This document shows positions 1-64,000 of a DNA stretch of 64,000 bases, piece after piece. Under the pieces are notes generated by a model. That model was not told the DNA's origin, made no database searches, and was given only the letters and a program-made list of their open reading frames with translations. The DNA is from Archangium violaceum (GTDB taxonomy: Bacteria; Myxococcota; Myxococcia; Myxococcales; Myxococcaceae), in assembly GCF_016859125.1 (NCBI RefSeq), contig NZ_CP069338.1, positions 806,001 through 870,000 of the forward strand. Direction: 5' to 3'. Numbering within the stretch: the first letter of the stretch is position 1; every line of letters starts with the position of its first letter. A program made the translations under genes and the position numbers.

Positions 1-350
1 TCCGCACGCTGCTGAAGATCTACCTGATGGCGCGCTCCTTCGAGTACATCGAGGCGGAGTCGGCGGAAGCGGCGCTGAAGGTGCTGGAATCGCAGCAGGT
101 GGACCTCATCCTCACCGACTTCCACATGGACGGGATGAACGGCGCGGACTTCGCGGCGACGGTGCGTGCGCACGGCGACACGCAAATCTCCAAGATTCCC
201 ATCCTGATGATGACGGGCGACGCGAACGCGGCCGAGGTGCGCAACAAGGGCCAGAAGGCGGGCATCAACGCCTTCGTGCGCAAACCGGTGAGCTGTGCCC
301 AGCTGATGACGCTGGTGGACACCATCCTCCCGCCCGTGAAGACGGGCTGA
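1..350 (+). CDS. CheY-like response regulator receiver domain (5' end outside window)
   Basis: The reading frame is open from the first bases (codons start at position 3), so the gene begins outside the window and the ATG at 27 is probably internal. The visible part covers most of a receiver domain. The phospho-acceptor Asp lies in LILTDFHMDGMNG, the conserved Thr in ILMMTGD and the conserved Lys in AFVRKPVS. The protein stops right after the last helix, so no output domain follows. It is either a single-domain CheY-like protein or the C-terminal receiver of a larger protein. The partner kinase is not visible. Confidence 0.85.
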   Translation, partial: RTLLKIYLMARSFEYIEAESAEAALKVLESQQVDLILTDFHMDGMNGADFAATVRAHGDTQISKIPILMMTGDANAAEVRNKGQKAGINAFVRKPVSCAQLMTLVDTILPPVKTG

Positions 351-363
351 GACGGACCCGACC

Positions 364-993
364 TTACGCGGAGGGCGTCGAGACCGCGGTCTCCGCCCGG
401 GCCCGCCGCTTGCGCAACGCCTCGGCCACGCGGATGACGAAGAGCAGCGCCAGCACGCCGCCGTACACGAGCGGCTCGGTGAGATCCTTCTTCACGCGCC
501 AGACGAAGTGCACCACCCCCAGCGACGCCGACACGTAGGCCAGCCGGTGCAATCGCCGCCATGCGGGGAAGCCCATACGCCGCACCATGCGATTCGTGCT
601 GGTGACGGCCAGCGGCACCAGCAACACCAGCGCGAGGAAGCCCACGGTGATGAAGGGCCGCCTGGTGATGTCCTCGAGGATGGCGTCGAGCGCCAGCCCC
701 TGGTCCAGCACGGCGTACGTGAGGAAGTGCAGCGAGGCATGGGCGAAGCCCAGCAGGCCCAGCAACTTGCGCAGGCGCATGGGCCACGTCCACCCGAACA
801 CCCCCTTCAGCGGCGTGCACGCGAGCGAGGCCACCAGGAAGATGAGGGCGAGCATCCCCGTCTGGTTGAGCGTGCGCTCGATGGGATTGGCGCCGAGCGT
901 CCCTTGCGCGAACTGGAGCGCCAGGAGGGCCAACGGAGAGAGGCCACCCACGAGGACGGCCGGCTTGAGCCAGGGGTACGGAGGAGCGGCCAT
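364..993 (-). CDS. msrQ: MsrQ-like heme b membrane subunit of protein-methionine sulfoxide reductase
   Basis: A 209-residue integral membrane protein of the YedZ/MsrQ ferric reductase-like family. In this family MsrQ passes electrons from the quinone pool or flavin to periplasmic MsrP, which repairs oxidised methionines in envelope proteins. Hydrophobic helices recur through the protein, with His residues in them such as GFAHASLHFLTY and RRLHRLAYVSASLGVVHF that match the expected heme ligands. It sits 5 bp downstream of msrP on the same strand, so the two are surely one operon. The Arg/Ala-rich C-terminus shows no extra domain. Confidence 0.9.
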   Translation of the reverse strand: MAAPPYPWLKPAVLVGGLSPLALLALQFAQGTLGANPIERTLNQTGMLALIFLVASLACTPLKGVFGWTWPMRLRKLLGLLGFAHASLHFLTYAVLDQGLALDAILEDITRRPFITVGFLALVLLVPLAVTSTNRMVRRMGFPAWRRLHRLAYVSASLGVVHFVWRVKKDLTEPLVYGGVLALLFVIRVAEALRKRRARAETAVSTPSA

Positions 994-998
994 GGGCG

Positions 999-1985
<987 letters not shown>

Positions 1986-2018
1986 GATTCCCTTCCGTAC
2001 GCCCGAGCCGGAATCCGG

Positions 2019-2774
2019 TTACATCCGCCGGAGGCTCAGGGCAGGGCCGGCTTCGCGGGCGCGAGCATCCCGCATCTTCCACAGGCGCCACCAGGGTGTA
2101 GAGGGGGATTGGTGGTGCTCCCAGTGGTAGCCGAAGAAGTAGCAGGAGAGCATGGCCCACAGGTGGTTGCGCGGCAGGGAGCGCGCGTGGTGGGGCGCCA
2201 TGTCGGGGGTGTCCGGCCGACGGTGGGGCAGGTAGGTGCCGAAGTAGAAGAGCTGCACCGTGCCGAGCACCGCGGGCACCACCCAGAAGGCGACGATGCG
2301 CCACTGGGCCACGCCGAGCAGCATCAACAGGTTGAACTTGGCCGCCATGACGAGGAACTGGGGCCAGGTCATGTAGCGCACCATGAAGGTGGCGAACCAC
2401 GGCCAGAAGGCCTGGGTGCGGGTGGAGAAGTCCGGGTCGTCCGGGCCGGTGGGATCGGCGTGGTGGGCGCGGTGGTTGACCACCAGACGCCGGTAGGAGA
2501 GCCCGGCGAAGAGGAAGCAGGCGAGCGTGCCCACGCCCTGATTCACCCACCGGTGGCGGCTCACCGTGCCATGCATGGCGTCATGGCCGGTGATGAACAG
2601 CCCGGTGCACAGGTACGCCTGCAGGGCGATGTGCAGGTACGTGAGCGGCGAGGCGAGGGACAGGTCGGCCGCCACCAGCAGCCAGACGAGATGACCCATC
2701 CACGCGCCGAGCACGCTCAGCGCGATGAGGACACCCCAGGGACCTCGAGGAACGTGGCTGCGCATCCGCCTCAT
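2019..2774 (-). CDS. crtW: CrtW-type beta-carotene ketolase (fatty acid desaturase superfamily)
   Basis: A 251-residue membrane di-iron enzyme. The three histidine boxes are HDAMHG, NHRAHH and YHWEHH. The surrounding residues match the CrtW carotenoid 4-ketolase subgroup better than acyl desaturases: FITGHDAMHGTVS, AGLSYRRLVVNHRAHH, DPDF, QLFYFGTYLPHR and the closing PWWRLWKM. CrtW adds a 4-keto group to beta-ionone rings. Keto-carotenoids are known from some myxobacteria, so the role is plausible, but no other carotenoid gene adjoins it. It precedes msrPQ by 33 bp on the same strand. The neighbouring ATG at 2765 is an alternative start. Confidence 0.8.
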   Translation of the reverse strand: MRRMRSHVPRGPWGVLIALSVLGAWMGHLVWLLVAADLSLASPLTYLHIALQAYLCTGLFITGHDAMHGTVSRHRWVNQGVGTLACFLFAGLSYRRLVVNHRAHHADPTGPDDPDFSTRTQAFWPWFATFMVRYMTWPQFLVMAAKFNLLMLLGVAQWRIVAFWVVPAVLGTVQLFYFGTYLPHRRPDTPDMAPHHARSLPRNHLWAMLSCYFFGYHWEHHQSPSTPWWRLWKMRDARAREAGPALSLRRM

Positions 2775-2838
2775 CTCTCATCATGTACCGCCCGCCGCGC
2801 ACGGGAAAAAGCACGCGGCGGGCGAGCGGACGACAGTG

Positions 2839-4563
2839 TTACTTCGCGGCCGGGGAAGAGAAGCCCCCGAGCTCGGCGGTGAGCTTCTCGGCGGTGACGT
2901 AGCGCGGCTCGATGTCCACCGGGACATTGTTCAGCTTGTCCAGGACGCGCTTCACCTCGGGGCGCACCACGCCCATCTTCTCGAGCAGCGACTCGGCGTT
3001 GGCGCGGTTGCCGCTGGCCTGCAGCTCCATGAGCTGCTTCGTCAGCGCGGTGACGGACTCCTTGATCTTCCCCGGCACCACCGAGAAGGTCCCGTCCTTG
3101 TTCACCACCACGGCGCCAGCATCCAGGAAGTAATTGAGCTGCAGGGCGATGCCCTTGCCGTGTGCCTCGTTGATGCCGAAGCGGATGGAGCGGAACGCGG
3201 ACGCCAGGAACGTGGTGTACATGGTGCGCTCCAGCTCCTTGCCGATGACGCCCTTGTCCACCAGCTGCTGCAGGGCCCACAGGCCGGAGACGTCCGCCTT
3301 GGCCTCCTCGATGGCGCTGGAGGACGCCTGGAGCGCCTGGCGCACCGTGGTCTGCTTGCCCTCCACGGTGATGTTGTGGGGCCCCAGGCCGTGCATCAGC
3401 TCGTGCATGAGGATGTGGGTGAAGAAGGCGTCGAAGGAGATGTCCTTGCGCTCCTTCGCGGGCAGCGCCACCCGGGAGATGGGCACCAGCACGCGCTGGA
3501 ACTTGGCCTCCTGGATGTTCTTGAGCATCACGCGCTTGGTGCCCTTCTCGGCCGCCACGCGCTCGTCATTGGGCAGGTTGTAGGCCGCGGTCTGCACGCC
3601 CCGGTTGCCGTCACCCGAGGAGAAGAGGCTGTTGACCACGCGGATGGGCGCGAGCGCTCCCAGCCTGGGATTGCGCAACTTCGGATCGATGGGGAGGTTG
3701 TTCTCCAGCCCCTGCAGCTCGCCGCTGAACTTCGCGAGCTTCTGCGTCTCGGCGTCGTCACGCAGGCCGATGAAGGCCTCGAAGGCGGCCTTGTAGTTGA
3801 ACCACTCGTCCTCGTAGACCTCGTAGGGCCCCACGGTGGGCTCGATGCTGGCGTCGAGCTCCATCCAGGCGACCTCGCTCGGGTAGTAGTCGTTGCTGAG
3901 GAAGGCGTCGGCGCGCTTCGTGAGGAAGGCCTTCAGCGTGGGCTGGGTGGTGAGCCCGGCGGCCTCGCGCAGCAGCCGCGCGGCCAGGGCGAGCTCGCCC
4001 TGGTACTCGACGCTGTAGGGGACGGAGACGAACCTTCCGTTCGTGTCCCGGCGAATGGTCGTGAAGAAGCCGGTGGCCTCGCGCTGCTGCGCCTCGGGGA
4101 GGGACTTCACCCAGGCCTCGATGTCGGCCTTGGAGGCGCCGGCCGGGTAGAAGTTGCCCTCGGGGGGCTTGGCGGGGACGCCGGGAACGAAGGGCGCGTT
4201 GTGGTCGAGCCGGGACCAGGGCCCCTTGTTGAGGAGGAAGGCGTGCAGCCGCTCACGGCCGAGTGGGGAACCATCCTGGAGGAGCTCGAGCAGGAGCGTC
4301 TCGTTGCCCGCCCAGACCTGACGCAGGAAGAGCGGGTCCATGACCTGGGCGGCCTGGAGGATCTTCGCCAGGGCGCGCCGCTCGTTCTCGGGGAGCTTCG
4401 AGACATCGGCCTGGATGTCGACGGGGGCGAAGCGGGCCGTCATGCGCTTGAGCTCGGTGGCATTGGGCATACGGGAGGGCACGGGCTGTGCCTCGGCGGC
4501 ACGGGCCGAGCCCGGCAGGAGCAACGCGGCGGAGGCGACGAAGGAGAGGAGTTTGCGTTTCAT
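2839..4563 (-). CDS. Dipeptidyl-peptidase III-like (M49) zinc metallopeptidase, exported
   Basis: A 574-residue protein starting at ATG 4563, with signal peptide MKRKLLSFVASAALLLPGSA and a likely cut after ARA. An upstream in-frame start is less likely because it would bury the signal. The zinc motif is HELMHGLGPH (HExxH, about residues 384-388), followed about 35 residues later by SSAIEEAKADVSG, whose Glu would be the third ligand. This arrangement is typical of bacterial DPP III-family proteins and differs from the HEXXGH of classical DPP III. It probably trims peptides in the periplasm. It is divergent from the kinase gene at 4779, across 215 bp of likely shared promoter DNA. Confidence 0.75.
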   Translation of the reverse strand: MKRKLLSFVASAALLLPGSARAAEAQPVPSRMPNATELKRMTARFAPVDIQADVSKLPENERRALAKILQAAQVMDPLFLRQVWAGNETLLLELLQDGSPLGRERLHAFLLNKGPWSRLDHNAPFVPGVPAKPPEGNFYPAGASKADIEAWVKSLPEAQQREATGFFTTIRRDTNGRFVSVPYSVEYQGELALAARLLREAAGLTTQPTLKAFLTKRADAFLSNDYYPSEVAWMELDASIEPTVGPYEVYEDEWFNYKAAFEAFIGLRDDAETQKLAKFSGELQGLENNLPIDPKLRNPRLGALAPIRVVNSLFSSGDGNRGVQTAAYNLPNDERVAAEKGTKRVMLKNIQEAKFQRVLVPISRVALPAKERKDISFDAFFTHILMHELMHGLGPHNITVEGKQTTVRQALQASSSAIEEAKADVSGLWALQQLVDKGVIGKELERTMYTTFLASAFRSIRFGINEAHGKGIALQLNYFLDAGAVVVNKDGTFSVVPGKIKESVTALTKQLMELQASGNRANAESLLEKMGVVRPEVKRVLDKLNNVPVDIEPRYVTAEKLTAELGGFSSPAAK

Positions 4564-4778
4564 GGCGGCCCTTTTACCCGCTGTGAATCGCTCAGCACAG
4601 CGTGCACCAAGGGAGCCCCGACGGTACTTCGGTGATATGTTTCCTGGGTCGCTTCGGGAGCACGTCACGGGCGCCTTTTCCTGCTCGACTCCCCCTGCCC
4701 ACACCCGAACGCGTACGAACTGGCGAGCAGGCGCGACGCGTCTCGAGGTCCGGCGCTCGCCGACAAGGACACTCCTCC

Positions 4779-7700
4779 ATGTTGGACATCCCGGGTTACA
4801 GGGTTCTTGGCACCATTCGAGCGACGGGCTCGAACGTTCTGTTCCAGGCCGTGCGCGAGGCCGATGACCTCCCCATCATCCTCAAGACGCCCATGGCTCC
4901 CTTGCCCGGCCCTGGCGAGCACGAGCGGTACCGGCGGGAGTTCGCCATCCTGCAGCGGCTGCGGGACGTGCGTGGAGTCGCCTCGCCCTACGCCTGTGAG
5001 CGCATCCACAACCGGCCCGTGCTGCTGCTGGAGCAGGTGCGAGGCGACGCCTTGTCCGAGCTCACGGGCCAGCCGATGGAGGTCTCCCGGTTCCTGAGCC
5101 TGGCCCTCTCCCTTGCTTCCACCCTGGGCGAGGTCCACTGCCGCAACGTCATCCACAAGGACATCAAGCCCTCCAACATCATCGTGGAGCCCTCGGGTGC
5201 GGCACGTCTCATCGACTTCGGCGTGGCCACGTTGCAGCAGGTGGAGCACCTGGACGCGGCGCCGACACACCTGATCGAGGGGACGCTGGCCTACATGTCC
5301 CCGGAGCAGACGGGGCGCATGAACCGCGCGGTGGACTACCGCACGGACTTCTACTCGTTGGGCGTGACGTTCTACGAGCTGTTGACCGGGCAGCGCCCCT
5401 TCCAGGCGCGCGATGCCCTCGAGTGGTTCCACGCGCACATGGCGCGGACGCCGCCGCCACCGCACGAGCTGAACCCCCAGGTGCCGCCGGCCTTGTCCGC
5501 CATCGTCCTCAAGCTGATGGCGAAGGTGGCAGAGGAGCGCTACCAGAGCGCCGAGGGACTCCAGGCGGACCTGGAGCGCTGCCGCGAGACGCTGAGCCAG
5601 AGCGAGCAAGAGGTGTTCGCGCTGGGCACCCGGGACACGCCCAACCGCTTCCAACTGCCGCAACGGCTCTACGGGCGCGAGGCACAGGTGTCCGCCCTGC
5701 TCGAGGGCTTCGAGCGCGTGGCGCGCACGGGCAGGCCGGAGCTGTTCCTGGTCAGCGGTTACTCGGGCATCGGCAAGTCCTCGGTGGTGCACGAGCTGCT
5801 CAAGCCGGTGGTGCAACGGCGCGGCTTCTTCCTGAGCGGCAAGTTCGATCAGTTCCAGCGCGACATTCCGTACGCGACGCTGGCGCAGACCCTCCGCGGG
5901 CTGCTGCAACAACTGCTCGCGGAGAGTGACGAGGAGATCGCGAAGTGGCGGGAGCGGGTGAACCAGGCGTGGGAGGGTCAGGGCCAGCTGCTCGTGGACC
6001 TGATGCCCCAGCTGGAAGTGCTGGTGGGCCCGCAGCCCGCGCTCCAGGAGGTCCCTCCCAGCGAGGCCCAGCACCGTTTCTACCGGGTGGTCCGCCAGTT
6101 CGTGTCGGTGTTCGCCACGACGGAGCGCCCGCTGGTGGTGTTCCTGGATGACCTGCAGTGGGCGGACCTGGCCAGCCTGCGATTGCTCGGGCAGATGATG
6201 TCACAACCGGCCCCCCCACCCGTGCTGTGGATTGGCGCCTACCGGGACAACGAGGTGAGTCCCTCGCACCCGCTGATGCAGATGTTGGAGGAGGTGCGCA
6301 AGGAAGGGACTCGGACGGTGGACCTCCGCCTGGAACCGCTGAGCGTGGAGCAGGTGGAGCGCCTGGTCGGCGACACCCTGCCGGGCGCGAACAGGGAGAT
6401 GGTCGCTCCCCTCGCGGCATTGGTGCACGAGAAGACGGGAGGCAACCCCTTCTTCCTGCTGCGGCTGCTGGTGACACTCCACCAGGATGGCCTGCTGGTG
6501 CGCGTGCCCGGCGGCTGGCGGTGGGATGCCGAGGGCGTGCGGGCCCGGGGGTACTCGGAGAACATCGTCGAGTTCATGGTGGGCAGGCTGCGCCAGCTTC
6601 CCCCCGCCACACAGCGCCAACTGTGGCTGGCGGCGTGCGCGGGCAATGTCTTCTCCCTCCAGCTGCTGGGGACCCTCTCCGGCCTGGCCGAGGTGGGGGA
6701 CGTGGAGCAGCAGCTCGAGCCCGCGCTCCAGGAAGGCATGCTGGTGCGCGCCGGTCCGGAGCAATACCGCTTCCTTCACGACCGCATCCAACAGGCGGCC
6801 CATTCCCTCGCCTCCGAGGCCGAGCGCAAGGCCATCCACCTGCGCATCGGCCGGTTGATGCTCGAGCGCCTGTCGCAGGAGGAGGTGCGCGAGTCGCTCT
6901 TCGACGTGGTGAGCCAGCTCAACTCGGGAGCGGAGCTGATCGAGGACCCCTCGGAGCGCCACCACCTCGCGCGCTTGAACGCCGAAGCGGGTGGGAGGGC
7001 CAAGGCCTCGATGGCGCTCGGCCCCGCCAGCACCTACTTCACGGCGGCCTTCGCGCTCATTCCAGGGGACCCCTGGGAGACGGACTACGAGCTGGCCTTC
7101 AAGCTGCGCCTCACCCTGGCGCGCTGCGAGCTCATGAGCGGCAACGTCGCCGAGGCGCGCCGCCTGATCGAGGAGTTCCGCTCCCGGGCGCGCACCCGCT
7201 CGGACACCGCGGCCGTCTACATGCTGAGGCAGGACATCCACTTCGCCATGGATGAATACCCGGAAGGCATGGCCTGCATCATGGAATGCCTGACGTTGCT
7301 GGGCATGCCGCTCCCGCCGCGCCCCACCCGGGAGGAGGCGGTGGCCGCTCATGAGGAGGTGTGGGCCGCGTTGGGGGAGCGCTCCATCGAGAGCCTGGTC
7401 GAGCTGCCGCTCATGACCGACCCGGACATGAGGCTGGCCGTCAGCGCCATGTACAAGCTCTTCGGCCCCGCGTACTCCTCCAGCCACGACCTGCTCATCA
7501 TCCTGCTGAGCCGGATTGTCTCCCTCACTCTCCGTCACGGCTTCTTGGATGCCGTCGTGAGCGGATATTGCTGGTTTGGAGCCATCACCGGCGCGTACTT
7601 CAAGCGGTACCAGGAGGGTCATGCCTTCGCGAGGCTCGCCCTCGCGCTCGTCGAGCGGCACAACCTGTCCACCTACCGGGGGGATGTCCTCCTCAGCACG

Positions 7701-10040
7701 CAGTTCAGCAGCTACTGGACCCAGCCCCTGCCCAAGGCGCAGGAGCTCGTCCAGGGAGGCATCCACCACGCGATTCAAGTGGGTGACATCCCGGCCGCCG
7801 CCTACGCCAGCCTCTATTCCGTCATCAACCGCCTCGTCATGGGGCACAACCTGGAGGACGTCTACCAGGAGTCGCTCGTACGCGCCGAGTTCCTGAGCAG
7901 GACGGGATTCCTGGAGCCCCAGTACTCGCTGCTCACGGCCCAGCGCTACGTGCAGCAGATGCGCGGGCAGCCCCTCCCGTTCGACCCCCGGACCGGGGAC
8001 GGCTTCGATGAACGGGATTTCAAGACCCGGATGACGTCGCCTCAGCGCAGCTCCGGCATGCGGTGCGGCTACCAGGTCTTCGAACTCCAGTCGTCCTTCA
8101 TGTTCGGCGCCTACGGGGCGGCCCTCGAAGCAGCGGACAAGGCGGCCGAGCTCCAGTGGAGCATCCAGGGCAACATCCAGAACCGCGATTACGAGCTCTA
8201 CCGCGCCCTGGCCCTGGCCGCGTGCTTCGAGAGCGCGACGCCGGAGGAGCAGCGGCGCTACCTCGAGGACATCCAGCACCATCAACAACAGCTCGCGGAG
8301 TGGGCCCAGAACTGTCCCGAGAACTTCCGCGCGCACGAGCAACTGGTCTCCGCGGAGCTGGCCCGCCTCCAGGGGCGGCCGGATGCGGCGACACGCGCCT
8401 ACGAGGAGGCCATCCGCTCGGCCCGCGAGAATGGTGCCACCCAGTACATGGGACTGGCCTGCGAGCTCGCGGCCAACTTCTGGCGCACGCGGCAGGCGCC
8501 CATCGTCGCCCATGCCTTCGCGCGTGAGGCCCTCGCGGCCTACAAACAGTGGGGCGCCCTGGGCAAGGTCCAGCACCTGGAGTCCCTGTGGCCACACCTC
8601 GCCTCCTCGGGGGCCTCCGAGGACACGCCCACCACCACCAGCACGGACTCGACCCGGATCGACGCGCTCACCATCGTCAAGACCCAGCAGGCCATCTCCG
8701 GCGAAATCGTGCTGGAGCGGCTGGTGACGACGCTGCTGCGCGCGGCCATCGAGAACGCGGGGGCTCAGCGCGGCGCCCTGCTGCTGCCCAACGGGAACAC
8801 GCTCTCGGTGGCGGCCACCTCCGACTCCTCGCCGGACACCGAGCTGCCGTGGACGCTCCTCTCCTATGTCCGGCGCACACGGGAGCACGTGCTCATTGGC
8901 GATGCCTCCAAGCCCCACCCCTTCTCGTCAGACCCCTACCTGGTGCGCGGTGGAGCGCGCTCGGTGTTGTGCCTGCCACTGCTGAGACAGGAGCAGTTCT
9001 CCGGAGCGCTCTACCTGGAGAACAACCTGGCCACCAACGCCTTCAGCCCCGCGCGCCTGGCGCTCCTGGGACACATCGCCTCGCAGGCCGCCATCTCCAT
9101 CGAGAACGCTCGGCTCTATGCCGACGTGCAGCGCGCCAGGATGGAGCTGCGTCAGGCCAACGACGCGTTGGAGCAGCGGGTGGAGGAGCGCACGCGCGAG
9201 CTCAAGCAGGCCCAGGCCCGCCTCGTGGACACCGCGCGAGAGGTGGGCATGGCGGAGATCGCCACCAACGTGCTGCACAACGTGGGCAATGTGCTCACCA
9301 GTGCCGTCGTCAACCTGGAGATGATGCGCAAGGCGGTGGGCGCCTCGCGCGTGGGCCGGTTGAAGCAGGCCTCGGCCCTGGTGCAGGAGAACCGGGAGTC
9401 ACTGGCTGACTTCCTGACCAGGGACACGCGTGGCGTCCGTCTGCCGGACTACCTGTCGGCACTGGCCGACGAGATGATGCGCGAGCAGATGACCCTCATG
9501 GAGGACATGGATGCGATGGGCCGGCACATCGAGCACATCCGCGCCATCGTCCAGGTGCAGCAGACATACGCCCGGACCTCGCTGATGACGGAGGAGTGCG
9601 ACCTGGCCCGCCTCATCGACGACGCGCTGCGCATCCAGATGGCGGCGCTGCAGCGCCACGGCGTCACCGTCCATCGCGAACTGGCGGCGGTGCCCAGGGT
9701 GCATGTGGACAAGCACAAGGTGCTGCAAATCCTCATCAACCTCATCAGCAACGCCAAGTACGCGCTGGACGAAGTCCCCGAGGGCCAGCGCAACATGTGG
9801 GTGAGGCTGGTGGCTGAGGGGAACGAGGCGCGCATCCAGGTGGTGGATGATGGGGTGGGCATCGCGCCGGGGATGAAGGACAAGCTGTTCGCGCACGGCT
9901 TCACCACGCGCAAGGACGGCCACGGCTTCGGGCTGCACTCGAGCGCGCTCGCGGCGCAGCTCTTGAAGGGAAGCCTCACATTGGAGAGCGAGGGTCCCGG
10001 CAAGGGAGCCGTGGCCACGCTCGCACTTCCGCTCGCATGA
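4779..10040 (+). CDS. Trifunctional Ser/Thr kinase / AAA ATPase / GAF-histidine kinase signalling protein
   Basis: A 1,753-residue cytosolic sensor. Residues 1 to about 265 are a protein kinase with catalytic loop VIHKDIKPSN (HKD instead of HRD) and DFG near residue 146. An AAA_16-type ATPase follows, with Walker A GYSGIGKSS near 327 and Walker B VVFLDDLQWAD near 451. A long helical, TPR-like region comes next, then a GAF domain (about 1310-1450), a coiled coil, an atypical His box (NVLHNVGNVLTS, about 1496) and an HATPase_c domain with NLISNAKYAL, DDGVGIAPG and GHGFGLH. This domain order is a known family, common in myxobacteria and cyanobacteria. I saw no membrane segment. Start ATG 4779 fits the beginning of the kinase fold (LDIPGYRVLGTI). 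No response regulator adjoins it. Confidence 0.93.
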   Translation: MLDIPGYRVLGTIRATGSNVLFQAVREADDLPIILKTPMAPLPGPGEHERYRREFAILQRLRDVRGVASPYACERIHNRPVLLLEQVRGDALSELTGQPMEVSRFLSLALSLASTLGEVHCRNVIHKDIKPSNIIVEPSGAARLIDFGVATLQQVEHLDAAPTHLIEGTLAYMSPEQTGRMNRAVDYRTDFYSLGVTFYELLTGQRPFQARDALEWFHAHMARTPPPPHELNPQVPPALSAIVLKLMAKVAEERYQSAEGLQADLERCRETLSQSEQEVFALGTRDTPNRFQLPQRLYGREAQVSALLEGFERVARTGRPELFLVSGYSGIGKSSVVHELLKPVVQRRGFFLSGKFDQFQRDIPYATLAQTLRGLLQQLLAESDEEIAKWRERVNQAWEGQGQLLVDLMPQLEVLVGPQPALQEVPPSEAQHRFYRVVRQFVSVFATTERPLVVFLDDLQWADLASLRLLGQMMSQPAPPPVLWIGAYRDNEVSPSHPLMQMLEEVRKEGTRTVDLRLEPLSVEQVERLVGDTLPGANREMVAPLAALVHEKTGGNPFFLLRLLVTLHQDGLLVRVPGGWRWDAEGVRARGYSENIVEFMVGRLRQLPPATQRQLWLAACAGNVFSLQLLGTLSGLAEVGDVEQQLEPALQEGMLVRAGPEQYRFLHDRIQQAAHSLASEAERKAIHLRIGRLMLERLSQEEVRESLFDVVSQLNSGAELIEDPSERHHLARLNAEAGGRAKASMALGPASTYFTAAFALIPGDPWETDYELAFKLRLTLARCELMSGNVAEARRLIEEFRSRARTRSDTAAVYMLRQDIHFAMDEYPEGMACIMECLTLLGMPLPPRPTREEAVAAHEEVWAALGERSIESLVELPLMTDPDMRLAVSAMYKLFGPAYSSSHDLLIILLSRIVSLTLRHGFLDAVVSGYCWFGAITGAYFKRYQEGHAFARLALALVERHNLSTYRGDVLLSTQFSSYWTQPLPKAQELVQGGIHHAIQVGDIPAAAYASLYSVINRLVMGHNLEDVYQESLVRAEFLSRTGFLEPQYSLLTAQRYVQQMRGQPLPFDPRTGDGFDERDFKTRMTSPQRSSGMRCGYQVFELQSSFMFGAYGAALEAADKAAELQWSIQGNIQNRDYELYRALALAACFESATPEEQRRYLEDIQHHQQQLAEWAQNCPENFRAHEQLVSAELARLQGRPDAATRAYEEAIRSARENGATQYMGLACELAANFWRTRQAPIVAHAFAREALAAYKQWGALGKVQHLESLWPHLASSGASEDTPTTTSTDSTRIDALTIVKTQQAISGEIVLERLVTTLLRAAIENAGAQRGALLLPNGNTLSVAATSDSSPDTELPWTLLSYVRRTREHVLIGDASKPHPFSSDPYLVRGGARSVLCLPLLRQEQFSGALYLENNLATNAFSPARLALLGHIASQAAISIENARLYADVQRARMELRQANDALEQRVEERTRELKQAQARLVDTAREVGMAEIATNVLHNVGNVLTSAVVNLEMMRKAVGASRVGRLKQASALVQENRESLADFLTRDTRGVRLPDYLSALADEMMREQMTLMEDMDAMGRHIEHIRAIVQVQQTYARTSLMTEECDLARLIDDALRIQMAALQRHGVTVHRELAAVPRVHVDKHKVLQILINLISNAKYALDEVPEGQRNMWVRLVAEGNEARIQVVDDGVGIAPGMKDKLFAHGFTTRKDGHGFGLHSSALAAQLLKGSLTLESEGPGKGAVATLALPLA

Positions 10041-10108
10041 TCCCCATCAAGCAAGCCCGCGAAGGAGTGCCCCAGGGACCATGCGCTGACAACATCCCGC
10101 GGCCATTC

Positions 10109-10129
10109 CCCTCTCCCCTCGGGAGAGGG
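10109..10129. terminator. Palindrome between convergent genes, probable bidirectional terminator
   Basis: CCCTCTCCC (10109-10117) and GGGAGAGGG (10121-10129) form a perfect 9-bp stem with a 3-base loop. It lies between the kinase gene and the convergent CPBP gene. No clear T-run follows. The sequence belongs to a family seen again near 16879, 21683 and 32775. Confidence 0.55.
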
Positions 10130-10183
10130 AGCATTCTTCCCTGAACAAAAATCAGAGAGATCGTGTACGGAGGGGGCCGCCCC

Positions 10184-10828
10184 TCACAGGGCGGGCAGCA
10201 GGATGACGATGAGCACGTCCCACAGGGAGTGACTCACCCACGAGGCCACGAGGCTGCGGCGCCACTCGGCGAGCAGCCCCCAGGCGAGCGACGTGGGGAA
10301 CGCCGCGAGCGCCAGCAGCGGCTCACGGAAGGCGAGCAGCGCGAGGCTCGACAGTACCGCCGCCACCACCACGCACCCCACCCGCCCGAGCCTCGGCCGC
10401 AGCGCCTGTTGCACCACACCCCGCCAGAAGAGCTCCTCGGCCGGAGCGATGAACAGCGCCAGCGCCAGCGCCTCTCCGAGCGAGCCCGTTCCGAACGTCG
10501 CGTAGATGGCCGCCAGGGGCTCGCAGAACAGCTCCGAGAAGCCGCCACACATCGCCCACAGCACCGCCCGAGCGCCCACGTACAGCACCCCCGCGAGGGC
10601 CACGCCCCACAACACATCCGCGCGTCTCGGAACGAGCCACCGCTGTCCCGCCTCGCCCAGCGCCTTCCACGAGAGCGCGTTCCACACCGCGCAGTAGAGC
10701 GTGGCCCACAGGAAGAAGCGCGGTGGGTGCACGTGCACCAGCGCGGTCCACGCAATCACCGCCACCCCGCTGGCCATGAGCCAACCCCGCTCCGCCAACC
10801 CGGACGATGTCACGGCGGAGGAGGTCAT
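10184..10828 (-). CDS. CPBP family (CAAX-like) intramembrane metalloprotease
   Basis: A 214-residue polytopic protein. It has the CPBP/Abi motif EExxxR in PAEELFWRGVVQQAL and the later His motif SWVSHSLWDVL, which in this family form the intramembrane active site. The substrate is unknown; relatives act in prenyl-protein processing, bacteriocin immunity or stress signalling. Start ATG 10828 overlaps the stop of the upstream FAD oxidoreductase (ATGA), implying translational coupling and a shared operon. A longer upstream reading frame exists but is the antisense shadow of that gene. Confidence 0.85.
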   Translation of the reverse strand: MTSSAVTSSGLAERGWLMASGVAVIAWTALVHVHPPRFFLWATLYCAVWNALSWKALGEAGQRWLVPRRADVLWGVALAGVLYVGARAVLWAMCGGFSELFCEPLAAIYATFGTGSLGEALALALFIAPAEELFWRGVVQQALRPRLGRVGCVVVAAVLSSLALLAFREPLLALAAFPTSLAWGLLAEWRRSLVASWVSHSLWDVLIVILLPAL

Positions 10829-12081
10829 GGCAGCGGCAGCTCCCGGTCCCGCAGCAGGGCCTCCGCCGCTCGCCGCCCCGAGACCATGGCGCCCTCGATG
10901 GAGCCATTCTCCCGGTAGTCCCCACAGACATACAGCCCCGGGGACAGCCGGACCTGCCGGTGGGGCTCCGCGAAGGACTCGGGCGGCTGCGCCGGCAGCG
11001 CGTGCGGAATCTCGTACGTGCGCAGGTGCCGCCACTTCGCCACCGCTCCGCCGAACCACTCCGTGAGCTGCTCGCGCACTCGCGCCTCCAGCGTCTCCGG
11101 GTCCTCCTCCGTCTCCAACACCGACACCGACACCAGCGCCTGCCCCTCAGGCGCGTACGCGGGCGCCACCTCGCTCATCACCGCGAGGTTGTTCACCGGC
11201 CCCCTCCCCTCCCCGTTCAGCACCAGGTAGGGCCCTCGCACCGGCGGCTCCGGCGCGGCGAAGTACAGACACGTCACCGCGTTCATCCTCCGCGGCAGCA
11301 TGCCGGGCAGCAGCTCCTCCGCCGCGGGAGCATCCGTCGCCACCACCACCGCGTCGGCCTCCTCCCGCTCGCCCGAGATCAACCGCACCCGGTGGCCCCA
11401 CACCTCCTCCACCGGCGCGTTCAGCTTCACCGCGCCAACGGGCAGCTTCGCGGCGAGTTGCGAGGAGAGCGCTCCCATCCCCTTCGCCGGCACCGCCGTG
11501 GCCCCCGTGGCGAACATCCGGAAGACGAACTCCAACACCCGGCTGGAGGTGCGCAGCTCCTTCTCCAGGAAGATGCCCGCGAAGAAGGGGCGCAGGAAGG
11601 CCTCCACCATCTCCTCGGAGAAGCCCACGTCCCGCAGGTACTCCCGCGAGGTCTTCTGCCTCCGGAGGAGCACGTCCTCCACCGAGCCCGCGAGCGACTG
11701 CTGGCGCAAATCGAGAATGTGCAACTTGTCCGTGAACGAGCCCACGCGGTTGAAGGCATGGGCCGCGGCCTGCAGGGGCCGGCGGAACGGATCCGCCACC
11801 TTGTGCAAACACCCCTCGCGCCACACCAGCGCCCCCGGGAAGAAGCGTTGGAAGTCGAGCGCGTCATAGTCCAGCCACCGCCGCGGCTCGGGATACGCGG
11901 TGAGGAACACCTGGAAGCCCCGGTCCAGCTGGAACCCCTCCACCACGTCCGTGCGCACCCGGCCGCCCACCCCGTCGCTCGCCTCCAGCACCCGCACCTT
12001 CACCTTCGCCTGGTGCAACAGCCTCGCGCACGTCAACCCGGCCAACCCCGCCCCCACCACGATGACGTTCGGACGCACCAC
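10825..12081 (-). CDS. FAD-dependent amine oxidase/phytoene desaturase-like oxidoreductase
   Basis: A 418-residue flavoprotein with an N-terminal dinucleotide-binding fold (VVGAGLAGLTCARLL, then an acidic residue in VRVLEASDGVGGRVRTD). The C-terminal FAD motif is SPGLYVCGDYRENGSIEGAM. The family covers protoporphyrinogen oxidase-like, amine oxidase and carotenoid desaturase-like enzymes, and the substrate cannot be read from the sequence. The start is GTG 12081, with GGAGGG seven bases upstream. It is the first gene of a two-gene unit with the CPBP protease and is divergent from the trp operon. Confidence 0.85.
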   Translation of the reverse strand: MVRPNVIVVGAGLAGLTCARLLHQAKVKVRVLEASDGVGGRVRTDVVEGFQLDRGFQVFLTAYPEPRRWLDYDALDFQRFFPGALVWREGCLHKVADPFRRPLQAAAHAFNRVGSFTDKLHILDLRQQSLAGSVEDVLLRRQKTSREYLRDVGFSEEMVEAFLRPFFAGIFLEKELRTSSRVLEFVFRMFATGATAVPAKGMGALSSQLAAKLPVGAVKLNAPVEEVWGHRVRLISGEREEADAVVVATDAPAAEELLPGMLPRRMNAVTCLYFAAPEPPVRGPYLVLNGEGRGPVNNLAVMSEVAPAYAPEGQALVSVSVLETEEDPETLEARVREQLTEWFGGAVAKWRHLRTYEIPHALPAQPPESFAEPHRQVRLSPGLYVCGDYRENGSIEGAMVSGRRAAEALLRDRELPLP

Positions 12082-12232
12082 GCCGCACCCTCCGTAAAAG
12101 TGAAAAGTCCCGTACTACCTTGCTTCCCGGAGACCGCCCAGCCACACTTGCCGGGAATAAGGAGGGAAGTGGACACCTTTCTTCCTGCAAGGCGTCCCGC
12201 TCTTCCCTAATAAAAGCAGCGCCTCGAACCGA

Positions 12233-12251
12233 CCGCCTCTTCCCCAGGCGG
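12233..12251. other. Hairpin in the trp operon leader
   Basis: CCGCCT (12233-12238) and AGGCGG (12246-12251) make a perfect 6-bp stem with a 7-base loop, 26 bp before the first start codon of the trp unit. There is no U-run after it. It could be an RNA leader structure or the arms of an operator; I see no full attenuator. Confidence 0.35.
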
Positions 12252-12277
12252 CGGAATACTTCGGAGAGTCAAGAGCC

Positions 12278-12418
12278 ATGTTGATCGTGATGCGCCCGGA
12301 TGCGACGGCCCAGGAAATCGAGCGTGTGAACGACGAGATCCGCCGTCACGGCTGGCGACCGCACACGAGCCCCGGAGAGACGCGCGCGGCCATCGGCATC
12401 ACCGACAACGCGGGGTAG
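12278..12418 (+). CDS. 46-codon protein: front half of a DAHP synthase (AroF type) ferredoxin-like regulatory domain
   Basis: ATG 12278 (GGAG about 11 bases upstream) opens a 46-residue frame ending TAG at 12416. Motifs MLIVMRPDATAQEIERVNDE and RPHTSPGETRAAIGI match the N-terminus of type I-beta DAHP synthases, which begin with a roughly 65-residue ferredoxin-like domain that mediates feedback inhibition. Only the beta-alpha-beta-beta part is present; the catalytic barrel is absent. The stop is 4 bp before the trpD start, so the two are translated together. It contains a single Trp codon, so it does not look like a classical trp leader peptide. It is either a remnant of an aroF that once sat in the trp operon or a retained stand-alone regulatory microprotein. 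Confidence 0.7.
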   Translation: MLIVMRPDATAQEIERVNDEIRRHGWRPHTSPGETRAAIGITDNAG

Positions 12419-12422
12419 GCAC

Positions 12423-13439
12423 ATGACACTCAAGGAAGCGCTGGGTAGGGTCGTTGGCCGGCGCGACTTGACCCGCGAGGAGATGGCCCTGGTGATGGGC
12501 CAGATGCTCGCGGGAGAAGCGACGCCTGCCCAGGTAGGCGCCTTCGCGGTCGCGTTGCGCATGAAGGGTGAGACCGAGGACGAGATCCTCGGAGCGGCGG
12601 AGGCCATGCGGGCCTGCGCCACGCGCATCCACCCCCAGGCCCAGGTGGTGTTGGATACCTGCGGCACGGGCGGAGACGGCGCGCACACCTTCAACATCTC
12701 CACGGCCGTGGCCTTCGTGGCCGCGGGCGCGGGCGTCACGGTGGCCAAGCACGGCAACCGGGCGGTGTCCTCGCGGTGTGGCAGCTCGGACGTGCTCGCC
12801 GCGCTGGGCGTCGCCATGGACCGCTCTCACGAGCAGGTGACGCGGGATGTGGATCTCCACGGCGTGGGCTTCCTCTTCGCGCCCTCGCACCACAGCGCCC
12901 TGCGGCACGTGGCGCCGGCCCGGCGGGAGATTGGCCTGCACACCCTCTTCAACCTGCTGGGGCCCCTGACCAACCCGGCGGGCGCGTGCTACCAGCTGCT
13001 CGGCACCTTCGCGGGTGAGCGGCTGGAGCAGACGGCGCGTGTCCTGTCGCGGCTGGGCAGCAAGCGCGCCTGGGTGGTGCACGGCCGCGATGGGCTGGAC
13101 GAGCTCTCCCCGTGCACGGCCTCGGACGTGGCGGAGCTGCGTGAGGACGGCTCGGTGCGGACCTTCACCGTCACCCCCGAGGACGCGGGACTGGAGCGGG
13201 TACCGCCCGAGTCCATCGTCGGAGGGGACGTGGAGGACAACGCCCGGCGCCTCAAGGCGCTGCTCGCGGGTGAGCGCTCCGGCGTGCGCACGGCGGTGCT
13301 GCTCAACGCCGCGGCCGCCCTGGTCGTGGTGGGCAAGGCGGCGAACCTCAAGGAAGGAGTGCTGCGCGCGGTGGAGTCCATCGACTCCGGCGCCGCGGCG
13401 GCCAAACTGGAAGCCCTCGTGAAGGGAGGTCCGGCATGA
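12423..13439 (+). CDS. trpD: Anthranilate phosphoribosyltransferase
   Basis: A 338-residue enzyme that joins anthranilate to PRPP in tryptophan synthesis. It has the PRPP/Mg glycine motif LDTCGTGGDGAHTFN near residue 80 and the conserved KHGNRAVSSRCGSSD. Length is normal. ATG 12423 comes 4 bp after the 46-codon AroF-like gene. The stop overlaps trpC by four bases (ATGA). The partner anthranilate synthase genes trpEG are not upstream as in many bacteria but lie at 30.7-32.8 kb on the other strand. Confidence 0.97.
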   Translation: MTLKEALGRVVGRRDLTREEMALVMGQMLAGEATPAQVGAFAVALRMKGETEDEILGAAEAMRACATRIHPQAQVVLDTCGTGGDGAHTFNISTAVAFVAAGAGVTVAKHGNRAVSSRCGSSDVLAALGVAMDRSHEQVTRDVDLHGVGFLFAPSHHSALRHVAPARREIGLHTLFNLLGPLTNPAGACYQLLGTFAGERLEQTARVLSRLGSKRAWVVHGRDGLDELSPCTASDVAELREDGSVRTFTVTPEDAGLERVPPESIVGGDVEDNARRLKALLAGERSGVRTAVLLNAAAALVVVGKAANLKEGVLRAVESIDSGAAAAKLEALVKGGPA

Positions 13440-14230
13440 GCGCGCCCGAAACGGACAAGCTCGCGGCCATCTTCGCGCGCAAGCGCCGGGAGCTCGCCGC
13501 GCGCAAGCCCCTGGTGGCGAGCGCGCCCCGCCCCACCGGCCGGGACTTCGCGGCCGCCCTCACCCGGCACCGCCCGGACGTTCCGGTGAACGTCATCGCC
13601 GAGGTGAAACGCCGCAGCCCCTCGGGTGGCGACTTCCCGCACCAGGACCTGGTGGCGGTGGCGAAGGCGTACGAGGCCGCCGGAGCGAGCGCGGTGAGCG
13701 TGCTCACGGACGACGTGGACTTCGGAGGCAGCCTCGAGGATCTCCTCCAGGTGCGCGCGGCCATCTCTCTGCCGGTGCTGCGCAAGGACTTCCTGGTGGC
13801 GCCGCAGGAGGTGGAGGAGAGCGCGGCCATCGGCGCGGACGCGGTGCTGCTCATCGCGGACGCGCTGGAGGACGGGGAGCTCGCGGAGATGGTGGCGGCG
13901 GCGAAGGCCTGCAGGGTGGCGGCGCTCGTCGAGGCCCACACGCAGGAGCACGCCGAGCGGGCGCTGAAGGCGGGCGCGGAGCTGGTGGGCATCAACAACC
14001 GGAACCTCGCCACGCTGCGCACGGACACGGCCACCGCCCTGCGGGTGATTCCCGCCCTGCGAAGCCGGGCGAAGGCGCTGGTGGCCGAGAGTGGCCTCAA
14101 GACGCGCGAGGACTTCGCGGCGGCCCGGGCGGCTGGAGCCGACGCGGTGCTCGTGGGCGAGTCCCTGCTGCGCGACGCCGAGCCGGGCCGTGCGCTGGCG
14201 AAGCTGCTCGCGCCCGTGGGTGCGCCGTGA
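13436..14230 (+). CDS. trpC: Indole-3-glycerol phosphate synthase
   Basis: A 264-residue TIM-barrel enzyme that closes the indole ring from CdRP. Signature pieces are VIAEVKRRSPSGG (catalytic Lys), VLRKDFLV, GINNRNLATLRTD and VAESGLKTREDF. It overlaps trpD by ATGA and trpF by four bases (GTGA), so it is translationally coupled on both sides. It is monofunctional, with TrpF encoded separately. Confidence 0.97.
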   Translation: MSAPETDKLAAIFARKRRELAARKPLVASAPRPTGRDFAAALTRHRPDVPVNVIAEVKRRSPSGGDFPHQDLVAVAKAYEAAGASAVSVLTDDVDFGGSLEDLLQVRAAISLPVLRKDFLVAPQEVEESAAIGADAVLLIADALEDGELAEMVAAAKACRVAALVEAHTQEHAERALKAGAELVGINNRNLATLRTDTATALRVIPALRSRAKALVAESGLKTREDFAAARAAGADAVLVGESLLRDAEPGRALAKLLAPVGAP

Positions 14231-14862
14231 GCCCGAGGGTGAAGATCTGCGGCATCACCCGCGAGGAGGACGCGCGGGTGGCGTGGGCCGCGGGCGCGGA
14301 CGCACTGGGGCTCAACTTCTACCTGCGCTCGCCGAGGTACGTGACACCGGAGACGGCGGCGGTCCTGGCGCGCACGAGGCCGGCGCTGGGCTCCGTGGTG
14401 GGCGTCTTCGTCAACGAGTCAGCGGACATCATCCGCGCTCGGGTGCGTGACTGCGGGCTGACGGCGGTGCAGCTGCACGGGGACGAGCCGCCCGAGGCCT
14501 GCGAGGGCTACGGCGTGCCGGTCATCAAGGCCCTGCGGGTGCGGGGACTCGAGGACGTGGAGCGGGCGCGAACCTATGTGGGCGTGGGCGACGTGGCCAC
14601 GCTGCTGCTGGACGGGGCGGCGCCGGGCTACGGCGGCGGAGGCGTGGGCTTCGACTGGTCGCTGGTGGCGCGGCTCGCGGACGCGGGCGTGCCGGTGCTG
14701 GTGGCCGGAGGACTCAACCCCGGCAATGTCCGGGAAGCCGTGCGGGCCACCCGGCCCTACGGCGTGGATGTGGCGAGTGGGGTGGAAGTCAGCCCCGGCG
14801 TCAAGGATGCGGACGCGGTGCGCGCCTTCGTGCGCGCCGTGAAGCCCCTGCTTTGGGAGTGA
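14227..14862 (+). CDS. trpF: Phosphoribosylanthranilate isomerase
   Basis: A 211-residue TIM barrel converting PRA to CdRP. The N-terminal [11 protein letters not shown] carries the catalytic Cys, and VQLHGDE and [11 protein letters not shown] are typical of the family. It starts with GTG 14227, overlapping the trpC stop, and its TGA overlaps the trpB ATG at 14862 by one base. There is no fusion or truncation. Confidence 0.96.
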
Positions 14863-16079
14863 TGAAGACCATGGACACGGAAACCGCCCCGGGCCGCTTC
14901 GGGCGTTACGGCGGCCGTTACGTGCCGGAGACGCTGGTCCCGGCACATCTGGAGCTGGAGCAGGCCTATGCCGAGGCCCGTAAGGACCCGGCCTTCGACG
15001 AGCAGGTCTCGCAGGTGCTGCGCGAGTACGTCGGGCGCGAGACGCCGCTGACGCCCGCGCGCCGGCTCACCGAGCTGTGGGGTGGCGCCGAGGTGTGGCT
15101 CAAGCGAGAGGACCTCGCGCACACGGGCGCCCACAAAATCAACAACACCATCGGCCAGGTGCTGCTGGCGCGGCGGATGGGCAAGAAGCGCATCATCGCG
15201 GAGACGGGCGCGGGCCAGCACGGCGTGGCCACGGCCACCGCGTGCGCCCTGTTCGGCATGCCCTGCGAGGTCTTCATGGGCGCGGTGGACGTGGAGCGCC
15301 AGTCGCTCAACGTCTTCCGCATGAAGGCGCTGGGAGCCAAGGTGACGCCGGTGGAGTCGGGCTCGCGCACGCTCAAGGACGCGATGAACGAGGCCATGCG
15401 CACCTGGGTGGCGCAGGTGGAGGACACCTACTATGTCATCGGCAGCGCGGCCGGCCCCCACCCCTACCCCACCATCGTCCGCGACTTCCAGTCCGTCATC
15501 GGCCGCGAGGTGCGCACGCAGTCGCTGGTGGCCTTCGGCAAGCTGCCGGACGCCATCATCGCGTGCATCGGCGGTGGCTCGAACGCCATCGGCATCCTGC
15601 ACCCCTTCATCCACGACAAGGACGTGCGGCTGGTGGGTGTCGAGGCCGGCGGCCACGGCCTGAGCTCGGGGCAGCACGGCGCGTCCCTGACGCTGGGCAC
15701 CGAGGGCGTGCTCCACGGCTCGCGCTCGCTGGTGCTGCAGGACGAGAACGGGCAGATCATCGAGGCGCACTCCATCTCCGCCGGCCTGGACTACCCGGGC
15801 GTGGGGCCGGAGCTGGCGCACCTGGCGAAGACGGGGCGGCTGGAAGTGCGCACCGCCACGGACGACGAGGCGCTGGCGGCCTTCTACCGGGTGTCTCGCA
15901 CCGAGGGCATCCTGCCCGCCCTGGAGTCCTCGCATGCCTTCGCGCGCGCGGAAGACCTGGCCCGTGAGCTGGGCAAGGGCAAGCACCTGGTCATCAACTG
16001 CTCGGGCCGCGGCGACAAGGACGTGGCCACCATCGCGGCGCGCGGGATTCCCGCCGCCATCGGTCAGGAGGGCGCATGA
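14862..16079 (+). CDS. trpB: Tryptophan synthase beta chain
   Basis: About 405 residues. The PLP lysine lies in [13 protein letters not shown], the phosphate-binding loop is GGGSNAIG, and the TrpB1-type stretch [14 protein letters not shown] is present near the start. It condenses indole with serine in a complex with TrpA. I chose ATG 14862, which overlaps the trpF stop (TGATG). The next ATG at 14871 is possible and has the better spacing to GGGAG. The stop overlaps trpA by four bases. Confidence 0.96.
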
Positions 16080-16867
16080 GCGGGGAGATCGCGGAAGCGT
16101 TCGCCCGGGCGAAGGCCCGCGGTGAAGGCGCGCTGGTGGCGTACGCCATGGCGGGAGATCCAGACCTGGCCCGCTCGGTGGACGTGTTCGCCGCGTGTGT
16201 GGAAGGCGGCGCGGACATCCTGGAGATTGGCGTGGCGTTCAGCGATCCCATCGCGGACGGCCCGGTCATCCAGGCCGCGTCCGAGCGGGCCCTGAAGGCT
16301 GGCGCCACGCTCAGGCGGGTGCTGGACGAGGTGGTGCCCGCGGTGCGCGAGCGCTGCCCCCAGACACCGCTGGTGGTGATGACGTACGTCAACGTGGTGA
16401 TGGCCCTGGGCGAGGAGCGCTACGCGAAGCTGGCCCGGGAGCGCGGGGTGGCGGGCACCATCCTGCCGGACCTGCCTCCCGAGGAGAGCGCGAGCATCCG
16501 CGCGGCCTTCGACAAGGAGGGGCTGGCGCTCATCCCGCTGTGCGCGCCCACCACGTCGCCGGCCCGAGCGGAGACCATCGCGAAGGACGCGCGTGGCTTC
16601 GTGTACTGCGTGTCGGTGGCGGGCGTGACGGGCATGCGCTCGGAGCTGCCGGCGAACCTGTCCGAGCGGTTGGAGCTGGTGCGACGCTTCTCGCCGGTAC
16701 CGGTGGTCGCGGGCTTCGGCATCTCCACCGCCGAGCAGGCCGGGGTGGTGGGAGCCCACGCGGATGGCGTGGTGGTGGGCAGTGCCATCGTCCGTGCCGC
16801 TCAGGCCGATGGGCCCGCGGCGGCCCGGCAGGTGTGCGCCGAGCTCAAGCGCGGCCTCAAGCGCTGA
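16076..16867 (+). CDS. trpA: Tryptophan synthase alpha chain
   Basis: A 263-residue TIM barrel that splits indole-3-glycerol phosphate. The catalytic Glu lies in [16 protein letters not shown] and the Asp in [26 protein letters not shown] and [10 protein letters not shown] bind phosphate. It is the last gene of the trpDCFBA run, overlapping trpB by ATGA, and a strong hairpin follows its stop by 11 bases. Confidence 0.96.
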
Positions 16868-16878
16868 ATTGTCTCCCT

Positions 16879-16905
16879 GGCCCTCTCCCTTCCTGGGAGA
16901 GGGCC
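16879..16905 (+). terminator. Hairpin after trpA
   Basis: GGCCCTCTCCC (16879-16889) and GGGAGAGGGCC (16895-16905) form a perfect 11-bp stem with loop TTCCT. It starts 11 bases after the trpA stop and probably ends the trp transcript, although no U-run follows. It is the longest member of the CCCTCTCCC palindrome family in this window. Confidence 0.6.
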
Positions 16906-16997
16906 CTGGTCCGAGTCCATTCGGGCCATGAAGCGCATCCTGGCCTCCTTGCTCCTACTCCGCGTTGAACCTTCCTCTCGATGACCATGGTGAAGCC

Positions 16998-18239
16998 ATG
17001 GACTCTGAGAGGAAGGCAGGGACATCGGAGCAGCGAGACCGGATGCTCCGGGCGCTCGAGGAGCTGCTGGAGATTTCTCCCGCGGATGAGGAATCGGCAC
17101 TGAACCAGGTCGCTCAATGCGTCATCGAGCTCATGGGGGCCGACAAGGTCGACGTGTTCCTCTTCAAGCCGTCCACCACCAGCCTCGTCGCCGTCGGGAC
17201 GAGCGATAGCCCCATGAGCAGGAAGCAGAGAAGCCTGGGGTTGGACCGTCTTCCGATCGCCAACGGGGGACGCTCCGTGGAGGTCTTCCAGACGGGCAAG
17301 ACGTGGCACCACCCCCGCCAGCATGAGGACCCCGGAGAGTTGCTCGGCATCGTCAACGGGCTCGGCGTCCGCTCGCATATCGGGGTCATCATCGAGGTGG
17401 GGAGCGAGCGCAGGGGCGTGCTCGACGTGCAGTCCGCCACGCCGGACCTGTTCACCGAGGACGACGTGCGCTTCCTCGAGACGGCGGCCCGGTGGGTGGG
17501 CGCGGTGGTCCACCGGGTCGAGCTCAGCGAAGCACTGACGAAAGCGGCCGTGGAACAAGGGCGCCGCGCCGCCGCCGAGGAGCTCATCACCATCCTGGCC
17601 CATGACATGAGCAACCACCTGAACCCCCTCCGGATACGCCTCGAGCTGATTCAGCGGCGCGCGATCCGGGAGCGGGCCTCGGAGTACCTGCGTGATGCCC
17701 AGGCAGCCGAACAATCGCTCAAGGCGCTCGTCCGGCTGATTTCGGACCTCATGGACGCGGGGAGGCTGGAGCAGGGCCTCTTCTCCCTGACGAAGTACCC
17801 GGTGGACCTGGTGGCGATCTCCGAGGAGGTGGCGAGGCTGGCCACCACGCCCGGCCGGGAGGTCCAACTCGCCGGCATGCAGGAGTTGGTGGTGCCCGCG
17901 GACCCGGAACGCATCCGCCAGGCCCTCTCGAACCTGGTGGCCAATGCGCAGAAGCACTCCCCGGCCGGGATTCCGGTGCGCGTCGACGTCACCCGCCAGC
18001 AGCGTGAGGACGGGCCGTGGGCCCTGGTGTCGGTGAAGGATCAGGGACCCGGCATCTCTCCGGAGGTGATGCCTCGGCTCTTCGAGCGCTTCGCCAAGGG
18101 ACCGGGCTCCAAGGGGCTCGGCCTCGGGCTGTATCTCGTCCGGAGCATCGCCGAGGCCCACGGCGGCACGCTGACGGTGCAATCAGAGCCCGGCAAGGGC
18201 GCCCTCTTCGTCCTGGCGCTGCCGATCACCGAGGAGTGA
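16998..18239 (+). CDS. GAF-domain sensor histidine kinase
   Basis: A 413-residue soluble kinase. The GAF domain spans about residues 30-185. The His box is ELITILAHDMSNHLNPL near residue 200, with a phospho-His plus extra His. The N box is NLVANAQKHS near 312 and the G boxes are VKDQGPGIS and KGLGLGLYLVRS. No transmembrane segment is seen, so it senses a cytoplasmic signal. ATG 16998 is preferred over an upstream TTG at 16965. No cognate regulator is adjacent. It converges on the MMPL exporter with a hairpin between them. Confidence 0.9.
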   Translation: MDSERKAGTSEQRDRMLRALEELLEISPADEESALNQVAQCVIELMGADKVDVFLFKPSTTSLVAVGTSDSPMSRKQRSLGLDRLPIANGGRSVEVFQTGKTWHHPRQHEDPGELLGIVNGLGVRSHIGVIIEVGSERRGVLDVQSATPDLFTEDDVRFLETAARWVGAVVHRVELSEALTKAAVEQGRRAAAEELITILAHDMSNHLNPLRIRLELIQRRAIRERASEYLRDAQAAEQSLKALVRLISDLMDAGRLEQGLFSLTKYPVDLVAISEEVARLATTPGREVQLAGMQELVVPADPERIRQALSNLVANAQKHSPAGIPVRVDVTRQQREDGPWALVSVKDQGPGISPEVMPRLFERFAKGPGSKGLGLGLYLVRSIAEAHGGTLTVQSEPGKGALFVLALPITEE

Positions 18240-18241
18240 AC

Positions 18242-18265
18242 GACGAAGGCCGGGCCGCCTTCGTC
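18242..18265. terminator. Bidirectional hairpin between convergent genes
   Basis: GACGAAGGC (18242-18250) pairs with GCCTTCGTC (18257-18265) in a 9-bp stem with a 6-base loop. It lies three bases past the sensor kinase stop and touches the stop of the convergent exporter gene. Confidence 0.55.
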
Positions 18266-20708
18266 ACACGGAGCGCTGGGTCTCCTCGTCCGCCTCCACC
18301 TCGAAGGGCAGGGACAGGGCGTCCTCCTCCTGCTCCTGGGGTGCGCCGGGCTCGTTCCGCTCGAGCAGCGCGAGGACGGCAGGGAACAGCACCGTCGTCC
18401 CCAGGGTGGCGCAGGCGACGCCCAGCAACGCCAGCTCTCCGATGGAGCGCAGCCCCGGGTGGCCCGCGGTGAGCAGCGCGCCATAGCCCGCCGCGTTGGA
18501 CAGGGTGGCCACCACCGCCGCGACACCCGTGGTGCGCACCACATGGGGAAGCGAGCCCGGCCCCTCCTCGCGGTAGCGGTGGTAGAGGTGCACCGCGTTG
18601 TCCACGGCGATCGCCAGCAGGTTGGGCAGCACCACCGCGTTGATGAAGTTGAGCTTGAGCCCGTAGGCGTACATCGCCGCCGGCAGACAGGCGAGCCCGA
18701 GGTACAGCGGCCCGGCCACCAGCCCCGCCCGGCGCAGGCTGCGCAGGCTCACCACCATCATCGCGAACACCGCGAGGCCCGCGGCCAGCAGCAGCCAGGG
18801 GCCATCCAGCTTCACCAGGTCGAAGATGCGGTAGGCGATGAGGTTCGAGTCGAGCACCTGGAACCGCAATCCCCTCGCACGGGCCACCTCCCGCAGCTCG
18901 ACCATCTGGTCGCCGAAGCGGTGCAGCGCATCCGTGTCGGAGAGCGACTCCCGCTTGAAGGCGAGCACGAAGCTTCCCTCGCCATCCAGCGCGGTGAAGC
19001 GGCGGCGGACCTCGGTGGGCAGCTCCTCCACACCGAAGGGCTTCGCGTTCAGCATCGTCTCCAGCTGGCTCAGCGCGGGACGAAGCCGCTCCGAGCTCCG
19101 GGCGCTCTCGGGCAGCTCGTCGAAGAACGCTCGCAACGCGGCGCGCTCGGCCTCGATATCGGCGCCGGTGCGCGGCAGGAAGTCACTGAGCGAGACCACC
19201 TCCGCGAAGGTCCGCGACTCACCGTGGCGGGCCTCGAGCTCGCGCAACGTGGCCGCGAGCTGGCCCGCCTGCGCGACGTCCTGGGTGAGGAAGACGGTGG
19301 GCGAATGGCGCCGTCCCAGCTGGGCGATGATGCGATCATCGAGCTTCGTGGCGGCGAACTCCCCGCGCAGCTTGCGCATGTCGGGCTCGAAGCCAATCCT
19401 GCCCACCACCGAGGCGGACCAGGCCACCAGCACGCCCACGCCCACGACGATGCCCACCAGCGCGCCCCGGGGCATGCGCCGTGGCTCGCGGTGGGGCCGG
19501 GAGGACGGCAGCGGAGCCTCGGCGCGCGCCGGACGGAGCCGCTCGGTCAGGGTGATGAGCGCGGGGCCGATCAGGTACGTGGCCAGCACGGTGAGCATCA
19601 CGCCGACGGCGGCGATCCACCCGAACTGGGCGAAGGCCTCGAACTCGGCGAGCATGAGCGCGGAGAAGGCGGCGGCGTTGGTGCAGGCCGACGTCAACGC
19701 GCCCTTCCAGGTGCCCAGGACGGCCTCACGCAGGGCCGCGCCAGCGGGGAACTGGCGGCGCTCCTCGGAGTAGCGCATCGCCAGGTGCAGGCCGTACTCG
19801 ATGCCGAGCCCGATGAGGATGGCGACGAGGAAGCCGGTGATGATGTTGAGATAACCGACGGTCTGCTGAGCCACCGCGAAGGTGACGAGCAGGCCCGCGC
19901 CCACGGGGGCCCCCACCACGAGGAGCGCGGTGATGCGCCGGCAGGACAGCACGACGATGAGCGCCGCGATGGCGCACGAGAGCAGCGAGGAGCGCGTGAG
20001 ATCCTGGCGCATCCGCCGGTCCTCCTCGAGCCGGAGCACGTGCGCACCCGTGGCATCCGTCTGCACGCCCGGGAAGTCTCGAGCCACCTCGGCGCTCGTG
20101 GCCTGCACCCGCGTCAACAACCGCTGGGCGAAGACGAGGTCCCCCGCGACACCGGAGGGCTTCACGAACAGGTACAGCTCGCTGCCGTCCGGCGACGTCA
20201 GGTACTCGCTCAAGGCCGCGCGCGGCGCATGGCGGCGGGCGATCTCCTCCAGCGAGGGCGGCGGCGTGTCCTCGAGCTGGACGTAGAGCGGGTTGGCGGC
20301 GAGCTTCTCCGCCTCGAGCACGGACTCGAGATCCTCGCGCAGGCCGCGCAACTGCTCCGCGGAGAGCAGGAGCAGGGCACGCTCCTTGAAGAAGCGCGTG
20401 TCGTAGCGGAACTCGGTGTAGCGGACCTCCTCCAGGGCCTCCAGCCGCGGCGCCAGCGCGTGGGCGAAGCGGCGCAGGGTCTCCGGAGCGGCCCCTCGGG
20501 CCCGCAGAACCAGATAGCCGTCACCGCCGGCCTTCTGGGACACGGCCTCCAGGTCCCGCACCTCCTGGGTGTCCGCCGGGAGCAGTTCCACGAAGGAGCC
20601 GTGGAAGACGAGTCGCGAGGCAAGCAGGCCCGCCAGGAGCGCTACCGCCACGACACACGCAAGCACCCGTCCGGGCCGCCGGTACGACAGCAGGGCCCAG
20701 CGCTCCAT
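18264..20708 (-). CDS. MMPL/RND superfamily exporter
   Basis: An 814-residue polytopic protein in two repeats. Each has one N-terminal helix (ACVVAVALLAGLLASRLVF at the start, LVGIVVGVGVLVAW mid-way), a large periplasmic domain and a cluster of helices. The RND signature in the first half is ILIGLGIEYGLHLAMRYSEE, and the second-half copy is LLAIAVDNAVHLYHRYREEG. Such proteins move lipids or hydrophobic molecules from the inner membrane; HpnN-type hopanoid exporters are the nearest architecture. No membrane-fusion or outer-membrane partner is nearby. The start is assigned at ATG 20708, before the first helix. A much longer upstream frame is antisense shadow, and TTG codons just upstream are alternatives. 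Confidence 0.85.
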   Translation of the reverse strand: MERWALLSYRRPGRVLACVVAVALLAGLLASRLVFHGSFVELLPADTQEVRDLEAVSQKAGGDGYLVLRARGAAPETLRRFAHALAPRLEALEEVRYTEFRYDTRFFKERALLLLSAEQLRGLREDLESVLEAEKLAANPLYVQLEDTPPPSLEEIARRHAPRAALSEYLTSPDGSELYLFVKPSGVAGDLVFAQRLLTRVQATSAEVARDFPGVQTDATGAHVLRLEEDRRMRQDLTRSSLLSCAIAALIVVLSCRRITALLVVGAPVGAGLLVTFAVAQQTVGYLNIITGFLVAILIGLGIEYGLHLAMRYSEERRQFPAGAALREAVLGTWKGALTSACTNAAAFSALMLAEFEAFAQFGWIAAVGVMLTVLATYLIGPALITLTERLRPARAEAPLPSSRPHREPRRMPRGALVGIVVGVGVLVAWSASVVGRIGFEPDMRKLRGEFAATKLDDRIIAQLGRRHSPTVFLTQDVAQAGQLAATLRELEARHGESRTFAEVVSLSDFLPRTGADIEAERAALRAFFDELPESARSSERLRPALSQLETMLNAKPFGVEELPTEVRRRFTALDGEGSFVLAFKRESLSDTDALHRFGDQMVELREVARARGLRFQVLDSNLIAYRIFDLVKLDGPWLLLAAGLAVFAMMVVSLRSLRRAGLVAGPLYLGLACLPAAMYAYGLKLNFINAVVLPNLLAIAVDNAVHLYHRYREEGPGSLPHVVRTTGVAAVVATLSNAAGYGALLTAGHPGLRSIGELALLGVACATLGTTVLFPAVLALLERNEPGAPQEQEEDALSLPFEVEADEETQRSV

Positions 20709-20945
20709 CGCTTTGTCAAATTCCAAATGCAAGTCCCTCACAGACGAGGGGTCCGGGTCCGGCACAACCCGGGCTCCGCCCGCGTATGTCTCACGAAATT
20801 TACTTGCACCCAAGTGCCGGGGTTGCCCCGAAATAATTCTTAAGACCCCGTACGCCCCGATTTCATGAAAGAGCGCCCTGGAGCCCACCTCCCCCTTCAC
20901 CCCCACCATTGAGTACGGAGCCACGTGGCACGCAGGATGGGCCCC

Positions 20946-21542
20946 ATGAAAACCCCTTCCCCCGTGCTCGTCCTCGTCCGCCATGGAGAAACCGCGTGGA
21001 GCCGCACCGGTCAGCACACCGGCCGCACGGACATCCCCCTCGTGGAAGAGGGGCGCCGTATGGCCACCGAGCTCCGGCACGCACTGCGCAGGTGGAACGT
21101 CGCCGCGGTGTGGACGAGCCCCCTGAGCCGCGCGAGCGAGACGTGCGCGCTCTCTGGTCATGGAGAAAAGGCCGAGCTGCGCACGGACCTGATGGAGTGG
21201 GACTACGGCACCTTCGAGGGAAAGACCAAGGGGGAGATCCGCGCCACCAGTCCGAACTGGACCCTCTGGGCGGACGGCGTGCCGTGCGGCGAGTCGGCAC
21301 GTGACGTGGGCGCGCGCGCGGACCGCATCATCGCCGAGGCCCGCACCGTGGAAGGCAACGTGCTCCTCTTCTCCCATGGCCACCTGCTGCGGGTACTCAC
21401 CGCGCGCTGGCTGGGACTGCCTCCCACCGAGGGGCGCCTCTTCACGCTGAATACCGCCTCCATCAGCGTGCTCGGCTTCGACTCGGAGGGGGACCAGCAG
21501 GTCCTCCAGCTCTGGAACGACACCACCCACCTGCGCGGCTGA
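20946..21542 (+). CDS. Histidine phosphatase family protein (phosphoglycerate mutase-like)
   Basis: A 198-residue phosphatase. The catalytic RHG motif lies in LVLVRHGETAWSRTG, and the second His in LLFSHGHLLRVL. The TSPLSRASET and MEWDYGTFEGKT segments match the GpmB/fructose-2,6-bisphosphatase-like branch that includes sugar bisphosphatases. ATG 20946 has AGGATGGG just upstream; the GTG 20925 and ATG 20937 starts are less likely. It is divergent from the MMPL exporter across 237 bp of relatively AT-rich DNA. The substrate is not predictable from sequence. Confidence 0.9.
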   Translation: MKTPSPVLVLVRHGETAWSRTGQHTGRTDIPLVEEGRRMATELRHALRRWNVAAVWTSPLSRASETCALSGHGEKAELRTDLMEWDYGTFEGKTKGEIRATSPNWTLWADGVPCGESARDVGARADRIIAEARTVEGNVLLFSHGHLLRVLTARWLGLPPTEGRLFTLNTASISVLGFDSEGDQQVLQLWNDTTHLRG

Positions 21543-21585
21543 ACGCGCGGGAGTGCGTGGTCCCTCCCCGTCGCGCGGGGAACCC

Positions 21586-21672
21586 CATTTCGACCTGCGC
21601 GCCACGCTCACCTCCGAGGTGGTGGCCAACCTGGGAGTGACGCTCAAGTTCAACGACAACGATGGCGATTGA
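21586..21672 (+). pseudogene. Possible 3' remnant of an outer-membrane beta-barrel gene
   Basis: Between the phosphatase and the broken HTTM gene, 28 codons with good codon bias (HFDLRATLTSEVVANLGV, then TLKFNDNDGD and TGA at 21670) read like the last strands of an outer-membrane beta-barrel protein of the DUF481 kind. There is no start or N-terminus upstream, only the phosphatase stop. I infer a deletion remnant; the match is by eye and short. Confidence 0.35.
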
Positions 21673-22770
21673 GCCCACCACTCCCCTCGCCCTCCGGGAG
21701 AGGGGCGGGGGTGAGGGTATCGCGCCCCCCGGGTTCCCCCTCCGAGCCCTCCGCGAGCGGCTCGGAGAGTCACTGTTCGCCCCGGTGGATCCGGCCTCGC
21801 TGGTGACGTACCGGGTCCTCTTCGGGCTGCTCATGGTGATCGCCGTCGCGCGCTTCTTCGCGTACGGATGGATTCACGAGCACTACCTGGCACCGAAGGT
21901 GCTCTTCCCCTACGCGGGGCTGAAGTGGATCCGCCCGTGGCCGGGCGTGGGCATGTACCTCCACTTCGCGCGGATGGGGCTGGGGGCGTTGGGCATCACG
22001 CTGGGCGTGGCGTACCGGGCGAGCGCGCTCACGTTCCTGCTCACCTTCACGTACGCGCACCTCATCGACAAGACGTACTACCTCAACCACTACGACTTCA
22101 TCTCGCTGGTGGGGGTGCTGATGGTGCTGCTCCCACCAGGCGCGGCGGGCGCGATGCGCACCGTGCCCGCGTGGTGGCTGTGGCTGTTCAGGGCCCAGGA
22201 GGGCCTCGTGTATTTCTTGGGCGGCGTGGCCAGGTTGAAGAGCGACTGGCTCCTCCACGCGCAGCCGATGAAGATCTGGCTCAGGGCGAGCACGAACCTG
22301 CCGGTGCTCGGCCACCTCTTCGAGCAGCCGTGGGCGCCGCACCGTGGGGGGGACCCGGGCTGGCCCTGGCCTTCATCGCGGTGCAATTCCTCCTCCCGCT
22401 GCGGCACCTGCTCTACCCGGGCGACGTGCTGTGGACGGAGGAAGGCTTCCGCTTCTCGTGGAACGTGATGCTGATGGAGAAGGACGGGATGGCCGGGTTC
22501 CGCGTCAGCGAGCCCTCCACCGGGAAGCGCTGGGTGGTGTCGATGATGGCCACGCAGCCGGACATGCTGCTGACCTTCGCGCACTACCTGGCCCGTGACT
22601 TCGCCGAGCGGGGATACCCCGGAGTCGAGGTGCGCGTGGACGCCTTCGCGAGCCTCAATGGCCGACCGCGTCAGCGATTGGTGGACCCCGCCGTGAACCT
22701 CGCGACGGTCGGGCCGTGGGACGACATCCATGGCTGGGTGCGGCCCTTCCGCGAGGTGAATCCACCCTGA
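21662..22770 (+). pseudogene. Broken HTTM / vitamin K-dependent gamma-carboxylase-like gene
   Basis: The first frame (21662 to about 22345) encodes an HTTM-type membrane domain: FAPVDPASLVTYRVLFGLLM, KTYYLNHYDFISLVGVL and the conserved FLGGVARLKSDWLLHAQP. At a run of seven G (22346-22352) the frame ends, and the rest of the family continues in another frame: AVQFLLPLRHLLYPG, WTEEGFRFSW and FAHYLARDF to 22770. Family members normally carry roughly 90 more residues between these two parts, with several further helices, which are missing here. So the gene shows both an internal deletion and a frameshift. The ATG at 21662 overlaps a palindromic repeat and is uncertain; GTG 21785 is another possible start. 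Confidence 0.75.
21683..21705. repeat. CCCTCTCCC-family palindrome near the start of the broken HTTM gene
   Basis: CCCCTC (21683-21688) and GAGGGG (21700-21705) flank an imperfect GC-rich centre, followed by GCGGGGGTGAGGG. It resembles the intergenic palindromes at 10109, 16879 and 32775. Confidence 0.4.
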
Positions 22771-22940
22771 GGGGAGGTCGATGACGCCGGACCCTCCGCG
22801 CCTGGAACCATCCATGTGTGCGGAGGAACCATCCACCTCGATGGATGCCTCGGGTGCTCGCGTTCGCGACACGGCGGAGGAGAGGACCGCTGGCAGGCGC
22901 CTTGCTCAGGGCCGGGTGAATCCCAACCAGGAGCAGACGC

Positions 22941-23690
22941 ATGACCACCTCTGTGTCCGGCACCCGTGCCGGTGGAGCAACCCCCACGCCGGACGAGCTC
23001 GCCGAAGTCCAGAACGCAGCCCCTTCTCCCAGGTCCACGCCGACGACCCGAACGGTAAACACACAAGGGTCGAACATCGTCACCCAGGCCCCTTCTCTTC
23101 CCCCGGGCGCGAACTCGCCGCGCGAGTTCCCCACGGGGACGATGGATTACTACCGCAAGCGCCACTTCGACTTCGTCGCGCGCAACCCGGGGACGCCGCC
23201 GCCGCCGTACTATCTCCAGTACGGAGACAAGTACATCAAGGCCTTCAAGGCGCTCGGACCCGACCAGCTGTCCCCCAAGGGACTCGAGTGGCGGGACAAG
23301 GCGTTGAAGAACCTTCAGCAAGAGATGGAGGATGCGCGCCGCGCCCGCCCCGAGGACTTCGCCACGCTCGAGCGCAATCCGGAGAAGTTCAAGGAGTTCG
23401 CCTACGTCACCCATGTGGATGCCTATGTGAACGCGGGGCTCCTCGAGCTCCCCACGCAGGATCTCCTCACCATTCTCAGCACGCCGGACCTCCAGGACAT
23501 CCTGGACGAGGACGGCCTGAAACAGATTCTCGAGGTCATCGGCAAGGTGAAGCCCCAGAGCGTGGTCGACATCCTCTCCGCGACCGCGTCCGAGGAGGTG
23601 CGCCGCCGCGTCCAGCCCCCACTCGCACAGATGGAGCAGGAGCTGAAGTCCCTCATGCTGAATCAACTCCTGAACAACGCCCACCCCTGA
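22941..23690 (+). CDS. Unrecognised protein with Pro/Thr-rich N-terminus
   Basis: I do not recognise this 249-residue protein. The first ~65 residues are Ser/Thr/Pro-rich and probably disordered, and there is no signal peptide. Residues ~68-200 are a compact, charged helical segment containing YYLQYGDKYIKAFKALGP and EFAYVTHVDAYVNAGLL. The C-terminus is a Gln/Leu-rich amphipathic helix. AGGAG lies 6 bases before ATG 22941. A BNR-repeat protein with an N-terminal hydrophobic segment starts 12 bases downstream, so they form an operon. The layout (unsignalled protein with a linker-like N-terminus, then an exported protein) could fit a secreted effector with a surface partner, but nothing in the sequence proves that. 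Confidence 0.7.
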   Translation: MTTSVSGTRAGGATPTPDELAEVQNAAPSPRSTPTTRTVNTQGSNIVTQAPSLPPGANSPREFPTGTMDYYRKRHFDFVARNPGTPPPPYYLQYGDKYIKAFKALGPDQLSPKGLEWRDKALKNLQQEMEDARRARPEDFATLERNPEKFKEFAYVTHVDAYVNAGLLELPTQDLLTILSTPDLQDILDEDGLKQILEVIGKVKPQSVVDILSATASEEVRRRVQPPLAQMEQELKSLMLNQLLNNAHP

Positions 23691-23702
23691 GCCGGCACGA
23701 CC

Positions 23703-24713
23703 ATGCGCAAGCTCCTCGCTCTCCTCCTCTTGAGCCCCGTCCTCATGTGCATGTGCGGCCAGGCACTTCTCTGGACCAACGAATTCCGCCACCGACGCGG
23801 CATCGACATGGTCAACAGTGTGTGGAAGCCCCTGGGGCATCGGCGCGATCGCGATCTTCCGGACAAGCTCTTCATCGGCGAGCGCTCCGCGTTCTACACG
23901 ACGTCCCACTTCGACGAGGAGCGCACCACGCTCTGGCGCATCAGTCCCGACCGTCTGCGCCCCTGGTCCTCCGTCGAGGGGAAGCTCCTCACGATGACCA
24001 GTGCCGACGGCACATGGTTCGGAATCCTGTCGCAACCGACCCCGGACCGGAGTGACACGCGGACCTACAAGCTCATCCGCTCGCGTGATGAGGGGAGGAG
24101 TTGGGAGGAGCGCGGCGTGGTTCCAGGGACCTCCAGCCTGCTCGTCGTCTCGGAGCAGGAGGTGTGGGGACTTGGCTCGGGCACGCTGTACGTCAGCACG
24201 GACGCTGGCCAGACGCTCACACCCGTGTCCCTCCCGGGGACACGCAATGGCATCACGGAGCAACTCGCACGGGGAGTGGACGGGACCATATGGCTGCTCG
24301 GCCCCTCCGGACTCTTCCGCATCTCGGACCAGGGCAGGCACTGGACACACGACCCCATGCAGGGGGCCGAGCTACAGGCTGGCAGCGGTGGGTTCCTCGT
24401 GGGGCGAGTGGGAGGGGCGCTGTCCCTCCGACGCGATGTGCCAGGAACGCAGTGGGTTCCCATCACGGACCAAGCTCACAATGTGCATGAGCTCGCCGTC
24501 TCTGGAGACCTCGTCCGGGTCATCACCCACGCCAGGGACCCTTTCAAGAGTGGAGGGGATGTCTGGTACCACCACAGCGAGGACGGTGGCCTCACGTGGA
24601 AGCACGTAGATACCGGCCTGCACCTCCGTATCGCGATAGGCGGACGGGAGTGGGGGGCCGGTACCGATATCCTGGGCCAGCTCTATGGGCATGTGCCCGA
24701 GGACGAAAAGTAG
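23703..24713 (+). CDS. Exported BNR/Asp-box beta-propeller-like protein
   Basis: A 336-residue protein with a hydrophobic N-terminus (MRKLLALLLLSPVLMCMCG) that could be a signal anchor or an atypical lipoprotein signal. At least four Asp-box-like repeats are visible: SRDEGRSWEE, STDAGQTLTP, ISDQGRHWTH and SEDGGLTWKH. These indicate a sialidase/Vps10-type beta-propeller, which usually binds ligands or glycans. No sialidase catalytic Arg triad is evident. It is co-transcribed with the unknown protein 12 bases upstream. Confidence 0.75.
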   Translation: MRKLLALLLLSPVLMCMCGQALLWTNEFRHRRGIDMVNSVWKPLGHRRDRDLPDKLFIGERSAFYTTSHFDEERTTLWRISPDRLRPWSSVEGKLLTMTSADGTWFGILSQPTPDRSDTRTYKLIRSRDEGRSWEERGVVPGTSSLLVVSEQEVWGLGSGTLYVSTDAGQTLTPVSLPGTRNGITEQLARGVDGTIWLLGPSGLFRISDQGRHWTHDPMQGAELQAGSGGFLVGRVGGALSLRRDVPGTQWVPITDQAHNVHELAVSGDLVRVITHARDPFKSGGDVWYHHSEDGGLTWKHVDTGLHLRIAIGGREWGAGTDILGQLYGHVPEDEK

Positions 24714-25029
24714 GGCCAACCTTCTCTCGTGGTGACCCGCGCCCGTGACGGTCAGCCGCGGTCGGGGTGTCTCGACTCGCGACAGCGATGTCTCCATTCC
24801 GGACAGGTGACCTGTTCTTGAACACATCGAGCCCCCAACCTCGGGCGCGCTGTCTTCAAATCAAACATCATACCTTCAAGCCAAACTTTTACGCCAAACC
24901 GACATTCCAGATCAGGCCGCGAAACGCAACAAAGTTGCTTTAATGGCTTGTCATCTGATTCCTGATTTCGTAGTTTCTCGCGCGCATCACCCCCCTAACC
25001 ATTCCCCCAGTTTCGCGGAAGGAAATTCC
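24714..25029. promoter_or_regulatory. Intergenic region upstream of the subtilase gene
   Basis: A 316-base stretch without a convincing gene. From about 24840 it is much more AT-rich than its surroundings, as expected for the promoter of the secreted protease. A 13-base palindrome, ACAGGT-G-ACCTGT (24803-24815), could be an operator. GGAAGGAAA just before 25030 is a clear ribosome site. I see no convincing -35/-10 pair. Confidence 0.45.
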
Positions 25030-26172
25030 ATGCGCGCCATTCGTAACGTGCTGTTCCTTGGTTCCGCCCTCACGCTCGCCGCCTGCGGTGGCGAGATGGA
25101 CATGAACGATGACGGACTCGGCCAGTCCGCCGCTCCGCTGCACCAGGCCGCTCCCGGCCTTCGCATCGACGGCTCGTACATCGTGAAGCTGAAGGATGGC
25201 GCCACCGCTCGCGCCGTGGCGGCCCTGGCGGGTGTCTCTCCGCGTCACGAGTTCAGCATCATCAACGGCTTTTCGGTGAACCTGAATGAGGGCCAGCTCA
25301 ATGCCCTTCGCCGCCTCACCGACGTCGTCGAGTACGTCGAGGAGGACGCGGTGGTCCAGGCCGACGCGACCCAGACTGGCGCCACCTGGGGTCTCGACCG
25401 CATCGACCAGAGGGCCCTGCCGCTGAACGGGACGTATACCTATACGACCACCGCGTCGAACGTGACCGCGTACATCATCGACACGGGTCTGCAGGCGAAC
25501 CACTCGCAGTTCGGTGGCCGCGCGGCGAACGTGTATGACGCGTTCGGCGGCACCGGCGCCGACTGCCAGGGTCACGGCACGCACGTGGGCGGCACGGTGG
25601 GTGGCACCACCTACGGCGTGGCCAAGGGCGTCAAGCTGCGCGGCGTGCGCGTGCTGGACTGCAGTGGCTCCGGCTCCAACACGGGCGTGATCGCCGGCAT
25701 GGACTGGGTGCGCAACAACGCCGTCAAGCCCGCGGTGGCCAACATGAGCCTCGGCGGCGGCGCCTCCACCGCCGTGAACACCGCCGCGAACAACCTGGCC
25801 AACTCGGGCGTGTTCCTCGCGGTGGCCGCCGGTAACAACAGCGGCGCCAATGCCTGCAACTACTCGCCGGCCGGTGCCGCGGCCGCCACCACGGTGGGCT
25901 CCACCGCCAGCAACGACACGCGCTCGTCGTTCTCCAACATCGGCAGCTGCGTGGACATCTACGCCCCCGGCTCCAGCATCACCTCGGCCAGGCTGAACGG
26001 CACCTCCACCACCATGAGCGGCACCTCGATGGCCTCCCCGCACGTGGCCGGCGTGGGCGCGCTCTACAAGGGCACCTACGGCGACGCGTCCTCCGCCACC
26101 GTCGACTCGTGGATCAAGACCAACGCCACCACCCTGTCGTTCGGCAAGCTCCTCTACAAGGGCTCGCTGTAA
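25030..26172 (+). CDS. S8 subtilisin-family serine protease, lipoprotein (proteinase K-like)
   Basis: A 380-residue protease. The N-terminus [20 protein letters not shown] is a lipoprotein signal with lipobox LAAC. An I9 inhibitor propeptide follows ([15 protein letters not shown] to [12 protein letters not shown]). The catalytic triad is visible: Asp in AYIIDTGLQ, His in GHGTHVGG and Ser in [13 protein letters not shown]. The oxyanion Asn is in VAAGNNSGA. The order and spacing match proteinase K/aqualysin enzymes, without a C-terminal PPC domain. ATG 25030 has the strong GGAAGGAAA site; an upstream ATG at 24943 would destroy the signal peptide. It probably acts in extracellular protein digestion, as expected of a predatory bacterium. 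A Rho-independent terminator follows. Confidence 0.95.
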
Positions 26173-26200
26173 TCCCAGGCTGGGTGTGATTTGAAGTTCC

Positions 26201-26239
26201 AGGGGCCGTGGCTTCATGCCACGGCTCCTGTTTGTCTTT
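26201..26239 (+). terminator. Rho-independent terminator after the subtilase gene
   Basis: A 12-bp stem (26201-26212 with 26218-26229, one G-T pair) with loop TTCAT is followed by GTTTGTCTTT. It is a textbook intrinsic terminator 28 bases after the protease stop. Confidence 0.85.
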
Positions 26240-26326
26240 GCGGGCTCGGTGCGGCACGGAACACGGCCCGGCGCCAGACACGGGCCCGGCGGGAAGCGGG
26301 CCCGGCGGCGCGACGAGGGGTCCGCC

Positions 26327-27127
26327 TCAGGGAGGCAGGGTGAAGGAGAGTGCCTCCTTGGCCCGGATGACGGTGTTCGGAGTCGACTGGGGATCATCGA
26401 CAAGTGATTGGAGCAGCTTGCGGGCCTCCTCTTCCTTGCCACGGCGGCGCAGGAGGGTCGACTTGTAGATGAGCAGCTCGCCCTTGCTCTCGGAATCGGG
26501 CTTGAGGGACAGCGCCTTGGCGAGGCGGCGCTCCTGCTCGTCGAGATCCTCGCCGTAGGAGATGAGCTCGCGCCAGGCGGGGTAGAAATTCGGAGCCGTC
26601 CGGGTCAGCTCCTCGAGTTTCTTCTGGAGCTCCTCCGGCTCCTTCGACCGCATCGCGTCGATGAATTTCCGGAACGTCCCCTTGGGCACGCGGCCGGACT
26701 TCTCGCGGCGAAGACACTCGATGACGCGCTTGGTGTCGGAGAACCCCTCCGGCGCCATCTTGTCCACCTGCTCGTAGAACCCGAGGGCCTTGGGAATGTC
26801 TCCCATCAAGATGTAGGTGAGGCCCGTGTCGTAGACGGGGAGGGGCCACTCCGGAGCGAGCTCCCGTGCCTGTTGGAAGTACGTGAGTGCTTGCTGGAAG
26901 TTGCCCGACTCGCCGCTCAACCGGCCCTGGGCGTGAAGTTGTGAGGCCTTTTGGAAGGCGGTGGGCTCCGGCGGAGGCGTGGGTGGGGGGTGCAACGCCT
27001 GGGGAGATGACACCTGCTGGGGCGAAGCGGGCCCGGCATCGATCGAGGAGGGCTGGCCTGCGGTTCCCTGACAGGAACAGCCTCCGAGGAGGGTCGTGGC
27101 TATCGACAGCACGAAGAAGCGGCGCAT
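26327..27127 (-). CDS. TPR-repeat lipoprotein
   Basis: A 266-residue protein. MRRFFVLSIATTLLGGC is a lipoprotein signal with Cys at position 17. A Pro/Ser-rich linker (to about residue 55) follows, then TPR-like helices: SGNFQQALTYFQQARELAPE, YILMGDIPKALGFYEQVDKM, RRLAKALSLKPDSESKGELL and GKEEEARKLLQSLVDD. It is probably an envelope scaffold or assembly factor with no specific predicted partner. It converges on the subtilase gene and is divergent from the 2OG oxygenase gene, 71 bp away. Confidence 0.85.
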   Translation of the reverse strand: MRRFFVLSIATTLLGGCSCQGTAGQPSSIDAGPASPQQVSSPQALHPPPTPPPEPTAFQKASQLHAQGRLSGESGNFQQALTYFQQARELAPEWPLPVYDTGLTYILMGDIPKALGFYEQVDKMAPEGFSDTKRVIECLRREKSGRVPKGTFRKFIDAMRSKEPEELQKKLEELTRTAPNFYPAWRELISYGEDLDEQERRLAKALSLKPDSESKGELLIYKSTLLRRRGKEEEARKLLQSLVDDPQSTPNTVIRAKEALSFTLPP

Positions 27128-27162
27128 GGTGGGGGAGTCCTCTCTGCTCGCGCCATCTTATC

Positions 27163-27168
27163 TATAAT
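27163..27168 (+). promoter_or_regulatory. Consensus -10 box for the 2OG oxygenase gene
   Basis: TATAAT lies 30 bp before the start ATG at 27199, in an otherwise GC-rich gap. No good -35 is seen at 16-18 bp spacing. The gene has no Shine-Dalgarno match, so the transcript may have a very short leader. Confidence 0.45.
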
Positions 27169-27198
27169 TCGCGCAACCTCTCACCTCCTCCCGCCACC

Positions 27199-27906
27199 AT
27201 GACCGATTTCATCGAGGTCCACGACGACGTCCTGTCGCCTGGGATGTGCCAGGAAATCATCCAGCTGTTCGACAAGAGCACCCACGTACACCGGGGCCGT
27301 ACTGGCGGTGGCGTGGACCTTACCAAGAAGGACAGTCACGACCTCACGCTCAACCTCTTCCCGGAGTACCAGGACGTGCTGCGCCGGCTCCTGGATGCGG
27401 CGTTTCCCCCGCTCAAGAGCTATCTGCGCAAGTACGTCTACAGCCTGATTGGCGCCGTCTCCATGTCGACGCGGCACCCGAAGACGGGGCAGCTGGTGAC
27501 GCTCACGCGGGAGAACTTCGCCGAGTTGGGAGACCCGTCCTTCGACCAGCTCGTCGGCTTCCTCTACCGCTACGGCGAGCTCAACGTGCAGAAGTACCTG
27601 AAGGGCACGGGCGGCTACCCGCACTGGCATTCGGAGATATATCCGAAGGACGCGAGCTGCGAGCCGCTGCACCGGGTGCTCGCGTTCCAGTTCTACCTGA
27701 ACGACGTGAGCCAGGGCGGCGAGACCGAGTTCTTCTACCAGGAGAAGAAGGTCCAATCGAAGGCCGGCCGGATGCTCATCTTCCCCGCCGGCTTCACCCA
27801 CACCCATCGCGGCAACCGGCCGGAGTCCAACGACAAGTACATCATCACCTCGTGGGTGCTCTTCCACCGCGCGGAGACGCTGTACGGCGCGAGGCCGACC
27901 GGGTGA
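27199..27906 (+). CDS. 2-oxoglutarate/Fe(II)-dependent oxygenase (prolyl hydroxylase-like)
   Basis: A 235-residue double-stranded beta-helix oxygenase. The metal site looks like HWHSE (an HxE rather than HxD) with the distal His in GFTHTHRGN. The core has FQFYLNDVSQGGETEFF, and the 2OG-binding end is DKYIITSWVLF. Relatives are prolyl-4-hydroxylase-like proteins common in cyanobacteria and phages. The substrate is unknown. ATG 27199 has no SD match but has TATAAT 30 bp upstream. A hairpin follows the stop. Confidence 0.85.
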   Translation: MTDFIEVHDDVLSPGMCQEIIQLFDKSTHVHRGRTGGGVDLTKKDSHDLTLNLFPEYQDVLRRLLDAAFPPLKSYLRKYVYSLIGAVSMSTRHPKTGQLVTLTRENFAELGDPSFDQLVGFLYRYGELNVQKYLKGTGGYPHWHSEIYPKDASCEPLHRVLAFQFYLNDVSQGGETEFFYQEKKVQSKAGRMLIFPAGFTHTHRGNRPESNDKYIITSWVLFHRAETLYGARPTG

Positions 27907-27909
27907 GCC

Positions 27910-27937
27910 CCATCGCACGTGGGCCAGGGTGCGATGG
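27910..27937 (+). terminator. Hairpin after the 2OG oxygenase gene
   Basis: CCATCGCAC (27910-27918) pairs perfectly with GTGCGATGG (27929-27937) across a 10-base loop, 3 bases after the stop codon. No U-run follows, so termination is probable but not certain. Confidence 0.5.
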
Positions 27938-28100
27938 CCCCGGTGGCCGTGGGGCGACCTGACGGCCGCGCACCAGGGCCTCGGGGCATCCATGGAGTCC
28001 GCACCGCGTTCTTGATAATGGATGGTCTGCCTGCGAACGAGCTGACAGGCGCTCGGGCTCCCGTCAGTCTCGTCTCCTCTCACCCGTGAGGACTCACTCC

Positions 28101-28268
28101 ATGAGGGATAAGCGCTTCTCCAGCCACCAGCTCGACTGGCGTCCGGCCAAGCCCAAGAAGATGGGCAACCCGGTCTCGAAGATGACCCAGGTCGCGGGCC
28201 GCCGCATTGGTGGCGCGCTGCGGGCGGAGCAGGCCCGTCAGCAGAAACGGCGCGACACACGGCGCTGA
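28101..28268 (+). CDS. Small basic protein, unknown function
   Basis: A 55-residue frame in an otherwise empty stretch, with strong G/C third-position bias and GAGG nine bases before ATG 28101. It is Lys/Arg-rich (DWRPAKPKKMGNP, then AGRRIGGALRAEQARQQKRR), so it may bind nucleic acid or ribosomes. No motif is recognised. The next gene, 130 bp downstream, encodes a FusB-like zinc-finger protein. A GTG at 28086 is an alternative start. Confidence 0.55.
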   Translation: MRDKRFSSHQLDWRPAKPKKMGNPVSKMTQVAGRRIGGALRAEQARQQKRRDTRR

Positions 28269-28397
28269 GAACGGGCCCGGGGGCCGCCCACCAGCGGACC
28301 CACCGAGCACTCGTGCTGCTCGAAAGCGTGCATCCACTCCACGGAAGCCCTTATGAAGGGGGTGCACGAGCTCGGGCAGCAGCACGAGGAGATAGGC

Positions 28398-28868
28398 ATG
28401 TTCCTGATCAAGACAGAGAAAGACCTCCTGCAGGCGTTCCGCCCGCGGGACCGGGAGAAGGTCGAGCTCCCCGAGGGCATCAAGTTCCCGCTCTTCGTCC
28501 GCGACTACCTGACGTGGGTCGAGCCGGCCGGGACCCGGGTGTTCCTGGTGCTCCCCTCGCCGGACAACAAGCGCCCCATGGGTATCGCCTTCCGCCGCGA
28601 CGCGCAGGGAGGCGGGGCGGTGTCTCATATGTGCGACTGGTGCCATTCCTATGGCTCGTCGAACGAGATCGGCCTGCTCACCACGGACGTGAACTCGAAG
28701 CGCCGGGTGGGCGTGAACCTCTGCATGGACCTGCGTTGCAAGGAGAAGCTGGAGGCGGCGGCGGACCTCTCCGGTCGCAACCCGCGGGACTTCACGCAGG
28801 CGCTGATGGAGCGCATGATCCACTTCGCGCGCGAGGCGCTCCGCATCGAGACCGTTCCGGCGGATTGA
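28398..28868 (+). CDS. FBP-domain (FusB/FusC C-terminal type) zinc-finger protein
   Basis: A 156-residue protein whose second half has the treble-clef four-Cys pattern: MCDWCHSYGSSNEIG and later VNLCMDLRCKEKL. This matches the C-terminal domain of elongation factor G-binding proteins of the FusB/FusC type. FusB binds EF-G and frees it from stalled ribosomes; stand-alone members in Gram-negative bacteria are poorly studied. The start is ATG 28398, with GAGGAG six bases upstream; an ATG at 28353 lacks such a site. The gene converges on the LysR gene. Confidence 0.75.
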   Translation: MFLIKTEKDLLQAFRPRDREKVELPEGIKFPLFVRDYLTWVEPAGTRVFLVLPSPDNKRPMGIAFRRDAQGGGAVSHMCDWCHSYGSSNEIGLLTTDVNSKRRVGVNLCMDLRCKEKLEAAADLSGRNPRDFTQALMERMIHFAREALRIETVPAD

Positions 28869-28887
28869 GCGCCAACGGCGTCCCGGC

Positions 28888-29775
28888 TCACGCTGGCGCG
28901 CGGAGCCGGTGGACCAGCTGCTGGGCATGGACTGGCAGCTCGGCGAACCGGCGCACGCAGAGCGTGAGCTGGCGCTGGGCCCAGGAGTCCGTCAACCGAA
29001 TCCCGAGGATCGCCATGGACTTCCGGCACCTGCGGGCAGCGGTCTCGGGAACCACGCCAATGCCGATGCCGCGCTCGACCAGCCGGCAGATCGCGTCGAA
29101 GCTGCGCAGGCGGACCCGGAACTTCAACCGGCGTCCGGCCCGCGCCGCGTGCTCGGACAGGTAGTCCTGGAGCGCGCTTCCCGTGGCCAGCCCGATGAAC
29201 TCGTGGTCCAGCACCTCGACGAAGCGGAGCTCGCGGTGCGCCGCCAGGGGATGGGCTCGCGCCGTGACGAGGACGAGCCTGTCCGTGCGGAAGGGAAAGG
29301 TTTCCAGGCCCGCGAGCTCGACGGAGTCGGAGACGATGCCGACATCCGCCAGCCCCTCGGCCACGGCCCGCACGATGTCGTAGCTGAGCCGCTCCTCCAG
29401 GTCGACATTGACATTCGGGTGGTCCGCCAGGAAGGCGCTCAGCGCCTCGGGCAGGAACTCGGTCATCGCGGAGGTATTGGCCATGAGGCGGACATGGCCC
29501 TTCAAACCGTGGGCGTATTCACCCAATTCGCCGCGCATCCGCTCGAGCTGCTCCAGCACGGTGCGCGCGTGATGGACCAGCGTTCGTCCCGCCGGAGTGG
29601 GGCGGACACCGCGGCGCTCCCGCTCCAGAAGAGGGATGCCGAGCGCCTCCTCCATGCCACGAATGCGAGCGCTCGCGGAGGCCAGGGCGAGATGGCTCCG
29701 CGCGGCGCCGCCCGTGATGCTCCCGGCTTCGGCCACATGGAGGAACAGTCTCAAGTCCGTCAGATCGAAACGCAT
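28888..29775 (-). CDS. LysR-family transcriptional regulator
   Basis: A 295-residue LTTR. The N-terminal winged HTH runs from FDLTDLRLFLHVAEAGS through ARIRGMEEALGIPLLER. The effector domain starts near residue 90 (GHVRLMANTSAMTEFLPEAL). It is divergent from a TSUP transporter with 106 bp between the starts and an ideal T-N11-A palindrome in the gap, so it very probably controls that transporter and itself. Start ATG 29775 opens directly into the HTH; the longer upstream frame would run over the transporter start. Confidence 0.93.
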   Translation of the reverse strand: MRFDLTDLRLFLHVAEAGSITGGAARSHLALASASARIRGMEEALGIPLLERERRGVRPTPAGRTLVHHARTVLEQLERMRGELGEYAHGLKGHVRLMANTSAMTEFLPEALSAFLADHPNVNVDLEERLSYDIVRAVAEGLADVGIVSDSVELAGLETFPFRTDRLVLVTARAHPLAAHRELRFVEVLDHEFIGLATGSALQDYLSEHAARAGRRLKFRVRLRSFDAICRLVERGIGIGVVPETAARRCRKSMAILGIRLTDSWAQRQLTLCVRRFAELPVHAQQLVHRLRAPA

Positions 29776-29804
29776 CACCGGTCGTCCACCCTGTCTCGAA
29801 TGGC

Positions 29805-29829
29805 CAGCCTTCGTCTGGGACGAAGGCTG
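29805..29829. promoter_or_regulatory. LysR-type operator, 11-bp inverted repeat
   Basis: CAGCCTTCGTC (29805-29815), TGG and GACGAAGGCTG (29819-29829) form a perfect 11-bp inverted repeat. Its core TCGTCTGGGACGA is a T-N11-A LTTR box. It lies 30 bp from the lysR start and 53 bp from the TSUP gene start. Confidence 0.75.
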
Positions 29830-29881
29830 CCTCAGCCAATCCCAGATTGTGCCGTTCCGCCAGCATCCCCAAGCTGGGTGC

Positions 29882-30625
29882 ATGAGCTCCGACCTGCTGC
29901 TGGCCACCGCCAGCTTCCTCGCTGGCGCCATGAACGCGGTCGCTGGCGGCGGCTCGTTCATCACCTTCCCCGCGCTCGTGCTGAGCGGCGTGCCGTCGAT
30001 CGCCGCCAACGCCTCGAGCACCGTCGCGCTGTTCCCGGGGAGTTTCGCCAGCGCCTGGGCCTATCGCGACGATTTCAGGAGCTTCGAGGGAGTCTCCGTG
30101 AGGGCCCTGCTCCCGGTGAGCCTGGCCGGCGGTCTCGCTGGGGCGCTGCTGCTCCTCCTGACCCCCCAGGCCACCTTCGACTCGGTCATTCCCTGGCTTC
30201 TCCTGTTCGGCACCCTGGCCTTCGCCTTCGGGCGAAAGGCGGGCGAGAGGCTCCGGCGGCACATCCGCATCGGCCCGGCCCTCCTGCTCGGAGGGCAATT
30301 CATCCTCGCGGTCTACGGCGGCTATTTCGGCGGAGCCGTCGGACTCATGATGATGGCGGTCTGGAGCCTGTTCGGCGTCAATGACATCCAGGCGATGAAC
30401 GCGGCCAAGACGCTGCTGGTCGGAGCGACGAACACCGTGGCCGTCACGTGCTTCATCGTCGCGGGAGAAGTCTGGTGGGCGCAGACGGTCCTGATGGCCA
30501 TCGCCGCGGTGGTGGGAGGCTATGTCGGGGCGCGCGTCGGTCGCCGCATCGCACCCGATCGCATCCGCCTCGGCATCACGGCGCTCAACGGGGTGATGAC
30601 GGCCGCGCTCTTCCTGCGAGCCTGA
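29882..30625 (+). CDS. TSUP (TauE/SafE) family membrane transporter
   Basis: A 247-residue protein with about eight hydrophobic helices. The first TSUP repeat motif is NAVAGGGSFITFPALVLSGV followed by AANASSTVALFPG. The second is GGYFGGAVGLMMM followed by NAAKTLLVGATNT. The family exports or imports sulfonates, sulfite, sulfoacetate or other organic anions; the substrate here is unknown. The ATG at 29882 begins right at the first helix. It is divergent from a LysR regulator, with the operator between them, and is followed by a strong bidirectional terminator. Confidence 0.9.
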   Translation: MSSDLLLATASFLAGAMNAVAGGGSFITFPALVLSGVPSIAANASSTVALFPGSFASAWAYRDDFRSFEGVSVRALLPVSLAGGLAGALLLLLTPQATFDSVIPWLLLFGTLAFAFGRKAGERLRRHIRIGPALLLGGQFILAVYGGYFGGAVGLMMMAVWSLFGVNDIQAMNAAKTLLVGATNTVAVTCFIVAGEVWWAQTVLMAIAAVVGGYVGARVGRRIAPDRIRLGITALNGVMTAALFLRA

Positions 30626-30658
30626 GCAATCTTCTGGGATTGTGATGTAAAGAATTCC

Positions 30659-30689
30659 CGGACACGGCGGCAGTACTCCGCCGTGTCCG
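30659..30689. terminator. Bidirectional terminator between the TSUP gene and trpEG
   Basis: CGGACACGGCGG (30659-30670) and CCGCCGTGTCCG (30678-30689) form a perfect 12-bp stem with a 7-base loop. It sits between the convergent TSUP and trpG genes. Confidence 0.75.
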
Positions 30690-30703
30690 CTTGGAATGAC
30701 AGA

Positions 30704-31267
30704 CTACAGTCGGCCCTCGAGGAAGTTGCGCACCAGCCGGGGGCCCTCGGGGGTGAGGACGCTCTCGGGATGGAATTGCACCCCCACCACCGGCCGCTCA
30801 CGGTGCCGCAGCCCCATGATGAGCCCGTCCTGCGACCACGCCGTCGCCTCCAGCTCGGCCGGCAGCGTCGCCGCGTCCACCACCAGCGAGTGGTAGCGCG
30901 CCGCCTGGAAGCCCTGCGGCATGCCCTCGAAGATGCTCCGGCCCTCGTGGCGGATGGAGGCCGTCTTGCCGTGCACCGGCTCCGGCCCACGCACCACCTT
31001 GCCGCCGAAGACGGCCCCGATGGACTGGTGGCCCAGGCACACGCCCAGCACCGGCACATTCACCGCGCGGATGGCCGCCATGCTCACCCCGGCCTCCGTC
31101 GGCGTGCACGGCCCCGGCGACACCACCAGGTGCGACGCCCCCGACGCCACCACGCCCTCGGCGTCGATCTCATCGTTGCGAGCCACCTTCACCTCGGCCC
31201 CCAGCGTGTAGAGGAGCTGCACGAGGTTGAAGGTGAACGAGTCGTAATTGTCGATGACGAGGATCAC
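30704..31267 (-). CDS. trpG: Anthranilate synthase component II (glutamine amidotransferase)
   Basis: A 187-residue class I glutaminase. The nucleophile Cys is in VLGVCLGHQSIG, and the catalytic His is in VVGVQFHPESVLT. ILVIDNYDSFTFNL starts the protein. It supplies ammonia to TrpE. The start overlaps the trpE stop by four bases. It could also serve PabB, but the TrpE coupling argues for tryptophan. A terminator hairpin follows. Confidence 0.94.
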   Translation of the reverse strand: MILVIDNYDSFTFNLVQLLYTLGAEVKVARNDEIDAEGVVASGASHLVVSPGPCTPTEAGVSMAAIRAVNVPVLGVCLGHQSIGAVFGGKVVRGPEPVHGKTASIRHEGRSIFEGMPQGFQAARYHSLVVDAATLPAELEATAWSQDGLIMGLRHRERPVVGVQFHPESVLTPEGPRLVRNFLEGRL

Positions 31268-32754
31268 CGCACACCTCCCTCACGCGCCTGCTTCAGGGCC
31301 GTGGCGAGCACCCTCGCCTTGGCCTCGGTCTCGTCCGCTTCCTTCGAGGGCACCGAGTCCGCCACGAGCCCCGCGCCCGCCTCCCACAGCGTGCGGTCCC
31401 CGTCGATGAAGAAGGTGCGCAGGGCGATGGCCAGGTCCAGCGCGCCGCAGAAGGACAGGTAGCCCACCGCGCCCGCGTAGGGGCCACGGCGCGTGGGCTC
31501 CAGCTCGTCGATGATCTGCATCGCGCGAATCTTCGGAGCCCCGGACACCGTGCCCGCGGGGAAGGTGTACGCCAGGGCATCGAGCGCGTCGTACTTCGCG
31601 TCGAGCTTGCCGCGCACCTGCGAGACGATGTGCATCACGTGGCTGTAGCGCTCGATGACCATCAGGTCCTCGACGCGCACCGTGCCCGGCGCGGCCACGC
31701 GGCCCACGTCGTTGCGGCCCAGGTCCACCAGCATCATGTGCTCGGCGCGCTCCTTCTCGTCTGCGAGCAGCTCCTTCTCCAGCGCCAGGTCCTCGGCCTC
31801 GGTGGTACCACGGCGCCGGGTACCCGCGATGGGGCGCACCACGACGTCTCCGTCACGCACCTGCACCAGCAGCTCCGGAGAAGCGCCCACCAACGCGCGC
31901 GCCTCGCCCAGCTCGATGTGGAAGAGGTAGGGCGAGGGGTTGATGCGGCGCAGGGAGCGGTACAGAGAGAGGGGCGGCGGAGCACCGCGCGCCTCGAAGC
32001 GCCGGGCGAGCACCACCTGCATGCAGTCACCCGCGCGGATGTACTCCTTCACGCGCTCCACGGCGGCCTCGTAGCCGGCGCGGTCCCAGCTGACCGAGAC
32101 CTCCGGCTCGCCGCGCATGGGAGGATTCGGGACATAGGCGTCCACGGGCAGGGGCCGCAGCAGGCGCTCGGCGAGGGCCTCGGCGCGAGCCTCGGCGTCC
32201 GCGAGGGCCTGGACGACGCTGCCGTGGCGGGACGGCCGGGCGATGGCGGTGGCGTGCAGCGTCTGGGTGCGCGAGTCGTGGGTGACGAACTCATCACACA
32301 GCAGCCACTCGGAGTCGGGGAAGGAGATGTCCGGGCTGTGCCGGTCGGGCACGTGACGCTCGAACCAGGACATGCAGTTGTAGCCGAGGTAGCCCACCAG
32401 GCCGCCGACGAACGGGGGCTCGCCTGGGAGCTTGGCGACGGCATGCTCGCGCCAGACGGAGCGCAGGATGTCGAGCGGCTTGCCCTCGAGACGCTGCGAG
32501 TTGTCGCCGCGCCAGAGGGTGCCGCCGTCGCGGTCGAGCCGCAGACGGCCGGAGGGTGCGGTGCCGACGTGGCTGTAGCGGCCGAACCGCTCGCCACCAT
32601 GGCAGGACTCGAGGATGAAGCCTCGCGCGCCGCCGAGCTTGAGGTAGGCGGAGAGCGGGGTGTCGAGGTCGGCGGGGAGCACGACCGAGACGGGGACCGC
32701 CTCGCCCTTCTCCGCGCGTTGGCGGTAGGCCGCCTTGCGCTCCTGAGCGTTCAT
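31264..32754 (-). CDS. trpE: Anthranilate synthase component I
   Basis: A 496-residue chorismate-utilising enzyme. The N-terminal part carries the tryptophan feedback site region (LESCHGGERFGRYSHVG). The chorismate domain includes RPIAGTRRRGTTEAED, VDLGRNDVGRV and TFPAGTVSGAPKIRAM. It makes anthranilate from chorismate with TrpG. ATG 32754 has AGAGGAA five bases upstream; GTG 32757 is an alternative. The trpEG pair is 14 kb from trpDCFBA and on the opposite strand, so the pathway is split into two transcription units here. Confidence 0.95.
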   Translation of the reverse strand: MNAQERKAAYRQRAEKGEAVPVSVVLPADLDTPLSAYLKLGGARGFILESCHGGERFGRYSHVGTAPSGRLRLDRDGGTLWRGDNSQRLEGKPLDILRSVWREHAVAKLPGEPPFVGGLVGYLGYNCMSWFERHVPDRHSPDISFPDSEWLLCDEFVTHDSRTQTLHATAIARPSRHGSVVQALADAEARAEALAERLLRPLPVDAYVPNPPMRGEPEVSVSWDRAGYEAAVERVKEYIRAGDCMQVVLARRFEARGAPPPLSLYRSLRRINPSPYLFHIELGEARALVGASPELLVQVRDGDVVVRPIAGTRRRGTTEAEDLALEKELLADEKERAEHMMLVDLGRNDVGRVAAPGTVRVEDLMVIERYSHVMHIVSQVRGKLDAKYDALDALAYTFPAGTVSGAPKIRAMQIIDELEPTRRGPYAGAVGYLSFCGALDLAIALRTFFIDGDRTLWEAGAGLVADSVPSKEADETEAKARVLATALKQAREGGVR

Positions 32755-32774
32755 CACGTTCCTCTGGGTGTACC

Positions 32775-32795
32775 CCCTCTCCCGCTGGAAGAGGG
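32775..32795. repeat. CCCTCT palindrome upstream of trpE
   Basis: CCCTCT (32775-32780) and AGAGGG (32790-32795) flank a 9-base loop, 20 bp before the trpE start. It is the weakest member of the CCCTCTCCC palindrome family. It lies in the 194-bp gap that should hold the trpEG promoter. Confidence 0.35.
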
Positions 32796-32948
32796 CTGGG
32801 GGATTGCTCCTGTTATCCCCCGTCCGGAGCGGCGGGAAAAGGGGACTGAACCCCTGCGAGCAACGCGTACGCCCCTGCTTGACAAGACGCGCGGGGCCGC
32901 CATGGGCCCACGCACGGTCCGTCGGTCTCCACCCTGGCCCGGCAATCC

Positions 32949-33605
32949 CTAGCGTGCGAGCAGCGCCGTGCGGATCGGACGGATGGCCACCATGCCCAGC
33001 AGGGCGGCGAACAGCCAGCGGCCCCAGTGCGAGCGCTCCTCCACCGGGTGGTTGCGCGGGGCGTGCTCATCGAAGAGCGTCACCATGCCCTTGATGAAGT
33101 GGCGCATGTCCTGGGGCCCACGGCTGGAGAACCACCGCTCATCACGGACGGCGGGCTCGTCCATCCACTGGGCTCCCGCGTTGCGGAGGTCGTCCTTGAT
33201 ACCGGGCCACGAAGCCAGCTTGCGCCCGCTCGCCAATCCCGCGGACACGAGCACCCAGGGACCATGACACAGCGTGGCGATGGGCCGGCCGTGACGGTCG
33301 AACTCCCGGACGAAGTCGAGCACCTCTTCGCTCTGGCGGAGCATGTCCGGATTGACGAAGCCTCCAGGGATGAGCAGCGCGTCGAAGTCGGTGGGCCGCA
33401 CCCGGTGCACCGTCTCATCCACGCGGACCTTCTTGCCCGGCCACATCAGGTTCATGCCGCGAATGCGACCCTTGTGCAGGGAGATGATGTCCACCTGTGC
33501 ACCCCGCTTGCGGAGCGCTCGCACGGGGAGGGTGAGCTCTACCTGCTCGAAACCGTCCGCCGCCAGCACGCCCACCCGGATGCCCTTCAACGTCTTCCTC
33601 GCCAT
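32949..33605 (-). CDS. DJ-1/PfpI family protein
   Basis: A 218-residue class I glutamine amidotransferase-like protein. The nucleophile elbow is IATLCHGPWVL, and the upstream Glu region is GVLAADGFEQVELTLP. PfpI/YhbO-like members act on glyoxal-damaged molecules or as stress proteins. An extra C-terminal hydrophobic segment (RWLFAALLGMVAIRPI) is unusual for the family and could anchor it to the membrane. It reads toward trpE on the same strand but with a 194-bp gap. Confidence 0.85.
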   Translation of the reverse strand: MARKTLKGIRVGVLAADGFEQVELTLPVRALRKRGAQVDIISLHKGRIRGMNLMWPGKKVRVDETVHRVRPTDFDALLIPGGFVNPDMLRQSEEVLDFVREFDRHGRPIATLCHGPWVLVSAGLASGRKLASWPGIKDDLRNAGAQWMDEPAVRDERWFSSRGPQDMRHFIKGMVTLFDEHAPRNHPVEERSHWGRWLFAALLGMVAIRPIRTALLAR

Positions 33606-33712
33606 GCCTACGCCTCCCGGTTCTCTTCCCGCGACATCGTCGGCATCCCTCTTGCGACTGGCATCCCAGGCTCTCCGGGCCGGGGGGCGGCCAGGAGAGC
33701 ATCAGGGCCCTG

Positions 33713-34159
33713 TCAATGGCCCATGGCCTGGGTTGCCTGCGACGAAGCGCCATGCCGGGCCAGCACCTGCCGGGCGAACTCCGTCGAGCAGATGGTCACC
33801 ACGTCATCCAGGTCCCGGCTGAGGTGGAGCACCTCCGCGGGCGAGACTCCGCCTGGCTCCTCGACCCACAGACTGAGCAGCACGTCGCGCAAGATCGAGA
33901 GCTCCACGAGCACCTCCACGAGATCGAAATCATCCCCGACCCGCTGGAAGGCATGCTCCCGGGAGAGCATCTGGCTGCCGCGAACATCGGTCTCGTCCCG
34001 CTCGCGGAGCTTCACCACGAGCCAGTCGATCAAATGCGGAACGTGGTTCTCCAGGCTCTCCTCGGAGAGGCGGCGCGCGTCACGGAGCGTGCGCACCATT
34101 TCCTTCCAGCGAACCAGGATCTCCTGCTTGTGGTCCTCAATGAGTTGGGCGAATCCCAT
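33713..34159 (-). CDS. Stand-alone RsbRD N-terminal-like (histidine kinase N-terminal) domain protein
   Basis: A 148-residue all-helical protein (GFAQLIEDHKQEILVRWKEM, then HLIDWLVVKLRERD and DDVVTICSTEFARQVL). It resembles the RsbRD_N domain that starts many myxobacterial histidine kinases and RsbT antagonists. Here the protein ends where the kinase core would begin, so it is a sensor or partner-switch module without output. Start ATG 34159 fits the domain edge. It is divergent from the Gre-like gene, 103 bp away. The family assignment is by pattern and moderate. Confidence 0.65.
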   Translation of the reverse strand: MGFAQLIEDHKQEILVRWKEMVRTLRDARRLSEESLENHVPHLIDWLVVKLRERDETDVRGSQMLSREHAFQRVGDDFDLVEVLVELSILRDVLLSLWVEEPGGVSPAEVLHLSRDLDDVVTICSTEFARQVLARHGASSQATQAMGH

Positions 34160-34262
34160 GATTCTCTGAATGTCGGCGTGACCCGGCCCGGAGGCCACCC
34201 TGTCCCCTGGAACAACGGGCATGCCCCACAGGCTGGATGCCGACCATCCGGGAGGGAGCACC

Positions 34263-34775
34263 ATGTCGAAGGCCTTCACGAAGGAAGACGCGGGTGGAGA
34301 GGACGTCCTCCTTCCCCCGCGTCCCCGCTCGACCGCTGGAGGGAAGCGGTACATCACGCCCGAAGGCTATCGGGCCCTGCAGGAGGAGCTCGAGGCGCTC
34401 ACCGCTCCCTCCTCCCGGGAGAAGGAGCCCCCTGCCCTCGGGGATGACGCGCGGGCCCGGGAGCGTACGCGCCGGGTGCAGCAGCTGACCGCCACCCTGG
34501 AGGAGGTCCAGGTGGTGACCCCCGAGGCACCGGACGAGGATCACGTCTACTTCGGTGCCTGGGTGACGCTCGAGGACGAGGAAGGCGAGGAGACGGCGTA
34601 CCGCCTCGTCGGTCCGGACGAGGCGGACGTGAAGGCGGGTCGTCTCAGCGTCGAGTCTCCCCTGGCGAGGGCCCTGCTCGGCAAGGAGGTAGGCGAGTCC
34701 GTCCGGGTCGAGCGCCCGCGTGGCGCCATCGAGTACACCGTCACCGGAGTGTCCTATCGGCCGCCCACGTCCTGA
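34263..34775 (+). CDS. GreA/GreB-family transcription factor with shortened coiled coil
   Basis: A 170-residue Gre-like protein. The N-terminus SKAFTKEDAGGEDVLLPPRP and YITPEGYRALQEELEAL match GreB. The C-terminal FKBP-like half is typical (GAWVTLEDEEGEETAYRLVG, then SPLARALLGKEVGESVRVE). The coiled coil is short. Where GreA/GreB have the acidic tip GDRSENAEY needed for transcript cleavage, this protein has GDDARARER, so a catalytic acid is replaced. It may compete for the RNA polymerase secondary channel without cleaving. ATG 34263 has GGGAGGGAG upstream. Confidence 0.8.
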   Translation: MSKAFTKEDAGGEDVLLPPRPRSTAGGKRYITPEGYRALQEELEALTAPSSREKEPPALGDDARARERTRRVQQLTATLEEVQVVTPEAPDEDHVYFGAWVTLEDEEGEETAYRLVGPDEADVKAGRLSVESPLARALLGKEVGESVRVERPRGAIEYTVTGVSYRPPTS

Positions 34776-34818
34776 GCCTCACCCGCGCTGTCAGGCCCAC
34801 GCCCTTGCTTCGTCAGAC

Positions 34819-34839
34819 TTGGTGTTTTAATGACACCAA
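34819..34839. promoter_or_regulatory. 21-bp palindrome before the NADAR gene, NrtR-like operator
   Basis: TTGGTGT (34819-34825), 7 bases and ACACCAA (34833-34839) form a symmetric site 14 bp before the assigned start at 34854. It resembles NrtR-type sites (TTAGTGT/ACACTAA) in symmetry and spacing. It overlaps an upstream in-frame ATG at 34830, which argues for the later start. Confidence 0.5.
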
Positions 34840-34853
34840 CCATCCGAGGACCC

Positions 34854-35372
34854 ATGAGCGACACGCGGCGCAGGTTCACCTTCTTCTGGCGGCAGGAGTC
34901 ACCCTTCTCTCAATGGCACCCGTCGGAGTTCGTGGCGGGCGGTGCGCGGTTCACGTGCGCCGAGCAGTACATGATGCACGGCAAGGCGGTGCTCTTCGGA
35001 GACACGGAGATCGCGGCACGCATGCTGGAGGCGAAGAGTCCCAAGGAGCACAAGGCGCTCGGCCGCAAGGTCCGCGGCTTCGACGGCGCGGTGTGGGAGC
35101 GGGAGCGCGAGCGCATCGTCTACGAGGGCAACCACGCCAGGTTCACCCAGAACGCCGGGTTGCTCGCGGCGCTCCTGGCCACGGCGGGCACGGAGCTGGT
35201 GGAGGCCAGCCCGTTGGATCGCATCTGGGGCGTGGGCCTGTCGGCGGAGGATCCGCGCATCCAGGATCCGGCGACGTGGCGGGGCCAGAACCTGCTCGGC
35301 AAGGTCCTCACGCGACTGCGCGAGGACCTGCTCGCCTCGGGCGTGATGCAGGCCCGTCCGGCACGACCCTGA
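34854..35372 (+). CDS. NADAR family N-glycosidase (YbiA-like)
   Basis: A 172-residue protein with YbiA/NADAR signatures: FTFFWRQESPFSQWHPSEF, FTCAEQYMMHGKAVLFGD and the closing IWGVGLSAEDPRIQDP with WRGQNLLGKVL. In E. coli YbiA cleaves toxic early riboflavin intermediates; other NADARs remove ADP-ribose from nucleic acids or act near NAD metabolism. The start at ATG 34854 has GAGGA four bases upstream; the ATG at 34830 lies inside a palindrome. It converges on an SDR gene with a bidirectional terminator between them. Confidence 0.87.
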   Translation: MSDTRRRFTFFWRQESPFSQWHPSEFVAGGARFTCAEQYMMHGKAVLFGDTEIAARMLEAKSPKEHKALGRKVRGFDGAVWERERERIVYEGNHARFTQNAGLLAALLATAGTELVEASPLDRIWGVGLSAEDPRIQDPATWRGQNLLGKVLTRLREDLLASGVMQARPARP

Positions 35373-35407
35373 GCGTCAGGAGCGGGCGGCCCTGACGGCG
35401 CTCAGGG
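35367..35407. terminator. Bidirectional two-part hairpin between NADAR and SDR genes
   Basis: CCCTGAGC (35367-35374) pairs with GCTCAGGG (35400-35407). Inside it GTCAGG (35375-35380) pairs with CCTGAC (35391-35396). A 3-base bulge separates the stems. The structure spans both convergent stop codons. Confidence 0.6.
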
Positions 35408-36202
35408 CCGCGTCTGCTTCATCATCCGCGAGGCCAGGCGATCCGCCACGCCCGGCACGAGCGCCTTGAGGGCCATCATCAGCTTCGCCGCGGGCATCAT
35501 CACCACCTCGCGCTCGCGGCGTTCCATGGCGCGCAGGATGAGGTCCGAGCAGGTGCGCGCGTCCATCATCCGGTTCTCCTCCTCGGCGATGTCCGTATGG
35601 CCAGCCGTCCCATCGGGGCCGAGCGCCCGGGCGCGGATGTCGGTGGCGACGAACCCGGGGGACACGACGAGCACATCCACTCCGGTGCCGCTCAGCTCGA
35701 TGCGCAGCGAGTCGAAGAATCCCTGCATCGCGTGCTTGCTCGCGGAGTAGCCCGTGCGGGTAGGCACGCCGCTCTTTCCCGTCAGCGAGGAGACGGCGAC
35801 GAGCAGGCCCCCGCGCGCCTTCACATGTGGGAGCGCATGGTGCGTGCAGTAGACCGCACCGAGGTAGTTCACCCGCATGAGGCGCTCGAAGAGCGACAGG
35901 TCCGTCACGTCCTCGAACCGCCCGCGCATCGCGAGCCCCGCGTTGTTCACGAGGTAGTCGATGCCGCCAAAGACTTCCACGGCCCGAGCCACCAGACGCC
36001 CACAGGCCTCGGGGTCGCTCACGTCCGTGGGCACCACGAGCGCACGACCTCCAGCCTGCTCGCACCGCTGCTTCACCCGGGCCAACGCTCCCTCGCCTCG
36101 CGCCGCGAGCACCACCTGGGCTCCACGGCCCGCGAGTGCCACCGCGAGCTCCTCACCGATTCCCGAGGACGCCCCGGTGATGACGGCTGTTTTTGCTCTC
36201 AT
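35402..36202 (-). CDS. Short-chain dehydrogenase/reductase
   Basis: A 266-residue classical SDR. The cofactor motif is VITGASSGIGEELA, with an Arg after beta-2 (VVLAARGEG) suggesting NADP(H). NNAGLAMRG is conserved, and the active site has Ser in AVSSLTGKSG and YSASKHAMQGF (YxxxK). Such proteins reduce lipids, steroids or sugars; the substrate is not predictable. ATG 36202 begins right at the cofactor fold. It is divergent from the HNH gene. Confidence 0.92.
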   Translation of the reverse strand: MRAKTAVITGASSGIGEELAVALAGRGAQVVLAARGEGALARVKQRCEQAGGRALVVPTDVSDPEACGRLVARAVEVFGGIDYLVNNAGLAMRGRFEDVTDLSLFERLMRVNYLGAVYCTHHALPHVKARGGLLVAVSSLTGKSGVPTRTGYSASKHAMQGFFDSLRIELSGTGVDVLVVSPGFVATDIRARALGPDGTAGHTDIAEEENRMMDARTCSDLILRAMERREREVVMMPAAKLMMALKALVPGVADRLASRMMKQTRP

Positions 36203-36276
36203 GGGGCGTCATGCTCGCATGCCTTCCACCCGCCACCCCATGGCATGAGGCACCTTCCCAACCTATTAGAAGACGT

Positions 36277-36633
36277 GTGAGCTCCTCCAAGCGCCGCCGC
36301 ATCCTCGACATCGTGGCCACCGACGCCACCTTCGAGCGGACCGAGCACCGCGGGCGCGAGGTCTGGCTCGGAAAGTGCTTGCACTGCAACGCCTACCTGC
36401 TCATTGGCTTGGACGGCGAGCCGATCAGCCGCGCGACCATCGAGCACATCGTTCCCCGGGTGCATGGCGGCACGGACGCGCTGGAGAACCTGGGCCTGGC
36501 GTGTGCGCGCTGCAACCAGGGCAAAGGCAGCCGGCATGATCGGCACTACCACCGGGACGCCCGGGTCCGGGAACTGGTGGAGCGCTTGTTGGAGCGCCGA
36601 CGAGAGCGTTGGCGCGACCCCGACGACGCCTGA
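36277..36633 (+). CDS. HNH endonuclease
   Basis: A 118-residue small HNH nuclease. The zinc-type core is visible: CLHCNAYLLIGLD, then TIEHIVPRVHGGTDALENL and ACARCNQGKGSRHD, with the two CxxC pairs flanking the EHIVPR active site. The start is assigned at GTG 36277 (VSSSKRRRILDIV) because the upstream ATG at 36193 would run into the divergent SDR start. Stand-alone HNH proteins occur both as host housekeeping nucleases and as mobile-element genes; no restriction genes or phage genes adjoin. Confidence 0.8.
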   Translation: MSSSKRRRILDIVATDATFERTEHRGREVWLGKCLHCNAYLLIGLDGEPISRATIEHIVPRVHGGTDALENLGLACARCNQGKGSRHDRHYHRDARVRELVERLLERRRERWRDPDDA

Positions 36634-37012
36634 CGGGCCTCGCGGTTCAACCCCCCCTACGATCTCGTAGAAGAGAACATCATCCGGGCAAGTTTGCAGC
36701 CGCGCCACAACGCCGTGGGTCGTGGTATCCCGCCGCTCGCGGACAGAGAAAGGTTGACACCCGGAAAATGATGCTCGATGGTCACGCGCCGCGTTGGGAC
36801 GGGACAAGGAGGAGGGATCCCGTCCACGGCAACTCTTCAGTTGGATGGGGTCGGGCGTGTCCGCATGTCTCCTGCCAGGGCAGGAGTCCTAGCAGCCACA
36901 GCAACGCCGTGCATGAGCTTCTTGTTCCAGTCTCCCTGTGCCGTCTCCGAAAAGCCGCTTCGTCCTCCCGTCGCGTCTTCCGGAGTCCACTGACTAGCCC
37001 CCGGTCCTGGTA
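36634..37012 (+). promoter_or_regulatory. Promoter and leader region of the act-cox respiratory operon
   Basis: A 379-base gap with no convincing gene. It holds a 14-base palindrome, CTACGA-TC-TCGTAG (36657-36670), a consensus TTGACA at 36754-36759 without a matching -10 at normal spacing, and a hairpin (CTCCTGC/GCAGGAG, 36869-36886, loop CAGG). The first gene, actA, has only a weak ribosome site (GGTAATG). The region presumably carries the operon promoter and an mRNA leader of unknown use. Confidence 0.45.
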
Positions 37013-37675
37013 ATGAGCGGTCCTCTCTTCCCACGCTGGACGAACACGGTGTCGCGGGCTTCCGCCGCGGCGCTTCTTGCAATCCCCGCGATCGCGCTTG
37101 GCGGTCTGATGGCGTACGTGCGTTCTCCGTTCGTCACGAATCAGAACCGCCCGCTCGAACAGCCGATCGAGTTCGATCACCGGCATCACTCCGGTGACGA
37201 GCAGATCGACTGCCGCTACTGCCACTTCTCCGTGGAGAAGTCGCCGTCGGCGGGCATTCCCTCCACCACCGTGTGTATGTCCTGCCACGCCCAGGTGTGG
37301 AACCAGAGCCCGTATCTGGCGCTGGTGCGGCAGGCCTACTTCACGGACCAGCCCATCCCCTGGGTCCGGGTCCACAACCTGCCGGACTTCGTCTACTTCA
37401 ACCACGCCATCCACGTGGCCAAGGGAGTGGGCTGCGTCACCTGCCACGGCCGCGTGGACATGATGGGCGCCATCGAGCAGGTCGCGCCGCTCACCATGCA
37501 GTGGTGCTTGGACTGCCACCGCAACCCCAAGCCCAACCTGCGTCCGCAGGAGTTCATCACCAGCATGACCTGGCAGCCGCCGGCCGACCCCCAGGAGGCC
37601 GCGGCGCTCGCGGACAAGCTGTCTAGCGAGAACGACGTCCACGCGCGCACGAGCTGCACGACATGCCACCGCTGA
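37013..37675 (+). CDS. actA: Alternative Complex III subunit A, pentaheme cytochrome c
   Basis: A 220-residue membrane-anchored protein. An N-terminal hydrophobic helix (AAALLAIPAIALGGLMAYV) is followed by five CxxCH heme sites: CRYCH, CMSCH, CVTCH, CLDCH and CTTCH. In the Act quinol:cytochrome c oxidoreductase, ActA forms the periplasmic heme wire with ActE. It is the first gene of an operon continuing through coxD. Confidence 0.95.
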   Translation: MSGPLFPRWTNTVSRASAAALLAIPAIALGGLMAYVRSPFVTNQNRPLEQPIEFDHRHHSGDEQIDCRYCHFSVEKSPSAGIPSTTVCMSCHAQVWNQSPYLALVRQAYFTDQPIPWVRVHNLPDFVYFNHAIHVAKGVGCVTCHGRVDMMGAIEQVAPLTMQWCLDCHRNPKPNLRPQEFITSMTWQPPADPQEAAALADKLSSENDVHARTSCTTCHR

Positions 37676-37698
37676 AGCCCAAGCTCGACGGAGCCCCC

Positions 37699-40600
37699 AT
37701 GAAGGACACCCCTACTTCCTTCGCCCTGCCGGTCGTCTCGGACAAGGCCGAAGCCGCGCACGACCACGACCATGAGCACGACGTCGTTGGCCAGGCGCTC
37801 GATCACGCCTCCGCGCACGCCGTGGCTTCCGAGGGCGCCTACGGAAAGACCTACTGGCGCAGCCTCGAGGAGAAGCTCAACAAGCCCGAGTACCTCGAGG
37901 AGAGCCGCCCCGAGTTCCCCGAGGGCGCGGACCTGCCCCCCACCGGCGTGGCCCGCCGCGAGTTCATGCAGCTGCTGGGCGCCTCGCTGGCGCTGGCCGG
38001 CGCCACCGCCTGCTCCACCCGCCCGGTGGACGAGCGCATGGTGCCCTACACCCGCACGCCGCCCGAGCTCGTCCCGGGCAACCCGCTGCACTACGCCACG
38101 GGCATGACGTTCGGGGGCCACACCTCCGGCCTGCTGGTGATGACGCGCGAGGGCCGCCCCATCAAGGTCGAGGGCAACCCGCAGCACCCCGTCAACCTGG
38201 GTGCCGCCGGCCCCTTCGAGCAGGCCTTCCTGCTGTCCCTGTACGATCCGCAGCGCGCCCGCGTGCTGCGCTACCGCAAGGAGCCGCGCTCGCTGCGCAC
38301 CTTCGGCGAGGAGCTCGGCACGGTCATCGCCCGGGCCGCTCAGCAGAACGGCGGGGCGCGCGTGCGCTTCCTCTCCGAGCCGAACACCTCGCCGGTGCTC
38401 GGCGACCTGCGCTCGCGCATCCAGCAGCGGCTGCCCAACGCCCGCTTCCACAGCTACACCGCCGTCACGCAGGATCCCGCCAGCGAGGGCTCGCGCGCCG
38501 TGTTCGGCCAGCCGGCCACCCCGCTGTACGACTTCTCCAAGGCGGACGTCATCGTCTCGCTGGACGCGGACTTCCTGGAGAGCCGCCCGTCCAACCTCGC
38601 CTATGCCCGCGCCTTCGCGCGCCGGCGTGACCCGGCCGAGGGCAACCTCAACCGCCTCTACGTCGCCGAGCCGCGCTTCTCCATCACCGGCGGCATGGCG
38701 GACCACCGTCTGCGTGTGACGTCCGCCGAGGTCCTCGCCGTCGCCGCCGCCATCGCCTCGCGCGTGGGTGGTGGGGTGGAAGGCTTGGCTGGCGCCGCCG
38801 CCGCGAAGGCGCAGCTCAACGCCGCCCACCAGAAGTGGGTGGACGCCGTCGCCGCCGACCTGCGTGCCGCCGCCGGCCGCAGCGTGGTGGTGCCCGGTGA
38901 GCGCCAGCCCGCCGTGGTGCACGCCCTGGCCGCCGCCCTCAACACGGCGCTCGGCAACGTGGGCCAGACGGTCCGCTACATCCCGGCCGTCATCGACGAG
39001 CGCACTGGCGCCGCCAGCCTGCGCCCGCTCGTGGACGAGCTGAGGAATGGCGCGGTGGACGTGCTCGTCATCACCTCGTGGAACCCGCTCTACCGCTCGC
39101 CGGTGGACCTGGGGCTCCAGGAGGTGCTGGACCCGAAGACGAACCCCAACCGCAACAAGCTCACCGTCGTCTACACCTCGCTCTTCGAGGACGAGACGAG
39201 CGCCTACGCCGACTGGTTCATCCCGGCCGCGCACGAGCTGGAGGCCTGGAGTGATGGCCGGGCGATCGACGGCACGGTGTCCATCGTGCAGCCGCTCATC
39301 CAGCCGCTCTTCAACGGCGTGCCCGCCGCGGAGCTGTACGCGCTCTTCCTCGGCGAGCCGTTCCGCAGCAGCTATCAGATCCTCCGCGACTTCTATCGCG
39401 GTCGCGCCGCCGCCGACACGGACTTCGAGACGGCGTGGGAGACGTGGGTGTCCGTGGGCATCGTCCCCGGCAGCGCCCTGGCCCCCCTGGCTGGCACCCC
39501 CAACGTGGAGGGCGCCCGCGCGCTCGTGGACGCCTATACCCCGCCCGCCGCTGGCGGCCTCGAGGTGAACTTCGTCCCGGACTACAAGGTCTATGACGGC
39601 CAGTTCGCCAACATGTCCTGGCTCCAGGAGCTGCCGGATCCCATCTCGAAGATGACCTGGGACAACGCGGCCTACATCAGCCCGGCCACCGCCGAGAAGC
39701 TGGGGCTGGAGCCGGGAGATGTGGCCATGCTCACCTACCGCGACCGCCAGATGGAGGTGCCCGTGTGGATCCTCCCCGGCACCGCGGACAACGTGGTGGT
39801 GCTGCCGCTGGGTTATGGCCGCACGGGTCTGTTCGAGACCATCGCCCGGGAGGTGGGCTTCAACGCCAACCGGGTGCGCACCATGGATGCGCCCTGGTTC
39901 GACGGTGGCGCGAAGCTGGAGAAGACGCGCGGCACGCACACGTTCGCCCTCAGCCAGAGCCACTGGCGCATGGAGGGCCGCCCGCTGGCCCTGGACATGT
40001 CGGTGGCCCAGTTCCGCAAGGAGCAGGAGCTTGAGAAGAGGCACGCCAGCCCCATTCTCGCCCGCGTGCGAGGTGACGTCGAGAACGCCAACCTCCTGCC
40101 CAACTACGAGTACAACGACTACAAGTGGGGCATGGCCATCGACCTGGCCCGCTGCACGGGTTGCTCGGCGTGCGTGGTGGCCTGCCAGGCGGAGAACAAC
40201 ATCCCCGTGGTGGGCAAGGAGCAGGTGATCCGCAGCCGTGAGATGCAGTGGCTGCGCATCGACCGGTACTTCTCCGGTGACGAGCTGCACGATCCCGAGA
40301 TGATCATGCAGCCGGTGATGTGCGTGCACTGCGAGAAGGCGCCCTGCGAGTACGTGTGCCCGGTGAACGCCACCGTCCACTCGGACGAGGGCCTCAACGA
40401 GATGATCTACAACCGCTGCGTCGGCACGCGGTACTGCTCCAACAACTGCCCGTACAAGGTCCGCCGCTTCAACTACCTGCACTACAGCGCGGACAAGACG
40501 CCCACCCAGAAGATGCAGATGAACCCGGACGTCACGGTGCGCAACCGCGGCGTCATGGAGAAGTGCACCTACTGCGTGCAGCGCATCGAGCGCGTCCGCA

Positions 40601-40869
40601 TCAAGGCGCGGGTGGAGAAGCGGCCCATCTTCGAGAAGGAGCTGCAGACCGCCTGCCAGCAGACGTGCCCCACCGAGGCCATCGTGTTCGGCACCCTGAG
40701 CGACCCCAACGCCCAGGTGACGAAGCACCACAACGACGAGCGCGCCTACAAGCTGCTGAACGAGCTGGGCACCAGGCCTCGTACCGCCCACCTCATCCGT
40801 CTGCGCAACCCCAATCCCGCCCTCGCGTCCGCCAGCCCCTCCGAGGCGGGTCACGAAGGAGGCCACTGA
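37699..40869 (+). CDS. actB: Alternative Complex III subunit B, molybdopterin-oxidoreductase-like / iron-sulfur subunit
   Basis: About 1,056 residues. A TAT-like signal (ARREFMQLLGASLALAG) precedes a large domain related to Mo-bis-MGD enzymes, which in ActB carries no cofactor. The C-terminal ferredoxin-like domain holds four Cys clusters: CTGCSACVVAC, CVHCEKAPCEYVCP, CVGTRYCSNNCPY and CTYCVQ with CQQTCP. Electrons are thought to pass through these in the complex. ATG 37699 has GACGGAG upstream; an earlier ATG at 37663 overlaps actA by 13 bases. Confidence 0.94.
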   Translation: MKDTPTSFALPVVSDKAEAAHDHDHEHDVVGQALDHASAHAVASEGAYGKTYWRSLEEKLNKPEYLEESRPEFPEGADLPPTGVARREFMQLLGASLALAGATACSTRPVDERMVPYTRTPPELVPGNPLHYATGMTFGGHTSGLLVMTREGRPIKVEGNPQHPVNLGAAGPFEQAFLLSLYDPQRARVLRYRKEPRSLRTFGEELGTVIARAAQQNGGARVRFLSEPNTSPVLGDLRSRIQQRLPNARFHSYTAVTQDPASEGSRAVFGQPATPLYDFSKADVIVSLDADFLESRPSNLAYARAFARRRDPAEGNLNRLYVAEPRFSITGGMADHRLRVTSAEVLAVAAAIASRVGGGVEGLAGAAAAKAQLNAAHQKWVDAVAADLRAAAGRSVVVPGERQPAVVHALAAALNTALGNVGQTVRYIPAVIDERTGAASLRPLVDELRNGAVDVLVITSWNPLYRSPVDLGLQEVLDPKTNPNRNKLTVVYTSLFEDETSAYADWFIPAAHELEAWSDGRAIDGTVSIVQPLIQPLFNGVPAAELYALFLGEPFRSSYQILRDFYRGRAAADTDFETAWETWVSVGIVPGSALAPLAGTPNVEGARALVDAYTPPAAGGLEVNFVPDYKVYDGQFANMSWLQELPDPISKMTWDNAAYISPATAEKLGLEPGDVAMLTYRDRQMEVPVWILPGTADNVVVLPLGYGRTGLFETIAREVGFNANRVRTMDAPWFDGGAKLEKTRGTHTFALSQSHWRMEGRPLALDMSVAQFRKEQELEKRHASPILARVRGDVENANLLPNYEYNDYKWGMAIDLARCTGCSACVVACQAENNIPVVGKEQVIRSREMQWLRIDRYFSGDELHDPEMIMQPVMCVHCEKAPCEYVCPVNATVHSDEGLNEMIYNRCVGTRYCSNNCPYKVRRFNYLHYSADKTPTQKMQMNPDVTVRNRGVMEKCTYCVQRIERVRIKARVEKRPIFEKELQTACQQTCPTEAIVFGTLSDPNAQVTKHHNDERAYKLLNELGTRPRTAHLIRLRNPNPALASASPSEAGHEGGH

Positions 40870-40872
40870 GTC

Positions 40873-42321
<1,449 letters not shown>

Positions 42322-42324
42322 TCC

Positions 42325-42876
42325 ATGTCCGCCGAGACCAAGGTTCTGGATAGCTGGGTGCTCGCCGAGTTCGCCACTCCCGACGCCCTGGTGGATGCCA
42401 CCCGGCAGATGCGGGAGAAGGGCTACGAAGGCATGGACACCTATTCGCCCTACCCGCTGCATGGCGGGTCCGAGGCGCTGGGCCTGCCGCCCTCCCGCGT
42501 GCCCTTCATCGCCCTGGGTGGCGCGCTGACGGGTATCGTCACGGCGCTCGCCTTCCAGACGTACATGAACACCTTCGACTACCCCATCAACGTGGGTGGT
42601 CGTCCGACGCTGAGTCTGCCGGCCTGGGTGCCCATCACCTTCGAGCTCGCGGTGCTGCTGACGGCGTTCGGCATCTTCTTCGGTCTGCTGGGGCTCAGCC
42701 GTCTGCCCCAGCCGTACCACCCGGTCTTCGAGAGCGAGGAGTTCCGCAGCGCGTCCACGCACGGCTACTGGCTGAGCGTGCCGAAGGCCCTCACCGCCAA
42801 GGCGGATGACATCATGGACCAGCTCAAGGCACTGGGCGCGACCCACGTGACCGTTGTCTCGGGAGAGAAGGAATGA
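42325..42876 (+). CDS. actD: Alternative Complex III subunit D (DUF3341)
   Basis: A 183-residue protein. A cytoplasmic N-terminal domain (LAEFATPDALVDATRQMRE, DTYSPYPLHG) is followed by two helices (ALGGALTGIVTALAFQTYMN and FELAVLLTAFGIFFGLLGL). This is the DUF3341 layout of ActD. Its stop overlaps actE by four bases. Confidence 0.94.
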   Translation: MSAETKVLDSWVLAEFATPDALVDATRQMREKGYEGMDTYSPYPLHGGSEALGLPPSRVPFIALGGALTGIVTALAFQTYMNTFDYPINVGGRPTLSLPAWVPITFELAVLLTAFGIFFGLLGLSRLPQPYHPVFESEEFRSASTHGYWLSVPKALTAKADDIMDQLKALGATHVTVVSGEKE

Positions 42877-43433
42877 GGTGGCTCATCCCCACGGCCGGGC
42901 TCGCCCTGGCCGGTTGCAACGTCCCGTCCGAGTTCCTCCAGCGCATGGAGGCACAGGCCAAGTACGAGTACTACGAGACGAGCGAGTTCTGGGCGGATGG
43001 CAAGGCCATGCGCACCCCACCCGAGGGCACCATCCCGCGCGAGCGCCCGGTGGGCAACCCCGGCCTCACCACGGGCCGGGTCAACGGCACGCTCGTGTCC
43101 ACCATCCCGCTCGAGCTCAACCGCGAGGTGCTCGAGCAGGGACAGAAGCACTACAACATCGTCTGCTCGCAGTGCCACGGCCAGCTCGGTGACGGCAACA
43201 GCGTGGTGGCGGAGAACATGGCCCTGCGCCTGCCTCCGTCGCTGCTGCAGATCGCCAACAAGCCGGACGGGCACTTCTTCGTCGCCATGACCGAGGGCTA
43301 CGGCGTGATGCCGTCCTTCGCTGGCGAGCTCAACATCCAGGAGCGGTGGGCCGTCGTGGCCTACGTCCGTGCGCTGCAGCGCGCCCGCAACACGCAGGCG
43401 GGCGGCCAGCCTCTTCCGCAGGAGAACCGATGA
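42873..43433 (+). CDS. actE: Alternative Complex III subunit E, monoheme cytochrome c lipoprotein
   Basis: A 186-residue lipoprotein (MRWLIPTAGLALAGCN, lipobox AGC) with one heme site CSQCHGQLGDGNS and the Met-ligand region GYGVMPSFA. In the Act complex it receives electrons from ActA and hands them to the oxidase or a soluble cytochrome. It overlaps both neighbours by ATGA. Confidence 0.94.
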   Translation: MRWLIPTAGLALAGCNVPSEFLQRMEAQAKYEYYETSEFWADGKAMRTPPEGTIPRERPVGNPGLTTGRVNGTLVSTIPLELNREVLEQGQKHYNIVCSQCHGQLGDGNSVVAENMALRLPPSLLQIANKPDGHFFVAMTEGYGVMPSFAGELNIQERWAVVAYVRALQRARNTQAGGQPLPQENR

Positions 43434-44641
43434 TTGCCGTGGACCGTTTCAACGGCGGCTCCAAGGCGATGACGCTGGCTGGGGCCATCGGCGTCATCGG
43501 CCTGGTGCTGACCATCGTGGGCTTCGTCACCGCACCCCAGGCGACGATGTTCAGCTACCTGCTCGCCTTCTGCTACTGGCTGGGCATCTCGGTGGCCTCC
43601 ATCATCATGGTGGCCATCTTCCACACGGCCAAGGCCAAGTGGATCACCATCCTGCGCCGCAGCATGGAGACCATGGGCGCCAGCGTGGTGGTGTTCGTCA
43701 TCCTGCTGCTGCCCATCCTCTTCGGGGCCGGGTACATCTTCCCCTGGGTGGATCCGGCGGCCTGGCAGTTCCCCGGCACCGACGGCATGAAGTTCAGCGA
43801 GGTGGAGCTGCACCACCTGCACCACAAGCACCCGTACCTGAACCTGACCTTCTTCTACATCCGTCAGGCCATCTACTTCGGGGTGTGGATCTTCGTGGCG
43901 TGGCGGCTGCGCGCCTGGAGCACCGAGCAGGACAACACCGGCGCGCTGGAGCTCACCGTCAAGCAGCGGCGCTTCTCCCCCGGTTCGCTCCCGTTCCTTG
44001 CGCTGACCATTACTTTTGCTGGTTTCGACTGGCTGATGACCCTCACGCCGCTCTGGCAGTCCACCATCTTCGGCGTCTATTACTTCGCCGGCAGCTTCCT
44101 GGCGGCGTTCTGCGTGCTGACGATCGCCACGGTGAACGCGCAGGGCAAGGATGGGTACGGCACCTTGGTGACGACGGCGCACTACCACAACCTGGGTAAG
44201 CTCATGCTGGCCTTCACGGCCTTCTGGGCCTACATCGCCTTCTCCCAGTTCCTCCTCATCTGGATCGCCAACATCCCGGAGGAGGCCGGCTGGTTCAAGC
44301 TGCGCATCGAGGGCGGCTGGCAGCCGCTGTCCATCTCGCTCTTCGTCATGGGCTTCGTGGTGCCCTTCTTCACCCTGCTGTCGCGCAACCTGAAGCTCAA
44401 GCCGCGGCTGCTCGCGGTGGTGGCCGTGTACCTGCTGGTGATGCACGCGGTGGACATGTACTGGCTCATCTGGCCGGCGTTCTCGCCGCAGGGCCCGTCG
44501 TTCCACTGGACGCTCATCACCGCCTTCGCGGGGGTGGGTGGACTGGCCGTGGCCGGAGCGATCTGGCAGGCCCGGGGCCGCTACTCGCTGCCCGTGAAGG
44601 ATCCCTACATCTCTGAGTCGCTGAGGTACGTGCAGCCATGA
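43430..44641 (+). CDS. actF: Alternative Complex III subunit F, membrane protein
   Basis: A 403-residue polytopic protein with about ten helices, related to NrfD proteins but more divergent than ActC. Clear pieces are FCYWLGISVASIIMVAIFH and the end YWLIWPAFSPQGPSFHW. ATG 43430 overlaps the actE stop; an apparent upstream extension in frame is shadow of actE. The stop overlaps the next gene by four bases. Confidence 0.93.
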   Translation: MIAVDRFNGGSKAMTLAGAIGVIGLVLTIVGFVTAPQATMFSYLLAFCYWLGISVASIIMVAIFHTAKAKWITILRRSMETMGASVVVFVILLLPILFGAGYIFPWVDPAAWQFPGTDGMKFSEVELHHLHHKHPYLNLTFFYIRQAIYFGVWIFVAWRLRAWSTEQDNTGALELTVKQRRFSPGSLPFLALTITFAGFDWLMTLTPLWQSTIFGVYYFAGSFLAAFCVLTIATVNAQGKDGYGTLVTTAHYHNLGKLMLAFTAFWAYIAFSQFLLIWIANIPEEAGWFKLRIEGGWQPLSISLFVMGFVVPFFTLLSRNLKLKPRLLAVVAVYLLVMHAVDMYWLIWPAFSPQGPSFHWTLITAFAGVGGLAVAGAIWQARGRYSLPVKDPYISESLRYVQP

Positions 44642-45120
44642 AGAAGACCGAGTCGGAGCTCGAGTCGCGCGTCATCCGTGGCGCGCACGGCGTGGCCGCC
44701 GAGGAGGACCACATCCTCACCGGGAAGGTCGTCCAGGTGGGTGTGGGCGCCATCGTCATCTTCATCATCGGTGGAATCTGGGCCTGGCGGCTCCAGGTGG
44801 CGACGATGCGTGCGTTCGCCCCCGAGGGTGCCGCCGAGATTCCGGCCCTCATCACGCCGGACAAGGACTACAAGACCGCCTACGAGATCGGCATCGTGAA
44901 CCAGCGGTTGTTCCAGCTGGACACGCACGCCGAGGAGAAGATCCGAGCCCAGCAGCAGGCCCTGCAGAACGGCTGGGCGGAGGATCCTGGAGTGGTGGCC
45001 CGTCCCACCATCAACCAGGCGATGGAGCAGGTCGTCGCCGAGCAGGCGGCCGCGAGGCAGCAGGCTCCGGCCCCCACCCCCACCCCCGCACCGCAGCAAC
45101 CGGCGCCCCCGAGCCCGTAG
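44638..45120 (+). CDS. Single-TM protein of the act-cox operon, unknown role
   Basis: A 160-residue protein. A short cytosolic N-terminus precedes one helix (VVQVGVGAIVIFIIGGIWAW), then a periplasmic part with helical Gln/Ala-rich sequence and a Pro-rich tail (PTPTPAPQQPAPPSP). No heme or metal motif. It sits between actF and the sco gene and is translationally coupled to actF, so it is probably an accessory or assembly factor of the Act complex or oxidase. I do not know a named homolog. Confidence 0.8.
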   Translation: MKKTESELESRVIRGAHGVAAEEDHILTGKVVQVGVGAIVIFIIGGIWAWRLQVATMRAFAPEGAAEIPALITPDKDYKTAYEIGIVNQRLFQLDTHAEEKIRAQQQALQNGWAEDPGVVARPTINQAMEQVVAEQAAARQQAPAPTPTPAPQQPAPPSP

Positions 45121-45142
45121 TTCGCGGTAGAAGAGAAGCACG

Positions 45143-46012
45143 ATGTACACCCCCTCCTCTTCCATCCATCTGCGCGCCGGGATGGCGGCGCTGCTCCTGG
45201 CGCTCGGCGCCGGGATGCCGGCGTACGCCCTCCCGGGCGGTGGCAAGGTCCCCAAGAGCATCATCGACGCCCAATCCGATACCCCGCCGCAGATGCGCGG
45301 GGTGGACGTCGAGGAGCACCTTGGGGAGCTGGCTCCGCTGGAGGCTCGGTTCACCGATGCCTTCGGCAAGTCCGTGCGCCTGCGCGACGTGCTGCCACGG
45401 ACCCGGCCGGTGCTGCTGACGCTCGTGTATTACAACTGCCCCCTGCTCTGTAACCTCGTCATCAACGAGCAGATCCGCACCATGCGTGAGCTGGGGCTGG
45501 AGCTCGGCAAGGACTACGAGGCGGTGACGGTGAGCATCGACCCGAAGGACACCCCGGCGCAGAGCCTCGAGCGGCGGCGGCGGCACCTTCAGTCCATGGG
45601 CCAGCCGGAGACGGCCCCCTGGCACTTCCTCACCGGCACCGAGGAGAACATCCGCCAGCTGGCGGACGCGGTGGGCTTCAAGTACGCCTATGACGCGGAT
45701 ACGAAGCAGTACGTACATCCGGCGGTGGTGCATGTGCTCACCCCCGAAGGCGCCATTTCGCGCTATCTGTACGGTACGTCCTTCCGTCCTCAGGACATGA
45801 AGCTGGCCCTGCTGGAAGCGGCCGGTGGCCGCGTGGGCACCAGCATCGATCGCATCGTCCTCACCTGCTTCAAGTATGACACCGCCACCCGGCGGTACGG
45901 CTTCTACATCTTTGGATTCCTCCGGATAGGCTCGCTCATGGTCTTCGGCGCGCTCGCGACCATGCTCGCCTACTACTGGAGGCGTGAGCTGAAGAAAGGC
46001 GCAGCAGCATGA
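45143..46012 (+). CDS. Sco1/SenC family copper chaperone
   Basis: A 289-residue thioredoxin-fold protein with N-terminal signal (GMAALLLALGAGMPAYALPG). The Cu-binding CxxxC is in YYNCPLLCNLV, and the His ligand in VHPAVVHVLTPEG. A C-terminal helix (MVFGALATMLAYYW) is an extra anchor often seen in the bacterial SCO branch next to caa3 oxidases. It delivers copper to the CuA site of CoxB, whose gene overlaps by four bases. Confidence 0.92.
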   Translation: MYTPSSSIHLRAGMAALLLALGAGMPAYALPGGGKVPKSIIDAQSDTPPQMRGVDVEEHLGELAPLEARFTDAFGKSVRLRDVLPRTRPVLLTLVYYNCPLLCNLVINEQIRTMRELGLELGKDYEAVTVSIDPKDTPAQSLERRRRHLQSMGQPETAPWHFLTGTEENIRQLADAVGFKYAYDADTKQYVHPAVVHVLTPEGAISRYLYGTSFRPQDMKLALLEAAGGRVGTSIDRIVLTCFKYDTATRRYGFYIFGFLRIGSLMVFGALATMLAYYWRRELKKGAAA

Positions 46013-47041
46013 ACGAGTTGCTGAACAACATCCTGTTCCTTCCGGAACAGGCGTCGACCTTCGCGGAGCGGGTGGACAACCTGCACTACTTCGTCGTCGG
46101 CGTGACGATGCTGATGTCGTTCGCCGTGGGCACGGCGGCGGTCTTCTTCTTCTTCCGCTATCGTCGGCGCAAGCCCAACCAGACGACCGAGTACGTGGTC
46201 CCGTCCGTGAAGACGGAGTTCCTCTTCGTCTCACTGCCGCTGCTCTTCTTCCTCACCTGGTTCGTCATCGGCTTCCGGGACTTCGTCTTCTTTGCCACGC
46301 CGCCCAAGGACGCGATGGACGTCTACGTCATGGGCAAGCAGTGGATGTGGAAGTTCTCCTATCCGGAGGGCCCCAACGGGGTGAACGTGCTGCACGTGCC
46401 GGCCAACCGCCCGGTGCGTCTGCTCATCACCTCGCGTGACGTCATCCACTCCTTCTTCGTGCCGGCCTTCCGCGTCAAGATGGACGCGGTGCCGGGCCGC
46501 TACACGCAGGCCTGGTTCGAGGCCACCAAGCCCGGCACGTATCAGATCCTCTGCACCGAGTACTGCGGCCTCTCCCACTCGAAGATGTGGGGTGAGGTGG
46601 TGGTGCTCTCGCCCGAGGCCTGGGACGAGTGGGTGAAGGAGCAGCGCAGGGGCAGCCTGCAGAACCGTCAGGACGCCCTGGCGGACCTGACCCTGGCGCC
46701 GCACCCCGCCCGCATGGCGGAGCAGGGCCAGAGGGTGGCCGCCGAGGTGGGCTGCTTCAAGTGCCACACCGTGAATGGTGAGCCGCACATCGGGCCCACC
46801 TTCCTGGGCCTCTACGGCCGTACGGAGACGTTGGACAATGGCCAGAGCGTGCGCGTGGACGAGGCGTGGATCACCCAGTCCATGATGGATCCAGGCGCTC
46901 ACCTGGTGTCAGGCTTCCCCAACGTCATGCCCACCTTCCAGGGCAAGCTGACGGGGCCCCAGACGGCGGCCATCGTCGAGTACATCAAGACCCTGCGCAC
47001 TCCGGACATCCGCACCGGCGATTCCTCTCAAGGACCTGTCT

Positions 47042-47058
<17 letters not shown>
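46009..47058 (+). CDS. coxB: Cytochrome c oxidase subunit II with fused cytochrome c (caa3 type)
   Basis: A 349-residue protein. Two N-terminal helices anchor the CuA domain, whose ligands are visible in VIHSFFVPAFRVK and CTEYCGLSHSKMW. A C-terminal cytochrome c domain carries CFKCHT near residue 248 and a likely Met ligand in FPNVMPTF. The fusion marks a caa3-type oxidase that can accept electrons directly from ActE/ActA. Its end overlaps coxA by 17 bases. Confidence 0.95.
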
Positions 47059-48704
<1,646 letters not shown>

Positions 48705-48715
<11 letters not shown>

Positions 48716-49373
48716 CTCCGCCGTCGCCGGTACGGCCGGCGCTCCCCCGGTGCCGCAGGTGGCGGCGCACTTCGCTTCGCTCGAGGTGCAGAACCACGCG
48801 GCCCGGCTCGGAATGTGGCTGTTCCTGGCCACTGAAATCCTGCTCTTCGCGGGTCTGTTCGTCTGCTACGCGTGCTACCGCTTCCTCTTCCCGGATGCGT
48901 TCGCCGCGGCCAGCCGCGAGCTGAACCTGCTCATGGGCACCATCAACACCCTGGTGCTCATCACCTCGTCGTTCACCGCCGCCATGGCGGTGCACTACGC
49001 CAAGGAGGCGCAGAACAAGAAGGTGGTGGCGATGTTCGTGCTCACCATCCTCATGGCGCTCGGCTTCCTCGTCATCAAGTACTTCGAGTACGCCCACAAG
49101 TTCCACGAGGGGCAGCTGCCCGGAGCGTACTACCGCTTCGAGGGCATCCAGCTGCCGGGCGTGTCGATGTACTTCACCATCTACTTCCTCTCGACGGGCC
49201 TGCACGCCTTCCACGTCATCATTGGTATGGCCGTGCTGGCGTGGGTGACCACCAAGGCGATGAGGAACGAGTTCAGCTATCGCAACTACACCGCCGTCGA
49301 GCTGGGCAGCATGTACTGGCACCTCGTCGACCTGGTGTGGATCTTCCTCTTCCCCATGCTGTACCTCATCTAA
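48705..49373 (+). CDS. coxC: Cytochrome c oxidase subunit III
   Basis: A 222-residue membrane protein with five or more helices. RLGMWLFLATEILLFAGLFV and FYLSTGLHAFHVIIGM-like segments (STGLHAFHVIIGMAVLAW) are subunit III hallmarks, and YWHLVDLVWIFLFPMLYL ends it. It starts inside coxA and is followed 15 bases later by coxD. Confidence 0.95.
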
Positions 49374-49388
49374 GGGAGCCTCTCGCAC

Positions 49389-49811
49389 ATGTCCGCGATG
49401 GCCAATGAGTCGCTGAAGGAAGATCACGAGATGCGTGGGGAGCACCACTCCGGACCGGGCAAGTACGTCCTGATCTGGTTCGCACTGCTGGTGCTCACCG
49501 TCGTCACGGTGCTCACCGGTCGCATGCACCTGCCGGACTGGGGTCTGGCGCTCGCCCTGGTGATCGCCAGCGTGAAGGGTGGACTGGTGGCGCTGTATTT
49601 CATGCACCTCGCCGAGCACAAGGGCGCCAACCGCCTGGTGTTCGCCACCTCCATGCTGTTCGTGGTGCTGCTGCTGCTCTTCACCCTGTTCGATTTCGGC
49701 ACGCGATTCCGTCCTGCCCTGCCCTCCAATGCCACGCCGCCGACCTGGCCCGTGGAGGTCGGTCAGGGGCGTTACGGCGGAATGCTGAAGTCGCCCGACA
49801 CCACACCGTAG
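49389..49811 (+). CDS. coxD: Cytochrome c oxidase subunit IV-like protein
   Basis: A 140-residue protein of the prokaryotic COX4 family with three helices: VLIWFALLVLTVVTVLTG, ALALVIASVKGGLVALYFMH (the conserved K-G...YFMHL element) and ATSMLFVVLLLLFTLFDF. It is the last gene of the act-cox operon, and a strong terminator follows. A second ATG four codons on (49401) is an alternative start. Confidence 0.9.
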   Translation: MSAMANESLKEDHEMRGEHHSGPGKYVLIWFALLVLTVVTVLTGRMHLPDWGLALALVIASVKGGLVALYFMHLAEHKGANRLVFATSMLFVVLLLLFTLFDFGTRFRPALPSNATPPTWPVEVGQGRYGGMLKSPDTTP

Positions 49812-49840
49812 TTGGCGCGTCTCCCAGAGATGTCGCCTAC

Positions 49841-49879
49841 GCGGCGCTGCGGGTCACTCCCCGGCGCCGCGTTTCATTT
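49841..49879 (+). terminator. Rho-independent terminator of the act-cox operon
   Basis: GCGGCGC (49841-49847) pairs with GCGCCGC (49864-49870), extended inward by a GGG/CCC stem around TCACT. GTTTCATTT follows. It lies 30 bases after the coxD stop. Confidence 0.8.
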
Positions 49880-49920
49880 GCGGGCACGGGCGGCCCGGGT
49901 GACGTCGTAGGCTCGGCGCC

Positions 49921-50607
49921 ATGACCGCCGCCCGCCTCGTACCTCCGGGTCTCGCGCTGCTGTTGCTGCTGCTGTCCGCCCCGGCCTCGGCCCAGCGGGT
50001 CACCGTCCCCGTGGACGTGGGCGTGGGTCCCGCCGCCTTCTTCTTCTTCGGCCCCGTGTTCCGGGATCAGCCCCTCCACACCGGGCTCGAGCTGTCCACG
50101 CAGGTGGTGCTCGACCGCGAGTGGCTGCGGCGCAACCAGCGCCTCATCCCCCGGAAGTACCGCGCCCAGGCGAACCGCCTCGACGAGTTCCGCTTCACCC
50201 CGGGCATCGTGTCCCTGCTCGTCCCGGACTCGCTCATCATCTCCCCCAAGGTGCGCGACACCGGCATCTACGGCGCCACCTGGCGGCCACTCGGCATCGG
50301 GCTGCCCCTGAGCTCCAGCCCGACGCGCCTCTCGCTCGGGGCCGGATTGGTGCTCACCTACGCGTACCTGTACTCGGACACGCTGCCCACCACCCACTTC
50401 CTGCGGCCCGGCCTCAGCCTCGACGCGGACCTCGAGCTCGGGCTCAGCCGCACCTTCCTCGTCAGCCTCGGGTGGAGCTCGACCTTCTACATCCCCCAGC
50501 GGCTCGGCACCTTCACCGGCGTCACCCCGCTCGACGACGCCATCTTCCACGTCGGGCAGGCGTACCTGCAGCTCCACTTCCGCTTCCCGTACACCACCAG
50601 GCTGTGA
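49921..50607 (+). CDS. Putative outer-membrane beta-barrel protein
   Basis: A 228-residue protein with signal peptide MTAARLVPPGLALLLLLLSA, cut after ASA. Alternating hydrophobic strands follow (RLSLGAGLVLTYAYLYSD, LELGLSRTFLVSLGWSS), and the C-terminus YLQLHFRFPYTTRL resembles a closing strand, though it ends in Leu rather than the usual Phe. No specific family recognised. It lies upstream of a GNAT gene by 3 bases, which suggests co-transcription. Confidence 0.75.
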   Translation: MTAARLVPPGLALLLLLLSAPASAQRVTVPVDVGVGPAAFFFFGPVFRDQPLHTGLELSTQVVLDREWLRRNQRLIPRKYRAQANRLDEFRFTPGIVSLLVPDSLIISPKVRDTGIYGATWRPLGIGLPLSSSPTRLSLGAGLVLTYAYLYSDTLPTTHFLRPGLSLDADLELGLSRTFLVSLGWSSTFYIPQRLGTFTGVTPLDDAIFHVGQAYLQLHFRFPYTTRL

Positions 50608-50610
50608 CGC

Positions 50611-51564
50611 ATGCACCTCGTTGAAGCCACCGACGAACAGAAGGCCCAGCGCGACGCGCTCACGTACTCGGAGTGGGGCAAGCGCCTCACCCTCGAGGGC
50701 TATCTCTCCCGGGAGCAACGCCTGCGCGCCCACCCCTGGGCCCACTCGGACATGCGCACCTGGCTGCTGTGCGACGCGGACGGTGGCGTGCTCGCCTCCT
50801 GTGAGACGTTCCGCACCCCCAGCTTCCTGCGCGCGACCACGGGCGCCCTCGCCCCGGGCGACAGCTTCGCCATCGCCAGCGTCTTCACCGAGGAGCGCCT
50901 GCGCGGCCGTGGGTACGCCACCCGGCTGATGGAGCTGCTCGCCGCCGAGCTCGAACGCCAACCCCGTGCCCACGCCGCGCTCCTCTTCTCCGACGTGGGC
51001 CCCCGTCTCTACGCGCGCACGGGCTACCAGGAGCTGCCCGCCTGGGACTGGCACCTGTCCCCCACTCCCGGCGAGCCCGGCGAGCACGTGCACCTGCTCC
51101 CGCCCGGGGACGACATCAGCCGGGCCCTCGACCGCCTGCGCCGCCCCGACAGCCCCTTCTTCTTCTGGCCCACGCCGGCCCAGATCGACTGGCACCTCGA
51201 GCGCGGGCGCATCTATGTCGAGCACCTCGACTGCGCCCTCCCCGCCACCCTTGGCGCCACCGCGGGAGCGTCCACCATCCTCTGGGGACTCGTGGGCCGC
51301 GATGCCGAGCTGACGGTGCTGATGCTCGACGCCCGCTCCCAGGACGAGGCCCACGAGCTGCTCGGCGCGGCCCGGCGCGAGGCACACCGCTCGGGCCTCT
51401 CCCGCGTGGTGCTCTGGGAGGAGCCCACCCATGCCCCGTTCCTTCCCAACGTGGAGGGCGCGACCCGCGTGGCCCGTGACGGCTCCCTCCCCATGGTGCG
51501 CCCCCTCCGCCCGGACCTGCCCCTCGCTCCCCTGCTCCCCGTCCCACGTGGGCTCTGGGTTTGA
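50611..51564 (+). CDS. GNAT-family acetyltransferase
   Basis: A 317-residue protein. The acetyl-CoA motif is clear in IASVFTEERLRGRGYATRLM (R/Q-x-x-G-x-G/A). A second part (residues ~190-300) includes ASTILWGLVGRDAEL and ARSQDEAHELLGAARREAHR, perhaps a degenerate second GNAT fold. The acceptor is unknown. ATG 50611 follows the membrane protein by 3 bases. Confidence 0.85.
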   Translation: MHLVEATDEQKAQRDALTYSEWGKRLTLEGYLSREQRLRAHPWAHSDMRTWLLCDADGGVLASCETFRTPSFLRATTGALAPGDSFAIASVFTEERLRGRGYATRLMELLAAELERQPRAHAALLFSDVGPRLYARTGYQELPAWDWHLSPTPGEPGEHVHLLPPGDDISRALDRLRRPDSPFFFWPTPAQIDWHLERGRIYVEHLDCALPATLGATAGASTILWGLVGRDAELTVLMLDARSQDEAHELLGAARREAHRSGLSRVVLWEEPTHAPFLPNVEGATRVARDGSLPMVRPLRPDLPLAPLLPVPRGLWV

Positions 51565-51584
51565 GGACCCGCTAGGATGCGCTC

Positions 51585-52721
51585 ATGGCCAAGCGCACCC
51601 GCATCATCGAGGGCACCTGGAACTGCACCTCCTGTGACGCCCGGGACATCCTCGCGAGGCACCGCAACTGCCCCCACTGCAACAACCCGCGCGAGGAGAC
51701 GGGCCAGGAGTCCGAGTTCGACTTCGGGGGCATCGACGCCACCACCGGCAGGTCCCTGCGCGAAGGTGTCACGGATGAGAAGGCGCTCTCCGCCGCCGCC
51801 GCGGGGGTGGACTGGTTCTGCGACTACTGCGGCGCCTCCAATCGCGGAGACGCGCCCCTCTGCCGCCACTGCCGCGCCCAGCGCTCCGATACCTCGCGCG
51901 CCCTCACCGAGGAAGTCGAGCCCTCCCACGCACCGCCGCCTCCGCCGGCCTCCCGGGGCGCCGGCCGCACATGGCTCTTCGTGGGCCTCGGTCTCCTCGC
52001 GTGCTTCGGCACCTGCATGTACTGGGGCGCGCGCGATCACGGCGTCACCGGCCAGGTCACCGCCACCGCGTGGACACGCACCGTGCACCGGGAGAGCTTC
52101 CAGCGGGTGCGGCGCGAGGGCTGGCGCGACGAGCTGCGCTCCACCCCACCCCGCATGCCCGTGAACGGCCAGGGCGAGGTGGCCGGCGTGGAGAACATCC
52201 GCGACTGCATCACCCGCCAGCGAGGCACCCGTCAGGTGGCCGACGGCACCGAGCGCGTGTGCGAGACGAAGACGCGCCGGGTGCAATGCGGCACCGAGGA
52301 GAAGTGCACACGCAAGAAGACGGGCAACGGCTACATGAAGGAGGAGTGCGACGACGTCCCCAAGTACTGCAAGGAGTCCTACGAGGACTGCCGCGACCGC
52401 ACGCGCTACCGCACCGTGCCCGTCTACGATCTGAGCTGCACCTACGACACCTACGCCTGGACGGAGGTGGAGCGCCGTGAGGAGTCCGGCCGGGACAGCG
52501 CCCCCCGCTGGCCCGAGCTCCGCACGGGCCCCGTCGACCGGTTGCGCCGCGAGGAGAAGTACGTCGTCCACATCAGCTACTCGGACGATGGCGAGAAGCA
52601 GCACCAGCTCGAGCCCAGGAGCGAGGCCGAGTTCCTGTCCTGGAAGAAGGGCCAGTCCGTCCCCCTCCAGGTCAACAACTTCGGTTCCGTGAACGTCCTC
52701 GCCGGCGACGTCACGCGTTAG
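51585..52721 (+). CDS. Zinc-ribbon membrane protein with Cys-rich outer domain
   Basis: A 378-residue protein. Two N-terminal zinc ribbons are visible: WNCTSCDARD with HRNCPHCNNPRE (a RanBP2-like form), and WFCDYCGASNRG with LCRHCRAQ. One helix follows near residue 125-145 (TWLFVGLGLLACFGTCMYWG). The C-terminal half is extracytoplasmic and rich in Cys (CETKTRRVQCGTEEKC, KYCKESYEDC), probably disulfide bonded. The function is unknown. It follows the GNAT gene by 20 bases and precedes the YkgJ gene by 8, so likely one operon. Confidence 0.82.
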   Translation: MAKRTRIIEGTWNCTSCDARDILARHRNCPHCNNPREETGQESEFDFGGIDATTGRSLREGVTDEKALSAAAAGVDWFCDYCGASNRGDAPLCRHCRAQRSDTSRALTEEVEPSHAPPPPPASRGAGRTWLFVGLGLLACFGTCMYWGARDHGVTGQVTATAWTRTVHRESFQRVRREGWRDELRSTPPRMPVNGQGEVAGVENIRDCITRQRGTRQVADGTERVCETKTRRVQCGTEEKCTRKKTGNGYMKEECDDVPKYCKESYEDCRDRTRYRTVPVYDLSCTYDTYAWTEVERREESGRDSAPRWPELRTGPVDRLRREEKYVVHISYSDDGEKQHQLEPRSEAEFLSWKKGQSVPLQVNNFGSVNVLAGDVTR

Positions 52722-52729
52722 AAGCCCCC

Positions 52730-53020
52730 ATGGAATGCACCCGCTGCGGCGCCTGCTGCGTGGCGCCGGACATCGCCGCTCTCGACAAGCCCCTCGGCTT
52801 GCGCTGCCCCCACCTCACCGCCGACAACCTCTGCTCCGTGTACGACCGGCGCCCGCGGGTCTGCCGCGACTACCAGGCCGACGCCGTCTGCCGCCTCATC
52901 GAGGCCCCCACGCTCGAGGAGCGCGTGCGCAAGTACCTCGACCTCTTCGGACTGTCGGACGAGGCCGAGTCCGTCCGCCAGAGCGGCTGTTCCTCCATGC
53001 GCAAGGCCCGCCCCGGGTGA
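52730..53020 (+). CDS. YkgJ-family cysteine cluster protein
   Basis: A 96-residue protein with the family pattern: ECTRCGACCVAPDI, then LRCPHL, NLCSVYDRRPRVCRDYQ and VCRLIE. The eight or so cysteines probably bind zinc or an Fe-S cluster. The biochemical role of the family is not established. It is likely in the operon running from 49921 to 54020. Confidence 0.88.
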   Translation: MECTRCGACCVAPDIAALDKPLGLRCPHLTADNLCSVYDRRPRVCRDYQADAVCRLIEAPTLEERVRKYLDLFGLSDEAESVRQSGCSSMRKARPG

Positions 53021-53033
53021 TATCCCCCCGCCC

Positions 53034-54020
53034 GTGCCATTCCAGCCCACCGAGCCCTTCGCCCCCGCGCGCGGCCTCGCCTCACCCCACGCGCAGACCA
53101 TCTACGCCTCGCTCGTGCGCCCCACGCACGCGCCGACCCTGAAGCGCGAGCGCTGGGAGTTGCCCGACGGGGACTTCGTCGATCTCGACTCCTTCGACGG
53201 CTCCCCGGGCGCCCCCCATGTGGTGACCCTGCATGGACTGGAGGGCTCCTCGCGCGCGGGCTACGTCACCGCCATCCTCCGCGGCGCCGCCGAGCAGGGC
53301 TGGGGCGCCACCGCCATCAACTTCCGCTCCTGTAGCGGCGAGCCCAACCGGCTCGCCCGCTCCTACCACTCGGGAGACATCGCCGATGCGCTCTCCGTGA
53401 TGACGCACCTGCGCGAGCGCCTCACCGGCCCGCTCCACGCGGTGGGCTTCTCGCTCGGAGCCAACGTGCTGCTGCGACTGATGGAGGAGACGGGAGACCG
53501 CTCGCCCGTGGACGTCGCCGCCGCCGTGAGCGCCCCCTATGACCTGGGCGCCTGCGCGGACGCGCTCGACGGGCCCGGCCCCTTCCAGCGCCTCTACCGC
53601 GAGCGCTTCCTGCGCACCCTCAAGCACAAGGCGCGCGAGAAACTCCGCCGCTTCCCCGGTGCCTTCGACGGCTCCGCCATGGAGCGAGCGCGCACCATCC
53701 GCGGCTTCGATGACGCCGTCACCGCCCCGCTCCACGGCTTCCGCGACGCCGCCCACTACTACGCGGAGTCCTCCTCGGGTCCACGCCTCCACGCCATCCG
53801 CCGCCCCACCCTGATGCTGAGCGCCAAGGACGACCCGATGATTCCCGACTCCACCCACCCTCGGGACGTGTCCGCCAACCCCCACCTGCACCTCGTCGTC
53901 ACCGAGCGGGGGGGCCACGTCGGCTTCGTCGCGGGCAGCGCCTTCTCCCCGTCCTTCTGGGGCGAGGCCCAGGTGCTGGCCTTCTTCTCCGCCCGCAATG
54001 CGAATGCCCGGCCGGTGTGA
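53034..54020 (+). CDS. YheT-type alpha/beta hydrolase
   Basis: A 328-residue hydrolase of the YheT/ABHD1-3 group. The N-terminus FAPARGLASPHAQTIYASL is typical. The nucleophile is in VGFSLGANVLLRLMEE, the acid Asp in MLSAKDDPMIP and the catalytic His in ERGGHVGFVAGS. Relatives are lipases/esterases of medium-chain lipids. GTG 53034 is the start, after 13 bases from the YkgJ stop. Confidence 0.9.
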   Translation: MPFQPTEPFAPARGLASPHAQTIYASLVRPTHAPTLKRERWELPDGDFVDLDSFDGSPGAPHVVTLHGLEGSSRAGYVTAILRGAAEQGWGATAINFRSCSGEPNRLARSYHSGDIADALSVMTHLRERLTGPLHAVGFSLGANVLLRLMEETGDRSPVDVAAAVSAPYDLGACADALDGPGPFQRLYRERFLRTLKHKAREKLRRFPGAFDGSAMERARTIRGFDDAVTAPLHGFRDAAHYYAESSSGPRLHAIRRPTLMLSAKDDPMIPDSTHPRDVSANPHLHLVVTERGGHVGFVAGSAFSPSFWGEAQVLAFFSARNANARPV

Positions 54021-54450
54021 CCCGGCCGGGCTCCACACAGGGCGCCCCATCGCCCTTCCCCTTCCCCCACCTCCCTCGCGACGGGTGGCCCATCCGTCCC
54101 CAACCCCATCACCGCCACCCCGTCGCGAGGCCCCCTCGGTACTGCCCTCCCCACCCCCTCCAACCCCGTCCAGCAGCACCGCCCCGTCCTGCGCACGGAT
54201 GCATCAGCACATGCCGTGCCGAAGCCCCGGCACGCACCGGCTCCTCGTGATTCCAAGGAGTTGAGGAACCTCTCCGACCTTGGGGCGGAGCAATGCAGAC
54301 CGAGGCCGGAAAAAACTCCCGGCGCGCTCGCGGAACATGGAAAAGCGCATCGGGTAGGTGGGAAAAAGCTTTCCTACTCGCGCGACAACCCCGCCCCTGC
54401 CTGGTCTCGACCCGCCGGGTGGACGGGCAAGCAGACGGGCCCGGTGAGGC
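54021..54450. other. Gene-free region with a long hairpin
   Basis: A 430-base C-rich stretch between convergent genes with no convincing reading frame. CCTCGCGACGGGTGGC (54074-54089) pairs with GCCACCCCGTCGCGAGG (54114-54130) with one bulged C, a 16-bp stem with a 24-base loop; it probably ends the upstream operon though no U-run follows. Smaller hairpins lie at 54216-54233 and 54354-54377. I cannot tell whether a small RNA is encoded here. Confidence 0.5.
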
Positions 54451-54858
54451 TCAGGCCTCGCCCGTCGGAGGACGCAGCACTCGCAACAGGTGCTGGGCGA
54501 GCAGGTCTCGCGTGGCTCGCTGCAGCTCGCTGAGGAGCAGATGGAGACCCTCGGCCGAGCCGTCACGCACGTCGCGCACACGCTCCTCGTTGCCATCGAA
54601 GACGCGCAGCCGCCCGGGCACCAGGGTGATGAGCGGCTGGCGCGGGTGACGCCGCTTCAGCAGCCCCAGCATCAACGGGTGGTCCTCGTCCGGCCGGCGC
54701 GCGTCCACCACCACCAGGGCGGGCTCCTCCTCGGCGATGGAGTCGAGTGCCTCGTCCGCGTCCGCCATGGCGACGACGGACAGGTCCGGCTCCGACAGGA
54801 GGCGCGAGAGCAGCTCTCGGGAGGGACGATGCGGACTGAGGATGACGATGCGTCGCAT
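54451..54858 (-). CDS. Degenerate receiver-like protein
   Basis: A 135-residue protein with the receiver fold pattern: RRIVILSPHRPSRELLSRLL, then PALVVVDARRPDEDHPLM (candidate phospho-Asp) and ITLVPG. The acidic pair that binds Mg is replaced (SPHRP), and the usual Lys of strand 5 is not evident, so it may not be phosphorylated normally. A C-terminal helix rich in Leu/Gln (LLLSELQRATRDLLAQHLL) could mediate dimers. It is divergent from the XPB-like helicase across about 306 bp. ATG 54858. Confidence 0.7.
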   Translation of the reverse strand: MRRIVILSPHRPSRELLSRLLSEPDLSVVAMADADEALDSIAEEEPALVVVDARRPDEDHPLMLGLLKRRHPRQPLITLVPGRLRVFDGNEERVRDVRDGSAEGLHLLLSELQRATRDLLAQHLLRVLRPPTGEA

Positions 54859-55164
54859 AGAGGATGAAGAAGGGTAGGCGTTTCGAGACTCGAAGAGGAG
54901 GGGAAGTCCTGGCGGGGAGCCCGCTCGGGCCGCTGACCTGGCGAGCCAGCGCTCGAACCCTCCCCGGGTCCACGAACACCACGGCCAGAGGGGAGATACC
55001 CGAATGTCGACTTTTGAGCGACAATCTCCGCTCCGCCCCGTAAAGAAAGCACCCCGCAGGAAACCTCTCCGGGCACCCTGGCGGTCGAGTCGAAGATGAC
55101 CTCGAAAGTCATGCCCGGGCGATCGTGCGAAGATACCCAGAACCTCGAGACCCCCTCCCGACCG
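54859..55164. promoter_or_regulatory. Divergent regulatory region with composite hairpin
   Basis: 306 bases between the receiver-like gene and the XPB-like helicase. GGAGAT (54992-54997) pairs with ATCTCC (55024-55029), and within it TGTCG (55005-55009) pairs with CGACA (55019-55023). This interrupted palindrome is a candidate operator or RNA structure. No clear -35/-10 is visible. An in-frame ATG at 55096 could extend the helicase by 23 residues. Confidence 0.4.
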
Positions 55165-56550
55165 ATGGTGACCGAGCTCCACTTCGACTGCGGAACCCTG
55201 GTGGCGCCCACGCTGCCGGAAGATGACGCCCTGCGCGCCGTCTTCCAGCGGGACACGCGCACCGGGGTGTACCGGGCCGCGGCCCGACACTACCGGGAGG
55301 TGGTGCTGCGGTTGCGCGAGCGGGGCCTGCCCTACGAGGACCGGGCGAAGCGCTTCGAACCGCTGGCGGTGGAGCTGACCACCCCCATCGAGCCCTTCCC
55401 CCACCAGAAGGCCGCGCTGGAGGCGTGGAACCGCGCGGGTGGAAGGGGGCTGGTGGAGCTCCCCACGGGCGCGGGCAAGACGCTGCTGGCGGTGCTGGCC
55501 ATTGTCCGGGTGAAGCGGCCCACCCTGGTGGTCGTCCCCACGTTGGATTTGATGACGCAGTGGCAGGGGGTGCTGTCGCGCCACCTCGGCGTGCCGGTGG
55601 GGATGCTGGGGGGCGGGGTGAGTGACCGGCAGCCGCTGACGGTGACGACGTACGACTCGGCGGCGATGCAGACGGAGTTCCACGGCAACCGCTTCGGCTT
55701 CCTCATCTGCGACGAGTGCCACCACCTGCCCGCGCCCAGCTACCGCTTCATCGCCGAGGGCTCGCTGGCACCGTACCGGCTGGGCCTCACCGCCACGCTG
55801 GAGCGCACGGACGGGGGCGAGCGCGTGTGCGAGGAGCTGCTGGGGCCGCTGGTGCACCGCACGGACATCCGCGAGCTCCAGGGTCGCTACCTGGCCCCGT
55901 ACGAGGTGCGCCACATCGAGGTGCCGCTCACCCCCGAGGAGCAGGCGCGGCACGACGAGGCGCGGACGCGCTACCTGACCTTCATCCGCCAGAAGGGCAT
56001 CCGCTTCGACGTGCCGGAGGGCTGGGCGCGCTTCCTCGCGGAGAGCCAGCGCACGGAGGAGGGACGCGCGGCCTACCGGGGCTACCGGGAGCAGCGCCGC
56101 ATCGCCCTCACCTCGAGCGCGAAGCTGGACGTGCTCTGGCGCATCCTCCTGGAGCACCGGGAGGACCGGGTCATCGTCTTCACCGACGACAACGAGACGG
56201 TGTACACGCTGGCGCGGCGGCTGCTGCTGCCAGCGCTGACGCACCACACCCCCGTGCCCGAGCGCAAGGCGCTGCTCGCCGCCTTCGCGAGCGGGGAGCT
56301 GCCGGTGCTGCTCACCTCGCGGGTGCTCAACGAGGGCGTGGACGTGCCGGAGGCGCGGGTGGGCGTGGTGCTCAGCGGCAGTGGCAGCGTGCGCGAGCAC
56401 GTGCAGCGGCTGGGACGCATCCTGCGCCAACGCCCGGGCAAGCGCGCGCTCCTGTATGAGGTGTGCTCGGCCCAGACGGCCGAGGCGTCCATCAGCGAGC
56501 GGCGGCGCCAGCACCGGGCCTACCAGGAAGAGGAGAGCGAGGCATGCTGA
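55165..56550 (+). CDS. XPB-type SF2 DNA helicase
   Basis: A 461-residue helicase. It opens with a short XPB-like N-terminal stretch (VTELHFDCGTLVAPTLP). Walker A LPTGAGKTLLA lies near residue 100, Walker B LICDECHHLPAPSY near 182, motif III LGLTATLERTDGG, then the C-terminal motifs VIVFTDDNETV, LTSRVLNEGVDVPEA and HVQRLGRILRQRPGKRALLYE. Archaeal XPB has this layout, opening damaged DNA for repair. The downstream gene encodes a Bax1-like nuclease and overlaps it by 7 bases; archaeal XPB and Bax1 form such a pair. I chose ATG 55165 because it fits the family start; ATG 55096 is possible. Confidence 0.85.
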   Translation: MVTELHFDCGTLVAPTLPEDDALRAVFQRDTRTGVYRAAARHYREVVLRLRERGLPYEDRAKRFEPLAVELTTPIEPFPHQKAALEAWNRAGGRGLVELPTGAGKTLLAVLAIVRVKRPTLVVVPTLDLMTQWQGVLSRHLGVPVGMLGGGVSDRQPLTVTTYDSAAMQTEFHGNRFGFLICDECHHLPAPSYRFIAEGSLAPYRLGLTATLERTDGGERVCEELLGPLVHRTDIRELQGRYLAPYEVRHIEVPLTPEEQARHDEARTRYLTFIRQKGIRFDVPEGWARFLAESQRTEEGRAAYRGYREQRRIALTSSAKLDVLWRILLEHREDRVIVFTDDNETVYTLARRLLLPALTHHTPVPERKALLAAFASGELPVLLTSRVLNEGVDVPEARVGVVLSGSGSVREHVQRLGRILRQRPGKRALLYEVCSAQTAEASISERRRQHRAYQEEESEAC

Positions 56551-57728
56551 CGCGCGAGTTGCTCCTCTTCCGCGTGCGCGACGGGAAGCTGCGCCCCACC
56601 TTCGTGAAGCGGGAGGACGCGGGACTGCTGAGCCTCGCGAGCGAGCTCATCGCCGAGGTGGAGGCGGGCCTCGAGCGCACGCGGGACGAGGTGGAGGAGA
56701 CGCTGGGACTGCGTGCCGGCGCGTACACGCGGCCCAAGGTGGCGCGAGGGTTGGTGAAGCTGTTGGTGGACCGGATGCTCTTCGAGGAGCCCGCGGAGGG
56801 CATCTCCGAGGCCCGCGCGACGGCCTTCCGCGAGGCGGCCCGGGTGCTGCGCGCCCTGCCGCCGGACGCGACGGTGGAGGCCTACGAGGCCCGTCTGGCG
56901 GAGGCCTTCCCCCGCCCGCTGCCCGAGCTGCGCGAGGCCCTGTATGCCGACCTTCCAGGTCACCGGCGACTGCTGGGCTGGGAGGCCCTGTCCGCCCCGG
57001 AGTTGTTGGATCGCTACAACCTGGCGCTGGCCCAGGGGCCCCTGTTCGAAGCGCGGCGGCTGACGCTGCGGGCTCGGGCGCCGGAGCTGCTGCGGGTGCG
57101 CAAGGTGCTGCGCTGGCTGAAGTTCTGCCGCCTGGTGGCCGAGGTGCGGCGCGACGGCGAGGACTGGGTGCTGGAGGTGGAGGGCCCGGGCGCCATGCTG
57201 GCGCTGCAGAAGAAGTACGGCCTGCAGCTCGCGAGCTTCCTGTCGGTGGTCCCGGTGCTGGAGCGCTGGCAGCTCACGGCCGCCCTCGAGAGCCCCCGCC
57301 GCCGGGTGACGTTGGTGCTGGACGAGAAGGATCCCCTGGTGTCACCCCACACGAGCGCGCTGGGACACATCCCTCCCGAGGTGGCCACGCTGGCCGGAGG
57401 CTTCGACGACGCGGACTGGGAGCTGGACCTGCTGCCCCTGCCGCGCCACACGGGCGCCTCTGGACTGTGCGTGCCGGACCTGACCTTCCGTCACAAGAAG
57501 ACGGGAAGGGAGGTCGCCCTGGAGCTGTTCCATGCGTGGCATGCCGGCCCACTGACGCGGCGGCTGGAGGAGCTGCGCTCGCGTCCAGATGCGGGACTGC
57601 TGCTGGGAGTGGATCGGGCGCTCGCGAAGGACACCCAGGAGCGCGCGCGGTTGGAGGCACATCCACAGGTGGTGCTCTTCCATGGATTCCCATCGGCGAA
57701 GAAGCTGCGCGCGAGGCTCTCACCGTGA
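56544..57728 (+). CDS. DUF790/Bax1-type nuclease partner of XPB
   Basis: A 394-residue protein of the DUF790 family. Start LTRELLLFRVRDGKLRPTFV is typical. An N-terminal helical region (ELIAEVEAGLERTRDEVEE) is followed by LLDRYNLALAQGPLFEARRL and a C-terminal PD-(D/E)xK-like nuclease core (LCVPDLTFRHKKTG, then VALELFHAW, about residues 310-336). Archaeal Bax1 is a structure-specific nuclease that works with XPB in excision repair. It overlaps the helicase gene by 7 bases with a strong GGAGAGCGAGG site. The pairing strongly supports the role; activity is inferred. Confidence 0.83.
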   Translation: MLTRELLLFRVRDGKLRPTFVKREDAGLLSLASELIAEVEAGLERTRDEVEETLGLRAGAYTRPKVARGLVKLLVDRMLFEEPAEGISEARATAFREAARVLRALPPDATVEAYEARLAEAFPRPLPELREALYADLPGHRRLLGWEALSAPELLDRYNLALAQGPLFEARRLTLRARAPELLRVRKVLRWLKFCRLVAEVRRDGEDWVLEVEGPGAMLALQKKYGLQLASFLSVVPVLERWQLTAALESPRRRVTLVLDEKDPLVSPHTSALGHIPPEVATLAGGFDDADWELDLLPLPRHTGASGLCVPDLTFRHKKTGREVALELFHAWHAGPLTRRLEELRSRPDAGLLLGVDRALAKDTQERARLEAHPQVVLFHGFPSAKKLRARLSP

Positions 57729-57742
57729 GACAGACACCCGCC

Positions 57743-58114
57743 CTACCCGTTCTTCTGGCCCAGGTGCGCGGCCACGAGGCTCAGCACCCGGAGCGAGTTG
57801 CGATCCAACTGGCGGGCCCGCCGCAGGAGACGGCGCAGCTCCGCGGGCTCACTGGCCTCGGGCGGCGGGGGCGGAGGCGTCCACGGCGCGGGACTCTCGG
57901 AGGACAGGCCCAGGGCCTCGTCGGCGGACAGCGCGAGCACGGCACACAGCTTGCGGAAGGTGGGGACGCTCGGAAGCATGTTGCCTCGCTCCAGGCGCCC
58001 GTATACCTCCGTGGCGATGCCGATCCGCTCCGCCACGTCTTCCTGTGTGAGGTTGAGGCGCTGCCGGGCTGCGCGCGCGCACTCTCCCAGCCTCGTTGCG
58101 AGCTTTTTTGCCAT
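57743..58114 (-). CDS. XRE-family HTH regulator
   Basis: A 123-residue protein. The HTH_3 domain is at the N-terminus (ARAARQRLNLTQEDVAERIG, then TEVYGRLERGNMLPSV). A Pro-rich linker and a C-terminal helix (LRRLLRRARQLDRNSLRVLS) follow. No peptidase domain. It converges on the Bax1 gene and is divergent from the pseudo-receiver gene at 58240; targets could be either or itself. ATG 58114 is the start, after a TTTTTT-containing stretch. Confidence 0.85.
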   Translation of the reverse strand: MAKKLATRLGECARAARQRLNLTQEDVAERIGIATEVYGRLERGNMLPSVPTFRKLCAVLALSADEALGLSSESPAPWTPPPPPPEASEPAELRRLLRRARQLDRNSLRVLSLVAAHLGQKNG

Positions 58115-58239
58115 TGTCCCGGGACCCGAGTGGTTCACCGGTGGCAATATGACTCGGGAGGTTGGTTTCCCAGGACGACTGGGGTAGTATGTCCGTCCGA
58201 GGACCCGTCACGTTACATGCGGAGTCCTGGAGGTCCCGG

Positions 58240-58611
58240 ATGAGCGCGGACATCAAGCCCTCCTACCTCTTCGTCGACGAGGATCCGCTGCAACTCTCCG
58301 CGCTGAGGAGACTGTTGAGGGATCTGCCCGGCACCAAGCGCTCGGCGACGAGCGGAGAAGAGGCCCTGCTGATGGCGGAGGCGGAACCGCCCTCGGTCGT
58401 CGTCGCCGCGTACATCCTTCCGGGCATGGACGGGCTGTCGTTGCTGGCGGCCCTGCGGGCCAAGACCCCGGGACTGCTCTGCGGCCTGCACACCACGCAG
58501 CTGCCGGCCAGGGACATCCTTCCGCCGGATGTCACCGTGCTGCTCAAGCCCTGCCCGCCCGAGCGGCTGCGCGCCTTCCTGATGTCGGGCTCGGCCACCG
58601 CGGCGAAGTGA
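58240..58611 (+). CDS. Pseudo-receiver protein (phospho-Asp replaced)
   Basis: A 123-residue single-domain receiver. Strand 1 SYLFVDEDPLQL has the acidic pair, and the last motif VTVLLKPCPPERL has the Lys. But the phospho-acceptor strand reads VVVAAYILPGMDG, with Ala where Asp is normal. So the protein should not accept a phosphoryl group. It may signal by binding alone. ATG 58240 has GGAGG seven bases upstream; ATG 58189 or 58162 are less likely. Confidence 0.8.
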   Translation: MSADIKPSYLFVDEDPLQLSALRRLLRDLPGTKRSATSGEEALLMAEAEPPSVVVAAYILPGMDGLSLLAALRAKTPGLLCGLHTTQLPARDILPPDVTVLLKPCPPERLRAFLMSGSATAAK

Positions 58612-58626
58612 GCCCGGCCCGGTACC

Positions 58627-58851
58627 TCACGAGCCCTTCGCGGCCTCCTCCATCTTCTTGCGCAGGCTCAGCGGACGCATGTCCGTCCACACCTGCTTGA
58701 TGTAGTCGAGGCACTCGGCCTTGGAGCCCTCCTTGCCGGCGTCCTTCCAGCCCAGGGCGTTCTCGCGGTCCGCCGGCCAGATGGAGTACTGCTCCTCGTG
58801 GTTGACCACGACCTTGTACTTCTGCGTGTCCTCGGTGTCCTGGTTGCTCAT
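58627..58851 (-). CDS. Orphan MbtH-like protein
   Basis: A 74-residue MbtH-family protein. The family signature is almost complete: [28 protein letters not shown] and [13 protein letters not shown]. MbtH proteins bind and activate adenylation domains of nonribosomal peptide synthetases. No NRPS gene is in the window, so this one must serve synthetases elsewhere, as reported for an orphan MbtH in Myxococcus xanthus. ATG 58851 is preferred; an ATG three codons earlier (58860) is possible. Confidence 0.93.
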
Positions 58852-59042
58852 GTTTCCCATTTCACCCCGCCCATGCACGGCTGGTCAATGTGGACTTGAG
58901 GGCGCGGACGCGCAGCAGTGGCCCGACCTCCGAGGTTGGCTCGGAACTTCGGAGGGTGTTCAACCGGTAGGACCTGGCGGGTCCTGACCGGACAGGGAAC
59001 GGGCATGGACCTGGGAGGGCGGATTCCGGCCTCCGGGCGGAC

Positions 59043-62000
59043 TCACCGTACGCCCCGCGCGAGCGCCCGCGCGTATTCGGCGGCCACCCGAGTGAAGCGG
59101 GCACCGGCGAGCCCGCTCACGTACTGGCGCACCATGGCCCGCGTGGCCCCCACGTAGAAGAGGGCGCGGCGCGTCCGCTCCAGCTCGCGCTCCGTGCGCC
59201 CCGGCCGGCCCTCCATCCACGCCATGTCGTCCAGCGCGTCCACGCCGCAGAGGAACACCACCGGACTCTCGTGCCCCTTGCACGAGAAGGCCGTCGTCAC
59301 CCGGACGTAGTCCACCTTCCCCACGCTGAAGCCCGACACGTCCTGACCGCTCCGGCCCCCGAAGGCCACCGCCTGGAGGCCCTCGCGCTCCAGCGCCTCG
59401 GACAACCGGGCCGGCCGCACCGGCGCCACCACCAGCACGTCCGAGGGCAGCACCCCCTCCTCCCGCATCAGCCGCTTCACCTCGCGCACCAGCCACGCCT
59501 CCTCCGCCTGGGGCGAGTCGAAGGCCCGCACCACCGGCACCACGCCCTCGCGCTCGGTGCACTGCAGCCGGTACAGCCCGTCCACGCCCGCCACCGGTGC
59601 CTCCAACAGGCCCTGCTCCCGCAGCTCGTGCGCCCGCATGAACTCGCGCATGCCGGGGTTGGCAACCCCATGCCGTCCGAGGGGATCCAACACCACGTTG
59701 AAGGCCAGCTCGGACACCTGGCGCGTGGAGCGGAAGGCCTCGCGCAGCACGCGCACCCGGCCGGTGAAGTCGAGTCCGTCCGGCAGCTCCTTGCGCAGGG
59801 CCTCCACCGCGCTGTGGCCGTACACGTTCTGCGAGTCATCCGCGAAGAGCAGGAACGCCTTGAGCGGAGGACCCTCGCCGCGCGCGAGCGGACGGGCCAG
59901 CGCGTACAGGTGCGCGAGCTCCGTGGCGCTCAGGTCCTGCGCCTCGTCCACGAAGACGGCATCGAAGCTCTCCGGAGCGAAGGCCCCCGTGCCCGTCATG
60001 TGCATGAGCGTCACCCGCTGCGTCATCAACGGCGCGCGCTTGCCGAGCCGCTGCCGCAGGGCCGCCACCAGCAGGCGCGACAGCAGTGGCGTCAGAGCCT
60101 TGTTGAAGAAGGACACCAGCACCCGCGAGTCCGGGTGCTCGGCGAGGTAGCGCGCCACCCAGTGCGCCAGCACGTACGTCTTCCCGCTGCCCGCCACCCC
60201 GCGCACCAGGTGGTGCCCCTCGTCGAAGCGCCGATCGAAGAGCGCCACCTGCTCCTGGGTGAAGAGCGGCCCCATGCTCCGCAGTGAGTCGATCTCCTGC
60301 CCCAGGGCCTCGGGCCGCCGCGCCACCCGCGCGCGCACGCCCGGCATCACCAACAAGGGCTGCAGCGAGAGGCGGGGCTCCAGGCTCGGCGCCACGGGGG
60401 TGAGCAACTCCAGCAGCTGCGCGGGAATGGCGGCCTCGGACTCGGCGCGCGAGGAGATCACGAAGAGGTACTCTCGCGCGCGACTGGCGGCCACGTTGAG
60501 CATGGGGGTGAGCTCGCTCGGGGCGAAGGGGCGCCCGGCGGCCACGGTGTCCACCACGACGACGTCGTACTCGGTGCCCTGCTGCCGGTGGATGGTGGAG
60601 GCCTGGAAGCGCGACTCGCTCCACCCCTTCTCCAGGGCCATCGCGCGCAGCAGCGCCGCCTGGGCCCGGTACGGCGTCACCGCCAGCACCTTCAGGCCCG
60701 CCTTCAACGCCGGCCCGGCGAGCGCCATCACCATCTCCGCGGAGAAGGGCCTCCGGTAGCCGTGGCCCGACTCGCCCCGCTCGTGGCAGACGCGGCGAGC
60801 GTCCCGGGTGGCCTCGTCCAGCACCACCCAGCAGGCGCGCGCGGCCGGGTACACGTCCACCGTCTTCGGCTGCCGGGTGCGCGGTCCCTCGCCGTCCTCC
60901 AACATCCCCGCGTAGCTGAAGCGGCTCACCACGGAGCCGATTTGAGGGTGCATGCGGTGCTGCGTGCGCAGCAGCAACACGTGCGAGGACTCCACCGCGG
61001 CCTTCGCGTCCTCCAGGTGCGACAACGGCGAGCTGCGCATCCACGTCTGCACCGGCCGCTCCGCCCCCTCCAGCGCCCGGCTGACGGGGCCGATCTGCTT
61101 GGGGTCTCCTCCCAGCAACACCTTGCGTGCCAGCGGCGCCATCAGCCCCACGGCGGCCCGCGACACCATGCCCGCCTCGTCCACCACCAGCCGGTCGAAA
61201 CGCTGGGTGCCTTCCAACTCGGACACGAGCCGCAGCGCCCGGTGCACGGTGAGCACCATCAGCGTGGCGAAGCCTTCCCGCGCGACGAAGAGCGTCTCGT
61301 CCGTGAGGCTATCGCGCACCTTGCGCAGCTCGGCCTTCACGGTGGCCAACCGCGAGGAGGTGGCGCCGTTGAGGAACTCGCGGCGCACGCGCTCCTCCAT
61401 GTGCTCGATGCGCGCCGCGTGCTTCTGGTACCCCGAGTCGTGGAGGACGGCGGGGAAGGCGTGCGTCAGTTCCTGGCCCACGCCCACGCCGCCGCGGAAG
61501 ATGCGGCAGGTGGTGTCTGGCGCGTAGAGGGCCCCGGCCTTGGACAGCATGCGGGCCACACGCAGGGCGAGCGTATCGGCGGCGCGGTTGGTGGGCGCCA
61601 CCGCGAGGATGCGCTCCTTGGGGTTGCGCTGAATGGCCTGCGCGAGCAGCCGCGCCACCGTCTCCGTCTTGCCCGTGCCCGGAGGTCCCCAGAGCAGGGC
61701 CCAGGGCTTCTCCCAGAGGTCCTCGGGTCCGGGCGAGGGGCCCGCGCCATCGTCGGGGACGAGTCCCCGGACGCGGTCCAGCGACTCGCGGACATGAGGC
61801 CCACGCGAGTCGTAGGCCCGAGAGGCGGCGAGGAGCGCCTCGGAGAAGTCGAAGGGCTGGAAGGCCCAGCGCTCCGCGGAGACCACCTCGGGCGGAATGT
61901 GGCCCAACGAGCGCGTGGAGATGAAGACGCGCCCGTTGGTGGGATCCACATGGACGATCTCCCCCACGAAGCGGCGCTCATCGGGGAGGAAGCCGATGAG

Positions 62001-62258
62001 CTGCCCTCCGCCCCAGCTCGGATCCGCGGCGGGCTGAGGGGTGAGGCCGAGCATCGACTCGTCCTCCAGCCGCACGTCCTCGGCGCCCTTGAGCATCACC
62101 CAGCGGTACAGGGAGCGCTCGCTCTCCAACGCCGCCAGCAGATCCTCCGGCAGCACCGAGCGCACGACGAGATCGGCGGGCTCGGCGGAGGCTGTGGACT
62201 GAGGAGCCTGGGGGGCAGGCTTCCGGGCGTGATGCCCCTGTGCTGACTCGTTCCCCAT
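59043..62258 (-). CDS. Fusion of UPF1-like (SF1B) and UvrD-like (SF1A) helicases
   Basis: A 1,071-residue protein with two complete helicase modules. Module 1 (about residues 180-600) has GPPGTGKTETVARLL, LVVDEAGMVSR, LGGDPKQIGPVSR, RTQHRMHPQIGSVV and ASTIHRQQGTEYDVVVVDT, as in UPF1/Dna2-like helicases. Module 2 (about 670-1065) has GVAGSGKTYVLAHWVAR, VFVDEAQDLSATEL, ADDSQNVYG, REAFRSTRQVSELA and ATRAMVRQYVSGL, as in UvrD/Rep. A small N-terminal region (about residues 35-115) precedes them. The role could be RNA/DNA repair or transcription-linked unwinding. Nothing adjacent defines it. ATG 62258. Confidence 0.88.
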   Translation of the reverse strand: MGNESAQGHHARKPAPQAPQSTASAEPADLVVRSVLPEDLLAALESERSLYRWVMLKGAEDVRLEDESMLGLTPQPAADPSWGGGQLIGFLPDERRFVGEIVHVDPTNGRVFISTRSLGHIPPEVVSAERWAFQPFDFSEALLAASRAYDSRGPHVRESLDRVRGLVPDDGAGPSPGPEDLWEKPWALLWGPPGTGKTETVARLLAQAIQRNPKERILAVAPTNRAADTLALRVARMLSKAGALYAPDTTCRIFRGGVGVGQELTHAFPAVLHDSGYQKHAARIEHMEERVRREFLNGATSSRLATVKAELRKVRDSLTDETLFVAREGFATLMVLTVHRALRLVSELEGTQRFDRLVVDEAGMVSRAAVGLMAPLARKVLLGGDPKQIGPVSRALEGAERPVQTWMRSSPLSHLEDAKAAVESSHVLLLRTQHRMHPQIGSVVSRFSYAGMLEDGEGPRTRQPKTVDVYPAARACWVVLDEATRDARRVCHERGESGHGYRRPFSAEMVMALAGPALKAGLKVLAVTPYRAQAALLRAMALEKGWSESRFQASTIHRQQGTEYDVVVVDTVAAGRPFAPSELTPMLNVAASRAREYLFVISSRAESEAAIPAQLLELLTPVAPSLEPRLSLQPLLVMPGVRARVARRPEALGQEIDSLRSMGPLFTQEQVALFDRRFDEGHHLVRGVAGSGKTYVLAHWVARYLAEHPDSRVLVSFFNKALTPLLSRLLVAALRQRLGKRAPLMTQRVTLMHMTGTGAFAPESFDAVFVDEAQDLSATELAHLYALARPLARGEGPPLKAFLLFADDSQNVYGHSAVEALRKELPDGLDFTGRVRVLREAFRSTRQVSELAFNVVLDPLGRHGVANPGMREFMRAHELREQGLLEAPVAGVDGLYRLQCTEREGVVPVVRAFDSPQAEEAWLVREVKRLMREEGVLPSDVLVVAPVRPARLSEALEREGLQAVAFGGRSGQDVSGFSVGKVDYVRVTTAFSCKGHESPVVFLCGVDALDDMAWMEGRPGRTERELERTRRALFYVGATRAMVRQYVSGLAGARFTRVAAEYARALARGVR

Positions 62259-62384
62259 ACGGAAGGCCGGACCGGTGGCCCCATGGTGCCTGGATGAGGC
62301 TCGGAGGAAAAGCAGGGGGGCTGACGAGAAACGATGACGGGGTTCAGGAGTCCAGTAATGTGGACGGTCAGCGCCCCCCCCACC

Positions 62385-63209
62385 ATGAAGCTCTACGCCC
62401 TAAGCGATCTCCACCTGCGTTACGAGCACAACCGGCAGGCGCTCGAATCGCTCGCTCCCCATCCAGACGACTGGCTCATCGTGGCCGGGGACGTGGGCGA
62501 GACGCTGGAGCACATGGACTTCGCGTGGCGCACGCTGACCAAGCGCTTCCGCCAGGTGATCTGGGTACCAGGCAACCATGAGCTGTGGACACTGACGCGC
62601 GAGCAGCCCGCGCTCCGAGGCGAGGCCCGATACCAACAAGTCGTGGCCCAGTGCCGCTCGTACGGCGTGCTCACACCGGAGGACCCCTATCCGCGCTGGC
62701 CGGGCGAGGGCCCGCACCGGGTGCTGGTGCCACTCTTCCTGCTCTACGACTACTCCTTCCGCCCGGACCACGTCCCCGAGGAAAAGGCCATCGAGTGGGC
62801 GCTGGAGACGCACGTGCTGTGCACCGACGAGGCCGTGCTCCACCCGGACCCCTACCCCACCCGGTCCGCCTGGTGCGCGGCGCGCGTCGAACAGGCGCTC
62901 GCCCGCCTGGAGGCCCTGCCGGCGGACTGCTCCACCATCCTCATCAACCACTTCCCGCTGCGCTACGAGCACGTGCGCCTGCCGCGAATCCCCCGCTTCT
63001 CCATCTGGTGCGGCACGAAGAAGACGGAGGACTGGCACCTGCGCTTCCGGGCCGAGGTGGTGGTCTCCGGCCACCTGCACATGCCGGCCACGCTGTGGCG
63101 AGACGGGGTGCGCTTCGAGGAGGTGTCGCTCGGCTATCCCCAGCAGTGGACCTGGCGCGGCGACATCTCTCGGTGCCTCCGGGAGATATTGCCCGGGACC
63201 CCGCGTTAG
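62385..63209 (+). CDS. Calcineurin-like metallophosphoesterase
   Basis: A 274-residue phosphoesterase. Metal motifs are complete: LYALSDLHLRYEHN, VAGDVGETLEHMD, WVPGNHELWTLT, LINHFPLRYEHV and VVSGHLHMP. Members cut phosphodiesters of nucleotides or nucleic acids. No signal peptide, so it acts in the cytosol. ATG 62385 is preceded by eight C instead of a Shine-Dalgarno site. It is divergent from the dual helicase gene, 126 bp away. Confidence 0.88.
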   Translation: MKLYALSDLHLRYEHNRQALESLAPHPDDWLIVAGDVGETLEHMDFAWRTLTKRFRQVIWVPGNHELWTLTREQPALRGEARYQQVVAQCRSYGVLTPEDPYPRWPGEGPHRVLVPLFLLYDYSFRPDHVPEEKAIEWALETHVLCTDEAVLHPDPYPTRSAWCAARVEQALARLEALPADCSTILINHFPLRYEHVRLPRIPRFSIWCGTKKTEDWHLRFRAEVVVSGHLHMPATLWRDGVRFEEVSLGYPQQWTWRGDISRCLREILPGTPR

Positions 63210-63245
63210 GCCCGCGATGGATCCGGGTTCGCGCGCTCGCGGAGC

Positions 63246-63687
63246 TCAGCGCGCGAGCAACGGGCTCCAGGCTCCGGCCGAGGCGAGCCCGAGCCGGTGC
63301 GTCGCTCGGGTGACGGCGACGTACAGCGCCCGGCGGGACTCCCGCGTATCCGGGTACGTGCCCGCCGAGGCATCCGGAACGATCACATGGTCGAACTCGA
63401 GCCCCTTCACCTCCTGCACGCACGTCACCGTGAGCCCGGACCGGAACTCGAATTCCCCATCGAGCGCCAGCCGCACCGGACTGCCGTGCCGGAGCGCGCG
63501 CTCGACGGTCCGCGCGGCCTCGGGCGAGCGGCAGATCACCGAGAGGCCCGCGGAGGGATCCTCCGAACTCCTGGGCCTCGTCGATCACCACGCAGTCGTA
63601 CGTCGCGAGAGACGTGGGCTTCGCGCCGGAGGCCTCGGCCCGCAGCCGCTCCAGCCTCATAGGTCCAGACGTCGATGCCCTCGACAC
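63246..63687 (-). pseudogene. Decayed UvrD/HelD-like helicase fragment
   Basis: Two frames carry pieces of one helicase. The upstream part has ATYDCVVIDEAQEFGG (Walker B), and a second frame ending at 63246 has CVQEVKGLEFDHVIVP and RRALYVAVTRATHRLGLA (C-terminal motifs V-VI). The N-terminal ATPase half and the region between the motifs are missing, and the frame changes near 63540-63560. It is a deletion and frameshift remnant of a helicase of the HelD/UvrD_C_2 type. Confidence 0.75.
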
Positions 63688-63717
63688 CCCGGCGATAGGG
63701 GCGACAGCGGGCGCGGC

Positions 63718-64000
63718 TCAGTGATTGAAGCCGCCGTCGCCGCGCGTGGCGGAACCTCCACAAGCCGGAGTGGTGAATTCACGATTGCCACTGGAGGTGG
63801 ACTGATTGCTCTCCCAGACCGCGGTGGAGCCATTCCACTTCACGTACTTGTACTGAGTGGCGGTGGATGGCGGGAGTTGCACCGTTCCGCTCCAGGTGGC
63901 GTTGGCACCCGTTCCCTGGATGGTCAGCCTGAAGCCACTGGCGGGAGTCCAGCTCCCCAGCGCGGTCTGATTGCCCACCACGTAGAGCTCCTGCCCGAAG
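63718..64000 (-). CDS. C-terminal CBM20 starch-binding domain of an exported glycosidase-like protein (partial)
   Basis: The frame is open to the window edge, so the N-terminus lies outside. The visible ~93 residues are a CBM20 module: FGQELYVVGNQTALGSW, YKYVKWNGSTAVWESNQ, and NREFTTPACGG. CBM20 binds starch or glycogen; the catalytic domain is probably an alpha-amylase or glucanotransferase but is not visible. The GTG at 63981 is internal to the fold, not the true start. Confidence 0.9.
   Translation of the reverse strand, partial: FGQELYVVGNQTALGSWTPASGFRLTIQGTGANATWSGTVQLPPSTATQYKYVKWNGSTAVWESNQSTSSGNREFTTPACGGSATRGDGGFNH

Follow-up and report, generated by a model that had tools for sequence, protein, structure and literature searches.

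A short open reading frame of 46 codons lies directly before trpD in the 64,000-nucleotide window of Archangium violaceum DNA analysed here (the whole stretch, to which all positions refer). This mini-ORF runs from an ATG at 12278 to a TAG stop (12278-12418, forward strand). It is followed by trpD, the first enzyme gene of trpDCFBA (12423-13439, forward strand; TIGR01245, E 7.2e-117), which starts at 12423, 4 nt past the stop. The 46-codon gene with its own start that an earlier note had placed 4 bp before trpD is thus found as described. Its assignment to the N-terminal part of the ferredoxin-like domain of DAHP synthase was likewise borne out, with residues 1-41 matching positions 1-41 of the 67 positions of PF18152 (DAHP_snth_FXD; Pfam, E 2.7e-10, 40.4 bits, cut-off 27), while residues 1-42 gave a match to the Thermotoga DAHP synthase 1rzm that is weak on its own (phmmer, E 0.13). 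Since 72 ORFs of at least 40 aa overlap the 9-kb stretch, ORF length alone is no evidence, and the evidence for the mini-ORF is homology and position. The good codon bias cited in the earlier note carries little weight: third-position G+C across 12 intact aroF genes stands at 0.85 (codons 2-21) and 0.72 (codons 22-41), compared with 0.84-1.00 in other blocks.

Three parts of the mini-ORF can be distinguished. Codons 1-29 (12278-12364, forward strand) correspond to the conserved 5' end of the ancestral aroF, with 5-8 differences and no gaps between genera in the 84 nt of codons 2-29, codons 30-44 (12365-12409, forward strand) are aroF-derived, variable and partly deleted in relatives (two-piece map onto AroF), and the last two codons with the stop (12410-12418, forward strand) are homologous to the aroF end (10-genome alignment and two-piece map). 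A Shine-Dalgarno-like CGGAGA (12262-12267, forward strand), the old aroF ribosome-binding site, is located 10 nt before the ORF and pairs with the anti-Shine-Dalgarno sequence at -6.6 kcal/mol, a value identical in 6/6 mini-ORFs. Farther upstream, by-eye alignment of 20 upstream regions revealed a promoter-like block (TTGCTT, 17 nt, CACACT; 12120-12148, forward strand) whose form is kept before intact aroF and mini-ORFs alike, again by eye; a sigma-70 consensus scan gave no site there. Around this block lies an inverted repeat, TTCCCGG...CCGGGAA (12124-12157), a possible operator, of which several mini-ORF relatives carry shorter ATTCCC...GGGAAT versions. The next gene upstream encodes a divergent FAD oxidoreductase (10825-12081, reverse strand), HpnE-like but below the curated cut-off, and not trpG, which had been proposed as the neighbour.

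Full-length aroF in relatives and loss of its catalytic core

We surveyed 96 genomes of the family, Hyalangium versicolor (G089) and Citreicoccus inhibens (G021) among them. In 71 trpD was found at E <= 1e-80, and in 65 of these it was at least 77% identical. The start of aroF was matched within an open frame of at least 351 codons in 52/65 genomes, the mini-ORF was found in 6/65 (G000, the source genome, and G003, G005, G032, G070 and G076), and 7/65 gave no aroF-start match at E <= 0.001 (G001, G002, G004, G008, G015, G064 and G071). Five further aroF-start matches at 45-52% identity, in genomes that carry a distant trpD, were left out. The G032 mini-ORF sits inside a 449-codon open frame, which makes open-frame length alone unsafe, and 28 of the 52 aroF genes were therefore read. 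All of these encode 341 or 347 aa, and the trpD ATG follows the aroF stop by 2-6 nt in 27/28 genomes, the exception being G012, where the search word found no trpD start. For the remaining 24 genomes, 1,029-1,032 nt separate the aroF and trpD starts (measured by hand), which fits a 341-codon gene. The one intact protein scanned, that of G027, is a B. subtilis-type, i.e. type I-beta, DAHP synthase (NCBIfam).

The operon in relatives is thus aroF-trpDCFBA, headed by a type I-beta aroF directly before trpD. The FAD oxidoreductase gene, which marks the same locus in relatives, is upstream and divergent wherever the regions read cover it (tblastn, 21 regions). Synteny together with full-length aroF in relatives identifies the mini-ORF as a descendant of aroF at this locus. 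The suggested aroF remnant therefore holds in that aroF did stand directly before trpD, but not in its placement next to trpG, as no trpG adjoins. Elsewhere in the operon, extra DNA was observed between trpD and trpC in G086 (ca. 2.1 kb; L106 7982-10123), and trpF and trpB are separated by ca. 1.1 kb in G034 (L069 7634-8795).

A tree of joined TrpD, TrpF, TrpB and TrpA from 22 genomes placed 11 core-less genomes on a single branch (support 100/99; G000-G005, G008, G015, G032, G070 and G076), and the catalytic core is absent in all 11 as read. The branch includes Archangium lansinium (G001) and A. violaceum (G004) as well as G032, G070, G076 and G015, which form one genus (g11) that we take to be Cystobacter with Melittangium; the clade would thus comprise Archangium and a sister genus, probably Cystobacter, with neighbours. 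The other two genomes lacking an aroF-start match, G064 and G071, presumably Stigmatella, adjoin G019, which has a full aroF, and lie away from the 11-genome branch, so the core was lost at least twice. For the 11-genome clade, one loss at its base is the simplest reading, based on parsimony. According to the earlier note, a full-length aroF in close relatives with truncation in this strain alone, or an ORF that is not conserved, would mark it as only a remnant. Full aroF is indeed present in outgroups, but the strain is not alone and the ORF is conserved in two genera. Truncation in one strain alone was rejected, the core being missing from 11/11 clade genomes.

The six mini-ORFs were mapped onto AroF by a gap-free two-piece fit. 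They consist of N-terminal codons joined in frame to the last 2-22 aroF codons, with different joints: AroF 1-44 + 340-341 in G000, 1-39 + 340-341 in G003, 1-29 + 320-341 in G005, 1-45 + 334-341 in G032 (by eye without 41-43), 1-37 + 330-341 in G070 and 1-40 + 336-341 in G076 (by eye without 34-43 and 325-335). Their lengths are 46, 41, 51, 53, 49 and 46 codons, respectively, and none keeps any of AroF codons 48-319. The C-terminal part amounts to only two codons in G000 and G003, while the 22-codon tail of G005 fits AroF 320-341 with a score of 54.8 compared with 17.2 at the next place. As judged by alignment, aroF's own stop is reached in frame by 6/6 mini-ORFs, 2-6 nt before trpD (4, 4, 4, 2, 6 and 2 nt). 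Because all six structures differ, at least five length changes must have occurred, and the frame would be kept in all by chance with a probability of (1/3)^5 to (1/3)^6, about 0.004 to 0.0014. The number of independent in-frame deletions behind this estimate is a parsimony count.

Two short remnants were left out of the frame count. G015 retains an ATG with a 16-codon frame that reaches 4 nt into trpD, the old stop being gone; by eye it holds an aroF-tail piece, which the two-piece fit does not confirm (score 10.4), and the by-eye reading of G064 is likewise without confirmation from the fit (score 35.5). The start codon has been lost in 4/11 clade genomes (G001, G002, G004 and G008), all with trpD still present. 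In G001, G002 and G004 all that is left of aroF is its last codons, and G002 and G004 now have its former ribosome-binding site 13 nt ahead of trpD. Codon 26 (12353-12355), a Trp codon in intact aroF, has stayed one in 6/6 mini-ORFs. The G064 and G015 remnants, both short, lack it and each contain one Trp codon elsewhere. This pattern is probably chance.

Conservation of the remnant

A comparison of the two genera over codons 2-29 shows 5-8 differences in 84 sites (6-9.5%) and no gaps. Over the same comparison, 37-51% of aligned sites differ in the adjacent 150-nt 5' UTR, with gaps, and 0.30-0.35 of synonymous sites differ in trpD. Codons 2-29 require 13 changes on the six-genome tree, compared with a mean of 22.1 for 28-codon trpD windows, of which 10/309 need as few. 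They thus evolve no faster than those segments of a functioning enzyme gene that are under the strongest constraint. What has been kept is the first 29 codons and the reading frame.

The Stigmatella-like pair, representing the second loss, serves as a control. Its remnants before trpD (L213 3452-3574 and L214 upstream of 3555) differ at 22 of 123 sites (18%), with a 2-nt shift in G071, against a background of trpD pS 0.15 and a UTR difference of 8 of 149. One remnant is open, its 38 codons sharing a frame with the aroF tail as judged by eye, and the other is frameshifted, so the frame is kept in 1/2. Judging from these sequences, the Stigmatella-like remnant decays. Provided that a single loss at its base removed the core from the 11-genome clade, the remnant there would have been under selection; repeated recent core loss would weaken this inference.

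Residues D13, R24 and P28 are fixed in 28/28 intact AroF and vary among the mini-ORFs, indicating that AroF-specific constraint is relaxed. Changes at codon positions 1, 2 and 3 number 0, 6 and 7 (p 0.10 for third positions), and by hand count 6 synonymous and 7 non-synonymous changes, set against 19:65 sites, point to amino-acid selection at p 0.05; with 13 changes, too few for the purpose, selection on protein and on nucleotides is not separable. Synonymous divergence between genera is 0.15-0.26 in the mini-ORFs, and intact aroF pairs at similar trpD distance show a mean of 0.41-0.42 with a very wide range (0.05-0.74). An old RNA element in the 5' end of intact aroF was considered and rejected, as the synonymous constraint looked for there was not found: codons 2-29 stand at 0.256 compared with a window mean of 0.20 across 27 genomes, at 0.180 compared with 0.183 in 12 chosen genomes that are not of the Hyalangium/Stigmatella type, and at 0.382 compared with 0.183 in 5 genomes that are.

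Possible roles of the remnant

It is just probable, in our judgement, that the mini-ORF is an aroF remnant kept as a translated leader ORF that loads ribosomes onto trpD. The ancestral aroF headed aroF-trpDCFBA, and the mini-ORF is its 5' end. The clade ancestor would have lost the catalytic core, presumably through one deletion that kept the frame, plausibly after other DAHP synthases had made AroF dispensable. The source genome contains a type I-alpha DAHP synthase (TIGR00034) and two class II DAHP synthase matches, one of which was scanned and confirmed; a second strong PF00793 match is KdsA-like by eye. The class II copy at G000:C1:9461970-9463289 (L218) has counterparts in 11/11 clade genomes, which form a group of their own (SH-aLRT 99, quick method) when compared with 11 other class II copies picked from matches. 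This copy may have replaced AroF. No clear counterpart of it was found in the Stigmatella-like pair.

After the loss, selection would have maintained three pieces of aroF: its start site, its first 30-46 codons and, a few nt from trpD, its final codons with their stop. Conservation and frame suggest that the mini-ORF is translated as a short leader. Ribosomes would load at the old aroF start and pass to trpD by termination-reinitiation, so that the head of the operon stays translated. Later deletions are seen where the frame is kept or a Shine-Dalgarno-like site is left beside trpD, and would be tolerated for that reason; in the four leaderless genomes (G001, G002, G004 and G008) such a site lies 5-13 nt before trpD. 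In-frame leaders in 6/11 genomes, an overlapping ORF in G015 and Shine-Dalgarno-like sites in the other four are as expected if trpD needs delivered ribosomes. The spacing of 2-6 nt in intact aroF-trpD resembles that of translationally coupled genes, and the mini-ORFs of the clade combine a stop a few nt from trpD with a frame kept through length changes (6/6).

Several observations count against ribosome delivery. The own Shine-Dalgarno sequence of trpD is fair in the mini-ORF genomes (-5.9 to -6.6 kcal/mol) and at least 1 kcal/mol stronger than in 4/5 Corallococcus/Myxococcus-type intact genomes, and the trpD start is not more buried there (0.37-0.51 unpaired compared with 0.23-0.49 in four intact genomes). 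Four of the 11 clade genomes do without the start codon, G000 and G003 retain a C-terminal part of just two codons, and after the second loss one remnant of two has kept its frame. The weak point of the leader model is that coupling alone does not demand 28 almost fixed codons, although early initiation-favouring codons or an RNA element could add to their conservation.

The main competing explanation, possible but doubtful, is that the conserved 87 nt work at the RNA or DNA level and not via translation, the frame being incidental, for example as an 85-nt hairpin (codons 3-31) setting mRNA stability or translation, or as a binding site in the transcribed region. Few synonymous changes are seen (3 changes at 10 fourfold sites compared with 109 at 180 in trpD), and a long imperfect hairpin with a GNRA loop (12284-12369) is predicted in 6/6 mini-ORFs, with z of -1.6 to -3.2 relative to synonymous shuffles. 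Drawing codons from the trp genes reduces this to a range of -0.9 to -2.7, and the stability of the 311-nt region as a whole is ordinary (z 0.40). The same hairpin is predicted in 4/6 intact genes folded (not in G018 and G089), with z from +0.5 to -3.8 relative to synonymous shuffles, and synonymous sites are not depressed in that segment of intact aroF. Variable columns comprise 6/27 unpaired and 4/57 paired positions, 3 of those 4 keeping the pair (p 0.07), but covariation is weak: 91.6% of cells are paired compared with 91.1% in shuffles, two-sided change occurs in 2 pairs with 77 of 500 shuffles as high, and one hairpin pair is broken in 3/6 mini-ORFs. Rfam gave no match in 11900-12600, and an RNA element leaves six of six in frame unexplained. 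A combination of the two ideas, namely a cis-regulator born from a gutted aroF in which mini-ORF translation and the 85-nt hairpin have jointly set trpD expression since the base of the clade, appears marginally more doubtful still.

We consider it unlikely that the stub is a plain remnant, with the core lost repeatedly and recently or the stub simply undecayed and its conservation an echo of the former enzyme. Codons 1-29 are gone in 5/11 clade genomes, Stigmatella-like remnants do decay, AroF-invariant residues are now variable and within-genus pN/pS is high in several pairs, all as a plain remnant would have it. Yet this would require many independent recent core losses, given a core absent in 11/11 genomes and codons 48-319 gone in 6/6, whereas an old loss would give ca. 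30% or more difference between genera in codons 2-29 instead of the 6-9.5% seen. Still less credible, indeed very improbable, is a functional microprotein whose peptide binds DAHP synthase, TrpD or an aromatic amino acid. The peptide is partly conserved, as reflected in the p of 0.05 given above, and excerpts of PMC5036795 describe TrpM, a small protein modulating Trp synthesis elsewhere. Against this, residues invariant in intact AroF vary, the stretch past residue 29 is different in every genome, and a search of G000 at E <= 0.1 gave no second PF18152 (FXD) protein. A half-domain acting as sensor or partner of a DAHP synthase, as the earlier note had proposed, is unlikely because D13, R24 and P28 vary, that search of G000 gave no other FXD protein and part of the half is deleted in relatives, with G005 keeping residues 1-29 only and G076, by eye, lacking 34-43. 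In a search of 195 genomes of the phylum for other half-FXD ORFs, only G151 among the matches listed ended before position 60, and it was rejected because it is an intact aroF that an assembly gap (183 N) interrupts.

Attenuators of the trpL type contain tandem Trp codons followed by a terminator/antiterminator. The mini-ORF shares with such leader peptides the form of a short ORF heading the trp operon, but it has one Trp codon and abuts trpD. A trp attenuator, against which the earlier note had also argued, was rejected, as neither a terminator-like site in 12000-12600 nor an Rfam family in 11900-12600 was found. With type I-beta DAHP synthase (Thermotoga maritima 1rzm) the mini-ORF has in common N-terminal residues 1-41, and with the aroF of relatives its start site and operon position; it lacks the catalytic (beta/alpha)8 domain and a complete PF18152, having 46 instead of 341 residues. 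A recent review sets out, in the excerpted text of PMC12548453, a proposed class of short ORFs whose sole task is to "deliver" ribosomes to the coupled gene downstream, along with E. coli trpE-trpD translational coupling. The mini-ORF resembles these in being a short ORF with its stop a few nt from the next start and its frame kept; it differs from those in the excerpt in being the head of a gutted enzyme gene with 29 conserved codons, and coupling here is inferred. TrpM/TrpX of Streptomyces trpCXBA is likewise a small ORF in a trp locus, set apart, by its description in the excerpts of PMC5036795, by its other place in the operon and by an enzyme-gene origin not being stated there. No description of this ORF was recognised in the open-licence literature, which does not prove its absence from print.

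In conclusion, the mini-ORF is a real remnant, selected in this clade if the core was lost at its base, and most likely a gene reduced to a leader ORF and not a regulatory half-domain. A short ORF abutting a downstream gene is a known arrangement; new are its origin from an enzyme gene and the evidence of long retention. This suggests a way in which leader ORFs may originate, where an enzyme is discarded while ribosome entry at the first gene is still required by the operon, so that only start and frame would be selected. The family provides a natural series of this process: six in-frame miniatures and one shorter stub, four genomes in which the loss is complete, and a control lineage in decay. 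A further caution is that a short "pseudogene" stub heading an operon may have a function.
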